From Piscirickettsiaceae bacterium CG07_land_8_20_14_0_80_44_28 (lineage in GTDB: Bacteria; Pseudomonadota; Gammaproteobacteria; Thiomicrospirales; Thiomicrospiraceae): 49,368 nt of DNA. The notes under the pieces are model-generated. The model was not told the origin of the DNA. It saw only the letters and a program-made list of their open reading frames with translations, and ran no database searches. The translations under genes were made by a program, and so were the position numbers. Position 1 is the first letter of the stretch; each line of letters begins with the position of its first letter. Location: positions 1 to 49,368 of the forward strand of contig PEWX01000101.1 in the NCBI GenBank assembly GCA_002779995.1. The letters are read 5' to 3'. Positions 1 to 49,368 of this stretch are shown in pieces.

Positions 1-239
1 AGGGTCGTGGGTTGGGCAAAGCGTTTTTCCAACGGCTGCATGAGAAAATCGCTAACCGGATACACCCACAATATTAATCCCATTAAGCTGGTGGGTATGA
101 GGATGCGTTTGGCCAGTTTTAGGTGGTTTCGCATTAGCAAAAGCGTACCCAGCAGCGTTGCGATAATAACTAAATTAATGGGGCTTAAAAACGCCCAGGC
201 CAGCTTTGACAACAAAAAGAAGAGGGTGTCGGTGGTCAA
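1..239 (-). CDS. ElyC/YdcF-like (DUF218) envelope protein, N-terminal part
   Basis: This is the first 79 codons of a minus-strand gene that runs off the left edge. The reading begins at a TTG at 239 with AGGAA seven bases upstream. It encodes two hydrophobic helices (about residues 6-32 and 41-60) with a short basic segment between them, then a motif like LEKRFAQP. A pair of membrane helices followed by P-LE-RF is what precedes the DUF218 domain in the ElyC/SanA/YdcF family, which acts at the inner membrane in envelope biogenesis. The catalytic-like domain lies outside the window, so the family call rests on the N-terminus alone. The plus-strand open frame over the same bases is a shadow of it. 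Confidence 0.6.
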   Translation of the reverse strand, partial: MTTDTLFFLLSKLAWAFLSPINLVIIATLLGTLLLMRNHLKLAKRILIPTSLMGLILWVYPVSDFLMQPLEKRFAQPTT

Positions 240-258
240 TGAGAGATTCCTATGGGGT

Positions 259-1530
259 TTAGGGTTGTGCCACGATGGTTTGATTGCGGCCTTTGGCTTT
301 GGCTTCGTATACGGCGCGGTCGGCACTTTGAAACAGTTGCATAGGCGTGTCACCGTGCGTGGGATAACCACTGAGGCCAATGCTGATGGTGACAGGCGAA
401 AGGTTGTGTTCTGCCCAGTCAATTTTTTTCAGGGTTTGATGCCATTTATTGGAGACGATCAAGCTGTTATCAAGCTCAGTTTCAGGCAGTAAGATGACAA
501 ATTCCTCACCGCCCCAACGGTAAAAATAATCGCTACTGCGTAAACGGTCTCTTAATGTTTTGGTAATGAGAATCAGGACTTCATCGCCTTTTTGGTGGCC
601 ATGAATGTCATTGACGTCTTTGAAGTTGTCAAAGTCAATCACCGCAAAGGTGAGTGGCGTCTTATTACGTTTGGACATAGCCATTAGATAAGCGGCATGT
701 TCTTCGCCCGCGCGTCGGTTTGGCAGTTGGGTTAAGGCATCATGCGAGGCCAAGCGTTGTAATTGTTCTTCGAGTTGTTTACGTTCGGTAATATCCTGCA
801 CCATACCGGCTAAATGGGTCGGCTTGCCTTGTGCATCGCGTTCGCAGACTTTGCCTTGATCATGCACCCAAACAATATAGCCATTGCGGTTGAGTAGGCG
901 GTATTCGGCTTCATAGTGGCTACGACGGCCTTGGATGTGATCTTGCAAAATCGTAATCACGGTTTCAACGTCATCCGGATGCACATTGTTGCGCCAAGAG
1001 TCGAGGGTTGGGGGCATTTCATCCGGGCAGTAGCCGAACATTTTTTTAAGTTGCGGGCTAAAGAAAACGTGCCCTGTTTCCAGTTCCCATTCCCAAATGC
1101 CGTCGGAGGCTTCATTGAGCGCAAACCAAATATTGTGATTGCGGGATTGCATGTCTTGTTCAAGTGCCATGCGATTGTTGATATTGCGAGCGACCGATAG
1201 AAAATAAAGATGATTGTGTAATGTGAAATGGGTGGTGATGATTTCAACGGCGATTTCACCATCAGTTTTGTGGCGGTGACGGCCGACAAACGTATAGCTG
1301 TTGTTGTTTAAAATGACTTGTCGCACTTCTTGCCATTGAGGCAGGCCTTGCACATCTTTTTGCAGGCTTAACACCGATTGGTTCAAAATTTCTCTTTTTT
1401 CAAACCCCAGTTCTTGAAAGCCGGCACGGTTACACCAAAGAATTCTTGAGGTATCCGGGTCAATCAGGTAAACGCCGTCAAGCATGTGGTCGAATAAGGT
1501 GGCCAGTTCTTTGGTGTGAAGCTTTAACAC
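259..1530 (-). CDS. PAS-PAS-GGDEF diguanylate cyclase
   Basis: Predicted cytoplasmic diguanylate cyclase, making c-di-GMP from two GTP. It is 423 residues long with no signal peptide or membrane helix. There are two PAS folds, at about residues 8-125 and 130-250; the second ends in a PAC-like stretch (GMVQDITERK). The cyclase domain (about 258-420) keeps the active-site loop GGEEF at 340-344, and an RxxD inhibitory-site motif (RSSD) lies five residues before it, so product inhibition is likely. PAS domains usually bind haem, flavin or small ligands, but no ligand can be read here. It lies 19 bp downstream of the ElyC-like gene start and is transcribed divergently from clpB. It is one of three GGDEF proteins in this window. 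Confidence 0.93.
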   Translation of the reverse strand: MLKLHTKELATLFDHMLDGVYLIDPDTSRILWCNRAGFQELGFEKREILNQSVLSLQKDVQGLPQWQEVRQVILNNNSYTFVGRHRHKTDGEIAVEIITTHFTLHNHLYFLSVARNINNRMALEQDMQSRNHNIWFALNEASDGIWEWELETGHVFFSPQLKKMFGYCPDEMPPTLDSWRNNVHPDDVETVITILQDHIQGRRSHYEAEYRLLNRNGYIVWVHDQGKVCERDAQGKPTHLAGMVQDITERKQLEEQLQRLASHDALTQLPNRRAGEEHAAYLMAMSKRNKTPLTFAVIDFDNFKDVNDIHGHQKGDEVLILITKTLRDRLRSSDYFYRWGGEEFVILLPETELDNSLIVSNKWHQTLKKIDWAEHNLSPVTISIGLSGYPTHGDTPMQLFQSADRAVYEAKAKGRNQTIVAQP

Positions 1531-1667
1531 AAATAAAATTCCTGTGGCGTTGGGTTGGCATTATTTGGCTTATGGTGCTTATGTCATGGTCTTATGATAA
1601 GTCGCCTGTATTTTACTAATTTTTAATTAAAATTAAAGTTTTATGTGATCTTTGCGAACTTGCGCTA

Positions 1668-1692
1668 TTGAAATATTATTTTTTGGCCTTAT
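1668..1692 (+). promoter_or_regulatory. Possible sigma-32-like promoter upstream of clpB
   Basis: TTGAAA at 1668-1673 is followed after 13 bases by CCTTAT at 1687-1692. This partly resembles the heat-shock consensus (CTTGAAA, then CCCCAT after 13-15 bases) and sits about 70 bp before clpB, a gene normally under sigma-32. The -10 half is a poor match, so this is only a candidate. Confidence 0.28.
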
Positions 1693-1760
1693 GAGTTTGT
1701 TAATCAAATAATGCTGTTAAGTGAGAGGCTTAAGGCAATCAGTTTAAGAGGGTTTTAAAG

Positions 1761-4325
1761 ATGATGGATAAATTTACCGCACAATTTCAGTCGGCTTTAA
1801 GTGAAGCGCAGTCGATTGCGCTAGGCTTAGAAAACCAGTTTATTGAACCGGTTCATATTTTGTCGGCGTTAATGAGCGGGCAATCTTCGTTATTGCAATT
1901 GGCGGGTGTTAATATTCCGATTTTGAAGCAGTCGGTGGCCGATAAATTACAGACCTTTCCCAAGGTGTCAGGGCATGGTGGGGATGTGCAGTTGTCGCAG
2001 AATGCCGGTCGCGTATTGAATTTAATGAACCAATTGGCGCAAAAAAATGGCGATGCCTATATCGCCAGTGAGTTGTTTTATTTAGCAGCGTTGCAATCCA
2101 ATGATTCGGTAAAAGCGTTATTAAAAGCGGCCGGGGCAACCGAGCAAGCCATTGAAGCAGCCATTGAAAAAGTAAGAGGGGGCGAATCCGTGCAAGACCA
2201 GAATGCAGAAGAAAACAGACAGGCGCTAGATAAATATACCCTGGATTTAACCGAACGTGCGCGTAATGGTAAATTGGATCCGGTAATTGGACGGGATGAT
2301 GAAATTCGTCGCGCGGTGCAGGTGTTGCAACGTCGTACCAAAAATAACCCAGTGTTAATTGGTGAACCCGGTGTGGGAAAAACCGCTATTGTGGAAGGCT
2401 TGGCGCAGCGCATTGTGAATGGTGAAGTGCCAGAAGGACTTAAAAATAAACGTTTGTTGTCTTTGGATTTAGCGGGATTATTGGCAGGTGCCAAATATCG
2501 CGGTGAATTTGAAGAGCGTTTAAAAGCCTTGCTGAAAGACTTGGAAAAACAAGCGGGTTCGGTCATTTTATTTATTGATGAAATTCACACCATGGTTGGC
2601 GCGGGTAAAACCGAAGGTTCGATGGATGCTGGCAATATGTTGAAGCCGGCTTTGGCACGCGGTGAACTGCATTGTATTGGTGCCACCACCTTGGATGAGT
2701 ACCGTGAAAATATCGAAAAAGATGCGGCTTTGGAACGACGTTTCCAAAAGGTATTGGTGGATGAGCCAACCGAAGAAGATACCATCGCGATTTTGCGGGG
2801 CTTGAAAGAACGTTATGAAGTGCATCATGGGGTGGCCATAACTGACCCCGCGATTATTGCGGCGGCGCATTTGTCACAACGCTATATTGCAGATCGCAAA
2901 TTACCCGATAAAGCCATTGATTTAATTGATGAAGCGGCTTCGCGTATTCGTATGGAAATCGATTCAAAACCTGAAGAGATGGATAAATTAGACCGTCGCT
3001 TGATTCAGCTCAAAATTGAGCGTGAAGCTTTGAAAAAAGAAAAAGATGACGCCTCTAAAAAGCGCTTGGGTGTCTTGCAGGAATCCATTGATGAAATGGA
3101 AAAAACCTATGCCGATTTAGAGGAAGTCTGGAAAAAAGACAAAGCGGCATTACAAGGCGCGAAACAGTTTAAAGAAGCATTGGACAAAGCACGGATTGAA
3201 ATGGAAGCGGCACATCGTGCAGGGGATTTGGGCAAAATGTCTGAATTGCAATATGGCGTGATTCCCGAATTGGAAGCCAAAATCCGCGCGGCTGAAGAAG
3301 CAGAAGGCGAAGAAGATGGCCAAATGCACCTATTGCGTAATAAGGTCACCGAAGAAGAAATTGCCGAAGTGGTGGCACGTTGGACAGGTATCCCCATTTC
3401 CAGAATGCTGGAAGGCGAGCGTGACAAATTATTGCGAATGGAAGAAGCCATTGGCAAAAAAGTGATTGGGCAATCCGAAGCGGTAGTGGCGGTGTCAGAT
3501 GCGATTCGTCGTTCCCGTGCGGGCTTGTCGGATCCCAATCGTCCCAATGGCTCTTTCTTGTTTTTAGGGCCAACCGGGGTTGGGAAAACCGAATTAACCA
3601 AAGCCTTAGCGGATTTCTTGTTTGATACGCAGGATGCCATTGTGCGTTTGGATATGTCGGAGTTTATGGAAAAACATTCGGTAGCGCGTTTAATCGGTGC
3701 ACCTCCAGGCTATGTGGGTTACGAGCAGGGCGGTTATTTAACCGAGGCGGTACGCCGCAAACCTTATTCGGTGATTTTATTGGATGAGGTCGAAAAAGCG
3801 CATCCGGATGTGTTCAATATCTTATTGCAAGTATTGGATGATGGGCGTTTAACCGATGGTCAAGGCCGCACCGTGGACTTTAAAAATACCGTGATCGTGA
3901 TGACCTCAAACCTAGGCTCGCACATTATTCAGGAAAAAGCGGGGGTTGCCAGCTACGATGAAATGAAGCAGGATGTGATGACGGTGGTCGGCGGTCACTT
4001 TAGGCCGGAGTTCATTAACCGGATCGATGATATTGTGGTGTTCCATCCACTAGATAAAGCGCAAATTCGTTCGATTGCCAATATTCAGTTAAATCATTTG
4101 CGTAATCGTTTGGCCGATAATGAAATGGCGCTGGAAGTCTCGGATGCCGTGCTGGATAAAATTGCCGAAGTTGGCTTTGATCCCGTTTATGGCGCGCGTC
4201 CTTTAAAACGTGCCGTTCAGCAACTGGTAGAAAACCCCTTGGCGCAACGATTATTAAAAGGCGAATTTGCCAGTGGTGAGACCATTCACATTGGCTTAAC
4301 CGACAGCGAAATTGATTTCCATTAA
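1761..4325 (+). CDS. clpB: ATP-dependent disaggregase ClpB
   Basis: Hsp100 chaperone that pulls polypeptides out of aggregates together with DnaK. The 854 residues match the usual full length of about 857. In order: the N-terminal Clp repeat domain (1-145), first AAA+ domain with Walker A GEPGVGKT at 201-208 and Walker B ILFIDE, the long coiled-coil middle domain (about 400-525) that separates ClpB from ClpA and ClpC, then the second AAA+ domain with Walker A GPTGVGKT at 603-610 and the [10 protein letters not shown] motif. Two ATGs occur in tandem (1761 and 1764); an AGAGGG upstream serves either. It is monocistronic, ending in a perfect REP palindrome shared with the convergent GGDEF gene. 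Confidence 0.98.
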
Positions 4326-4329
4326 TCAA

Positions 4330-4368
4330 GTGGGGACAGACCCCAACATTGTTGGGGTCTGTCCCCAC
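4330..4368. repeat. REP palindrome between clpB and a convergent gene
   Basis: A perfect 39-bp inverted repeat: two 19-base arms (GTGGGGACAGACCCCAACA and its complement) around a single central T. The core is the same as the 45-bp palindrome at 45183-45227. It lies 4 bp after clpB and 7 bp before the end of the convergent GGDEF gene, so a transcript from either side would fold into a very stable hairpin. It probably works as a two-way terminator or mRNA 3'-end protector. Confidence 0.93.
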
Positions 4369-4375
4369 GAGTGCT

Positions 4376-5419
4376 TTAAAGTAAATTGTTGGCATGGATA
4401 ATACGGTTGCGACCTTGCTTTTTGGCTTCATAGAGCGCTTTGTCAGCGGCTTCCAATAAGCTGTCTTCTGTGGCGTGAGTTTTAAGGGTTGCAACGCCAA
4501 AACTGGCGGTTTGGGTGCCAACAATATTGAAGGGTTGAATTTCAATCAGTTGGCGCAATTTTTCGGCCAGTGTGAGTGCATGGTCTTGATTGAGTTCAGG
4601 GCAGAGTATTAAAAACTCTTCTCCGCCCCAGCGTCCTACCAAATCGGTTTCACGAATGTTGTTAGAGAGTCTTTGGGCTAATTCAATTAAGACTTCATCC
4701 CCCACTTGGTGTCCGTGGGTATCGTTGACCTGTTTGAAGTGATCCAAATCTAATAACATAATCGTCAAGGGGGTGTGGTAACGCTGGCAATGCTTGAATT
4801 GCAGTGAAAAATATTGGTCGAGCTTGAGGCGGTTGGGTAGTTGGGTTAAGGTGTCTGTGGTAGACAGTTTTTGCAAATCGAGGTTTTTCTTAATGAGTTC
4901 GGTGGTTTTTTGACTGAGCTTTTCTTCCAGATTGGTGACTTGTTGTTCTAGGTGTCTTAGCTGGTTTTGTAATTGAGATAAGGTATAAAATTGATAAAGC
5001 GCATTTTGAAGTCGGTGGCTAAAGGATAGCGGATTTTGATAACTGACAATTTGTAGTGGATGCATTTGTGCTAACTCGGATTGCCCAAGGGTAGAAATAT
5101 CGGGTTGATTGGTGAGTAACAGCATTTGGCAAGCCGGATGGTCAGTGAGAATAGGGTCTATTAAGGCAGTTGGACTCAAATCTGATAGTCTGTCAGATAT
5201 CATTACCACCGCTAAGGGCGCCTGATCTTCAGTATATTCAGCAATCCGTTCCAGTGCTGCTTCAGCTGAACCAAAGTGCAGATAGTTGAGGTTGGGGAGC
5301 CTTTTTAACCAGTCTTGTGATTTTGTGAGCAGAGGGTGTTGACCTATGCCCAGTAAAATGGGATTAGCGTGCATGGACGAATTCCAGTGATTTTTTGTGA
5401 TCTCGTTCAAAGGTTTCAT
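4376..5419 (-). CDS. GGDEF diguanylate cyclase with receiver-like N-terminus
   Basis: Predicted diguanylate cyclase of 347 residues, soluble. Residues 18-140 have the alternating helix/strand look of a degenerate response-regulator receiver domain, but no convincing phospho-accepting Asp pocket is visible. A coiled coil follows (about 145-185), then the GGDEF domain with GGEEF at 265-269 and an RxxD inhibitory site (RETD) five residues earlier. The architecture resembles response-regulator cyclases in which dimerisation through the coiled coil switches activity. It is convergent with clpB and divergent from the small unknown gene at 5521. The first ATG (5419) is used here; the internal ATG at residue 16 is an alternative start. 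Confidence 0.85.
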   Translation of the reverse strand: MKPLNEITKNHWNSSMHANPILLGIGQHPLLTKSQDWLKRLPNLNYLHFGSAEAALERIAEYTEDQAPLAVVMISDRLSDLSPTALIDPILTDHPACQMLLLTNQPDISTLGQSELAQMHPLQIVSYQNPLSFSHRLQNALYQFYTLSQLQNQLRHLEQQVTNLEEKLSQKTTELIKKNLDLQKLSTTDTLTQLPNRLKLDQYFSLQFKHCQRYHTPLTIMLLDLDHFKQVNDTHGHQVGDEVLIELAQRLSNNIRETDLVGRWGGEEFLILCPELNQDHALTLAEKLRQLIEIQPFNIVGTQTASFGVATLKTHATEDSLLEAADKALYEAKKQGRNRIIHANNLL

Positions 5420-5520
5420 CTTATCGGTTTAAGGTGAAATTGCAATTTATATTGGGTGGGTGCGTTTTAGTATAATGATGCACTGATGACTTGAAAGTGC
5501 CAAGTGTTAAAGGAAAATAG

Positions 5521-5925
5521 ATGAAAAATTCAATTGTGGTGAAAATTCCATTTAGTTATAAGGGGCAGTTTTTTGAGCCGAAACGCCGCATTGATTTAGA
5601 TGAATGGGTCACCCAAGAAACACCCGTGCCGATGGAGTGGGTCAAACAGGTTGCCGCTGAAAATGGCATTGGCAGCTATTCTTATGAGTTGGAGGTGATG
5701 GAGTCTTCTGAGTTGTTGTTTGAATCACCAACTGGCTTGGCAATTCCTTTTTTTGATGAAGTGACAGGTCATTTTGATTTTGAGGGGTTTAAACAGCATT
5801 GGCAGCAAAATCAATCGCTATCGATGTTGGCCGATATTCATCAATCTGTCTTTGGTGCGCCGCTTGATACCGACTCTAAAGTCTACCAAGCCATGTTGCA
5901 AGCTTATCAAGCGGGGCAAGACTAA
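5521..5925 (+). CDS. Conserved-looking small protein, function unknown
   Basis: A 134-residue acidic, soluble protein that I do not recognise. The start is supported by AAGGAAAATAG just before the ATG. No signal peptide, membrane helix or Cys pair is present. It begins with a beta-strand-like segment (SIVVKIPFSYKGQ), has a DEW motif near residue 27, and its C-terminal half is helical. Codon use looks like that of its neighbours, so it is probably a resident gene. It is monocistronic and convergent with carbonic anhydrase, with 16 bp between the two stops. Confidence 0.7.
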   Translation: MKNSIVVKIPFSYKGQFFEPKRRIDLDEWVTQETPVPMEWVKQVAAENGIGSYSYELEVMESSELLFESPTGLAIPFFDEVTGHFDFEGFKQHWQQNQSLSMLADIHQSVFGAPLDTDSKVYQAMLQAYQAGQD

Positions 5926-5941
5926 GACGGTTAATGGCGTT

Positions 5942-6607
5942 TTAGCTAGCGCTAGGGGATACTTCGCGAAGAACCGCTTTTTCGGCGGCATCATTGTCGG
6001 CAATACTGAAATTGAGGTTTTTGAGGCGGCCATCTTTGATGTTGTAAATAAAACCATGAATGGCTAAGGGTTGTGCTTTTTTCCAGGCATTCCTGACAGC
6101 GGGAATATGGCAAATATTGCGCACCTGTTCGACCACATTGATTTCACATAGCCGATTGACTTTGTCTTCGTAGGGCAGGGCATCTAATTCTTTTTGCATT
6201 CGCTGATAATATTTACGAATGGGGCGTACCCAGTGGTCGATTAGGCTGGGGTTGTCGTCTTGTATGGAAGCTATAACGCCGCCACAGCCGTAATGACCGT
6301 TGATGATAATGTGTTTGACTTTAAGCACTTCAACGGCATATTGAATAACCGACAACACATTCATATCGCTGGAGTTGACGAGGTTGCCAATATTGCGGTG
6401 AACAAAAATGGTGCCGGGGTCCATTTTGACCAGTTCGTTAGCGGGAACACGGCTGTCAGAACAGCCTATCCATAGGTATTCGGGGGTTTGTTGGTGTGAA
6501 AGATTTTCAAAGAAATGCGGATCGGCCGCATTCACTTCTTTTACCCAGGCCTGGTTGTTTTTTAGCAGTTGTTCGATAGCACTGTTGCATTGACAATCTT
6601 GACACAT
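5942..6607 (-). CDS. can: Beta-class carbonic anhydrase
   Basis: Interconverts CO2 and bicarbonate in the cytoplasm. The 221 residues carry the full beta-class signature: zinc ligands Cys49, Asp51, His105 and Cys108, with Asp51-Arg53 forming the dyad seen in the E. coli Can type. An AAGGAAC precedes the ATG at a good distance. The N-terminus has an unusual Cys cluster (MCQDCQC). It lies 63 bp downstream of cbbO on the same strand, so it is probably the last gene of the CO2-fixation block. Its likely job is to supply CO2 near form II RuBisCO, or to balance cytoplasmic bicarbonate. One copy of the CCAGGCCTGG repeat lies inside it (6545-6554). Confidence 0.95.
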   Translation of the reverse strand: MCQDCQCNSAIEQLLKNNQAWVKEVNAADPHFFENLSHQQTPEYLWIGCSDSRVPANELVKMDPGTIFVHRNIGNLVNSSDMNVLSVIQYAVEVLKVKHIIINGHYGCGGVIASIQDDNPSLIDHWVRPIRKYYQRMQKELDALPYEDKVNRLCEINVVEQVRNICHIPAVRNAWKKAQPLAIHGFIYNIKDGRLKNLNFSIADNDAAEKAVLREVSPSAS

Positions 6608-6670
6608 TGGGTGTTCCTTTCTTTTTGATAAGTCTTATTTTGGGCTTGTCAAAATGTGCATTATACAGGC

Positions 6671-8935
6671 TTATTGAGTTAGCTTCATAAACACTTGCGG
6701 TAATTGTTCGGGCAATTTATCAACATGATCGATTACGGTATAGTGATTATCAAAAATGGTTTCTACGTATTCATCTGCATTGGGATCTAAGGTAATGCAA
6801 TAAGAGTAGATACCTTGGCTTTTGAGTTCTTCAACCGCTTTACGGGTGTCCTGAATCAACACTTGCGGATCTTTGGTGTCAATGTCGGCCGGTTCACCAT
6901 CGGTTAGTATCAGCATCAGTTTCTTTTCAGCCTGTTGGGATTTTAAATAATGGGCAGCATGACGCATGGCTGCACCCATTCGGGTTGAATAGGAAGCGTT
7001 CATCGCTGAGATGCGCGCTTTAACTTCGTCGCAATACTGCTCGCAATAGCCTTTGATATGTTGGTAGCGCACTTCATGGCGGGTATCTGAACTGAATCCG
7101 GCAATGGCAAATTTGTCGCCCAGCTTGTCAACTGTCCAGGCGGTAATCGCCAAGGCTTCTTGGCTGAGTTCGAGTAGGGTTTGACCGGTATCGGGGTTGC
7201 GTTCATTTAATGATTGAGAGCTATCCACCAGCAGCATCACCGCAATATTGCGGCTGTCAGTGGTGTGGCTGGTGTTAATGCGAGGGTCAGGCACTTGACC
7301 GGATTTAAAATCAATAATTGAGCGGATGGCAATGTCCAAATCGAGCTCATCCCCTTCTTCTTGAAAGCGGATGCGTTTTTTGTTTTGCGGTTTGAGCGCT
7401 TCAATCATTTTTTTCAGACGCTTGGCAAGCCCGTTATGTTTTTCCATAAGACGATCAATCTTAGCGGCATCGGCAGACGGGTGAAGACGTTCATAAACGG
7501 TCGCCCAGTCAGGTCGGTAGCTTTGGGAGATATAGTCCCATTCGTCATAGTGGCGAGGCGGCAAGCTATTGGCATCATCCACTTGTTTTTCATCAGACTG
7601 ATATTCGTTTTGATTAAAGTCTTCGGCTTCGTCATTTTCTTCATGAAAGAACCAGATAAAACGGTTGTCGTCACGATAAGAAATTTCGGTATTCTCAAAG
7701 AAAATGTCCGGTAGACTATCGGAGGATTGTTTACGTGATTTGACATAGAATTTAATGCCGAGTTCTGACATATCCTGGGTGGTTGAGTCTTCGCCTTTTT
7801 CAGCCATAATTTGATGGAATTGTTCCCGGAAGCTTTCTAATAGAGAATTTTGTGGATCAAAGTTTTCATCCAGTAAGGCGCGTGACAAACGCGTGGCACG
7901 ATACCGTAAGCAGGATTGTTTACGGTCATCACATGCCCCTTTTTCAGGAACCGGATGTAAAGCGAGAAAAAGCGGTTTTAACCCCGGGAAACGTTGTATG
8001 GCCAAATAGTCAACACGGCAATCTTCAAAGGTGGAAATAAACAATTGCATGTGGGGTGAGAAGTTATCCGCCATCAGTTTAGTTGACCAAGTTTTGTGCG
8101 CCATCATGTGCGCCAACATGGCGCGATAACGATCCAATCCAGAGATGCCATTCTCATCTTCATAAACATCGGGTACGGCAATGATATCTTCATCTAAGTA
8201 GGGGACGGGTTTACGCAATTGGTCAAATGCAGTTGAAAACACCGAATAAGGTCGGTCACAATCCCATAAGCAATCTTTAAGCATATCAAGATGACGTTCG
8301 GCCGCCTTAAAGGTGGTTCCTTGGCGCTCGCGTTGGATAATACTTTTGGCATCGTGTGATGATAAGTTGAAATATTCAATTTGTTGATCTGGGGCATCGT
8401 TGTAGTTGCGTGCACCGTAATCAATAAAATTGCGGATACCCGATAAGGTCAGTTTGGAAATCAATTGCGGCATGGCATTGAGTAGCGGAACCATGCCGGG
8501 ACTTTCATATAAAGAATGGTGGCCGTGAATGACCGTTTGGGTTTTATCGACAAATTCATCAATAATATCAAGATAATGTTGTAAGTCTTCCACCGTATCG
8601 ATGCGACGACAGACACTGCCAAGCGATTGCAGGAATGGAATGAGCGCTTTTTTATTGGGGCTTCTGGCCAGTTGATAGCCGTAATCCGCCACCATTTTCA
8701 TGGTGCCTTGGCCAAGGTGTTGAGCGATTTCAGGCATCACTTCCAGGTAAACGAGAACGGGTTCGACCCCCATGCCGATTTTGCATAGAAAGTTAGCGCC
8801 GTCTATATAGGCTTCGACACCTTGTGGCGATAGGGTTTGGGCTGCCTCTTCAATGCAAGCAGGAAAAACGTCTTTGGCTTTCGGGAAGTTGCAGGTGAAC
8901 TTCTCTTTATAGCGGGCAATAATCTCGGCGCTCAT
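6671..8935 (-). CDS. cbbO: RuBisCO activase component CbbO (VWA protein)
   Basis: Partner of the AAA+ protein CbbQ in the CbbQO-type RuBisCO activase, which removes inhibitory sugar phosphates from the active site. The 754 residues fit CbbO (about 750-780). The C-terminal quarter is a von Willebrand A domain with a MIDAS motif DSSQS near residue 570 and a DGEPADID segment further on. The long N-terminal part matches the CbbO/NorD type in general character. An acidic middle region (about 425-470) separates the halves. The same-strand order cbbM, cbbQ, cbbO settles the identity against NorD, which would sit with nitric oxide reductase genes. Confidence 0.93.
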   Translation of the reverse strand: MSAEIIARYKEKFTCNFPKAKDVFPACIEEAAQTLSPQGVEAYIDGANFLCKIGMGVEPVLVYLEVMPEIAQHLGQGTMKMVADYGYQLARSPNKKALIPFLQSLGSVCRRIDTVEDLQHYLDIIDEFVDKTQTVIHGHHSLYESPGMVPLLNAMPQLISKLTLSGIRNFIDYGARNYNDAPDQQIEYFNLSSHDAKSIIQRERQGTTFKAAERHLDMLKDCLWDCDRPYSVFSTAFDQLRKPVPYLDEDIIAVPDVYEDENGISGLDRYRAMLAHMMAHKTWSTKLMADNFSPHMQLFISTFEDCRVDYLAIQRFPGLKPLFLALHPVPEKGACDDRKQSCLRYRATRLSRALLDENFDPQNSLLESFREQFHQIMAEKGEDSTTQDMSELGIKFYVKSRKQSSDSLPDIFFENTEISYRDDNRFIWFFHEENDEAEDFNQNEYQSDEKQVDDANSLPPRHYDEWDYISQSYRPDWATVYERLHPSADAAKIDRLMEKHNGLAKRLKKMIEALKPQNKKRIRFQEEGDELDLDIAIRSIIDFKSGQVPDPRINTSHTTDSRNIAVMLLVDSSQSLNERNPDTGQTLLELSQEALAITAWTVDKLGDKFAIAGFSSDTRHEVRYQHIKGYCEQYCDEVKARISAMNASYSTRMGAAMRHAAHYLKSQQAEKKLMLILTDGEPADIDTKDPQVLIQDTRKAVEELKSQGIYSYCITLDPNADEYVETIFDNHYTVIDHVDKLPEQLPQVFMKLTQ

Positions 8936-8988
8936 AATCGGACTCTTTTAATGAATTTGGGTTCCAAAGGGAAAGGCTATGATATATC

Positions 8989-9022
8989 GGTTAAAAACCA
9001 CCAGGCCTGGTGGTTTTTAACC
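8989..9022 (-). terminator. Perfect 34-bp palindrome between cbbQ and cbbO
   Basis: GGTTAAAAACCACCAGG and its exact complement, with no spacer, centred on CCAGGCCTGG at 9001-9010. It lies 11 bp beyond the cbbQ stop and 53 bp before the cbbO start. In RNA it forms a long stem with an internal U5 run but no long terminal U-tract. It more likely attenuates or stabilises the message than stops it fully. Confidence 0.7.
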
Positions 9023-9033
9023 AACAATCACCT

Positions 9034-9834
9034 TTATCCAAAAATCATCTCAATGGCATTGTCTAAGGTTTGACGAATGTCCGCATCATCGGTAATAGGG
9101 CGTACCAGTGCCATTTTACAGGCTTCAATCGGTGCAATCCCTTGATTGATTAGGGTCGCCGCATAAACCATTAAGCGCGTGGAAATCCCCTCGTCTAAAC
9201 CGTGGCCTTTTAGGTTACGTGCCGCTTCGCCAATTCTAACCAGCTTATTCGCAGTATCCGCATCCACTTTCCCTTCTTGTTGCAGGATGTGAGATTCTTT
9301 CTCAGCCGTGGCGTAATCAAAGTCCAGTGCACAGAAACGCTGTTTAGTCGATTGCTTTAAATCTTTCATCAGTGACTGATAGCCGGGGTTATAGGATATG
9401 ACCAATTGGAAATCCGCGTGTGCTTTAATCAGCTCGCCTTTTTTATCCAATGATAATTCACGACGATGGTCGGTCAACGCATGGATGACCACCATGGTGT
9501 CTTGACGGGCTTCAACGATTTCATCTAAATAACAGATGGCACCATAACGCGCAGCCAAGGTCAATGGGCCATCGACCCAACGGGTGCCGTTGGCATCGAG
9601 TAAAAAACGACCCACCAAATCCGAAGCGGTAATGTCTTCATTACAGGAAACGGTGATAATCGGTTTACCCAGTTTCCAGGCCATGTGTTCGACAAAACGG
9701 GATTTACCACAACCGGTCGGGCCTTTAACCATTACCGGCAGGCGAGCGTTATAGGCGGCTTCATAGAGCTCAATTTCATTCGCTTGAGCATCATAAAAGG
9801 GTTCGTTTTCTATTTTGTATTGCGTGATATCCAT
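9034..9834 (-). CDS. cbbQ: RuBisCO activase ATPase CbbQ (MoxR-type AAA+)
   Basis: Hexameric AAA+ motor that, with CbbO as adaptor, remodels inhibited RuBisCO. The 266 residues match CbbQ/NirQ/NorQ length. Walker A is GPTGCGKS at 38-45 and Walker B is AICYLDE near 95-102, followed by sensor motifs and the CbbQ_C region (about 165-265). Context, directly after cbbM and before cbbO, makes CbbQ rather than NorQ the right name. A rho-independent terminator separates it from cbbM, so it is probably expressed by read-through at a lower level than the RuBisCO subunit. Confidence 0.95.
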   Translation of the reverse strand: MDITQYKIENEPFYDAQANEIELYEAAYNARLPVMVKGPTGCGKSRFVEHMAWKLGKPIITVSCNEDITASDLVGRFLLDANGTRWVDGPLTLAARYGAICYLDEIVEARQDTMVVIHALTDHRRELSLDKKGELIKAHADFQLVISYNPGYQSLMKDLKQSTKQRFCALDFDYATAEKESHILQQEGKVDADTANKLVRIGEAARNLKGHGLDEGISTRLMVYAATLINQGIAPIEACKMALVRPITDDADIRQTLDNAIEMIFG

Positions 9835-9983
9835 CTTAAGTTCCCCGTCGCTTTGATGAAAAAGTGCGCTTTTGTCAGTGTTGGCAAAAGCATTAAGTTG
9901 TTTAGAACAGGGCTTTAAATTGGCTTTAAATCCTTGTTCTAAATAACCTAGTATTGAAGTTGGTTTTTAGGTAAGAGGCTAAA

Positions 9984-10011
9984 AAAACCCCCGCGATATC
10001 GCAGAGGTTTT
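9984..10011 (-). terminator. Terminator after cbbM
   Basis: On the minus strand, AAAACCTCTGCGA pairs with TCGCGGGGGTTTT (two G-U pairs) and is followed directly by more U residues. It lies 36 bp past the cbbM stop, between cbbM and cbbQ. This would explain strong cbbM expression with weaker activase expression. Confidence 0.8.
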
Positions 10012-10047
10012 CTTTGGGTTATATTCATAATCATTCTAATGAATGGG

Positions 10048-11427
10048 TTATTTATGAACGCCCAATTTTTCTCTCCAGCCTGGGAAGATTTTGTCTGCAT
10101 CACCTGGGAAAGATTCGAACGCACGCGCAAATTCTTTGTGCTCTTTCGCAAATTCGATTGGGTCAGCGCCCGCTTTCCAACATTCATAAGACTGGCGTAA
10201 TGATGTTGCACCTGCCGCAGGAGAATCGATGTGACCGTAAGAACCGCCACCAGACGTGTTGATAACGTTACCATGACCTAGGTTTTCGAAGAAACCGGGT
10301 AGACGTAGCGCGTTCATACCACCAGAGATGATTGGGGTGGTTGGCTTCATACCATTCCATTTTTGATAGAAGATAGGCCCTTGACACTCATCACGCTCGA
10401 TCATATAGGCGATGACCTTGTCAGAAGCATCCCCTTCCATTTTCCCGTAACCCATTGTGCCAACGTGGATACCGGAAGCACCCTGTAGACGTGACATCTT
10501 AGCCAATACAAACGCAGTGTAACCACGCTTAGAAGAAGGAGATGTTATCGCACCGTGACCGGCACGGTGATAGTGTAGGTATTGTGAAGCATAGTTACGA
10601 CGAGCCGTGGTAATCATACCGGGGCCACCCACATAACCATCAACCAAGAAAGCCACTTTAGGCGCATCTTCACCAAACGTTTCTAGGATGTAGTCTGCAC
10701 GGTAGCACATTTCATAATGGTCATCCGCAGTGATGTTTGCAGAGAAGAGTTTTGCTTCACCTGTTTCATCTTGCGCACGCTTCATCGCATCAGCAACAAG
10801 CGGGATCACTTTTTTCATTGGGCAGAAAACTTGGTTTCCTTGTGGCTCATCGTTTTTGATGAAGTCGCCACCTAGCCAGAACTGGTAAGCTGCATTGGCA
10901 AAAGGCTCAGGACGTAGGCCAAGCTTAGGCTTGATGATAGTCCCGGCGATATAACCACCGTTTTCAACCGGGCGTCCTAGCATCCGCCACATATCAGAGA
11001 TATCTACCGTAGGACCGTCAAATAAATATAGCTTAGTTTCCGGAATCCAAAAATCAACCATCTGTAGATTTTTGACATCGCCCATACCTTGGTTGTTACC
11101 AATGGTTAAGGTTAGGAAAGAAACGATCATGGCTTTACCATCTCTGCCGTTTCGATCAAAAAGTGCCAAAGGATAAGCGATTCGCATCATGTGGTTGGCT
11201 TCGTCAATGTCATAAACTAAAGCGTCTACACCTTTGGTGAAATCATCTGTGGTGGAAACTTCAACGTTGGTTCCTGTTGAAGATTCTGCAGCAATGTGCG
11301 CTGCCGTTTCCAAGTAACCGTGGCCGCCAAACGGTTCCATTTCATAGGCCACAAGAATGTGTTCTTGTCCTGCAATTAGGTCTTCTTCTTTCAAACTTAA
11401 GTCAGCATAACGATTTGACTGATCCAT
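10048..11427 (-). CDS. cbbM: Form II RuBisCO large subunit CbbM
   Basis: Carboxylates ribulose-1,5-bisphosphate in the Calvin cycle; form II works as a large-subunit-only enzyme and tolerates low O2 and high CO2. The 459 residues are typical. Catalytic Lys166 ([11 protein letters not shown]) and the carbamylated Lys191 ([11 protein letters not shown]) fall at the same numbers as in the Rhodospirillum enzyme. The [11 protein letters not shown] phosphate-binding segment is also present. Codon use shifts towards CGT, GGT and CTA-type codons compared with its neighbours, as expected for a very highly expressed gene. Regulation is likely by the CbbR encoded upstream; a dyad in the 205-bp gap is a candidate site. 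Confidence 0.99.
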
Positions 11428-11551
11428 GTTTTATCCCTCTTTTTTGAAGTAGCGGTTAATTAGCTACTCTTTATTTTTGTTAAGTCATTTTAAAAATGGC
11501 TTAACCCCGAAAACTTGAATGATCATTATAAAGAATCAACTGATAACTTCA

Positions 11552-11568
11552 AATCAATAATTTTGATT
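11552..11568. promoter_or_regulatory. Candidate CbbR operator upstream of cbbM
   Basis: AATCAA, five bases, TTGATT: a 6-5-6 dyad with the T-N11-A spacing typical of LysR-type regulators. It lies 125 bp before the cbbM start and 65 bp after the cbbR stop, within an A+T-rich gap. Binding by CbbR is an inference. Confidence 0.45.
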
Positions 11569-11632
11569 ATTAGTATAGTGTATTATCTATATTAAATTCA
11601 TTTTTGGTCGAGCTTTATCAATTGAATTGGCA

Positions 11633-12577
11633 TTATCGAAATTTATTAAACGCCAATTCGCTCAATTTTTCACCTTCTTGCTTTAATAGCTCAATCAGTT
11701 TTTCCGCAGCAATCGATAACACCTTGCCTTTTGGGTAGGCGAGGTACCAGTGACGGTTAATGGGAAACCCTTTTACGTCCAGAATGCTGATTTCCCCCTG
11801 ATTGATTTCATCCATTAAGGTCGGAATTGAGGCGACGGTGATGCCTAGGTTTTGCAGCAGCCCTAGTCGAATCGGCTCAATGCCACCTAAAACCATTTTA
11901 ATATTGGGTTGAAATTGGCGCGCTTCAAAAACTTTTTCAATATGAGCGCGAATGCCCGATCCCGTTTCACGCATTAAAAAGGGCTCGGCACTTAAATCTG
12001 CTATCGATAAAGTTTTGCCAACGAGCGGATGGTGACTATTCGCAACAAATGCCAGCGGGTTGACGGAAAGCTGAGAGGATTCAACATTGAGATCTTCAGG
12101 CGGTTGGCCTAATAAATAAAAGTCGTCTTTATTTTGTTGTATGCGTTCCAATAAAGACTCTTTATTCCCTACGCGCATAATGACCGTTACATCCGGGTAG
12201 GTTTGGGTGAATTCATGAATAACTTTGGGCACAAAATATTGCGCCGTGGAAATAACGGTAAAGCGGACACTGCCGCCTGAAAATCCCTTTAAGTGGTTGA
12301 TTTTTTGTTCGGCCTGAGAAAGCTGTTGCAAAATATTGTTGGAGGCTTCATAAAGCGCTTTTCCTGCGGCGGTGAGGTGAACTTTACGGCCAATTTGTTC
12401 AAACAGTGGGCTGTCTAATACTTCGGATAGTTTTTTAACCTGCATCGATACAGTGGGCTGGGTGAGGTGGAGCTCTTCGGCCGCTTTGGAGAAACTGCTA
12501 TGACGGGCAATGCTTTCAAAAACTTGTAGTTGTCGAAGGGTGGCGCTGCGCGCGAGTAGCGAGTTTTTTTCTGGCAT
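11633..12577 (-). CDS. cbbR: LysR-type regulator, probable CbbR
   Basis: Predicted activator of the adjacent RuBisCO genes. The 314 residues show the LysR layout: a winged helix-turn-helix at about 12-70 (LRQLQVFESIARHSSF, then the SKAAEELHLTQPTVSMQVKKL stretch), a linker helix, and a two-lobed periplasmic-binding-protein-like effector domain (about 95-300). It is encoded 205 bp upstream of cbbM on the same strand. Many cbbR genes are divergent from their targets, so this co-directional layout is worth noting. The ATG at 12577 is taken because the HTH begins soon after it. The effector, probably a Calvin-cycle or redox metabolite, cannot be read from sequence. Confidence 0.88.
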   Translation of the reverse strand: MPEKNSLLARSATLRQLQVFESIARHSSFSKAAEELHLTQPTVSMQVKKLSEVLDSPLFEQIGRKVHLTAAGKALYEASNNILQQLSQAEQKINHLKGFSGGSVRFTVISTAQYFVPKVIHEFTQTYPDVTVIMRVGNKESLLERIQQNKDDFYLLGQPPEDLNVESSQLSVNPLAFVANSHHPLVGKTLSIADLSAEPFLMRETGSGIRAHIEKVFEARQFQPNIKMVLGGIEPIRLGLLQNLGITVASIPTLMDEINQGEISILDVKGFPINRHWYLAYPKGKVLSIAAEKLIELLKQEGEKLSELAFNKFR

Positions 12578-12626
12578 GGGCGGCTCTTTCTTTTTGGGTA
12601 TCGATTTCGTGAAAAGGTTTGTTATA

Positions 12627-12787
12627 GAGACCCTTGCACGAGATGGTTACACGAATAAAAAGGGTTAAAATTTCCCATATTGTCGTTAAAAAACTGGCCA
12701 ATAGCTGGCTATTGACTGCGTTTTTTGCCTCAATTATGAAAAATATTTCCACATTTTTGTTTCGCGTCCCACTCATGCAAAGGTCTC
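12627..12787 (+). mobile_element. MITE-like element, copy A
   Basis: A 161-bp non-coding element. It starts GAGACCCTTGCACGAG and ends CTCATGCAAAGGTCTC, which are near-perfect terminal inverted repeats. A 5-bp target duplication, TTATA, flanks it exactly (12622-12626 and 12788-12792). The inner half holds the stem AATAGCTGGCTATT. The right-hand TTATA contains the stop codon of the CHAD gene. Copies B (same orientation), C (inverted), D (shortened) and E lie at 13545, 28301, 40917 and 43237. Confidence 0.88.
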
Positions 12788-13531
12788 TTATAGATTTTCT
12801 TTGAGTTTTTTAAAGGTTTTTTTCCGCGCTTTATACAACGCCTTGCATTCACTTGACGCATGGCTTTTGCAAAAATCTTTTAAAAGAGCAAGTTGATTGG
12901 CAGTGTCCTGGATATCGCCAAAATGGTTCAGTATCTTTTTGCATCTTTTGATCTGTTTGCGGACGTCCAGCAAATGACTCTCATGGATAAACTCAAGCGT
13001 ATAGCGAGCCAGTTTGCAGTTGATCCGCACCTGATGGATCTTTTTTGCACGGCTTTTGTGGTTGAGTCGTTTTTTTGAAGCAATGGCCTTTTGGTATTGA
13101 TTCAAGCCAATTTCGATCAAGGCTTCGTTCGACAGATCATATTGGAGCCTGCCTAATTGGTCAATCGACTGACGGAGTGTGTGTTCATGTTGGTGTACGA
13201 TTTCGCTATGCCACAGCTTTTGGTATAAATTATTTCGGTAGCGCACAAGATTTGAAAGCAAAGAAGGGTATTCCTCGGCATTGATACTCATTATCAGTAC
13301 ATCGATTTCTCGCAGTGCATTGGTCGATTTGAGCAGTGGCTTGAGTGATGCACTAAAATCACGATGCGCTTTGAGATAGACCTTTATCAGCGAGTGTGCA
13401 CGCCTGAGGGAAACTCGGTATTGATGGAGGTGTTCCGGGTCACTCCCACTATGAATTTGTGGCAGCAAAGATTTTGCATTTTGCAACCGTTTCAATAAAT
13501 AAACTGACAATAACGTAGATTTCATTAGCAT
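12788..13531 (-). CDS. CHAD-domain protein
   Basis: A 247-residue, strongly basic, all-helical protein with the CHAD fold (conserved histidine alpha-helical domain). The signature is seen in the repeated H-Y/R-R-L-R-K-type helices: HQYRVSLRRAHSLIK near residue 36 and HQVRINCKLARYTLEF near 166. CHAD domains bind polyphosphate and are often found near CYTH triphosphatases or polyphosphate genes; none is visible here. The start is ATG at 13531, with another ATG two codons later. The gene is tightly bracketed by MITE copies A and B: its stop codon lies in the target duplication of A and its start is 13 bp from B. Confidence 0.85.
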   Translation of the reverse strand: MLMKSTLLSVYLLKRLQNAKSLLPQIHSGSDPEHLHQYRVSLRRAHSLIKVYLKAHRDFSASLKPLLKSTNALREIDVLIMSINAEEYPSLLSNLVRYRNNLYQKLWHSEIVHQHEHTLRQSIDQLGRLQYDLSNEALIEIGLNQYQKAIASKKRLNHKSRAKKIHQVRINCKLARYTLEFIHESHLLDVRKQIKRCKKILNHFGDIQDTANQLALLKDFCKSHASSECKALYKARKKTFKKLKENL

Positions 13532-13544
13532 AGTATATAACCTT

Positions 13545-13702
13545 GAGGCCTTTGCACGAGATGAATAAACGAATAAAAAGGGTTAAAATTTCCCATATTT
13601 TCGTTTAAAAACTGGCCAATAGCCGGCTATTCGCTGCGTTTTTTGCCTCAATATGAACGTTTTCCACATTTTTCTTTCGCGCCTCACTCATGCAAAGGTC
13701 TC
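13545..13702 (+). mobile_element. MITE-like element, copy B
   Basis: A 158-bp element in the same orientation as copy A, beginning GAGGCCTTTGCACGAG and ending CTCATGCAAAGGTCTC, with the central perfect stem AATAGCCGGCTATT. Unlike A and D it has no exact 5-bp target duplication: left flank ACCTT, right flank ATTAT. It sits between the CHAD gene and whatever promoter drove it. Confidence 0.85.
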
Positions 13703-14014
13703 ATTATAACGAAATATGGATGTGACTTTCGGGCACCTCGATTAACCGGGTTTAATCAAGCTGCCCAACCCCCCCGCCCCCCATCACTTTGCCTCTTGTT
13801 AGGTCGATGGCAAAGCCGACTTGACTGGAGCGAGATTCCGGCAAAATTGGCTGACCCTCATCAAGTGTTGATACGCTTCAGCGGAAAGCCAATGTAATTG
13901 TTAAACAAAGTGGTGTCGACAATAACCCAAATGCGCGGCTGGCTCCCCAAACGCATCAGTCGAATTCATAAAAATTGCCAAAAAGTTTGGCTGTGGTTTT
14001 AAGTTGATGCGTGT
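13703..14014. other. Decayed, gene-free stretch beside MITE copy B
   Basis: No complete gene is visible in these 312 bp. There is a C-rich run (C7GC6 at 13769-13782), a dyad GATTAA-N6-TTAATC at 13740-13757, and a 31-codon minus-strand fragment at 13861-13956 (MRLGSQPRIWVIVDTTLFNN and on) that reads like part of a lost protein, possibly a transposase, but is too short to name. The base composition is richer in G+C than the surroundings. It is probably the remains of an inserted element. Confidence 0.4.
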
Positions 14015-14668
14015 TTAATGGGGTTGCTGAGCGCGCCATTCTGGATAACCTTCTATGAGGCGTTTGGCGTTAAACCCTTGCGAGAGCAGCGTTTCGACTG
14101 CCTGTTGCGACCACATGCAATAAGGCCCCCGGCAATAAACAATCAAGGGGTTTTGTGGGTCAAATTGCGTTAAGTGAGTTGCCAAGGTTTCGATGGGCAT
14201 ATTAATGGCATTGGGTAGATGTCCGGCGTCAAATTCGTCTTGAGGTCGGACATCCAGTAAGGTGTAGGCTTGGTTGTCACGGGTCATTTTTTTGAGAGCT
14301 GTCAAAGAAACCGGTTCAAAAGGTGTATCGGGTTGAAGATGTTGGTGTAATAAGCTCTGCATATCATCCAACTGGGTTTCGGCCACTTGACGCAAACTGA
14401 CAATTAATTGAAAGACGGATTCATCACTTAAACGATAAATAATCCGTTGTTTATCGCGCCGATTTTTAACCAGGCCTGCTTGCTTGAGCGATTGCAGGTG
14501 TTTGGAAACATTGGCAATGCTGAGGTCTAACTTTTGATGTAGGGTTTCGACATCGTTCTCGCCTTGCGCCAAGACATCTAAAATCATCAGCCGATGGGCA
14601 TGTCCCATCGCCTTGCTAACTAGAGCAAGTTGTTCAAACAGATTCCGTTTAAGGTGCGATGCGGTCAT
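14015..14668 (-). CDS. ArsR-family regulator fused to a rhodanese domain
   Basis: The 217 residues comprise two domains: an ArsR-type winged helix-turn-helix (about 8-95, with ANVSKHLQSLKQAGLV as the recognition region) and a rhodanese domain (about 115-214). The rhodanese active-site loop is CRGPYC, so the catalytic Cys is present and a second Cys closes the loop. Such fusions are thought to sense or carry persulfide sulfur through the rhodanese Cys and to control sulfur-stress genes. No ArsR-type metal-binding Cys pair is evident in the HTH part. It follows the ComFB-like gene by 23 bp on the same strand, so the two are probably co-transcribed. One CCAGGCCTG repeat lies inside (14470-14478). 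Confidence 0.88.
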   Translation of the reverse strand: MTASHLKRNLFEQLALVSKAMGHAHRLMILDVLAQGENDVETLHQKLDLSIANVSKHLQSLKQAGLVKNRRDKQRIIYRLSDESVFQLIVSLRQVAETQLDDMQSLLHQHLQPDTPFEPVSLTALKKMTRDNQAYTLLDVRPQDEFDAGHLPNAINMPIETLATHLTQFDPQNPLIVYCRGPYCMWSQQAVETLLSQGFNAKRLIEGYPEWRAQQPH

Positions 14669-14691
14669 AGTAGCAGTTTCGGTTCTTCAAG

Positions 14692-14967
14692 TTATTCGTT
14701 TTCAATCCCATCCAGCTTCTTCACTTTTTTATAGGCCTTTTCAACCGCCTTTTTGACGCGTTCTTCTATTTCAATATGCTCCGCACCGGACATATAAAAA
14801 GACATGTCGATATCATAACGGATATAGCGAGGTGGAATTCGGTTGAGGGCAATGCAGGCCATATCGGCCAGTTGGTTTTCAGTCAACCCACAATCATAAT
14901 AATTTTCTTGAATATAATTAAAAATGGGTCTTTCATAATAGTTGTGAACCGTTTCTAAATCAGACAT
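14692..14967 (-). CDS. ComFB-like small protein
   Basis: A 91-residue protein resembling the ComFB family (late competence development protein; in cyanobacteria a cyclic-dinucleotide-binding protein). The match rests on the N-terminal HNYYERPI helix and the characteristic ALNRIPPRYI segment near residues 43-53; the usual Cys pair is reduced to a single Cys. I start it at the ATG at 14967, because AGGAAA lies seven bases upstream; a GTG five codons earlier would overlap that ribosome-binding site. It lies between purD and the ArsR-rhodanese gene. With three GGDEF enzymes nearby, a c-di-GMP-binding role is possible but is inference. Confidence 0.65.
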   Translation of the reverse strand: MSDLETVHNYYERPIFNYIQENYYDCGLTENQLADMACIALNRIPPRYIRYDIDMSFYMSGAEHIEIEERVKKAVEKAYKKVKKLDGIENE

Positions 14968-15027
14968 GCGATGTTTCCTCACTGGTTGGAATGACGTTTA
15001 AAACTATACCGAACTTTGAGAGATAAA

Positions 15028-15050
15028 AAAAGGGCTTTATTCGCCCTTTT
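15028..15050 (-). terminator. Terminator after purD
   Basis: AAAAGGGC, a 7-base loop, GCCCTTTT, continuing into a T-run on the minus strand. It lies 31 bp past the purD stop and closes the purH-purD unit before the ComFB-like gene. Confidence 0.85.
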
Positions 15051-15080
15051 AAAGGTTTCTGCTTTGAGAGCAGAATGCGG

Positions 15081-16370
15081 TTATTTTTTTTCGCGTGCCA
15101 CGGCGCGATAGCCAATGTCGGTGCGATTAAAGGCACCTTGCCAATGAATTTTGGCCAGGCCTGCATAGGCATTTTGCTGGGCTTCACTGACACTGTTGCC
15201 TAAAGCGGTGACACATAGCACACGGCCACCTGACGTGACCAGTTGATCAGAATCATTGAGGCGCGTGCCGGCATGAAACACCTTGGTGGTTTCATTATTG
15301 GCCTCTTCTATGCCTTCAATCACATCGCCTGTTGCGTAATCTTCCGGGTATCCCGCCGCGGCCATGACCACACCCAGTGCGGAACGGCTATCCCACTTGG
15401 CTTCAACTTCATCGAGCCGTTGTTCTAATGCAGCCAAACACAATTGAGGCAGGTCGGATTGTAGGCGCATCATAATGGGCTGGGTTTCCGGATCGCCAAA
15501 TCGGCAATTAAATTCCAGTACTTTAGGGGTGCCATCTTCTGCAATCATCACACCGGCATAGAGAAAACCGGTATAAGGCAATCCATCTTTCGCCATCCCT
15601 TCGATGGTTGGGGTGATGACTTCATCCATTATGCGTTGGTGGATTTCAGGGGTGACGACCGGAGCCGGGGTGTAAGCACCCATACCACCGGTATTCGGCC
15701 CTAGATCTCCATTGTCGCGTGCTTTGTGGTCTTGAGACGTTGCCATCGGTAATACCTGTTTGCCGTCCGCCATAACGATAAAACTGGCTTCTTCGCCGGT
15801 TAGAAACTCTTCAATCACCACGCGCGCACCGGCATCACCAAATTTATTATCGGCCAGCATATCTTTGACAGCGGCAATGGCTTCATCATCGGTTTGCGCT
15901 AAAATCACGCCTTTCCCAGCCGCCAAGCCATCGGCTTTGACGACAATAGGGGCGCCCATTTTTGTAATATAGGCAATGGCTGGATCGATTTCAGTAAACA
16001 CCGCATAAGCCGCCGTGGGAATGTGATGTTTGGCCAGAAAATCCTTGGAGAAGGCTTTAGACCCTTCCAATTGTGCCGCCCCTTTGCTGGGACCAAAGCA
16101 TTTGAGGCCAGCTGCTTGAAAAGCATCCACCACGCCTAAAACTAAAGGGACTTCTGGGCCAACAATCGTTAAGTCAATGTTGTTTGTCCGGGCGAAATCG
16201 ACCAGGCCTGGTAGGTTTTCAACCGCAATATCAACATTTTCTAAATTGGGTTCGAGTGCTGTACCGGCATTGCCGGGGGCAACAAACACTTGGGTCACTT
16301 GATTGGATTGGGCGCATTTCCATGCCAAAGCATGTTCGCGTCCACCACTGCCAATAATCAATAGGTTCAT
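15081..16370 (-). CDS. purD: Phosphoribosylamine-glycine ligase
   Basis: Second step of de novo purine synthesis: phosphoribosylamine + glycine + ATP to GAR. The 429 residues match PurD. The N-terminal signature MNLLIIGSGGREHALAWK sets the start at 16370; the longer open frame adds 26 residues overlapping purH and is not credible. ATP-grasp features follow (VVKADGLAAGKGV near 140-152; EFNCRFGDPETQ near 290). It begins 13 bp after the purH stop, so purH-purD form an operon, as in many gammaproteobacteria. Two copies of the CCAGGCCTG repeat lie inside (15155-15164 and 16202-16211), both encoding a Gly-Leu pair. Confidence 0.97.
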   Translation of the reverse strand: MNLLIIGSGGREHALAWKCAQSNQVTQVFVAPGNAGTALEPNLENVDIAVENLPGLVDFARTNNIDLTIVGPEVPLVLGVVDAFQAAGLKCFGPSKGAAQLEGSKAFSKDFLAKHHIPTAAYAVFTEIDPAIAYITKMGAPIVVKADGLAAGKGVILAQTDDEAIAAVKDMLADNKFGDAGARVVIEEFLTGEEASFIVMADGKQVLPMATSQDHKARDNGDLGPNTGGMGAYTPAPVVTPEIHQRIMDEVITPTIEGMAKDGLPYTGFLYAGVMIAEDGTPKVLEFNCRFGDPETQPIMMRLQSDLPQLCLAALEQRLDEVEAKWDSRSALGVVMAAAGYPEDYATGDVIEGIEEANNETTKVFHAGTRLNDSDQLVTSGGRVLCVTALGNSVSEAQQNAYAGLAKIHWQGAFNRTDIGYRAVAREKK

Positions 16371-16383
16371 CGTGTTTTCTCGC

Positions 16384-17946
16384 TTAATGTTTGAAATGAC
16401 GCATGCCGGTGAAGACCATGGCGATACCGTGTTCGTTCGCAGCATCAATCACTTCCTGATCACGCATGGAACCGCCCGGGTGAATGACAGCAGTAATGCC
16501 GGCAGCAGCAGCGGCATCAATACCATCTCGGAAGGGGAAGAAGGCATCAGAGGCCATCACTGAGCCGGGTACGACCAAGCCTTCATCCGCTGCTTTAATC
16601 CCCGCGATTTTGGCAGAATAGACGCGACTCATTTGCCCTGCTCCGACACCAATCGTCATGCCGTCTTTGACATAGACGATGGCGTTTGATTTAACAAATT
16701 TGGCCACTTTCCAAGCAAACATTAGGTCTTGCATTTGTTTCTCTGTGGGCGCTTTTTCGGTGACCACTTTAAGATCCTCTGCGGTGACCATGCCTAAGTC
16801 GCGGTCTTGAACCAATAGTCCACCTGTTACCCGTTTGTAATCGTAGGCCGCTAGTGGTTGTCCCAATTCACCACAGGCTAAGAGTCGGACATTTTGTTTG
16901 GCTTCAACAACCGCTTTGGCAGCATCAGAAACACTGGGGGCGATAATCACTTCGACAAATTGACGCTCGACAATGGCTCTGGCGGTATTGGCATCCAGTT
17001 CGGTATTGAAGGCGATAATGCCGCCAAATGCTGAGGTTGGGTCGGTTTTATAAGCCCGTTCATAGGCTTCGAAAACGGTTTGGCCAACAGCAACGCCACA
17101 AGGGTTGGCATGTTTGACAATGACGCAGGCGGTTTCTTTAAAGGTTTTGACCAATTCTAAAGCAGCATCTGTATCGGCAATATTATTGTACGATAAGGCC
17201 TTGCCTTGGATTTGGGTGGCGGTTGAAATAGAGGCTTCGGCCGGTTGGCGTTCAGTATAGAAGGCGGCTTTTTGGTGTGGATTTTCGCCATAGCGCATCG
17301 ATTGTTTTTTAACAAATTGGGTGTTGTAAGTGCGCGGGAAGGTGTCTTCGGCCTCTTCTGAGAAGTGGGTGCCAAAGTAATTGGCAATGGCGCCATCATA
17401 ACGTGCGGTTTGTTCAAAGGTTTTAATGGCTAAATCAAAACGGGTCGCATGGCACAGTTGAGCGTTATTGCTTTGCAATTCCGTTAGGATGCGTGCATAG
17501 TCATTCGGATCGGTGACCACAGCAACGTCTTTATGATTTTTAGCCGCTGAACGCAACATGGTGGGACCCCCGATGTCGATGTTTTCAATGGCATCTTCCA
17601 AAGCGCAATCAGGTTTGGCAACCGTTGCTTCAAATGGGTAAAGGTTGACGACCACCATATCAATAGGGTCGATATTGTGCGCTTGCATGATGTCATCATC
17701 AATGCCGCGACGACCGAGCAACCCACCGTGAATTTTCGGGTGTAACGTTTTAACACGACCATCCATCATTTCAGGAAAACCGGTGTAGTCAGAAACTTCG
17801 GTAACGGCAATGCCGACTTCCGATAGCGCTTTATAGGTTCCCCCCGTTGATAATATGGCAATATTCATGGCCACTAAGGATTCGGCAAATTCAATAATGC
17901 CGGTTTTGTCAGAAACACTAATAAGCGCGCGACGAACGGGTTTCAT
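16384..17946 (-). CDS. purH: Bifunctional AICAR transformylase / IMP cyclohydrolase
   Basis: Catalyses the last two steps of purine synthesis: formylation of AICAR with 10-formyl-THF, then ring closure to IMP. The 520 residues are full length. The N-terminal MGS-like cyclohydrolase domain begins with [13 protein letters not shown] and contains the GGTYKAL loop; the transformylase domain carries [11 protein letters not shown] and ends in the conserved FTGMRHFKH. It is the first gene of the purH-purD unit, 59 bp downstream of fis on the same strand, so transcription could enter from the prmA-dusB-fis operon. Confidence 0.98.
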
Positions 17947-18005
17947 AAGGATGTTTTCTCCAAAAGGTTAAAAAATTGAGCAAGCGGATAAGCCTGGCTG
18001 AGTCA

Positions 18006-18266
18006 TTAGGCTTGAGTGATATTGTAAGTTTGCATTTTCTTTCTAAGTGTATTGCGATTAATGCCTAATATTTCAGCTGATCGGCTTTGGTTAAATTGGG
18101 TTTCTTGTAAGACGAATTCGATCATAGGGCGTTCTACCTGGCTGATAACCATCTGGTAGACATCACTCGGGACTTCACCTTCTAAAGTGGCAAAGTAGTG
18201 TTGCAATGTTTGGGTGACATGGTTACTCAAACAGTGCGTGGGCGTTGTAGGCCGGTCAGTGATCAT
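18006..18266 (-). CDS. fis: DNA-binding protein Fis
   Basis: Nucleoid-associated, growth-phase DNA-bending protein. The 86 residues end in the conserved Fis HTH (NQSRSAEILGINRNTLRKKM), nearly the same as in E. coli. The N-terminus is shorter than the 98-residue enterobacterial form. I start at the ATG at 18266; the longer open frame into dusB has no Fis similarity. Its start overlaps the end of dusB by 11 bp, the classic dusB-fis translational coupling. Confidence 0.93.
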   Translation of the reverse strand: MITDRPTTPTHCLSNHVTQTLQHYFATLEGEVPSDVYQMVISQVERPMIEFVLQETQFNQSRSAEILGINRNTLRKKMQTYNITQA

Positions 18267-19254
18267 AATGTGTATGAGCCTCAAAATACTGGTCGATGAG
18301 CTTGAGTTGTGCTTGGGTGTCTTCAAGCTGATTAAACTGTTTTCTAAGTTGGCATCCATTCGGTAAATATTGGCTATACCAGCCACAATGTTTTCGCGCG
18401 AGTTTGAAGCCTAGTTGCGATCCATATAAGGTTTCAAGTTCTGTAAAATGGCGTAACATGACTTGATGAAATTCCGATAAACGGGGTTTTTCCAAAAAGT
18501 CTCCCGTGGTCAGGAAATGACGAATTTCTCTAAAGACCCAAGGGTAGCCCTGCGCAGCACGTCCAATCATAATGCCATCAGAAAAGGTGTATTTTAATAC
18601 AAAATCGGCTTGATTTGGATGACAAATGTCACCATTTGCAATGACAGGAATTTGTATCGCTTGTTTGACCGCTTTGATGGTGTCATATTCTGCTTGACCA
18701 TTAAATTTGTCAGCGCGTGTGCGACCATGCAGTGTGATGGCTTGGATGCCAATTGTTTCAGCCATCACAGCCAATTCTATGGCGTTGCGATGTTCAGGGT
18801 CAATGCCGGTGCGCATTTTAAGGGTGATGGGTAATTCAACCGCTTTGACCAAAGCTTCAAGCAGTCGAGCAGCTTTGTCCGGATCGGCCATTAATGCAGA
18901 GCCGGCGGCCACATCACACACTTTTTTGGCAGGACAGCCCATATTGAAATCAATGATATCCGCGCCCTGTTCAGCTTGCCACTGTGCTGCCTCGGCCAGT
19001 TCGATGGGGTCTGTCCCCAACAGTTGAACAATCCGGGGAGCGGTTTCGGTGCGTTCGGCTTGACGCGTGGCGGATTTTCGAGAATGGCGTAATTGTTTTT
19101 GGGATGCCACCATTTCGGCCACGGCATAGTCGGCACCCAGTTCACGACATATCTGTCGATAGACGCGATCGGTAATGCCGGCCATAGGGGCGAGTGCTAA
19201 AGTCGGTTTCGCTACGTTTTGGCCTGTGATTTGAGTGTTAAGCAGGTTCAGCAT
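18256..19254 (-). CDS. dusB: tRNA-dihydrouridine synthase B
   Basis: FMN-dependent reduction of uridine to dihydrouridine in tRNA. The 332 residues show the TIM-barrel signature ALAPMAGITDRVYRQICREL near the start, the catalytic Cys in FNMGCPAKKV, and the HGRTR motif. I prefer the ATG at 19254, which overlaps the prmA stop by 17 bp and fits the family length; an ATG ten codons earlier is possible. It is part of prmA-dusB-fis. A 15-bp REP-type sequence (TGGGGACAGACCCCA, minus sense) lies in-frame at 19005-19019 and encodes the GTDP segment after QLL. Confidence 0.95.
   Translation of the reverse strand: MLNLLNTQITGQNVAKPTLALAPMAGITDRVYRQICRELGADYAVAEMVASQKQLRHSRKSATRQAERTETAPRIVQLLGTDPIELAEAAQWQAEQGADIIDFNMGCPAKKVCDVAAGSALMADPDKAARLLEALVKAVELPITLKMRTGIDPEHRNAIELAVMAETIGIQAITLHGRTRADKFNGQAEYDTIKAVKQAIQIPVIANGDICHPNQADFVLKYTFSDGIMIGRAAQGYPWVFREIRHFLTTGDFLEKPRLSEFHQVMLRHFTELETLYGSQLGFKLARKHCGWYSQYLPNGCQLRKQFNQLEDTQAQLKLIDQYFEAHTHYDH
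19005..19019 (-). repeat. REP core inside dusB
   Basis: Fifteen bases identical to the arm of the two REP palindromes (4330 and 45183). On the coding strand the codons GGG ACA GAC CCC give Gly-Thr-Asp-Pro, the same frame used in the REP transposase C-terminus. Confidence 0.75.
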
Positions 19255-20125
19255 GGAAAATAAAACTGAGTTGTGCCCATTCATCTAAGATGTTTTTTTC
19301 GGTTAAGGTGAATCCTTGGCTTTGGTAAAAATCGATTAAATCTTCTGCCTGTTGTGATAATAATCCAGAGAGAACTAAGGTGCCATTGGGTTTTAACAGG
19401 CGTTTAAATTCCGGCGCGAGTGACTTGAGCGGGCCGGCTAAGATATTGGCCAGTAAACAATCAACAGGTGGCGATTGGAAGTCTTTAACCAGTGCAAAAG
19501 CAATTTGCGCTTGGTTTCGTTGTGCATTTTGTTGACTGGCCAAAATGGCTTGCGGATCGATATCGGTGCCTTGTACAGATTGGGCGCCCAATTTATCGGC
19601 AGCCAGTGCTAATACCCCCGAACCACAACCATAGTCTATAACACTCAAGCCTTTAGGGGGGTGACGGTCAAGCCAAGTTAAGCAGAGTGCGGTGGTGGGG
19701 TGGGTACCCGTGCCAAATGCCATCCCGGGATCCAATAGCAAATTAACAGCTTCTGAATGAGGCGGTTCACACCAGCTGGGCACGATCCAAAGATTCTCCC
19801 CAAATTGCATGGGTTGAAATTGATCCATCCAGGCACGAATCCAGTCTTTGTCTTCAAGGGGTTCTATCCGAAAGGCCTTTTTCGACAGTTCCGGCATTTG
19901 AGCCGTTAACCGGGTAATCACGGCTTTTGGATCGGTTTCTGCATCAAATAGGGCGATGACTCGGGTTTGTTGCCAAATGGGGGTGGTTCCCAATTCCGGT
20001 TCATAAATTGGGGTGTCTTGTGCATCAGCAAAGGTCACTGAAACCGCGCCGATCGCCATAAAATGATCCGAAAGCGGTTCGGCAAGGGATTCGTTGACAG
20101 CGATATTGATTTGTATCCAGGCCAT
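19238..20125 (-). CDS. prmA: Ribosomal protein L11 methyltransferase
   Basis: SAM-dependent trimethylation of lysines in L11. The 295 residues match PrmA. The N-terminal substrate-recruiting domain (MAWIQINIAVNES) is followed by the catalytic domain with LDPGMAFGTGTHPTTALCL (about 130-148), the SAM-binding motif VIDYGCGSGVLALAA, and the LLANILAGPL motif. It is the first gene of prmA-dusB-fis, separated from accC by a hairpin. Confidence 0.97.
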   Translation of the reverse strand: MAWIQINIAVNESLAEPLSDHFMAIGAVSVTFADAQDTPIYEPELGTTPIWQQTRVIALFDAETDPKAVITRLTAQMPELSKKAFRIEPLEDKDWIRAWMDQFQPMQFGENLWIVPSWCEPPHSEAVNLLLDPGMAFGTGTHPTTALCLTWLDRHPPKGLSVIDYGCGSGVLALAADKLGAQSVQGTDIDPQAILASQQNAQRNQAQIAFALVKDFQSPPVDCLLANILAGPLKSLAPEFKRLLKPNGTLVLSGLLSQQAEDLIDFYQSQGFTLTEKNILDEWAQLSFIFHAEPA

Positions 20126-20145
20126 GGGAAAAGATCTCAGATTAT

Positions 20146-20167
20146 AACGCCCCTGAAAAGGGGCGTT
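20146..20167 (-). terminator. Hairpin between accC and prmA
   Basis: AACGCCCC, six-base loop, GGGGCGTT: a perfect 8-bp stem 15 bp past the accC stop. The following minus-strand bases are ATAATC, so there is no strong U-tract; partial termination is likely. Confidence 0.6.
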
Positions 20168-20181
20168 GATTGGGTGAGTGA

Positions 20182-21531
20182 TTAGACTAGGTGTTCGAGT
20201 CGGTGTTCTAAATAATGAATATTTTGCTCACCTTCACAAAAGCCTAAATCATTCATGATTTCGCGCTGTAAGCGAATATTGGTGTCGATTCCTTGGATAA
20301 TCAGTTCATCCAAAGCCGTATCCATACGAGCAATGGCAGATGTGCGATTAGCACCATAGCAAATGAGTTTACCAATCATGGAATCATAGTAGGGCGGAAC
20401 CGTATAGCCCGTATAAATGTGCGAATCCCAACGGACACCAATCCCCCCCGCTAGATGGAGCCGTTCTATTTTTCCGGGGGAAGGGGTGAAGTTTTTAGAC
20501 GGGTTTTCAGCATTGATACGGCACTCGATCGCATGGCCACGAATAATCACATCTTCTTGTTTAATGCTTAGAGGCAGTCCCATAGCAATTTCAATTTGTG
20601 CCTTAACAAGATCAATGCCGGTAACCTGTTCGGTGACAGGATGTTCGACTTGTAGGCGGGTGTTCATTTCAATAAAGTAGAACTCACCATTTTCATACAG
20701 GAACTCAAAAGTACCGGCGCCACGATAGCCTATTTCTAAGCAGGCGTTGACACAAGCTTGACCAATACGATTACGTTGTTCTTCGGTCACGCCGGGAGCC
20801 GGGGCTTCTTCGACTACTTTTTGGTGACGTCGCTGCATGGAACAATCCCGTTCGCCTAAATGGATAGCATGTCCTTGACCATCGGCCAAAACTTGAAACT
20901 CAACATGGCGGGGGGTTTCCAAAAACTTTTCCATATAGACTTCGGGATTACCAAAAAAACTGCCAGCTTCTGATTGGGTTAACTGGATGGATTTAATCAG
21001 GTTGGATTCAGTATGCACCACACGCATACCACGACCACCGCCACCGCCGGATGCTTTAATGATAATGGGATAACCGATTTCCTTTGCAAGTCTTTTATTC
21101 TCATCATCATTGTCGCCTAGGGGGCCGCCGGAACCCGGCACCGTTGGAACCCCCGCTGCTTTCATGGCGCGAATGGCGGAAACTTTATCCCCCATGATGC
21201 GGATGGTTTCTGCTTTGGGTCCCATAAAAATGAAACCACTTTCTTCGACTCTTTCAGCAAAGTCGGCATTTTCTGATAAAAAACCATAACCCGGGTGAAT
21301 GGCTTCGGCGTCAGTGATTTCTGCGGCGGAGATAATAGCAGGTACATTCAGGTAGCTGTCCGTTGAGGCGGCAGGACCAATACAAACCGATTCATCAGCG
21401 AGTAAAACGTGTTTAAGGTTGGCATCGGCGGAAGAATGCACAGCAACCGTTTTAATGCCCATTTCTTTGCAGGCTCTTAGTACTCGTAGCGCAATTTCAC
21501 CACGGTTGGCAATCAGAATTTTTTCAATCAT
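20182..21531 (-). CDS. accC: Biotin carboxylase subunit of acetyl-CoA carboxylase
   Basis: ATP-dependent carboxylation of the biotin on AccB, the first half of the malonyl-CoA-forming reaction. The 449 residues match AccC. Visible are the N-terminal [20 protein letters not shown], the glycine-rich ATP-grasp loop [12 protein letters not shown] (about 159-170), the [14 protein letters not shown] motif and the closing helix region. It lies 22 bp downstream of accB on the same strand; aroQ-accB-accC is a common gammaproteobacterial operon. Confidence 0.98.
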
Positions 21532-21553
21532 GTAGCGATTTCCTATGGCTTGA

Positions 21554-22021
21554 TTATTCGATGATGAATAAGGCTTGTCCGAACTCGACGGGTTCAGCGT
21601 TCTGGATCATGATTTTTTTAACCGTCCCTGAAGCATCGGCTTCGATTGGGTTCATGATTTTCATTGCTTCGATAATACATAAGGTATCGCCAACCGTAAC
21701 TTGATCCCCAACATTAACAAAAGGTTCTGCATCCGGGGAAGGCGCATTATAAAAAGTCCCAACCATCGGTGAGGTAACCATGTGACCGCTGACTTCGGCA
21801 GCAGCGGTTGTCTCTGCGGCGGCGGCCGTCTCGGCTGGCGCAGCAGGTGCGCTGTGGGCTACAGGTGCGGTTTGATAAGCCATTTGAGCCGGGGCTTGCA
21901 TCATCACCGGTTCTTTGCTGCGAGTGATGCGAATGTTGTGCTCGCCTTCTTTGATTTCGATTTCAGCGATATCGGATTGTTCTACGATTTCAATCAGCTT
22001 GCGAATTGAGCGAATATCCAT
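21554..22021 (-). CDS. accB: Biotin carboxyl carrier protein
   Basis: Carries biotin between AccC and the carboxyltransferase. The 155 residues comprise an N-terminal domain (1-35), a flexible Ala/Pro-rich linker (about 40-80) and the biotinyl domain ending at 155. The biotinylated Lys is Lys121 in EAMKIMN, and the protruding thumb of the AccB type is present. It is 51 bp downstream of aroQ. Confidence 0.97.
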
Positions 22022-22072
22022 GTGGGGTTCCTTTTAAGCTATTAGGGTTATTTAAATTCAGTTTAATTTGGG

Positions 22073-22507
22073 TTATTTTAGTTTTTCGACAGCCGCCGCT
22101 AAGGCGAGTTGGTATCCAATGGGTCCCAGACCTGCAATGACGCCTTCGGCAATATCCGAAAAATAGGAATGGTTGCGAAAGGGTTCTCGTTGATGAATGT
22201 TAGAGATATGCACTTCGATAAAGGGGATTTTAACGGTGCTCAACGCATCTCGAATCGCCACGCTGGTATGGGTGAAAGCAGCAGGGTTAAAAATAATGAA
22301 ATCAATGTCATTCATGGCACTATGAATGCGTTCGATAATTTCATGTTCTGCATTACTTTGAAAGTTAAATAGCCGCACTTCATAGTCATCGGCCAACACT
22401 TCAAGCGATTCGATAATGTCGCTTAAAGATTGACGGCCATAATGTTCAGGTTCTCTTTTCCCCAGTAGGTTGAGATTGGGGCCATTGATGACGAGAATGT
22501 TTGCCAT
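22073..22507 (-). CDS. aroQ: Type II 3-dehydroquinate dehydratase
   Basis: Third step of the shikimate pathway: 3-dehydroquinate to 3-dehydroshikimate. The 144 residues are typical of type II. The signature [21 protein letters not shown] covers the catalytic Tyr near residue 23; [16 protein letters not shown] and the [16 protein letters not shown] segment with the catalytic His follow. It is the first gene of aroQ-accB-accC, itself preceded by a 255-bp gap that holds the dsbD terminator. Confidence 0.97.
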
Positions 22508-22696
22508 AAAGCGTCCTTGATTTGACTTGCAATAAGCTTGTGCAGCATGGTATTTTGTAAATTGCTGAAAATTATACCTTAAAGTGGTAATTTGTAATAG
22601 ATTATGTGCAAAAAAAGACGTGAAAATTCACGAACGGTATTGAAGTGGCTTAGAAGTTTAAAGTTAGAAGGGGATTAGGGTTTTTGGGTTAAAAAG

Positions 22697-22734
22697 CCTG
22701 CTAAAAATGACCAGGCCTGGCCATTTTTAGCAGG
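22697..22734 (-). terminator. 38-bp palindrome after dsbD, centred on CCAGGCCTGG
   Basis: CCTGCTAAAAATG, a mismatched A/C pair, CCAGGCCTGG, then CATTTTTAGCAGG. It lies 29 bp past the dsbD stop and just before the aroQ promoter region. On the minus strand AACCC follows rather than a U-tract, so it could act as a terminator, an RNA stabiliser or a protein-binding site. Confidence 0.65.
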
Positions 22735-22762
22735 AGAGGGGACGTACTTGCCGTAGAGGCTG

Positions 22763-24646
22763 TTATTTAAAGGCGTTTTGAATGTTGCTTAAAAAGGCCT
22801 CTGGTTTTTGGAAGCCGACCACCCGTTGTGCCTTTTTCTCTTGTCCTTCGTTAAAGAACATGATGGCTGGTGGCCCAACAATGCCGAGTGCTTTCATCAG
22901 TTCCTTATCATTGGCATTGTTTTTAGTCACGTCAGCTTGTAACAGTGTGACGTTGCTGAGGGCTTGTTGTACCGCAGGGTCAGAGAAGGTAAAACTTTCC
23001 ATCTCTTTACAGCTGATGCACCAATCGGCGTAGAAGTCGAGCATGATTGGATTGCCTTTGGCAATTTCAGCATTTAATTCATCTACGGTACCGATTCTTT
23101 GGAAGTTTAGCGCTGCATGTGATTCACTGGAACCCACTGAACCGCTTCCTTGGAAAGTTTTTAGAGGTTGCAGGTAAGTGGAACTGCCGCCGGCTAGACC
23201 CAAGAACATAGTCGTACCATAGATTAAGAAGATGATGCCAATGCTTTTGGCCAGCTTGTGCCAGCCTGATTTTTCACCGATGGGTTCAAGGGCACCTAAG
23301 TAAACGGCTGAACCAATTAATAACGATGCCCAAGCTGCTAAAATCATCCATTCAGGCAAGATGCGCTCTGCCATCCAAATGGCAACACCGATCATCAAGA
23401 CACCGAAGATGGCTTTGACATTGTCCATCCAAGCCCCTGCCCTCGGGAGTAGTTTTCCGGCTGAGGTGCCCAGCAGCAATAACGGTATGCCCATACCAAT
23501 ACTCATCGCAAATAAGGCGGTACCCCCTAATAGCGCATCACCCGTTTGACCGATGTAGATCAAAGAACCCGCTAATGGCGGTGCCATACAAGGCCCCACA
23601 ATTAACGCAGACAAAAAGCCCATCACTGCGACACCTGTTAGGGTGCCACCTTGTTGTTTGTTAGAAATATTGGTGAGCTTTGATTGTAGGCTGCTGGGCA
23701 GCTGAAGTTCATAGAAGCCAAACATTGAGAAGGCCAGTAGCACAAAAATCAGTGAGAAGGTTCCAATAATCCATGGGTTTTGGAAGTGTGCTTGAAGGTT
23801 TTCACCAAATAGACCTGCCATGACACCGGCTGCGGTATAGGTTATCGACATAGCCAATACATACACCAATGACATGATAAAGGCGCGACGGGTGGTCAAT
23901 TGGTCGCCTTGTCCAACAATGATGCTCGATAGAATCGGAATCATTGGGAACACACAAGGCGTTAAAGAAAGTAATAAACCGATGACGAAAAAGCTGCCGA
24001 CAATCGTCCAAACGGAACCCGTTTCCAGGTTGCTGGTGATTTGGTCTGTTTCGGAAAGCGGCTGTTGGGTCTCAGTGGCGTCAACACTTGAGGGTGCCAT
24101 CGTCGCAGCTGTTGCTGTTGATGTGGCAAAATCTGTTGGATTTAATTCGATTTTTCTTTTAACGGGTGGATAGCAAACACCTGCTTCCACGGAACACCCT
24201 TGGTAGCGGATTTCAACTGTTGTACCCTTGGTTACATTTGAAATGGGTAAACGTACTTGGAAGTCGCCATGATAAACCAGGACATCGCCGAATACCGGGT
24301 CATTCGCTGAAATGGCTTCTGGTCGTTGAAGGTCACCTAAGGTTGCCGAGCCGGTTTTGATTTTGGCTTTAATTTTATCTTTATACAGGTGATAGCCCTC
24401 GGCTACCTTGAAGTCGAAAACCAAGTTGCCGTGTTGATCTGAGTGTGTTTTCAGTTGAAAAGCGTCATCAATATCCAGTAATTCCGGCTGTGAATGTTGA
24501 TTAATCAGCTGGTTTAATGTTGAAATGTCCGCAATGGCGCCGTTTTCAGCTTTGACAAGCACCGGGTTGAAAAAAACTGCCAACAACACCAGTAACATGG
24601 TTAGCATTGGGCGTGAAAAAGAAAAATTTAATGCAGGTGTTTTCAT
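22763..24646 (-). CDS. dsbD: Thiol:disulfide interchange protein DsbD
   Basis: Moves electrons from cytoplasmic thioredoxin across the inner membrane to periplasmic DsbC, CcmG and similar proteins. The 627 residues show all three parts: a signal segment (about 8-33), the periplasmic alpha domain with the Cys pair in CSVEAGVCYPP, the eight-helix beta domain with the Cys in LLLSLTPCVFPMIP and GPCMAPPLAGS, and a C-terminal thioredoxin-like gamma domain with CISC at 543-546. It is probably needed for cytochrome c maturation in a respiring sulfur oxidiser. It is divergent from fxsA. Confidence 0.97.
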   Translation of the reverse strand: MKTPALNFSFSRPMLTMLLVLLAVFFNPVLVKAENGAIADISTLNQLINQHSQPELLDIDDAFQLKTHSDQHGNLVFDFKVAEGYHLYKDKIKAKIKTGSATLGDLQRPEAISANDPVFGDVLVYHGDFQVRLPISNVTKGTTVEIRYQGCSVEAGVCYPPVKRKIELNPTDFATSTATAATMAPSSVDATETQQPLSETDQITSNLETGSVWTIVGSFFVIGLLLSLTPCVFPMIPILSSIIVGQGDQLTTRRAFIMSLVYVLAMSITYTAAGVMAGLFGENLQAHFQNPWIIGTFSLIFVLLAFSMFGFYELQLPSSLQSKLTNISNKQQGGTLTGVAVMGFLSALIVGPCMAPPLAGSLIYIGQTGDALLGGTALFAMSIGMGIPLLLLGTSAGKLLPRAGAWMDNVKAIFGVLMIGVAIWMAERILPEWMILAAWASLLIGSAVYLGALEPIGEKSGWHKLAKSIGIIFLIYGTTMFLGLAGGSSTYLQPLKTFQGSGSVGSSESHAALNFQRIGTVDELNAEIAKGNPIMLDFYADWCISCKEMESFTFSDPAVQQALSNVTLLQADVTKNNANDKELMKALGIVGPPAIMFFNEGQEKKAQRVVGFQKPEAFLSNIQNAFK

Positions 24647-24690
24647 TAAAAAACCTCAAGTGTTAAATGACATGGATCTTAACTGTTTTG

Positions 24691-24718
24691 TTGACATAGT
24701 ATAGTAAGATAATAATCT
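24691..24718 (+). promoter_or_regulatory. Candidate promoter for fxsA
   Basis: TTGACA at 24691-24696 and TAATCT at 24713-24718 with a 16-bp spacer. The -10 overlaps the dyad TAAGAT-AATA-ATCTTA (24705-24720), which could be an operator. It lies in the dsbD-fxsA divergent gap. Confidence 0.35.
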
Positions 24719-24786
24719 TAACCAAAACTTAAAGACGAGATTTAATTTTCATTGCACAATTGAGTTTTGCGAGGTTGGGACATCGA

Positions 24787-24798
24787 TGTTGGGGTCTG
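24787..24798 (+). repeat. Possible decayed REP half
   Basis: TGTTGGGGTCTG matches twelve bases of one arm of the REP palindromes, but the complementary arm is missing. It lies in the fxsA leader, 25 bp before the start codon. Confidence 0.3.
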
Positions 24799-24822
24799 AG
24801 TAGAAAGGGCAAAAGGGTTTTT

Positions 24823-25332
24823 ATGTTTAAAGTATTTTTTGTGTTGTTTTTGGTGGTTCCTTTGGTGGAACTCTATGTGTTAATCCAGGTTGGAAGCGAA
24901 ATTGGCGCGCTGCCGACCATTTTATTAACCCTTTTTACCGCGATTTTCGGTGCCGGTTTAATGCGTCATCAGGGGATCTCTACCCTACAGAAAGCGCAAA
25001 CGAATATGGCGCAGGGTCAGGTTCCGGCCGTCGAAATGTTTGAAGGTGTGCTCATTTTTGTGGGGGGCGTTTTACTGTTGGTGCCAGGTTTAATTACTGA
25101 TGCACTTGGGTTTTTATTGTTATTGCCCTTTTTTAGACAATGGTTAGCGGTTAAGTTAATCCGGCAACGCCAAACTCAGTATGCTCGGCACAAGGGGCAA
25201 GTGTATGAAACTGAGTGGACCCAGCAACAAGATGGACAAATTACCCGCCGAATTAAAGTGGTTCGAAGTCATCAAGATGCCGGTGATGTAATTGATGGAC
25301 AGTGGGAAGAAGATCCCACTTCCAAAAAATAA
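24823..25332 (+). CDS. fxsA: FxsA-family membrane protein
   Basis: Small inner-membrane protein of the FxsA family, whose E. coli member relieves exclusion of phage T7 by the F plasmid. Of 169 residues, the first 120 form three or four hydrophobic segments (FKVFFVLFLVVPLVELYVLI; TILLTLFTAIFGAGLMRHQG; GVLIFVGGVLLLVPGLITD), the family hallmark; the tail is charged and cytoplasmic. I start at the ATG at 24823, because the longer frame adds 21 non-family residues; AAGGG lies upstream. The cellular role in this organism is unknown. Confidence 0.9.
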   Translation: MFKVFFVLFLVVPLVELYVLIQVGSEIGALPTILLTLFTAIFGAGLMRHQGISTLQKAQTNMAQGQVPAVEMFEGVLIFVGGVLLLVPGLITDALGFLLLLPFFRQWLAVKLIRQRQTQYARHKGQVYETEWTQQQDGQITRRIKVVRSHQDAGDVIDGQWEEDPTSKK

Positions 25333-25400
25333 CCTCTGTACTCTTTGCGTAAGCAAAATGTGGTCAGCCTAACGAACTGAACTGACCCGCTTTGTTAGAT

Positions 25401-25757
25401 TTACAGATTAATGACGCGATCACTGTCAGTGACCCAGTCAGATAATGCTTTTATCGTCGATTTTTCCACGCCTGTCAGATAGGGTTTATTTTTATGTAAG
25501 CCGCAGCGTGACATGCAGGTGCCACAAGCTTTTATGCTGATTCCTTCGGTTAGGAGTGTTTCAACAATTGATTTTAAATCTTGATCATAGCTTTGATCGG
25601 TGGTTGGGATATCACGTACCAAATCAACGGCATCATTCATTAGGAATATTCGCACTTCATGTTGGTCTTGGTGTAATTGTGTCGCCAGTCTTAAGCCATT
25701 CCAAGTAATGTCTGTGCCGTCGTAGGGTTCATTATTAAAAATCAGTAATATTTTCAT
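25401..25757 (-). CDS. DsrE-family sulfur-related protein
   Basis: A 118-residue soluble protein of the DsrE/DsrF/TusD fold. It starts KILLIFNNEPYDGTDITWNG and carries a Cys cluster, CGTCMSRCG (about 82-90), at the position of the sulfur-relay Cys of DsrE-like proteins. Members carry persulfide sulfur in sulfur oxidation or tRNA thiolation, but without the other dsr or tus genes here the exact role is open. The start at 25757 is fixed by a strong GGAGG six bases upstream. It lies 62 bp downstream of the exported hydrolase gene's end, on the same strand as the transporter group, so it may respond to the same sulfur stress. Confidence 0.85.
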   Translation of the reverse strand: MKILLIFNNEPYDGTDITWNGLRLATQLHQDQHEVRIFLMNDAVDLVRDIPTTDQSYDQDLKSIVETLLTEGISIKACGTCMSRCGLHKNKPYLTGVEKSTIKALSDWVTDSDRVINL

Positions 25758-25819
25758 CTTGCCTCCAAAAAAGGTTATGACAGACATGGTTAAATGCCTG
25801 TCATGACCGGTCAGTTGCG

Positions 25820-26731
25820 TTATTCGATAAATTCAGCAGTTGCTGTGGCGATGTCTTCATTGGCAAAATCTAAAAAGAAGTGGTCAGCATCTTCAAGTAT
25901 GAGCGTTTGGACTTTGTCGGCATCGGCTAAAGGTTGGATTTTTTGGGGTAGGTCGGCTACAACGGTATCGTTGGTGCCCATAATGATGAGCGTGGGTTTG
26001 TTAACCTTTTCTAAAACCGTTGGGGTGTCAAACTGAGGTTTGGGATCATAATAATCCACAAATGCTGCTGCCGTGACCTGTGCTTTTTTGCAATAGATAA
26101 AGTCAGTGTTTTTTAGAAAATCATTGCCTTTACCCTTAGCAACCATGGCTTTAGCTTTGGCGAGAACACCTGAGAGCGGTTTGCCATATTTGGTTTCATA
26201 CTCCGTTGCAGATTGTTGTTCTCCGGTTGCCGGCGCGATTAACACGAGATTTTTGATCAATGCATTATCGTGTTCGGCAGCATACCAAGCGGTTTGATTG
26301 CCGCCTCGTGAGTGTCCCATTAAGGTGATCGCGGTTGCGCCTTTTGATTTAAGCCATGCTACCCAAAAATCCATTTCCTTCAGGGCATCGGTATGCTTGT
26401 GGGTATGCGGGGTGGCGCAGTCATATTCGCCTTTGCGATCATTTAGCCCTAGCGATAAGTTAATCGCCAGAGAACTGATGCCTTGATTGGCAAGATTTTT
26501 TTGGAGCTGTTGATAGGTAGAGCGTTCATTATGCGTTAGGGTGCCATGGGTGAGCAGTGCAATGGGATCGCCAAAGGTTTTGTTATCGGCCATCATCAGT
26601 TTGGCATTCAGGGTTATATCTTGGTAGCTTTGCTTGATTTCTTGAAATTCTGCTGCATAAGCAAATGATGAGGCAAGTAAGAGTTGCATTCCGATTGCCG
26701 CAGAAGCGAAAAAAGGGGTGATTTTTTTCAT
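25820..26731 (-). CDS. Exported alpha/beta-hydrolase
   Basis: A 303-residue alpha/beta-hydrolase with a Sec signal peptide (about 1-26, ending SSFAYA before AEF). The nucleophile elbow is GHSRGG, giving a Ser nucleophile; LLTHGTLTHN is the oxyanion-hole strand and DADHFF near the C-terminus supplies the His. It should therefore act in the periplasm on an ester or similar substrate, which cannot be named. Two Cys residues (in GEYDCATPH and FIYCKKA) might form a disulfide. It lies 47 bp downstream of the MFS gene, probably in one transcript with it. Confidence 0.82.
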   Translation of the reverse strand: MKKITPFFASAAIGMQLLLASSFAYAAEFQEIKQSYQDITLNAKLMMADNKTFGDPIALLTHGTLTHNERSTYQQLQKNLANQGISSLAINLSLGLNDRKGEYDCATPHTHKHTDALKEMDFWVAWLKSKGATAITLMGHSRGGNQTAWYAAEHDNALIKNLVLIAPATGEQQSATEYETKYGKPLSGVLAKAKAMVAKGKGNDFLKNTDFIYCKKAQVTAAAFVDYYDPKPQFDTPTVLEKVNKPTLIIMGTNDTVVADLPQKIQPLADADKVQTLILEDADHFFLDFANEDIATATAEFIE

Positions 26732-26778
26732 GGTATATTCTCCTTTAAGGTTAAGTCGTTGGGTCAGTTATGATTTGT

Positions 26779-28050
26779 TTAAGAAGATGTTGCTGTGTAT
26801 GGTGGTTTCTTAAGGGCGATAAAAACCCATAAACCAGATAGTAGCATCATTGTTCCAACAAAGTAAAAGGGCCAAATGACAGATTCGGTATAAAAAGCAA
26901 TTCCCCCCATCAGTAAGGCGCCAATCGCATAACCAAAATCCCGCCAAAAACGATAAATGCCTAGAATGCCGGCACGTGATTTTGGTTCGCTAACATCCGC
27001 GACAGCGGCGCCAAGCGTTGGATAAAGCATGGCCATGCCAAAGCCCATCATGGCTGCAAGCATGGACCAGGCAAGCGGGGTTTCAACCCAAACAAATCCT
27101 AGGCTGGCAAAGGCACAGAGCCAGAAGCCACCCACTATCAAGCCGCGTCTACCCCATTGATCGGATAAGGGGCCGGTAATCAGTTGCGAAGCGCCCCATA
27201 CCACACCATAAATAGCGATAATCGCACTGGCTTGGACAAGCGATTGAGCTTGATTCAGCAAGTAAACGGGCATAAAAATCCAAACGAGGGCGTCGATGAA
27301 TTTTTCGACCAGGCCTGCTTGATTTAGAGCGACTAATTGGGGCTGTTTTAAGCTGGCGAAAATCATCATGGTTTTGAACGGTAGGGTTTTTGGAGACGTT
27401 GCTTCTTTAAGTGTATCTTGGTGGTTTTGTTGATGTAGTCGTGCCCAAGGACGGGTATCAACAACCTTCCACAGCGCTAACAAAAGTCCCAGCCCAATCA
27501 CAATCAAACCAAATCCCAATATGGCTTCGCGTGGGCCGTAGTGTTCTGCCAAGGCGGCGGTTGCCCAGCCTGCGATGCCGACTGCCGCATAACCTGAAAA
27601 TTCGTTAAAACCGTTGACTAACCCTTTTTGATGCGCATGTGCTAAATCCAGTTTGCTGTTGAGTGCCATCGACCAACATAACCCTTGGTTGATGCCCAAA
27701 AACACCATTGCCCAAATAATCCACCACCAAGATTGCGCGTAAAAGATCAGCAGTGGTACGGGAATGGCAAATAGCCAGCCGGCAATCAGTAAGCGACGCC
27801 GTCCATATTGGTCGCTCATGTGGCCGGCAAGTAAGTTGATGGCGGCTTTCACCAAACCAAAGATGACGACAAAAAGTGACAGGCTCAAAAAGGCTTGTTT
27901 AGCTAGGCCAAACTCAGTTTCTGCCAGGCCTGGCACAACGGTTCGTGTCATACCAATGGTTAAGCCAACTAAAAACACTTGGACGAGCTGTTGAAGCATT
28001 TGTAGCAAATTAGCACGAATTCCGTGTTGAACCTGGTTGTGACTGGGCAT
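26779..28050 (-). CDS. Major facilitator superfamily transporter
   Basis: A 423-residue MFS permease with twelve predicted membrane helices. The loop 2-3 signature is GHMSDQYGRRRLL (about 76-88), and an equivalent GPLSDQWGRRGLI lies in the second half (about 292-304). The substrate is unknown; a drug or small-anion exporter is likely. It is divergent from the MBL-fold gene, and the first of three ATTCAAC-type dyads lies 24 bp before its start, so it is probably regulated by repression there. Two copies of the CCAGGCCTG repeat lie inside (27309 and 27924). Confidence 0.88.
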   Translation of the reverse strand: MPSHNQVQHGIRANLLQMLQQLVQVFLVGLTIGMTRTVVPGLAETEFGLAKQAFLSLSLFVVIFGLVKAAINLLAGHMSDQYGRRRLLIAGWLFAIPVPLLIFYAQSWWWIIWAMVFLGINQGLCWSMALNSKLDLAHAHQKGLVNGFNEFSGYAAVGIAGWATAALAEHYGPREAILGFGLIVIGLGLLLALWKVVDTRPWARLHQQNHQDTLKEATSPKTLPFKTMMIFASLKQPQLVALNQAGLVEKFIDALVWIFMPVYLLNQAQSLVQASAIIAIYGVVWGASQLITGPLSDQWGRRGLIVGGFWLCAFASLGFVWVETPLAWSMLAAMMGFGMAMLYPTLGAAVADVSEPKSRAGILGIYRFWRDFGYAIGALLMGGIAFYTESVIWPFYFVGTMMLLSGLWVFIALKKPPYTATSS

Positions 28051-28074
28051 CTATTTATCCTGTTTAGGGGTTGT

Positions 28075-28094
28075 ATTCAACTTAGTGGTTGAAT
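28075..28094. promoter_or_regulatory. Operator-like dyad 1 (MFS side)
   Basis: ATTCAAC, six bases, GTTGAAT: a perfect 7-6-7 inverted repeat 24 bp before the MFS start. The form resembles operators of ArsR-family repressors. The two similar sites downstream make chance unlikely. Confidence 0.75.
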
Positions 28095-28165
28095 TATAAA
28101 TTGGCGTCGAATGAATTACAAACCTGCTAAGCCCTAAATTTTTTGATAGTAGCAATTAATAAATG

Positions 28166-28187
28166 TAATCAACTCTTCAGTTGATTA
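28166..28187. promoter_or_regulatory. Operator-like dyad 2
   Basis: TAATCAAC, six bases, GTTGATTA: a perfect 8-6-8 inverted repeat with the same CAAC-N6-GTTG core as the sites at 28075 and 28214. Confidence 0.75.
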
Positions 28188-28213
28188 ATAGGGGTAGGGT
28201 GTTTATAGTATTT

Positions 28214-28233
28214 ATTCAACCTGATAGTTGAAT
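28214..28233. promoter_or_regulatory. Operator-like dyad 3 (MBL side)
   Basis: ATTCAAC, six bases, GTTGAAT, the same as dyad 1 except for the spacer. It is separated from the MBL-fold gene it may once have controlled by MITE copy C. Confidence 0.75.
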
Positions 28234-28300
28234 AGAGATTGTTCGATTTCAGGCGATCCAATCGTGTGTTTGTTTGGATCGTGCTTTTATTAAATTAATA

Positions 28301-28459
28301 GAGATCTTTGCATGAGTGGGGCGCGAAACAAAAATGTGGAAAAATTTTCATATTGAGGCAAAAAATCCAGCGAATAGCCGGCTATTGGCCAGTTTTTTAA
28401 CGAAAATATGGGAAATTTTAACCGTTTTTATTGGTGACGCCATCTCGTACAAAGGTTTC
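28301..28459 (-). mobile_element. MITE-like element, copy C
   Basis: A 159-bp copy in inverted orientation, beginning GAGATCTTTGCATGAG and ending CTCGTACAAAGGTTTC. Flanks are TAATA (left) and TAATC (right), an imperfect 5-bp target duplication. It lies between the triple-operator region and the MBL-fold gene, ending 17 bp before that start codon and leaving room only for the ribosome-binding site. Confidence 0.86.
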
Positions 28460-28476
28460 TAATCGGGAGAGCGTAA

Positions 28477-29220
28477 ATGTTTTTATTTCAGCATACACCG
28501 GCTTCAGAGCCAGGATCGTTATCCTATTTATTGGGATGCGTGGGTCAAGGGCTAGGGATTGCCGTGGATGTCCATCAGGACGAAGTGGATTTATACCTAG
28601 AGATTGCTGATCAGAAGGGGATTCAAATTGCTTATGTGGTCGATACCCATGTTCATGCAGATCATTATACCGGCGGTTACGAATTGGCACAGCGAAGTGG
28701 CGGGCAATACGCACTTCATAAAAATTCTCCGGCACAGTGTCTTTTTAAACCGCTTGAAGATCATCAAATCGTCAAAGCAGGTAATGTCGAAGTTGAGGTG
28801 ATTTATACGCCGGGACATACAGAAGACAGTATTTCTTTAGTGGTCACTGACCGATCTCGCGCGGATGAACCATGGTTTTTAGTAACGGGTCATACGCTTT
28901 TTGTGGGCAGTGTTGGTCGACCTGACTTGAAAGGCCGAGCAACAGAAATGGCCAATCAATTATACGATTCGATTCATGGGCGTATCTTAACGTTTCCAGA
29001 TACCATGGAAATTCTGCCTGGAGCACAAGCGGGTAGTGTTTGTGGCGCAGGGATTAGTGGCAAGCCGATGTCGACACTCGGCTTTGAAAAGCGTTACAAC
29101 CCAACGCTAAAACTTGATAAAGCGGCCTTTGTTGAGCAGGTTGTTGGCGCAGTTTTGCCTGCTCCGGAAGGGTTGAAAAAGATTGTGGCTTATAATTTAA
29201 ACCCTGCCATAAGTCGCTGA
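28477..29220 (+). CDS. MBL-fold hydrolase, persulfide-dioxygenase-like
   Basis: A 247-residue metallo-beta-lactamase-fold protein of the ETHE1 / glyoxalase II group. The metal motif THVHADH (His58, His60, Asp62, His63) and His114 (PGHTEDS) are kept. In ETHE1 relatives the bridging Asp lies in a TGD segment before LF-G--GR-D; here that segment is TGHTLFVGSVGRPDL, so His139 stands where Asp is expected. Persulfide dioxygenases oxidise glutathione persulfide to sulfite, which fits a sulfur oxidiser, but the changed ligand makes the activity uncertain. A GGGAGA ribosome-binding site precedes the ATG, just beyond MITE copy C. Confidence 0.82.
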   Translation: MFLFQHTPASEPGSLSYLLGCVGQGLGIAVDVHQDEVDLYLEIADQKGIQIAYVVDTHVHADHYTGGYELAQRSGGQYALHKNSPAQCLFKPLEDHQIVKAGNVEVEVIYTPGHTEDSISLVVTDRSRADEPWFLVTGHTLFVGSVGRPDLKGRATEMANQLYDSIHGRILTFPDTMEILPGAQAGSVCGAGISGKPMSTLGFEKRYNPTLKLDKAAFVEQVVGAVLPAPEGLKKIVAYNLNPAISR

Positions 29221-29244
29221 TGAAGGGTTTAGGATGGTGTTTAT

Positions 29245-30078
29245 TTAAGACATCTTTTCAAGCATTTCACCGTAACCTTCTCGATAGCTTGGATATTTGA
29301 ATTGATAACCGGTGGCGGTGATTTTAGCATTGGATAGCCGCTTATTGCTACGTTGCATACGACTGTTTTCAGTGGGTTCTCGGTGGGTAACACTGGCAAC
29401 AGAAAGTTGCTCTGCCAGCCACTCATAAACATCGCATGTAAGCGCAGATTCATTATCAACGCCAATATAAAGGGGTTCCGGATTGGTCACTTGCATTAAA
29501 TGCTCAAGCATACCAACACAGTCTTCTGAATGAATTCGGTTGCTATAGACGTCTTCCATGCAATTGGCTTTGCCCTGTAAAACCATATCAATGAGATAGG
29601 TTCGGCCAGGTCCATAAATGCCGCCAAATCGAATCACCGTGGCCGGGAATGGCGAATTATGTGCAATCTCTTCCCCTTCAAGAAGTCGACGACTGGAAAA
29701 GTTTTTGGCTTCTGCCAAGCTTTCTTCCGTGACGCTTTCCCCATCACTTTGTCCAAAGACGGAGGAGCTGGAAACAAAAAATAATCGCTTAATGGTTTGG
29801 CCTTTGAGTGCCTCGATCACGTGTTTGAGCCCTAATACATAGGCTTTGTAGTAAGCAAGATCATTATAGGTTTTAGCGGAGACAATATAGTAAACGTAGT
29901 CTAAATCACTCGGAAGCTCAGGCAAGGGCGCAAAAAGATCGGCTTCAATTGGCTGAATCGGCGCTTCGATTTTACTGCCATCACGGCGAATGCCAAAGAC
30001 ATCATGTCCTTCAGCAGCTAAATTTTGACCTAAGCGATTGCCTAATTTGCCACATCCAGCAATTAAAACACGTGCCAT
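29245..30078 (-). CDS. NAD(P)-dependent epimerase/SDR-family protein
   Basis: A 277-residue Rossmann-fold protein of the extended-SDR / epimerase type. The dinucleotide loop is AGCGKLGNRLG (about 7-17), and the FVSSSSVFGQSDGESVTE stretch is typical of NAD-dependent epimerases. The classic YxxxK catalytic pair is not evident, as in the YeeZ-like group. The substrate is unknown. It is convergent with the MBL-fold gene (24 bp between stops) and monocistronic. Confidence 0.8.
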   Translation of the reverse strand: MARVLIAGCGKLGNRLGQNLAAEGHDVFGIRRDGSKIEAPIQPIEADLFAPLPELPSDLDYVYYIVSAKTYNDLAYYKAYVLGLKHVIEALKGQTIKRLFFVSSSSVFGQSDGESVTEESLAEAKNFSSRRLLEGEEIAHNSPFPATVIRFGGIYGPGRTYLIDMVLQGKANCMEDVYSNRIHSEDCVGMLEHLMQVTNPEPLYIGVDNESALTCDVYEWLAEQLSVASVTHREPTENSRMQRSNKRLSNAKITATGYQFKYPSYREGYGEMLEKMS

Positions 30079-30227
30079 TTTGAGTCCTTTTGATGTTTTG
30101 GGGTTGTAAATTTGAGTCGTTGAAACAGAGGGCTTGTTTTATCGAATGGTATCACAAAAAAAACGGCGCATATTTTAAAAAGTGACAAAATAATCGGAAA
30201 TTTTAGCGCCAAGAAACCGTTATAAAA

Positions 30228-30250
30228 AAAGCCTCTCGTGGAGAGGCTTT
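30228..30250 (-). terminator. Terminator after the FadL-family gene
   Basis: AAAGCCTCTC, three-base loop, GAGAGGCTTT, followed on the minus strand by a run of U residues. It lies 43 bp past the stop codon and is a typical rho-independent terminator. Confidence 0.9.
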
Positions 30251-30292
30251 ATGCTATTTTAAAATGTGCCTAGAGGCACGGGGCTAGCTTTG

Positions 30293-31849
30293 TTAGAACC
30301 CGCTTTTGCGCTGAACGTTCCACTTGTAGGTGTACATCATTTGCCAATTCATTTGGCTGTGCGATGAGGTAACACCCGCTGCTGAAGTTTGTTTAACTTC
30401 GGGAGCCATCACAATGGAAGCATCCACAACGTGGTTTTGGCTAATGCCATATCCAACACCTGCTGTATAGTGATTTTCAATAATGGCCGGGAATAATGGA
30501 TTTAAGGTTTCTTTAGGAACCGGATTATTCGACATATTTGCCCCAACCCGCAGCGCTAGATTTTTCTGTGCTTTCCATTGCGCACCGACCATAATCACAT
30601 TTTGGTCATCCCAGTTTTGATCCATAGAAACATTTAGAGCGGTATTTGCAAAATTGCCATTCGTCGCTGAACCATCAGCAACAAAAGCCATTTTCAAACT
30701 TTTCATGCTATCAGACCAAGAAATGCGCTTAAAGTCAGCGTTGATGGTTAAAGTGTCTGTTGCTCGGTAAGACGCACCAATACCAAAAGTGGTTGGCCAT
30801 TGGAAATCGACAACTTTAATTTTCCCGGTCACCGTCATTGTCATATCCGTATAGCCGGTCGGATTAGATTGTTGTAATAACCCCCCATCGGCATCGACGT
30901 TCATCACCAAAGAGGCGTCACCTTCTAAATCGCTAATGGCTGTTTTGTTGTGAAAAGAACCCCCGATCGTTAGTTGTGGTGACACATCATAGGTAAATCC
31001 TACTTTACCAGCAAAACCACTTCCTTTGGCTTGACCGGTGAAATCACTGTTATCAGAAAACTCAAAACGCGCATAATTAACATCGCGGATAGCGACCATT
31101 CCATTGTTGGCTGATGAGGAAGGCTGTGTTGCAGTTCCTAGACCTTGAGCCATGGTGCCACCAACGCTGCCGCCTTGACCTTGCATTAGCTTGCTAAAAC
31201 TCGCACCGTCCATATCCATGAGCATATCCATGCCAGCCCAAACATAATCCAGAGACGCGGCGATATTTAATTTATCAGTGACTTCATAACCAACGGGAAT
31301 AACGACACGACCAACTGAAACTTCAGAGCGAACCTCTTTGCCACTTAATAATGTTTGGGCTTTTGGGTTATTGGGGGTGGAACCATCTGCTAAAGGGCCG
31401 CTTGAACTATCATAGCCTCCAGATGAGAGCCCTCCTGCAAATAGGTCAGTCGCGCCCGCTTTACCATATTCTGTTCCCATGCCGCCTTGACCCATTACGC
31501 CAACACCCCAAACAAAGCCGTTACGTTTTTGAGCATACCCCGCTCCCGGCATAATATATGGACCGCCTGTTGAATCGGTTGCGGCGCCGGATTGGTCGTG
31601 AGATGAAGTGATGGTTGGATTTAGAGAACCGAGCGCTAATTGAAACTTGTTGCCTTCAATTGAGCCGTGTCCCATGGTCGCCGGGTTGTTCATCATCCCG
31701 CCCAGGCCATTGTTGTATGCCTGTGCAGTTCCGCCCATGGCGGTTGAAATTGGGCCATAGCCTTCCATGTTCATGCCGTTGGTTGCATGCGCCATACCGG
31801 AGGCAAGGGTGACTGAAGCGATGGCTAAAGCAATTTTTGATTTCTGCAT
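30293..31849 (-). CDS. FadL/OmpP1-family outer-membrane channel
   Basis: Predicted outer-membrane beta-barrel for hydrophobic compounds. The 518 residues begin with a Sec signal peptide (cut after GMAHA) and the family's hatch-domain start TNGMNMEGYGPISTAMGG, including the NPA motif (MNNPATMGHG). The protein ends in an aromatic residue (KSGF), as barrels do. An extended Met/Gly-rich loop region (about 200-250) is larger than in E. coli FadL. In an autotroph the cargo might be hydrocarbons, lipids or other hydrophobic molecules rather than a growth substrate. It has a long 5' region and its own terminator, so it is monocistronic. Confidence 0.87.
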   Translation of the reverse strand: MQKSKIALAIASVTLASGMAHATNGMNMEGYGPISTAMGGTAQAYNNGLGGMMNNPATMGHGSIEGNKFQLALGSLNPTITSSHDQSGAATDSTGGPYIMPGAGYAQKRNGFVWGVGVMGQGGMGTEYGKAGATDLFAGGLSSGGYDSSSGPLADGSTPNNPKAQTLLSGKEVRSEVSVGRVVIPVGYEVTDKLNIAASLDYVWAGMDMLMDMDGASFSKLMQGQGGSVGGTMAQGLGTATQPSSSANNGMVAIRDVNYARFEFSDNSDFTGQAKGSGFAGKVGFTYDVSPQLTIGGSFHNKTAISDLEGDASLVMNVDADGGLLQQSNPTGYTDMTMTVTGKIKVVDFQWPTTFGIGASYRATDTLTINADFKRISWSDSMKSLKMAFVADGSATNGNFANTALNVSMDQNWDDQNVIMVGAQWKAQKNLALRVGANMSNNPVPKETLNPLFPAIIENHYTAGVGYGISQNHVVDASIVMAPEVKQTSAAGVTSSHSQMNWQMMYTYKWNVQRKSGF

Positions 31850-32226
31850 TGAAAGATCTCTCTCGTTATTGATTAAATGGGTTATACAGCCGTGATTTTG
31901 GTGCGACTGATTTTGACAGTTAAAACTATGCCTAACTTTGTGGGCGCTGGATAATCAAAATAATTTAAAGAACCATCAATAACATTGATTCATAAAGAAA
32001 ATTTAGTTTATGACAGGATGGAATGCGCGTTTGATTTTAGATAAGTGTATGATTCTATTATAAAACAGTTGTATGCTTATATATTGTGGAGAGAAGGGCA
32101 TAGCTTTTTACGCATATAATGAATAATTTTATATTAGCCATGGTTTTTTCTATTTAAGAGAAACCTAATATAAATGAATCAGATAGCAGTATGGGTGATT
32201 ATTTTTTTAAGCAGTAACCCATAAAA
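31850..32226. other. Gene-free, A+T-rich upstream region
   Basis: No coding potential in about 380 bp between the FadL-family start and the DUF302 terminator. It is A+T-rich, with two GTATG direct repeats near 32045-32075 and a GCTTATATAT stretch at 32071 that resembles the RND promoter motifs. Promoter elements for the FadL gene are expected here, but none can be assigned. Confidence 0.4.
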
Positions 32227-32247
32227 AAGCCTGCATATTGCAGGCTT
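32227..32247 (-). terminator. Terminator after the DUF302 lipoprotein gene
   Basis: AAGCCTGCA, three-base loop, TGCAGGCTT, then a U-run on the minus strand; 28 bp past the stop codon. Confidence 0.88.
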
Positions 32248-32275
32248 AGTTGATTAGGAATAACGGGTGTTTTGT

Positions 32276-32845
32276 TTAGAAAGCGCCAGATTTCCCTTTT
32301 TGAAGCATTTCCCACATGGTGTCTCTGACTTGCATGGTGGCTTCTCTTAACTCGTCAGGCATTTTACGCCCCATTTTGATGGCCATATCCATATTCATGG
32401 TATAGATGTGTAGGCCGTCTTCTTTTTCGATGATATTCACGCGACAAGGGAGAAAACCACCCATTGCCGGGGAGAAATCGACCATTTTGCGTGCAGTTTC
32501 AGGATTACAGAATGACATAACATGAATAACGCCTCCTTCAATGCCTCGCGCGGCTAATTCTTTAGAAAGCGGTAGTTCACCGACGTTTTTAATATTGCGG
32601 TTGATACCAACATTGTTGATGGCATCAACAACGTCTTGAAGCTCTACACCTTCTTCTACTTTAACTTCCCACATGGTGGCTTCAGCAATATCACCATCTG
32701 CTGCGACCCATTTGTCCCAGATTTGCATAAAGGTTTCGCCGGCACCATCCGCTAAGTTGCCAATGGCATTCATAGTGCCACACCCGGAAAGGGTGGTAAT
32801 GGCAGCTGCGATAAAGGCGGCTTTAAAAAATTGTGTTAGTTTCAT
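32276..32845 (-). CDS. DUF302-domain lipoprotein
   Basis: A 189-residue predicted lipoprotein. The signal peptide ends in the lipobox LSGC, so Cys22 would be lipid-modified. A DUF302 domain occupies about 60-150, with the family-like ELPLSKELAARG and VMSFCNPETARKMVDFSPAMGGFLPCRV segments; the latter holds two Cys residues. DUF302 proteins have no firm function, though several occur near sulfur and redox genes. It is monocistronic with its own terminator. Outer-membrane location is likely because no Asp follows the Cys. Confidence 0.85.
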   Translation of the reverse strand: MKLTQFFKAAFIAAAITTLSGCGTMNAIGNLADGAGETFMQIWDKWVAADGDIAEATMWEVKVEEGVELQDVVDAINNVGINRNIKNVGELPLSKELAARGIEGGVIHVMSFCNPETARKMVDFSPAMGGFLPCRVNIIEKEDGLHIYTMNMDMAIKMGRKMPDELREATMQVRDTMWEMLQKGKSGAF

Positions 32846-33034
32846 TCAGTTTCTCCGTTGCAGTTTGTTTTTGATTCACAAAAGGTTAGAACCGGTCAAA
32901 AGCCCCTTTGTGAAACCATCGCTTGATTTGAGTCAATTTTCAAATGACAAGGTTACCTGTGTTGCGCATAAAATAAAAATCAATTTTTTTGTGAGCTAAT
33001 AATTTTATTTTATGAAGATTACGAATTAATAATA

Positions 33035-34183
33035 TTATGGAGTGATGAAATGTGTAAACCCGAGTCTTTCAAGTTGGTGATTGAATTGAGCAGAAGGGGT
33101 TGAAATAATGGGATGTTGGTGCCATTCACGACGTATTGGATACTGACGACGATAGCTTTCGTATTGGTCTTCAAATGTTTCAGAAGTGACCTTTCGTAGA
33201 GCGGCGTCATCCTCATCGGGTCGGTAGCAATGTTTGAGAAGTCGGTATAGATCGGTTTCTAAGTGTCCTGTGACGTTGGTTTCTATTGGGCCAGGGGTGT
33301 CGGGTAAATGAGCACGCCATACTTGGCTTGGTGTTGTTTGCCAATCATGACATAAGGCTTGATAGACCATCTCACTGCCGGCAATTTTGGCATCCAGTGA
33401 ATGGCCTGCAATGTGCGGGGTTGCTATCGCTGCGACTTGGTAGAGTTGGCGCGAAATATTGGGTTCATTTTCCCAACAGTCAATAATGTTGGCTAAGGTG
33501 GGGGTTTGACACCATTGGGCTTCGTTAATAATGCCGCCTCGCGCGGCATTGATTAGGATTTGATTGGGGGTGATTTGTTTGAGCCGAGCGGCTGAGATCA
33601 GATCAAGGGTTGCCTCTTCTCCCGCTTCACGCTCAGTGGTTAATGGCGTGTGAACGGTAATTATGTCTGCTGTCAGTGCGGTTTCTAAATCAACAAATTG
33701 GTTATCGCCGGTTTGGCGTTGGCGCGGAGGATCATTTAATAGGCAAGTCATCCCCAATGCTTGTGCTTTTTGAGCAACTCGTTGACCAACGTGACCGACA
33801 CCGATGATCGCTAAGGTTTTTGTGGATAACGAAAATTGTTTTTGATAGGCAAGATTCACCAGATTGGTCATAATGTATTCAGCGACAGAGTTTGCATTGC
33901 AACCTTGAGCAGAATAAAAGGCAATGCCTTTTTGTTTGAGATAAGGTTGGTCGATATGGTCTAAACCAACAACCGTGCTCCCCACAAAAGACACTTGAGT
34001 GTTGTCGAGCAGTTCAGCATTGACTTGGGTGCGAGAGCGGACAATGAGTGCATCGGCATGCTGTAGGTCTTGCTGACAAATTTGCCGCCCCGGGCGTAAA
34101 ACAACTTGGCCAAGATGGGAAAAGATGGCTTGTGCATAAGGGATGGCATCATCGACAACAAGGGTTTTGGGTTGATTATTCAT
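33035..34183 (-). CDS. pdxB: Erythronate-4-phosphate dehydrogenase
   Basis: NAD-dependent step of the long (DXP-dependent) vitamin B6 pathway. The 382 residues fit PdxB, which is longer than most 2-hydroxyacid dehydrogenases because of its C-terminal dimerisation domain (about 285-380). The signature GCNANSVAEYIMTNL and the nucleotide loop GVGHVGQRVAQKA are present; INAARGGIINE and TPHIAGHS carry the catalytic residues. It is divergent from the alpha/beta-hydrolase at 34284. Confidence 0.94.
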   Translation of the reverse strand: MNNQPKTLVVDDAIPYAQAIFSHLGQVVLRPGRQICQQDLQHADALIVRSRTQVNAELLDNTQVSFVGSTVVGLDHIDQPYLKQKGIAFYSAQGCNANSVAEYIMTNLVNLAYQKQFSLSTKTLAIIGVGHVGQRVAQKAQALGMTCLLNDPPRQRQTGDNQFVDLETALTADIITVHTPLTTEREAGEEATLDLISAARLKQITPNQILINAARGGIINEAQWCQTPTLANIIDCWENEPNISRQLYQVAAIATPHIAGHSLDAKIAGSEMVYQALCHDWQTTPSQVWRAHLPDTPGPIETNVTGHLETDLYRLLKHCYRPDEDDAALRKVTSETFEDQYESYRRQYPIRREWHQHPIISTPSAQFNHQLERLGFTHFITP

Positions 34184-34283
34184 GGTGTTCTCTGCTGATA
34201 TGGATAGATTTCCTGCCTATAATAGCAAGAGGCGATTGCCTTTGTATAGCGACAGAGGCGTTGAGATTGAAACAGGGTGTTAC

Positions 34284-34889
34284 ATGAAGAAATTAATAGA
34301 AGGTGCAGTGGGTAAAATAGCGATAAGAATGACCAGGCCTGGTGATTCTTCCGCGTCCAAATGGGTTGTTTTAAGTCATCCGCACCCTCAATTTGGTGGA
34401 ACCATGAATAATAAAGTCATCACCACGCTGGAGCGGGCATTTCAACGATTAGGTTATGGTACCGTTGCTTATAACTTTCGTGGGGTGGAGGCTTCTGAAG
34501 GTGAATACGATGGAGGTGACGGTGAGCAGGCTGATTTGGTGGCGGTGGTTGCTTGGTTGCGTCAAAACCAGGATGTTGGGCATTTAACGTTAGCGGGCTT
34601 TTCATTTGGGAGTTACATTGCCTTGAAGCAAGCGGAATATTTAAAAGCAGATGCAATCTGTACAGTGGCACCGCCGGTATCCATGATGGATTTTAGCCAA
34701 ATAGCGCCGCAGATGCCGTGGATATTGATTCAAGGGGGGCAGGATGAGGTCATTAATGCTAAGGAAGTTTTGGATTGGCTTTGGCATTTGCCTAAACAGC
34801 CGGATGTTTATTGGCGAGCGCAAGCCAGCCATTTTTTTCATGGCCAATTGGTTTGGTTAAAAAAAGTGATTGAGATGGCTTATCACTGA
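34284..34889 (+). CDS. Cytoplasmic alpha/beta-hydrolase
   Basis: A 201-residue alpha/beta-hydrolase of the small dienelactone-hydrolase-like group that opens with a SHPHPQFGGTMNNKV motif. The nucleophile elbow is GFSFGS, with Asp in the IQGGQDEVI strand and His in ASHFFHGQ completing the triad. The start is the ATG at 34284; the longer frame reaches back into the pdxB promoter and adds 34 non-family residues. Substrate unknown. One CCAGGCCTGG repeat lies inside (34333-34342), encoding a Thr-Arg-Pro-Gly stretch near the N-terminus. Confidence 0.85.
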   Translation: MKKLIEGAVGKIAIRMTRPGDSSASKWVVLSHPHPQFGGTMNNKVITTLERAFQRLGYGTVAYNFRGVEASEGEYDGGDGEQADLVAVVAWLRQNQDVGHLTLAGFSFGSYIALKQAEYLKADAICTVAPPVSMMDFSQIAPQMPWILIQGGQDEVINAKEVLDWLWHLPKQPDVYWRAQASHFFHGQLVWLKKVIEMAYH

Positions 34890-34954
34890 AGCAGTAAAAA
34901 GGGGTTGAGTGTGGAATCCCATAATTTTTTTCTATCGAACCGGGCAAAGACTTG

Positions 34955-35009
34955 AATATTAGTAAATGCTTATATACAATACCGCAATATTAGTTTTTTC
35001 TTATATATA
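34955..35009. promoter_or_regulatory. Tandem operator-like motifs upstream of the RND efflux operon
   Basis: Two copies of AATATTAGT-N5-CTTATATA at 34955-34976 and 34986-35007, agreeing at 18 of 22 positions and exactly 31 bp apart (three helical turns). Each contains an imperfect dyad TATTAG-N6-CTTATA. They end about 65 bp before the TolC-family start, where a repressor or activator of the operon could sit. The second copy may double as a -10 region. Confidence 0.5.
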
Positions 35010-35071
35010 GGCTTGGGTGGCGATTTAAATCAAGTTAGGGTTGTTTTTAAAACATTAGGAATGGTGCAGAG

Positions 35072-36475
35072 ATGAAGATGTTTGAAAAATTAAAATGGAT
35101 GCCGGTGACTGGGTGGTTCTGCTTGATTTTTGGGGTTAATGTTCAGGCAGCAGCCTTGTCAACCCCTTATGATTTTAAGACCTGTGTTGAAACGGCATTA
35201 AGTCAAAATCCGGAAATGGTCGTGAGTCAGCAACGTCTAGCGCAAGCCCAATACGCATTAAAGGAAGCGAATGCCAGTCGATTCCCTCAAGTGACCGCCT
35301 CTATGACGGCTTCCCAGTCAAATAGTGCGTTAAATGTATTTGGGATGAAGCTTAACCAGCGTCAGGCCTCTTTTGCCGATTTTGGGTTTAGTCAGTTTGA
35401 TTCAATAAACCCGAATATTCTTAAGGTGCAACCCGATGATTTAAACAACCCCGGTGGGCATACCGATATCAATACTCGATTGGAAATTTTGATTCCTGTC
35501 TGGAACGGTGGCAAAATTTCGGGTTATCAATCTCAAGCGAAGGCGATGATTCAGGCTGCTCAGAAAGGTGAGCAAGCGGTTCAGCAGTTTTTAACGTTTA
35601 ATGTGTATCAAGCCTATGAAGGCGTGCATACTGCGCGTGCATTTGTGTCGGTGGCAGAGCAGGCCGTTAAAGCGGCGCAAGCCTATGTGGATACCACTGC
35701 CAATCTGGTTGAGCAGGGTGTGGTGGTTCGTTCTGAACTATTAAGTGCAAATGTGCATTTATCTCAAGCCAAAACCAGTTTTGAGCAGGCGAAAATGCAA
35801 GAACAGTTGGCTTTGGATAGTCTAAAAATGTTGATGGCAACCCCGGATGATGAAGAAATCAGGGTGGGTGATAGAATGAGTGTGACTTTGCCGAATGCAT
35901 CATTGGAAAGTTTGTTAGTCATGGGAATGAATACCAATCCTCAATTAAATGCCAAGCGTGAAGCCGTTCGCTCTAGCCGTGCCGAGGTCGATATCCATAA
36001 AGCAGATCAGCGCCCCAGTTTTAATATTATGGCCAGGGGCGATTTTAATGATGCCGGGTTTGAATTTGATAGCCAGTCTTATACGGTTGCGGGGGTGTTG
36101 TCCTGGAAAATAACCGATTTTGGCTTGACTACGAATCGGCTTAATCGTGCTGCGGCGGTGACGGCTGAAAAGCAGGCCGCGGTTCGGTCGCAAGAAAATC
36201 AAACACGTCATGCCATTCTGAAAGCTTGGCGCACATTGCAGGTTGTTGAAAGACAAGTCTATTCACATCAGTTGGCGGTTGAACAGGCAGAAGAAGCACA
36301 GCGACTTATTTTAAAGCGCTATAAAGGGGGGATTGCAACCATGACAGAAGTGTTGGCGAGTCAAGCACAATTGGATAAAGCGCGAGCAGAGTTGGTGCAA
36401 TCCTTGTACGAGCAAAATATTCAAAAAGCCAAATTGCGTTTAGAAACCGGTTCTATGCGCTTGGATCAGTTGTAA
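35072..36475 (+). CDS. TolC-family outer-membrane efflux protein
   Basis: Outer-membrane channel of a tripartite efflux pump. The 467 residues have a Sec signal peptide (cut after NVQA) and the two-fold repeated outer-membrane efflux domain: long helices with LSQNPEMVVSQQRLAQAQYALKEA-type heptads in the first half and NTNPQLNAKREAVRSSRAEV in the second. It is the first gene of a three-gene operon with an adaptor and an RND permease (35 bp to the next gene), so the partners are clear. The substrate range cannot be read. Confidence 0.9.
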   Translation: MKMFEKLKWMPVTGWFCLIFGVNVQAAALSTPYDFKTCVETALSQNPEMVVSQQRLAQAQYALKEANASRFPQVTASMTASQSNSALNVFGMKLNQRQASFADFGFSQFDSINPNILKVQPDDLNNPGGHTDINTRLEILIPVWNGGKISGYQSQAKAMIQAAQKGEQAVQQFLTFNVYQAYEGVHTARAFVSVAEQAVKAAQAYVDTTANLVEQGVVVRSELLSANVHLSQAKTSFEQAKMQEQLALDSLKMLMATPDDEEIRVGDRMSVTLPNASLESLLVMGMNTNPQLNAKREAVRSSRAEVDIHKADQRPSFNIMARGDFNDAGFEFDSQSYTVAGVLSWKITDFGLTTNRLNRAAAVTAEKQAAVRSQENQTRHAILKAWRTLQVVERQVYSHQLAVEQAEEAQRLILKRYKGGIATMTEVLASQAQLDKARAELVQSLYEQNIQKAKLRLETGSMRLDQL

Positions 36476-36510
36476 TGCATTCAATTAATATATTTATGTA
36501 AGGTGACAGT

Positions 36511-37611
36511 ATGAACGTTTTGTCAAAATCCATCTGGGTCGGTGTTGTTATTTTGGGGTTAGTGGGGTGTAGTGATTCTCCGAACGGAGAAACGGCAGTT
36601 GCACATAGTTATCAGCAGATAGCGGCGCCAGTCGGTCAAGTCACGCTGGGAACCATTCCTCTGAAAGCGGTCGTGGCGGGCGCCGTCGTCCCGGATCAAA
36701 AAGCACAGATTGCTTCGCGTTTAATGGGATATATCAAAGACTTTGATGTGAAGGTCGGGCAAAAAGTCCAAGCGGGTGATTTGTTGTTTTCAATTGACTC
36801 AAATGATGTGAACAGTCAGATTTTGCAAGCGCAATCCGCTTATCAGCAGGCCTTGGCTGCTTTGGAGGATGCAAAGCTGGATTATGACCGCTTCTCAAAA
36901 CTTTATAAAGAAGATTCAGTGTCGAAACAGCAATTTGATAAGGTGTCATTGCAATATAAGGTGGCAAAAGAGAATTTAGTGTCGGCACGTTCCGGGTTCA
37001 ACCAGGCTAGGTCACAATTGAACTATGCCAATGTGAAAGCCCCTTTTGATGGGATTGTGGTTGAGAAATTAGCGGTTGCGGGTGCTTTGGCTGCCCCGGG
37101 TAACCCTGTTTTGGTTTTAGAAAATCTGACGTCTTTAAGTGTGCGCACTCAGGTTTCTGAAGACCTATTTGCGGTGCTACGAAATGGTGATGAAGCTGAA
37201 GTTCGTATTGACGGACAACCGCAACCGATTATGGCGACCATTTATACATTGGTCAGTGCGGCTGATCCAAGATCCCGAACGCATACGGTTAAGCTGAGTT
37301 TGCCATCGGTGGTGAATGTTAACAGTGGAACCTTTGCCCGGGTTGGCTTTAAACGCGGTGAGCGTCAAACCATGATGGTGCCCAAATCAGCCATTGTCAA
37401 CCGGTCTGGTATAGAAGGGGTTTTTGTGGTGAAGGACGGTACGGCTTATTTCCATATGGTGCGGTTAGGTGAGTCGATCGGAAACCGGATTGAGATTAAA
37501 GCAGGAGTCAATCTTGGCGATCAAATTGTCATTGATAATAATCAAAGCATATTAAATGGCGACAAAATTATCGCTGTTTCTAAGACTGATGACATTAAAG
37601 GAGCTGCGTAA
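36511..37611 (+). CDS. RND efflux periplasmic adaptor (membrane fusion protein)
   Basis: Links the RND permease to the TolC-like channel. The 366 residues begin with a lipoprotein signal (LVGC lipobox, Cys20 modified), followed by the family order of barrel-sandwich half (DFDVKVGQKVQAGDLLFSID), alpha-helical hairpin (about 95-160), second lipoyl half (NYANVKAPFDGIVVEK), beta-barrel and membrane-proximal domain. AGGTGAC precedes the ATG. Its stop codon overlaps the permease start (TAATG), so the two are translationally coupled. Confidence 0.93.
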   Translation: MNVLSKSIWVGVVILGLVGCSDSPNGETAVAHSYQQIAAPVGQVTLGTIPLKAVVAGAVVPDQKAQIASRLMGYIKDFDVKVGQKVQAGDLLFSIDSNDVNSQILQAQSAYQQALAALEDAKLDYDRFSKLYKEDSVSKQQFDKVSLQYKVAKENLVSARSGFNQARSQLNYANVKAPFDGIVVEKLAVAGALAAPGNPVLVLENLTSLSVRTQVSEDLFAVLRNGDEAEVRIDGQPQPIMATIYTLVSAADPRSRTHTVKLSLPSVVNVNSGTFARVGFKRGERQTMMVPKSAIVNRSGIEGVFVVKDGTAYFHMVRLGESIGNRIEIKAGVNLGDQIVIDNNQSILNGDKIIAVSKTDDIKGAA

Positions 37612-40600
37612 TGTCAGGTGCTGAACACTCGTCACCCACAAAATTAAATATTGCCGGTAAGCTCGCAAAAGGGTTTATTCATTCCAAAATCACCCTAATG
37701 ATGATGATTGCGGTGACGCTGGCCGGAACCTTGGCTTATGTGGTGACTCCCAGAGAATATAACCCACAGATTGTGGTGCCGGCGGCGAATATTATTGTGC
37801 CCAAAGGGGGCGCAACGCCCAGTGAAGTCCAAAATATGGTGGTTAAACCCCTTGAAACCATTATGGGGGCTTTACCCGGGGTAAAACATACTTTTGGTTA
37901 TGCTTCTAATGATTTTGGCGTGGTGACGGTACAGTTTGATGTGGGTGAAAACCAGGTAGATAGTTTGGTGAAGCTGTATAACCAACTTATGCAAAATATG
38001 GATAAAATGCCGCCGGATACGCAACAGCCGATGATTAAGCCTATTAATGTTGATGATGTACCGATTATGACCTTGGCCATTACGTCGGACACCTTGTCGG
38101 GTTATGATCTTAGAGATGTATCAACCAAATTGATTGAAAGTGTGCGTAATATTCCGGGGGTCTCTTTTACCGATGTGATTGGCGGGCAACGTCGAGCAGT
38201 TAATGTCTGGTTGGATGCACAAAAAATTGCGCTGACGGGTATGACCCTTGAACAGATTAGCAAGATGTTAAAAGGCAGTAATGTCTCTTTACCTGTGGGT
38301 TCTTTGGTGAATGATAATAAAAGCGCAAAGGTGCGTGTTAATGGCTTTTTGGGCAATGCCGAAGAAGTCGGCGAAATTATTATTGGCATCGAAAAAGGCC
38401 GCCCAATTTATTTAAAAGACATCGCTGAAATTGAAGATGGCCCTATGGAGGTCGATCAGGATAGCCGAATGGGTTATGGTCAGACGAATGCGCGCTTTCC
38501 CAAGGGAGAGAGAGCAGCGGTGACCATCTCTATTGCCAAAAAACCGGGCACGAATGCGGTGACGGTTGCCGATAATGTATTGACAAAAATTGAAGAATTG
38601 AAACGGAGCGTTTTACCCGCCAATGTGGATGTGGTGGTCACCCGCAATGATGGCGAAAAAGCCAATGCAGCGGTTAACTTGTTGATGGAACATCTTGTCA
38701 TTGCCGTGGCATCGGTGATTGTGATTTTAGTGCTGTTTTTGGGCTGGCGTGAAGCGGGTATCGTGACGTTAACCGTACCGTTAATCTTGTTTGTTGTGTT
38801 GTTTATCGGCTATTTGTCAGGCCAAACCATTAACCGAATCACGTTATTTGCACTGATTTTATCATTAGGCCTATTGGTAGATGCTGCCATCGTGGTGATA
38901 GAGAATATTCATCGCCATATTCATGATGGCTTTGATCCTGAGAATTTTGATGCGTTGATGGTTAAAGCCACCAATGAAATTGGTAACCCGACCAATGTCG
39001 CGACGTTTGCGGTTATTTTAGCCTTTATTCCAATGATGTTCGTCACAGGGATGATGGGGCCTTTTATGGCACCGATCCCCTTTAATGTGCCCATCGCCAT
39101 GATAGCCTCATTATTGATCGCTTATATTCTTGTGCCTTATGCGTCCTATCGATTTTTAGGTAAAAAGGCCATTGCTGAGATGCGTGCCAGAGAAAGTATG
39201 GAGGCGCATCATGTCCATAAACAAGACTGGATGCAATCGCTCTATGAAAAAACGATTGTGCCGATGTTGGAGAGTCAAACCAAGCGCAATGTATTTTTAT
39301 TGGTGGTCTTGGCGGCCTTAATCGGAGCGTTACTTCAGCCGGCATTACAGTTTGTGCGGGAAGATGGCATGAATAATCCACTACATCCGGCCGGGGTTGA
39401 AGTCAAAATGTTGCCTTATGATAATACCGAAACCTTCTTGGTGCAGGTCGATATGCCGGAGGGGACAGCCTTAGAAGCAACCGATGCAGTGGTGCGCCAA
39501 ACCAATGCGGTGATTGCACAAACGCCATTTGTGACCAATTATTCTGTCTTTTTAGGGCGACCGGCACCAATTGATTTTGCGGCTTTGGTTCGTGGCGACC
39601 TCATTAAAGCGGGTTCAAATTTTGCTCAAATCCGGGTTAATTTGGTGAATAAACATGATCGAGCCTTGTCGTCACATGAAATCGTGCAAATGTTAGATGA
39701 TAGCTTGAAGCCGTTGCGAATGGCCGTGCCTTCAGCTAAGATCAAAATTTATGAACCCCCCCCGGGGCCACCCGTTACCACTCAAATTATGGCTGAGCTA
39801 TATGGTCCGGATTATGACGTTTTGCGGAAGGCGGCTCAAGACGTCAGTGGTAAGATGGATGAGATTTATGGGTTGAGTAATATCGATGACAGTGTAACTG
39901 CCAATACCGAAAGCTATCAAATCAATATCGATCGCACACAGGCCAATTTACTCGGTATTGTACCTGCGGAAGTGGCTAAAATGTTGCGCGATTATATTTA
40001 TGGTTATGAATTAGGCTATATGCACTTGGATAACGTTCGCGAACCCGTGAATATTATGGTGCGCTTGCCACGCTCAGAGAGAACCGTTCCGGAGCAATTA
40101 TTGTCGCTGACGGTACAGTCTCGTTCGGGTGAGTCAGTGCCTGTTTCAACCTTTGCGAAAATTCAACAGGTCACTCAGGCAAAACCCATTTTGAGTCGTG
40201 ATCAGCATCAAATGGTCATGGTGGGAGGCGAATTACTCCGTTCTAGCCCGGTATATGCGATTTTGAGCTTGGATTCGATGTTGGATAATCAACGCTTACC
40301 AGAATCCGGTGTGGCTTTTAAAACGGCGAACCTAGGGTTTGTTGAAGCGCAACCGGACGATGTGATGAATTACACCTTATTATGGGGCGGCGAAATGCGT
40401 CTGACATTAGATGTGTTTAGAGATATGGGCAGTGCCTTTATTGTTGCGCTGGTCTTCATCTACTTGGTTTTGGTGGGGTATTACCGTTCCTTTATGATGC
40501 CGGTGATTGTCATGGGAGCGATTCCCTTAACCATGATTGGGGTTTTTCCCGGTCATTGGTTAACCGGCCAAGCCTTTACCGCAACCTCAATGATTGGTGT

Positions 40601-40913
40601 CATTGCCTTAGCCGGTATTGTGGTTCGTAACTCCTTGCTGTTAATTGACTTTATTTTAGAGTATCGCGCCGAAGGGAAATCCTTAAAAGATTCCGTGATA
40701 GAAGCCGGTAAAGTTCGATTTCGGCCAATTTTATTAACGGCCTTAGCGATTATGTTTGGATCAATGATTATGATTACCGATCCGGTCTTTGGCGGCTTAG
40801 CGGTTTCGTTGATATTTGGAACCTTGTCTTCCACCGTCTTGACCTTGTTAGTGATTCCATTGATGTACTTTATCTGGCAATGGCACTCAGGCGTAAAGTA
40901 TCAACAATCATAA
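37611..40913 (+). CDS. RND efflux permease
   Basis: Proton-driven inner-membrane pump of 1,100 residues, with the AcrB-like arrangement of TM1, a large periplasmic loop, TM2-6, TM7, a second loop and TM8-12. In TM4 the motif is LLVDAAIVVIENIHR: the first proton-relay Asp is kept (Asp424), but the second Asp of the AcrB pair is Ala, as in some non-AcrB subfamilies. That places it outside the classic hydrophobe/amphiphile group; neither metal nor drug specificity can be settled. The stop codon overlaps the 5-bp target duplication of MITE copy D. Confidence 0.94.
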   Translation: MSGAEHSSPTKLNIAGKLAKGFIHSKITLMMMIAVTLAGTLAYVVTPREYNPQIVVPAANIIVPKGGATPSEVQNMVVKPLETIMGALPGVKHTFGYASNDFGVVTVQFDVGENQVDSLVKLYNQLMQNMDKMPPDTQQPMIKPINVDDVPIMTLAITSDTLSGYDLRDVSTKLIESVRNIPGVSFTDVIGGQRRAVNVWLDAQKIALTGMTLEQISKMLKGSNVSLPVGSLVNDNKSAKVRVNGFLGNAEEVGEIIIGIEKGRPIYLKDIAEIEDGPMEVDQDSRMGYGQTNARFPKGERAAVTISIAKKPGTNAVTVADNVLTKIEELKRSVLPANVDVVVTRNDGEKANAAVNLLMEHLVIAVASVIVILVLFLGWREAGIVTLTVPLILFVVLFIGYLSGQTINRITLFALILSLGLLVDAAIVVIENIHRHIHDGFDPENFDALMVKATNEIGNPTNVATFAVILAFIPMMFVTGMMGPFMAPIPFNVPIAMIASLLIAYILVPYASYRFLGKKAIAEMRARESMEAHHVHKQDWMQSLYEKTIVPMLESQTKRNVFLLVVLAALIGALLQPALQFVREDGMNNPLHPAGVEVKMLPYDNTETFLVQVDMPEGTALEATDAVVRQTNAVIAQTPFVTNYSVFLGRPAPIDFAALVRGDLIKAGSNFAQIRVNLVNKHDRALSSHEIVQMLDDSLKPLRMAVPSAKIKIYEPPPGPPVTTQIMAELYGPDYDVLRKAAQDVSGKMDEIYGLSNIDDSVTANTESYQINIDRTQANLLGIVPAEVAKMLRDYIYGYELGYMHLDNVREPVNIMVRLPRSERTVPEQLLSLTVQSRSGESVPVSTFAKIQQVTQAKPILSRDQHQMVMVGGELLRSSPVYAILSLDSMLDNQRLPESGVAFKTANLGFVEAQPDDVMNYTLLWGGEMRLTLDVFRDMGSAFIVALVFIYLVLVGYYRSFMMPVIVMGAIPLTMIGVFPGHWLTGQAFTATSMIGVIALAGIVVRNSLLLIDFILEYRAEGKSLKDSVIEAGKVRFRPILLTALAIMFGSMIMITDPVFGGLAVSLIFGTLSSTVLTLLVIPLMYFIWQWHSGVKYQQS

Positions 40914-40916
40914 GGT

Positions 40917-41002
40917 GAGACCTTTGCACGAGATAGTTACACGAATAAAAATGGTTAAAATTTCCCATATTTTTTTTCGCGGCCCACTCATGCAAAGGAC
41001 TC
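40917..41002 (+). mobile_element. MITE-like element, copy D (internally shortened)
   Basis: An 86-bp version: both ends are intact (GAGACCTTTGCACGAG and CTCATGCAAAGGACTC) but the central half, with the AATAGCCGGCTATT stem, is absent. It is flanked by a perfect 5-bp duplication AAGGT (40912-40916 and 41003-41007). The left AAGGT begins inside the TAA stop of the RND permease. Confidence 0.88.
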
Positions 41003-41046
41003 AAGGTTTCTAAAAGTCGCTTCTAAGCACAACCGACCCAACTGAA

Positions 41047-42096
41047 TTAGCGGGTGCGCTCAGTCGTTATCGAATCCGCTAATTGCCGTTCGAAACTTGC
41101 TAAATCAAACGGATGATTGGCGGTTAATAACACTTCTAGCCGACTGTCTTTACGGTATGCAATCAATTCGCGGCTGACGGTTTGGTGAACGAGCTGAAAC
41201 AGCATTCTCGGCTGATCACCGACTCTAAAAACGCCTTTGGCGCGTAACAGTGTATTGGGCATTTCTGTAAGATGGTTAAAGATATTCTGTAATTTTTTCC
41301 AGTCAAATTGAATCTGTGGGTCAAAAATCCACCCAATCGATTGGGTGTTGAGATCTTGATGCCTTTGGCGAGTGTGGCACCCTATCAGAGATATGCTGGT
41401 CTCAGTTTGTTGGCTACTGGATGAGGGGTTAGGCATCACTAATTTGAATGGTTGATTCTGTTGAATAAATTTGGGTGATGGGAAGTGCGGGTAGTTTAAG
41501 TGGCGATAATCTATTTTTGCCTGTTGTGTCGCAATGACAGCCAGTTTAGGAGGGAAGAGGCCGGCTAAGTAATCTTGGAAGTCTTGAGTTTTTTGGGGAC
41601 TTGCTAAGTCGATTTTGTTCAATAAAATCACATCCGCCATCGTAATCAGACTTTGTAAAATGGCGAGTTTTTTGACTTCCATTACATCGGTTAGCGCCAT
41701 ATCGAATACTGAAAACAGCGTTTGTATTTCCAGTCGATCAGTTAATTCAGCGCTGTGGAAAAGATCAACCAAACTTTGTGGTTCGCCCAAGCCTGTGGGT
41801 TCAATTAAAATCCGATCGGGTGTTTGCGAGTTGAGTAACTTTAAGACGGTTTCTTTCAATTCGTCTTTGGCGGTACAACAGATGCAGCCCCCCGGTATTT
41901 GCTGGACTTGGGTGTGAGATTGTTCTTTTAAAATTGCACCATCAACTCCGACGGCCCCAAATTCATTTACCAAGATGACCCAGTGCTCCTGTGTCGGCTT
42001 GTGTTTTAGTAGCTGGCGTAAAAACGTTGTTTTGCCTGCGCCTAATTGTCCGGTGATTAAATTCAGTGCACATTTTTGAGTGCCTGAGGCGGTCAT
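41047..42096 (-). CDS. COG0523 (CobW/G3E) GTPase, putative metal chaperone
   Basis: A 349-residue G3E-family GTPase. The G1 loop is GQLGAGKTT (16-24); the metal-binding CxCC motif is at 71-74 (GGCICC), followed by the G3-like EPTGLGEP and the G4 NKID motif. The C-terminal CobW_C domain runs from about 240. Members insert or deliver Zn, Ni or Co (CobW, HypB/UreG relatives, ZNG1-like proteins). Which metal applies here is not clear: no Zur box or cobalamin gene is adjacent. It is only 2 bp downstream of a GGDEF gene, so the two are co-expressed. Confidence 0.9.
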   Translation of the reverse strand: MTASGTQKCALNLITGQLGAGKTTFLRQLLKHKPTQEHWVILVNEFGAVGVDGAILKEQSHTQVQQIPGGCICCTAKDELKETVLKLLNSQTPDRILIEPTGLGEPQSLVDLFHSAELTDRLEIQTLFSVFDMALTDVMEVKKLAILQSLITMADVILLNKIDLASPQKTQDFQDYLAGLFPPKLAVIATQQAKIDYRHLNYPHFPSPKFIQQNQPFKLVMPNPSSSSQQTETSISLIGCHTRQRHQDLNTQSIGWIFDPQIQFDWKKLQNIFNHLTEMPNTLLRAKGVFRVGDQPRMLFQLVHQTVSRELIAYRKDSRLEVLLTANHPFDLASFERQLADSITTERTR

Positions 42097-42098
42097 GG

Positions 42099-43148
42099 TT
42101 ATAAAGCGTCCTCTCCGATAGTACGATTTCTACCGGTTTCTTTCGCTTGATATAAGCATCTATCAGCTCGATCAAACGTCTTCTCAAAGGGTTCATTTAA
42201 TTGATAAATGGCAACACCAATCGAAACGGTTAGCTGGATTGGATGCAAATTATTTTTTGCTTGCAGTGGCTTTTCCGCAATTTTTGTACGAATGCTGTTC
42301 GCCACTTTGAGTGCATTGCTATAACTCGTACCGGGTAAAGCAATGGCAAACTCTTCGCCGCCAATACGCGCGACAACATCTTGGCCTTTAATCTGGTTTT
42401 TGAGTAAGCGAGCCAGATAACGAATAATGCTATCCCCAATTAAATGACCAAATTGATCATTAATGTTCTTAAATAGATCAATGTCAATCAACAATAAGCA
42501 AAAGCTTTGTTGATGGGTGTTGGCATGTGTGATTAATGTTTGGATGTCTTCATTAAAGCCTCGCCGATTTGGAATGTTGGTCAATTCATCTGTTTTGGCT
42601 AGGGACGTTGCTTTTGCGAGCTCTTTTTGAAGGTGCTTAATTTGATCTCGTGATTGCTTGATTTGCTGGTTTAACTGAAGTGATTCATTTTGGTAAGTTT
42701 TGATAAGGGGAAGCACTTCTTTTTGTAAATGTTCTAATATGTCGTTTTTTGTATCAAGCTGGGTTAATGTTTCGGTTTTTTCGTTTAGAGTTTTATATTG
42801 CTGGTTATGACGTTGTAACCAATGGTCAAATGCGTTAAGCAAATCATCCAATATTTCTGATGTGGTTTCTACTTGCAAACTTTGGCCTAAAATTTGTGAC
42901 CAAAGCATATTGAATAAAATTTGTGCTGAGGTGTCATCATAGTTTTTGGGTTCTAACGTTTCAGCAATGGTGGCAGAAAAACTCGAATCAATTTCAGCGA
43001 GCCATTCATAAAAAAGTGTGTAATGAATCGGGTTAGGTGGGATTTTTTGGGTTTTTAACTCGTGGAGGGTTTTAGCGCAAAGACTTTCTGTTTCTTCCAG
43101 TGAAGCCTGATAGCGATGAGACAAATCTAACGAATTAAGACTTTTCAT
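42099..43148 (-). CDS. GGDEF diguanylate cyclase with helical N-terminus
   Basis: A 349-residue soluble GGDEF protein. The N-terminal 180 residues are helical, with an IPPNPIHYTLFYEW motif like the P-NP--Y--WYE stretch of DgcB-type cyclases, and a coiled coil (about 110-185) leading into the cyclase domain. The active loop is GGEEF at 263-267. The inhibitory site is degenerate: KGQD replaces RxxD, so product inhibition may be weak. It is translationally close to the downstream COG0523 GTPase. Confidence 0.87.
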   Translation of the reverse strand: MKSLNSLDLSHRYQASLEETESLCAKTLHELKTQKIPPNPIHYTLFYEWLAEIDSSFSATIAETLEPKNYDDTSAQILFNMLWSQILGQSLQVETTSEILDDLLNAFDHWLQRHNQQYKTLNEKTETLTQLDTKNDILEHLQKEVLPLIKTYQNESLQLNQQIKQSRDQIKHLQKELAKATSLAKTDELTNIPNRRGFNEDIQTLITHANTHQQSFCLLLIDIDLFKNINDQFGHLIGDSIIRYLARLLKNQIKGQDVVARIGGEEFAIALPGTSYSNALKVANSIRTKIAEKPLQAKNNLHPIQLTVSIGVAIYQLNEPFEKTFDRADRCLYQAKETGRNRTIGEDAL

Positions 43149-43179
43149 AAATCCTCAAAATTGAGCATGGAATCGCATT

Positions 43180-43227
43180 GAAGTCTTCAGCAAAACCGCC
43201 AGGCCTGGCGGTTTTGCTGAAGACTTC
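43180..43227 (-). terminator. Perfect 48-bp palindrome centred on CCAGGCCTGG
   Basis: Two 24-base arms with no spacer, starting GAAGTCTTCAGCAAAACC and meeting at 43203/43204. It is the longest perfect palindrome seen in the window. It would fold into a very stable hairpin downstream of the small membrane-protein gene at 43404, but MITE copy E has come to lie between the gene and the hairpin. Confidence 0.75.
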
Positions 43228-43236
43228 GATCTAATA

Positions 43237-43396
43237 GAGACCTTTGCACGAAGTGGATGTACCAATAAAAAGGGTTAAAATTTCCCATATTTTCGTTAAA
43301 AAACTCGCCAATAGCCGGCTATTGACTGCGTTTTTTGCCTCAAGATGAAAAAATTTTTCACATTTTTCTTTCACGTCTCACTCATGCAAAGGTCTC
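43237..43396 (+). mobile_element. MITE-like element, copy E
   Basis: A 160-bp copy beginning GAGACCTTTGCACGAA and ending CTCATGCAAAGGTCTC, with the central stem AATAGCCGGCTATT. Flanking five-base sequences TAATA and TGATA differ at one base and are probably an aged target duplication. It lies 7 bp past the stop codon of the membrane-protein gene at 43404. Confidence 0.87.
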
Positions 43397-43403
43397 TGAT
43401 AGG

Positions 43404-43601
43404 TTATTTTTTTACTTGTTCATGTAATGGACAAGTTTGAATCCCTATTAAGCTGTATAGCGGACACCATCTTAACAGACCGGTAAAAAGCGGAATGACC
43501 CCAATATAAGCCCAAGCGCCAAGGACTTCTGTTGCGGCTAATACGATCAATAAGGCGCCTAAGACTATTCTCAACCAACGATCTAAACTTCCAACATTCA
43601 T
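43404..43601 (-). CDS. Small YgaP-like membrane protein (DUF2892)
   Basis: A 65-residue protein of the DUF2892 type: MNVGSLDRWLRIVLGALLI, two hydrophobic helices and a C-terminal CPLYSLIGIQTCP motif with two Cys residues. The same two-helix unit forms the membrane part of YgaP, where a rhodanese domain precedes it. Function unknown; a link to sulfur or thiol chemistry is suggested by the YgaP relationship only. Convincing length and an A+T-rich leader support the ATG at 43601. Confidence 0.82.
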   Translation of the reverse strand: MNVGSLDRWLRIVLGALLIVLAATEVLGAWAYIGVIPLFTGLLRWCPLYSLIGIQTCPLHEQVKK

Positions 43602-43700
43602 TTTTATTCTCCATTGACTATTTAGAATTACAGCGATTATTATAACGAAAACTAAATTATAAAATGCCTTAAAACAATGAGATTAGCCTAAAATTTACTT

Positions 43701-44123
43701 ATGACCTCTTCAAACAACACAAAATCTCCTTCGCTTTCAAGTGCGAAATTAAAGCTTCCCGGTGATGGCTATTCTGAGTGGATTCGTGCGCGCTTTTGGG
43801 TGGTGAATCCTGAAGGGGCTTATGTCGGCATTGGCAGAATTACCTTATTAGAAGCGATACACAAAACGGGTTCCATCAATCAGGCCGCGAAGTCGATGAA
43901 AATGTCTTATAAAAAAGCCTGGAAACTGGTCGATGATATGAACCAACTGATGGATAAACCTTTGGTGATTAAAGCGCAAGGAGGGTCGTCTGGCGGAGGC
44001 ACTGTTTTAACGTCAGAAGGGTTATGGGTGCTTGACCAATTTCGTGAGCTTGAAAAGCGCTTACAGAAATTTCTTGAACAAGAGTCGCAGCAGTTAACTA
44101 AAGCGTTTAATTCCTTGAAATAA
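43701..44123 (+). CDS. ModE-like winged-helix regulator
   Basis: A 140-residue protein with the ModE N-terminal LysR-like winged helix: GRITLLEAIHKTGSINQAAKSMKMSYKKAWKLVDDMN, then the GGSSGGGTVLTSEG wing. The molybdate-binding TOBE domains are missing, as in many short ModE homologues. It may sense molybdate indirectly or regulate another metal or redox function. It is divergent from the small membrane-protein gene and upstream of rplM. Confidence 0.88.
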   Translation: MTSSNNTKSPSLSSAKLKLPGDGYSEWIRARFWVVNPEGAYVGIGRITLLEAIHKTGSINQAAKSMKMSYKKAWKLVDDMNQLMDKPLVIKAQGGSSGGGTVLTSEGLWVLDQFRELEKRLQKFLEQESQQLTKAFNSLK

Positions 44124-44146
44124 ACGGGTTCTCAGTTTATAAAAGC

Positions 44147-44174
44147 TTGACTTTAGAGCAAAAGTCACTAGAAT
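44147..44174 (+). promoter_or_regulatory. Sigma-70-type promoter for rplM-rpsI
   Basis: TTGACT at 44147-44152, 16-bp spacer, TAGAAT at 44169-44174, about 120 bp before rplM. It is the best -35/-10 pair in the gap, and a ribosomal-protein operon is expected to have a strong promoter. Confidence 0.55.
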
Positions 44175-44292
44175 TCCACTCTTTAATCCTTACCCCTTCT
44201 TATTGCCCGTTAAACAGTAAGTGATTATTTTCTCAGCAGCAATGTTGAAAAAGTAATTGGTCGGATTAGTTATTTATTTTTAGGACAAAGTT

Positions 44293-44721
44293 ATGAAAAC
44301 ATTTGTTGCAAAACCAGCTGAAGTAAAACGTGACTGGTATATTGTAGACGCCGAAGGTAAAACTTTGGGTCGTATGGCGGCAGAGATCGCTGCACGTCTT
44401 CGTGGAAAGCACAAGCCAGAATATACACCTCATGTGGATTGTGGGGATTATATTGTTGTCATTAACGCGGATAAAATTGCTGTCACCGGTAATAAGCGTA
44501 CCGATAAAATGTATCACCATGTAACAGGGTATGTTGGTAATTTAAAATCAACCAACTTCGAAACTTTGGTTGGTAGCAAACCAACTCGTCCGGTTGAGTT
44601 CGCCATTAAAGGTATGATGCCTCGTGGTCCTCTAGGCCGTGCTATGTTGAAAAAACTAAAAGTGTATGCGGGAGCTGAACACCCTCATGCGGCACAACAA
44701 CCTAAAGAACTAGACTTGTAA
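44293..44721 (+). CDS. rplM: 50S ribosomal protein L13
   Basis: An early-assembly protein of the large subunit. The 142 residues equal the E. coli length. [27 protein letters not shown] at the start and [23 protein letters not shown] near the end are family hallmarks. It forms the usual rplM-rpsI operon (13 bp gap). Codon use is strongly biased, as expected for a ribosomal gene. Confidence 0.99.
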
Positions 44722-44734
44722 GAGGAATTTGATA

Positions 44735-45127
44735 ATGGCAACAGAACAATATTACGGAACAGGTCGTCGTAAAAGCTCAGTCGCTCGTGTATTTATGCGT
44801 GCTGGCTCAGGTAAAATAACTGTTAATGGTCGTGATGTCGCAGATTACTTTGCGCGTGAAACCGATTTAATGGTGATTAACCAGCCACTAGAAGCAACTG
44901 AAAACGTCGATAAATTTGATGTAACGATTACCGTGTTAGGCGGTGGTACAACGGGTCAAGCAGGTGCCGTGCGTCATGGTATTTCACGCGCATTGGTCGT
45001 CTTTAGCGAAGAAAATCGTTCTGCGCTACGTCAGCGTGGTTTATTAACGCGTGATGCTCGTAAAGTAGAGCGTAAAAAAGTCGGCTTTCGCAAAGCACGT
45101 CGTCGTCCGCAGTTCTCAAAACGTTAA
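44735..45127 (+). CDS. rpsI: 30S ribosomal protein S9
   Basis: Small-subunit protein whose C-terminal tail reaches the P-site tRNA. The 130 residues are typical; [15 protein letters not shown] at the start and the basic tail ending in FSKR are diagnostic. I start at the ATG at 44735 with GAGGAA upstream, not at the TTG two codons before. It is followed by a strong terminator built on the CCAGGCCTGG palindrome. Confidence 0.99.
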
Positions 45128-45144
45128 TACGTTTTTTAACTCAG

Positions 45145-45170
45145 AAAAACCGCCAGGCCTGGCGGTTTTT
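45145..45170 (+). terminator. Terminator after rpsI, centred on CCAGGCCTGG
   Basis: AAAAACCGCCAGG and its complement CCTGGCGGTTTTT meet without a spacer, followed by TTT. A classical rho-independent terminator 17 bp past the rpsI stop. Confidence 0.92.
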
Positions 45171-45182
45171 TTATATTTTGAT

Positions 45183-45227
45183 AAAATGGGGACAGACCCC
45201 AACATTGTTGGGGTCTGTCCCCATTTT
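45183..45227. repeat. REP palindrome upstream of its transposase
   Basis: A perfect 45-bp inverted repeat: two 22-base arms (AAAATGGGGACAGACCCC...) around a central T. The inner 37 bp are identical to the palindrome at 4330-4368. It lies 13 bp before the start of the REP-associated transposase, the usual position for such elements. Confidence 0.93.
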
Positions 45228-45240
45228 GTTAGGAGGGTGT

Positions 45241-45810
45241 ATGCCGAGAAAAGCAAGAGAGGTTTTGGTTGGTTATCCGCATCATATTATTTTGCGGGGT
45301 ATTAATAAACAAGCCGTTTTTTTAAGAGATGAGGAGCGTCAAAAATTTCTAGATTTGGTTTTTGAAAGCGGTCAATCTTTTGATGTTCAGATTCACGCTT
45401 ATGTCTTGATGACTAACCATGTTCATTTGTTAGTCACGCCATTCAACCCTCAAGCGTTATCTGCTTTTGTAAGAGGGTTTTCTCAAAAGTATGTTCAATT
45501 TTTTAATTTTTATTATCAGCGAACCGGCACACTTTGGGAAGGTCGGTTTAAAAGTTACCCTATCCAGGAAAATTCCTATGCACTCAGTTGTCAAAGGTAT
45601 ATTGAATTAAATCCGGTGAAAGCAAATATGGTTACCCATCCGCGCGACTATAAGTGGAGTAGTTACCAACAAAACTTTAACAAAGATGATCGCCGATTAA
45701 CTACATTGCCATTGATGTCTGATATGCACCAAACAGGTGATTATGAATCCTATGTATTATCCGGTTTGGGGACAGACCCCGGGACAGACCCCGGGACAGA
45801 CCCCGGGTGA
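45241..45810 (+). CDS. REP-associated tyrosine transposase (RAYT)
   Basis: IS200-like Y1 transposase domesticated to act on REP sequences. The 189 residues carry the HUH motif HVH (His60, His62) in AYVLMTNHVHLLVTP, the likely nucleophile Tyr84 in SQKYVQFFN, and the RTGTLWEGRFKS and YIELNPVKANMV segments typical of RAYTs. AGGAGGG precedes the ATG at 45241; the longer frame from 45178 reads through the REP palindrome and is rejected. The last 13 residues are GTDP three times plus Gly, encoded by three tandem REP units. The stop lies one base from the stop of the convergent nrdA gene. Confidence 0.92.
   Translation: MPRKAREVLVGYPHHIILRGINKQAVFLRDEERQKFLDLVFESGQSFDVQIHAYVLMTNHVHLLVTPFNPQALSAFVRGFSQKYVQFFNFYYQRTGTLWEGRFKSYPIQENSYALSCQRYIELNPVKANMVTHPRDYKWSSYQQNFNKDDRRLTTLPLMSDMHQTGDYESYVLSGLGTDPGTDPGTDPG
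45768..45807 (+). repeat. Three tandem REP units at the transposase 3' end
   Basis: GGGGACAGACCCC followed by two more GGGACAGACCCC units and GGG: a 12-bp unit repeated three times in phase with the reading frame. In the opposite sense it is the first sequence after the nrdA stop codon, where GGGG/CCCC pairs could form small hairpins. Confidence 0.9.
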
Positions 45811-45811
45811 T

Positions 45812-48094
45812 TTAGAGTTTGCAGGCACCGCCTGCGCAGCCATCGTCTTCTTGTGAGTCGTCTGCACCATCTCGGGTGTTGTGATAGTAGAGGGTTTTGA
45901 GTCCCATTTTGTATGCATAAAGGAGGTCTTGTAATACCAGCTTAATGGGAACGCGCCCTTCATTAAAGCGTGCCGGGTCATAGTTGGTGTTGGCTGAAAT
46001 CGCTTGATCGACAAACTTTTGCATAATGCCCACCAATTGCAAGTAGCCTTTGTTATCAGGAATTTGCCAAAGCAGTTCATATTGCTCGCGATATTTTTTA
46101 AAGCCTGGCACCACTTGTTTTAGAATGCCGTCTTTTGATGCCTTAACGGATACATAACCACGGGGCGGCTCGATTCCATTTGTGGAATTGGTGATTTGTG
46201 AGGAGGTTTCACATGGCATGAGCGCGGTTAAGGTGGAGTTGCGTAAGCCATTCGTTTGTATTTCTGTGCGTAAGGCTTCCCAATCGTAATGGAGTGGCTC
46301 CTTACAAAATTCATCTAATTCTTTTTTATAGGTATCAATCGGTAAGATGCCTTGGGCATATTTGGTTTCATTGAATTGCGGGCAGGCACCAAATTCTTTT
46401 GCAAGGTTTGTTGAGGCTTTGAGCAAGAAATATTGAATTGCTTCAAATGCTTTATGAACGGTGTTGTTGGCAGAGCCATCCGAATATTTGACGTGGTTTT
46501 TTGCCAAGTAATAAGCCAGATTCGTCACACCAATTCCGAGTGTTCTTCTGCCCATGCTCGCCCGTTTGGCGGCTTCAACAGGGTAATCTTGATAATCCAA
46601 TAAGCTGTCTAAAGCGCGCACAATTAAATCGGCCAGTTCTTCCAATTCATTGAGATTGTTCAATGCGCCTAAATTAAAAGCAGAAAGCGTGCACAATGCT
46701 ATTTCACCATTTGGGTCTTCGACCGACTCAAGTGAGCGCGTCGGTAAAGTAATTTCTAGGCATAAGTTAGATTGGTGAATCGGTGCTTGTTTGGGGTCAA
46801 AGGCGCTATGGGTGTTGGAGTGATCGACATTTTGAATGTAGATGCGTCCCGTTTGTGCGCGTTCTTGCGCGACCTGAGTAAAGAGTTCAACTGCCTTGAC
46901 TTTTTTCTGACGAATGCTGCTATCGGCTTCATAGATTTTGTATAAACGCTCGAACTCCTCTTGGTCTTCAAAAAAGGCATCGTAAAGTCCGGGAACATCT
47001 GAAGGGCTAAATAGGGTAATCTCGCCACCTTCTATCATGCGCTGATACATGAGTTTATTGACTTGAACGCCATAATCCAGGTGTCGGGCGCGGTTTTCTT
47101 CTACACCCCGGTTATTTTTTAAAACCAGTAACGATTCAATTTCCAAGTGCCAGATGGGGTAAAACAAGGTGGCGGCGCCACCACGAACCCCGCCTTGAGA
47201 GCAGGATTTAACAGCGGTTTGAAAGTGCTTGATAAACGGTATCATGCCGGTGTGATAGGCTTCTCCACCGCGAATTTCAGAGCCAAGCGCACGAATGCGT
47301 CCCACATTGACACCGATCCCCGCGCGTTGTGAAACATATTTAACGATTGAAGAAGCGGTTGCATTAATCGAATCTAAAGAATCCCCACATTCAATCAGAA
47401 CACAAGAGCTAAACTGTCGGGTGGGGGTGCGAACCCCGGACATAATCGGGGTCGGCAGAGACAGTTTAAAGGTAGAGGCGGCATCATAAAAGCGTTTGAT
47501 ATAGTCTAGGCGTGTTTTACCCGGTTCAGCATTATTGGGGTAATGCGCAAATAGATTCATTGGAATAAGCATATAGATAAATTGAGGGCTTTCATAGATT
47601 TTGCCGGTAACGCGGTTTTGTACCAGGTATTTGCCTTCTAATTGTTTGACCGCAGCATAGCTGAAAGTCATATCGCGATCATGTTGAATGTAGGTGTCTA
47701 ATTCGTCTATTTCGGCTTTGGTGTAGTCGGTGAGTATTTGTGCATCATAGAGGTTGCTGCGCACCATTTTATTAATATGTTCAAAAAGCGCAGGCGGTGT
47801 AAAACGGCCGAAAGCCTTTTTGCGTAAATGAAAAATCGCCAGCCGTGCGGCCAGGTGTTGGTAGTCCGGTGCGCTTTCTGATATAAGATCTGCCGCAGAT
47901 TTGATAATAGTTTCATGAATATCGGCGGTTTTCATACCATCATAAAACTGTATATGGGATTTGAGTTCAACTTCTGAGACAGAAACATTTTCTAAACCTT
48001 CCGCGGCCCAGATAATGACTCGATGTATTTTTTCTAAATCAAGCGGTTCGATTTTGCCATTTCGCTTGGCAACATTCATAGTTATGGTTGACAT
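45812..48094 (-). CDS. nrdA: Class Ia ribonucleotide reductase large subunit
   Basis: Reduces ribonucleoside diphosphates to deoxy forms, with NrdB supplying the radical. The 760 residues match E. coli NrdA. An N-terminal ATP-cone (about 5-95) gives allosteric control. The redox Cys pair lies in FSSCVLIECGDSLDSIN and CTLSAFNLG, the thiyl-radical Cys in NLCLEI, and the C-terminal DGCAGGACKL carries the shuttle pair. Two NrdR boxes lie about 100-140 bp upstream. No nrdB follows: the REP transposase gene ends one base beyond the stop, on the other strand. Confidence 0.98.
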   Translation of the reverse strand: MSTITMNVAKRNGKIEPLDLEKIHRVIIWAAEGLENVSVSEVELKSHIQFYDGMKTADIHETIIKSAADLISESAPDYQHLAARLAIFHLRKKAFGRFTPPALFEHINKMVRSNLYDAQILTDYTKAEIDELDTYIQHDRDMTFSYAAVKQLEGKYLVQNRVTGKIYESPQFIYMLIPMNLFAHYPNNAEPGKTRLDYIKRFYDAASTFKLSLPTPIMSGVRTPTRQFSSCVLIECGDSLDSINATASSIVKYVSQRAGIGVNVGRIRALGSEIRGGEAYHTGMIPFIKHFQTAVKSCSQGGVRGGAATLFYPIWHLEIESLLVLKNNRGVEENRARHLDYGVQVNKLMYQRMIEGGEITLFSPSDVPGLYDAFFEDQEEFERLYKIYEADSSIRQKKVKAVELFTQVAQERAQTGRIYIQNVDHSNTHSAFDPKQAPIHQSNLCLEITLPTRSLESVEDPNGEIALCTLSAFNLGALNNLNELEELADLIVRALDSLLDYQDYPVEAAKRASMGRRTLGIGVTNLAYYLAKNHVKYSDGSANNTVHKAFEAIQYFLLKASTNLAKEFGACPQFNETKYAQGILPIDTYKKELDEFCKEPLHYDWEALRTEIQTNGLRNSTLTALMPCETSSQITNSTNGIEPPRGYVSVKASKDGILKQVVPGFKKYREQYELLWQIPDNKGYLQLVGIMQKFVDQAISANTNYDPARFNEGRVPIKLVLQDLLYAYKMGLKTLYYHNTRDGADDSQEDDGCAGGACKL

Positions 48095-48190
48095 AGGCTG
48101 CTATCTTTAATGTTTTCAGTTGGTTAAAAAAGACTTATCGGAAAAGTCTTGAAGTTTGTTTGTTAGCACTTGGGGGTTTTTGTATTAAAA

Positions 48191-48206
48191 CTACTATATA
48201 TAGTAA
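48191..48206 (-). promoter_or_regulatory. NrdR box 1 upstream of nrdA
   Basis: The core CTATATATAG agrees fully with the NrdR consensus CwAtATaTwG, within the perfect 14-bp palindrome TACTATATATAGTA (48192-48205). It lies about 100 bp before the nrdA start. Confidence 0.8.
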
Positions 48207-48221
48207 AAATAGGGGTTTGAT

Positions 48222-48237
48222 TAACTAAATGTGGTGT
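48222..48237 (-). promoter_or_regulatory. NrdR box 2 upstream of nrdA
   Basis: The core CTAAATGTGG agrees with the NrdR consensus at seven of ten positions and the TGT flank fits. It is exactly 31 bp from box 1, the three-turn spacing usual for paired NrdR sites. Confidence 0.6.
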
Positions 48238-48578
48238 TAATTATAGGGGTAAGCGTTGAAAAATAATAGCCTGTATTGCATTAAATTTTCTAGTTTTAGT
48301 GGTTAAAAAATTTAATGACGCAAGGTGTTATCAACAGGTTTGCGATGGAGACTTGATGATATAAGGGATTGTGTGACAGAAAAAAGACAATCAAGCTATA
48401 AATATGAAGCCTAAATGACAAAAGTGTTGTATAAATGCAACGACTTCTGTTTTTGTTGTAAATCATCTAAAAAAACTTGCTAGCTAAAACGAAAGTGAAT
48501 ATAGTTGCTATCAAGTTCACAAATGAGTGGATATTTGTTTAATTAATGTTTAACGACTTATCAAATAGGAAGATTAAA

Positions 48579-49368
48579 ATGAAAAAGAATATGATTGCCC
48601 TTGCTATCGCTTCTGCTATTGCTGCTCCTGCTGTTATGGCTGATGCGCCAACGGTTTATGGTAAAGTAAATTCTGTTATTCAAAGCAATAAAGCTGGTAA
48701 TGATACTGGAATGACAGTTGACAGTGTTGCATCACGTGTTGGTGTTAAAGGTTCTGCTGATTTAGGAAATGATCTTCAAGCGGTCTATAAGTTTGAGTTT
48801 GAAGTTCAAATGGATAAAGGGGATATTTTAAAAAACCGTAACCAGTATGTTGGTCTTGCCGGCGGGTTTGGTACCATGCTAATGGGTCGTCACGATACCC
48901 CTTATAAAATGTCACAAGCAAAAGACTTGTTTAACGACGGTGTCTTTGAAAATAATTCCATGACCAGTGTGATGCAGCATGGTGAGGACCGTGTTTCAAA
49001 TGTATTAGCTTATGTTTCTCCTGATTTAGGGGGTGTTAAATTAATCGGTGCTTTTGTTCCAGATGAAGGTGCTGAAGGTCTAGATAAAGACTCTTCTTTA
49101 ACAAATCTTACGTCTTTGGCTGCTATCTATGGTTCAACAAAGAAAGGTTTGTTTGTTTCAGGTGCCATGAATTCTTATAGTGACGTGGCAGCGAAGGGTG
49201 GAAAATCTTATAATATGATGCGTGTTTCTGCTCAGTATTCTGTTGCCGGCTTGATTGCAAATACGATGTACCAAACTTCTGATGAATCCGGTAAGGAAGG
49301 TTCAAACATTACCGCTAACTTGGGTTATAAAATGGGTGATTTGATGCCTAAGATCAAGTATGCGACTA
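48579..49368 (+). CDS. Gram-negative porin, N-terminal part
   Basis: The first 263 codons of an outer-membrane porin; the gene continues past the right edge. A Sec signal peptide (MKKNMIALAIASAIAAPAVMA, cut before DAPTVYG) is followed by the trimeric-porin start with beta-strands such as VYGKVNSVIQ, SRVGVKGSADLG and the NRNQYVGLAG and MGRHDTPYK segments, which match the Porin_4 (OmpC-like) type. Codon use is biased to GCT, GGT and GTT, as in abundant outer-membrane proteins. AGGAAG lies eight bases before the ATG. It is divergent from nrdA. Confidence 0.92.
   Translation, partial: MKKNMIALAIASAIAAPAVMADAPTVYGKVNSVIQSNKAGNDTGMTVDSVASRVGVKGSADLGNDLQAVYKFEFEVQMDKGDILKNRNQYVGLAGGFGTMLMGRHDTPYKMSQAKDLFNDGVFENNSMTSVMQHGEDRVSNVLAYVSPDLGGVKLIGAFVPDEGAEGLDKDSSLTNLTSLAAIYGSTKKGLFVSGAMNSYSDVAAKGGKSYNMMRVSAQYSVAGLIANTMYQTSDESGKEGSNITANLGYKMGDLMPKIKYAT

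Follow-up and report, generated by a model that had tools for sequence, protein, structure and literature searches.

Three dyads between divergent genes

The window, by which we mean the whole 49,368-nt stretch analysed here from a Piscirickettsiaceae bacterium genome, contains a divergent gene pair. On the plus strand lies an intact gene for a 247-aa persulfide-dioxygenase-like MBL-fold protein (28477-29220), and on the minus strand its divergent partner, an MFS transporter gene (26779-28050). Behind the MFS gene, on the same strand, follow genes for an alpha/beta hydrolase (25820-26731, 47 bp from the MFS gene) and, after a gap of 32 bp, a DsrE-family protein (25401-25787); judging by these short gaps, both are probably co-transcribed with the transporter gene.

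The MBL protein has the MBL fold and carries both the THxHADH and the PGHT motif. By sequence its closest solved structures are 3r2u, 3tp9, 8zbd, 2gcu, 4ysb, 5ve3 and 4chl, and MBL proteins of the CstB/ETHE1/PDO type are its best solved relatives. The iron site of persulfide dioxygenases is formed by His-His-Asp. Whereas proteins of the CstB/ETHE1/PDO type carry this Asp in a TGD motif, the window protein lacks it and has His in its place (TGH). Across 86 aligned rows the motif reads TGD in 71, TGH in 8, SQH in 6 and SGH in 1, so that 15 of the 86, the window protein and its nearest relatives among them, have His at the Asp position, possibly reflecting a change of the metal site. The gene gives no sign of relaxed selection, with a pN/pS of 0.134 against the orthologue in G001 as compared to 0.136 between G001 and G002, although dS is saturated and the test is a weak one.

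The 426-nt gap between the two genes holds three perfect dyads sharing a CAAC-N6-GTTG core. Dyad 1 (28075-28094) reads ATTCAAC-TTAGTG-GTTGAAT, with 7-bp arms; dyad 2 (28166-28187) reads TAATCAAC-TCTTCA-GTTGATTA, with 8-bp arms; and dyad 3 (28214-28233) reads ATTCAAC-CTGATA-GTTGAAT, again with 7-bp arms. The core occurs four times in the window, as compared to 1.06 expected, and at least four occurrences were seen in 2 of 100 shuffles; the fourth copy, at 25960, falls within a coding frame. In dinucleotide shuffles of the gap, searched for dyads with 5-nt arms and a gap of 3-12, two copies of any one dyad appeared in 2 of 3000 cases and three copies in none. The three dyads singled out by the earlier note, with their perfect arms, are therefore real.

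Promoter positions and layout of the gap

A consensus scan, which returned 4 promoter-like sites in the scanned stretch versus 3.1 expected, places the putative MBL promoter at 28181-28209 on the plus strand (TTGATT-17-TATAGT, with the −10 box at 28204-28209). Its −35 box is contained in the right arm of dyad 2, and dyad 3 lies at the expected transcription start. The same arrangement, with a dyad arm serving as the MBL −35 box exactly 17 bp from a −10-like box, was found in 11 of 12 gaps including that of the window (G031 being the exception) when a loose −10 pattern was used. On the other side, a candidate MFS promoter (28093-28121, minus strand, TTGTAA-17-TATAAT), retrieved by the same scan, has a −10 region that overlaps dyad 1. 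A loosely similar box (TTGNNN) is present on the MFS side of 8 of the 12 gaps, with none in G001, G002, G015 and G022.

The distance between sites 2 and 3 is nearly constant, at 46-50 bp across four triple arrays, as expected if both sites are tied to one promoter. The number of dyads follows the size of the gap, with gap ends set by tblastn hits on the loci retrieved: four gaps of 94-98 bp have one dyad, three of 123-203 bp have two, and four of 230-426 bp have three, the exception being the 350-bp gap of Thiomicrospira microaerophila (L009), with a single dyad.

The dyads overlap one −35 and one −10 box as well as the predicted start site, a layout that would be expected of repression. Some ArsR-family proteins are activators, and HlyU bears that description in PDB molecule names, so the ArsR-type regulator that we propose below (P0003) could be pictured as an activator or mixed regulator and not a simple repressor; given the three overlaps, we regard this as quite unlikely.

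Conservation of the array in relatives

Comparison with MITE-free relatives, as the earlier note had suggested, revealed the triple array in the orthologous gap of three of them (G001, G002 and Thiomicrospira sp. Kmv17, L008), in the same order, between the same divergent genes and with no MITE. Their MBL proteins are 83%, 79% and 74% identical to that of the window, respectively. The presence of the triple array in relatives without the MITE indicates that the array is older than the MITE, which in the window lies between the array and the MBL gene.

Other relatives have a reduced gap. In T. microaerophila the one dyad is accompanied by a half site in place of the first operator, beyond which the sequence is unrelated, so that the window may not be the only case in which the MFS/MBL gap has received insertions. 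By eye, the unrelated sequence beside this half site (gap L009:5651-6000) looks repeat-like. G007 (L203:4769-5028), which the regulator tree places closest to the window genome, retains site 1 together with the MFS and regulator genes but lacks sites 2 and 3 and the MBL gene. A gene that we named by eye as a YeeE/YedE-like transporter follows the MBL gene in several relatives (L008:6819-7940, L205:4080-5186, L206:3144-4241); no such gene stands at the corresponding place in the window.

A MITE in the leader of the MBL gene

The MITE of the window (28301-28459) lies in the 5' leader of the MBL gene and is absent from the aligned orthologous gaps. Like other bacterial MITEs it is short (159 nt, too short to encode a transposase), ends in terminal inverted repeats, occurs in many copies and is flanked by a target duplication. 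Of 84 candidates, 40 were scored, and these yielded at least 15 near-full-length copies in the genome, window copy included; matches to the element number 60 in the genome, palindromic self-matches counted. The target duplication is identical in 7 of the 15 copies and matches at 4 of 5 bases in 4 more, among them the window copy, whose 5-bp flanks are TAATA (28296-28300) and TAATC (28460-28464). Further copies or pieces of the family are visible in the window at 12626-12787, 13549-13702, 40917-41002 and 43236-43396. A separate 46-nt element, in two copies that are 93% alike (4322-4367 and 45178-45223), is built around the long dyad GGGGACAGACCCCAACATTGTTGGGGTCTGTCCCC.

As had been noted earlier, the MITE ends 17 bp before the MBL start codon, and the promoter has literally been moved about 160 bp further from the ATG. 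The insertion point is downstream of the MBL promoter and dyad 3 and upstream of the likely ribosome binding site, read from the sequence as GGGAG (28465-28469, plus strand), which adjoins the MITE and is intact. Since promoter and operators both lie upstream of the element, transcription should begin at a point controlled by the operators and continue through the element. The earlier idea that the array was cut off from the MBL gene and control lost is thus unsupported, and the consensus scan found no promoter-like site within the MITE on the strand of the MBL gene from which that gene might otherwise be read. Most likely, as judged from these positions, the MITE lengthens the untranslated leader of the MBL gene rather than disconnecting the gene from its control.

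An alternative is that the central stem of the MITE stops transcription coming from the old promoter, leaving the MBL gene silent or driven from elsewhere. The centre of the element does contain a terminator-like stem (28377-28389) followed by six T residues (28393-28398) on the MBL strand, and the absence of the MBL gene from G007 implies that the gene is dispensable in this lineage. The stem is weak, though, with 5 pairs counted: folds of three stretches gave z values of −0.46, −1.45 and −0.61, the last being that of the MITE core, for which 51 of 200 shuffles folded as well, and the scanned stretch contained 3 terminator-like sites versus 1.7 expected. We therefore rejected a strong intrinsic terminator in the MITE. 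A gene driven from elsewhere also fits poorly with the lack of a promoter-like site in the element, and a silenced gene with an MBL frame that is intact and has a pN/pS like that of its relatives; altogether we consider transcriptional disconnection unlikely. A lengthened leader might still affect the level or stability of the MBL transcript, possibly with some loss of expression.

An ArsR-rhodanese fusion protein as the candidate regulator

The candidate regulator, P0003, is encoded at 14015-14668 on the minus strand, 13 kb from the array and behind purHD and one small gene. It is a fusion of an ArsR-type winged helix-turn-helix domain (PF01022, 33.5 bits with a cut-off of 22; NF033788, 81.6 bits with a cut-off of 55) and a rhodanese domain (PF00581, 61.7 bits with a cut-off of 22.2), with the recognition helix ANVSKHLQ and the rhodanese loop CRGPYC, and would act as a repressor. 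Against the NCBIfam BigR model it scores 60.4 bits, below the curated cut-off of 155.

In relatives, the regulator family and the gene pair recur together. Among the best 80 MBL loci of 551 confirmed relatives, 79 contain an MFS homologue and 72 an ArsR-rhodanese homologue of P0003, as counted in the fetched DNA, some of the 8 loci without the latter being short contigs. In Kmv17, T. microaerophila and G001 a close orthologue of P0003 (64-70% identity) lies within the MBL cluster itself; in G002 the regulator and MBL genes are far apart. A close orthologue (at least 62% identity) is found in 5 of 11 genomes of the genus (G000, G001, G002, G005 and G007), and all five have a TTCAAC-type dyad in a promoter region, that of G005 being so classed by reading the ORF that covers it as antisense. 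In the six other genomes the TTCAAC pattern appears at 9 places, and the 7 that were examined are all inside ORFs. A close orthologue of the MBL protein is missing from both G005 and G007, so the dyad follows the regulator and not the enzyme.

Genome context and the match between helix and operator described below make a strong case for the ArsR-rhodanese protein that the earlier note named as one candidate, and P0003 is very probably the regulator of the array. The proposal that the dyads are ArsR-type operators beside a sulfur-stress gene is likewise supported by sequence comparison.

Genome-wide sites and autoregulation

Scanning the genome for further operators gave little beyond the array. 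The TCAAC-N6-GTTGA pattern is found at 7 places versus 4 for a reversed control, a modest enrichment, and WTCAAC-N6-GTTGAW at 5 places versus none, three of these being the array and two lying inside ORFs. Allowing up to 2 mismatches, ATTCAAC-N6-GTTGAAT matches 20 places versus 10 for the reversed control. Of the 17 outside the array, 15 are within ORFs, one (L216) overlaps the 3' end of an ORF, and one (L218, C73:24976) has a damaged arm and sits in a mechanically called ORF, 28 nt before an internal ATG. We accepted none of the 17 as a regulon member, and the scan that had been proposed as a way to the regulon did not extend it convincingly. Two single sites were likewise rejected as coding: one on C4 of G007 and one on C69 of G000, the latter with a spacer identical to that of site 1.

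The earlier note had named the absence of further dyads near an ArsR-type gene as a refutation of its reading, and taken literally this is what the genome shows: none is present near the P0003 gene or in the 3.2-kb loci of three further ArsR-type genes, and we rejected autoregulation here because no dyad lies near the regulator gene. In relatives, in contrast, dyads do stand beside orthologous regulator genes. In G002 and G005 (L207:2769 and L124:458) the orthologous regulator gene is preceded by another, unnamed gene, and a TTCAAC-type dyad lies in the gap upstream of the latter, at a distance of about 1 kb from the regulator gene, which suggests that this gene pair may be autoregulated in those genomes. 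A mechanically called ORF covers both dyads; we read it as antisense to a divergent gene whose product looks like a MoxR-type ATPase.

The recognition helix and the sixth base of the operator

Comparing regulators with their operators, with the sixth base of the half-site left free in the matching, revealed that this base tends to vary with two residues of the recognition helix. Regulators with a V-S-K helix, such as P0003, go with C in 71 of 72 half-sites (36 sites, 24 genomes), those with T-S-R go with T in 36 of 40 (20 sites, 18 genomes), and those with T-S-H go with A or G in all 8 (4 loci), while T-S-Q and A-S-Q helices have mixed operators (12 half-sites, 5 loci). In regulator-operator sets fetched after the rule had been seen, 17/17 V-S-K and 9/9 T-S-R sets agree by majority base; these 26 sets represent 24 distinct genomes.

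The table behind these counts covers loci with a visible site, and leaves out sites inside long ORFs, two partial regulator hits (G028:C27 and G034:C115) and L234, which we took as the same species as L009; L008/G058 and L009/G054 were each collapsed since their regulator proteins are identical. The second site of G002, near its regulator gene, is outside the table and is C-type too. Among the excluded ORF sites is one of T type that lies within the regulator gene and encodes its I-N-I-P-I-E stretch. The loci that dropped out for want of a visible site include six with a V-S-K helix (L225, L227, L230, L236, L237 and L248), whose fetched DNA contains no intergenic site; one of these, L237, is of the Kmv17 species, which does carry the array. 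Also left out are the lone N-T-S-K protein (L253), near which no site was recognisable, three of seven T-S-H/A-S-H loci, and the L-x-S-A/S class, in which 56 of 57 loci have no dyad near these genes, which leaves part of the family outside the rule.

Apart from the N-T-S-K protein, the V-S-K regulators form one clade (31 rows, support 100), and the helix-operator match is thus essentially one joint change, which could be tied to other residues of this clade. That the alpha4 tetrapeptide sets operator choice in ArsR proteins is stated in a passage of PMC10509353, so the principle is known; the specific pairing of V-S-K with C and T-S-R with T was absent from the passages on ArsR regulators that we consulted. 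A passage of PMC8960804 describes Gln56 of NolR, and we make no claim that K56 of P0003 is its equivalent: our alignment places K56 opposite a Gln further along that helix, about five residues away assuming that the chain follows the numbering of that paper.

These results bear on whether the dyads might be read by some other regulator, ArsR-type or unrelated, with the ArsR-rhodanese linkage a coincidence. That the P0003 gene is 13 kb away with no dyad near it, that the genome encodes three more ArsR-type proteins over the curated cut-off, and that the helix-operator match amounts to a single switch would all fit such a reading. Those three proteins, however, differ in their helices (STVSRHL, SNISQHI and STISQHI), and their loci contain no dyad; the match held in all 26 later-fetched sets, and the linkage is seen in 72 of the best 80 MBL loci. 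We therefore see very little probability in a coincidence.

Sensing and comparison with known systems

According to passages of PMC9774590 and PMC8960804, SqrR and BigR sense their signal through two cysteines of the ArsR protein itself. The family of P0003 appears to differ: the cysteines of the ArsR fold are not conserved, and a rhodanese domain with a CRGPYC loop is fused instead. The ArsR part of P0003 has no cysteine, and hence not the two sensing cysteines of BigR and SqrR; of 85 aligned ArsR-rhodanese rows, 47 lack cysteine over the first 109 positions of the alignment, whereas the CRG[PA][YF]C motif is kept in all 85. From this cysteine conservation we infer that the rhodanese loop is the sensor of the family. 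None of the 43 matched solved sequences aligns across both domains of P0003. Taken as one statement, that ArsR-rhodanese repressors are a widespread family whose members sense sulfane sulfur through CRGPYC and not through ArsR cysteines, and read C, T or A/G by a helix code of V54/K56, T54/R56 or T54/H56, respectively, the idea is a tentative one, to which we would give slightly less than an even chance.

With SqrR, BigR and YgaV the system has in common the ArsR winged helix and the control of sulfide or persulfide genes. Passages of PMC9774250, PMC10451225 and PMC10509353 describe persulfide-sensing ArsR regulators whose genes co-locate with sulfurtransferase or rhodanese genes. The SqrR site quoted in PMC9774250 is ATTC-N8-GAAT, as compared to ATTC-N12-GAAT in the window array. 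In Hyphomicrobium denitrificans, sulfur oxidation is repressed by SoxR and sHdrR, which are of ArsR type too; the binding of SoxR to an intergenic region flanked by divergent genes gives two shifted bands (PMC10451225), and genes for YeeE-type transporters are found near the SoxR/sHdrR system (PMC11582611). With its stated length of 124 aa, SoxR is too short for a fused rhodanese domain, unlike P0003. The targets also differ, being sox and shdr genes there and an MFS/MBL pair in the window.

The operators of CadC-type ArsR proteins have the geometry ATTCAA-N8-TTGAAT, as do the window dyads. CadC is a metal sensor that controls an efflux pump, unlike the system in the window. A literature search over the titles, abstract openings and passages of open-licence papers retrieved no study of an ArsR-rhodanese fusion regulator. 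The system is a variant of persulfide-type ArsR control, with a fusion regulator that is new to the literature so searched.

Discussion

Our results point, with good though not overwhelming probability, to an array of P0003 operators that represses both transcription units, with a MITE that only lengthens the leader of one of them. When no signal is present, P0003 dimers on site 1 would block the promoter of the MFS-hydrolase-DsrE unit, and dimers on sites 2 and 3 would cover the −35 box and the start point of the MBL promoter. Sulfane sulfur or persulfide would then modify P0003, with the CRGPYC loop of the rhodanese domain and its two cysteines as the probable target, and the modified protein would leave the DNA, so that both units are expressed. 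The MITE would be a later insertion that brings the MBL leader to about 260 nt and spares the operators, the promoter, the ribosome binding site and the coding sequence. Within this model, binding, repression, the signal, co-transcription and read-through of the leader are the steps that we infer, whereas the array and its occurrence in relatives, the promoter geometry, the link between regulator family and gene pair, the helix-operator match and the position of the MITE are observed.

On this reading, a gene pair that accompanies an ArsR-rhodanese fusion in 72 of the best 80 loci gains a likely regulator and regulon. The comparison of helices and operators adds a testable rule, in which two helix residues are linked to one operator base, and the MITE in the MBL leader would show, as a natural experiment, what a long leader does to a gene under operator control.
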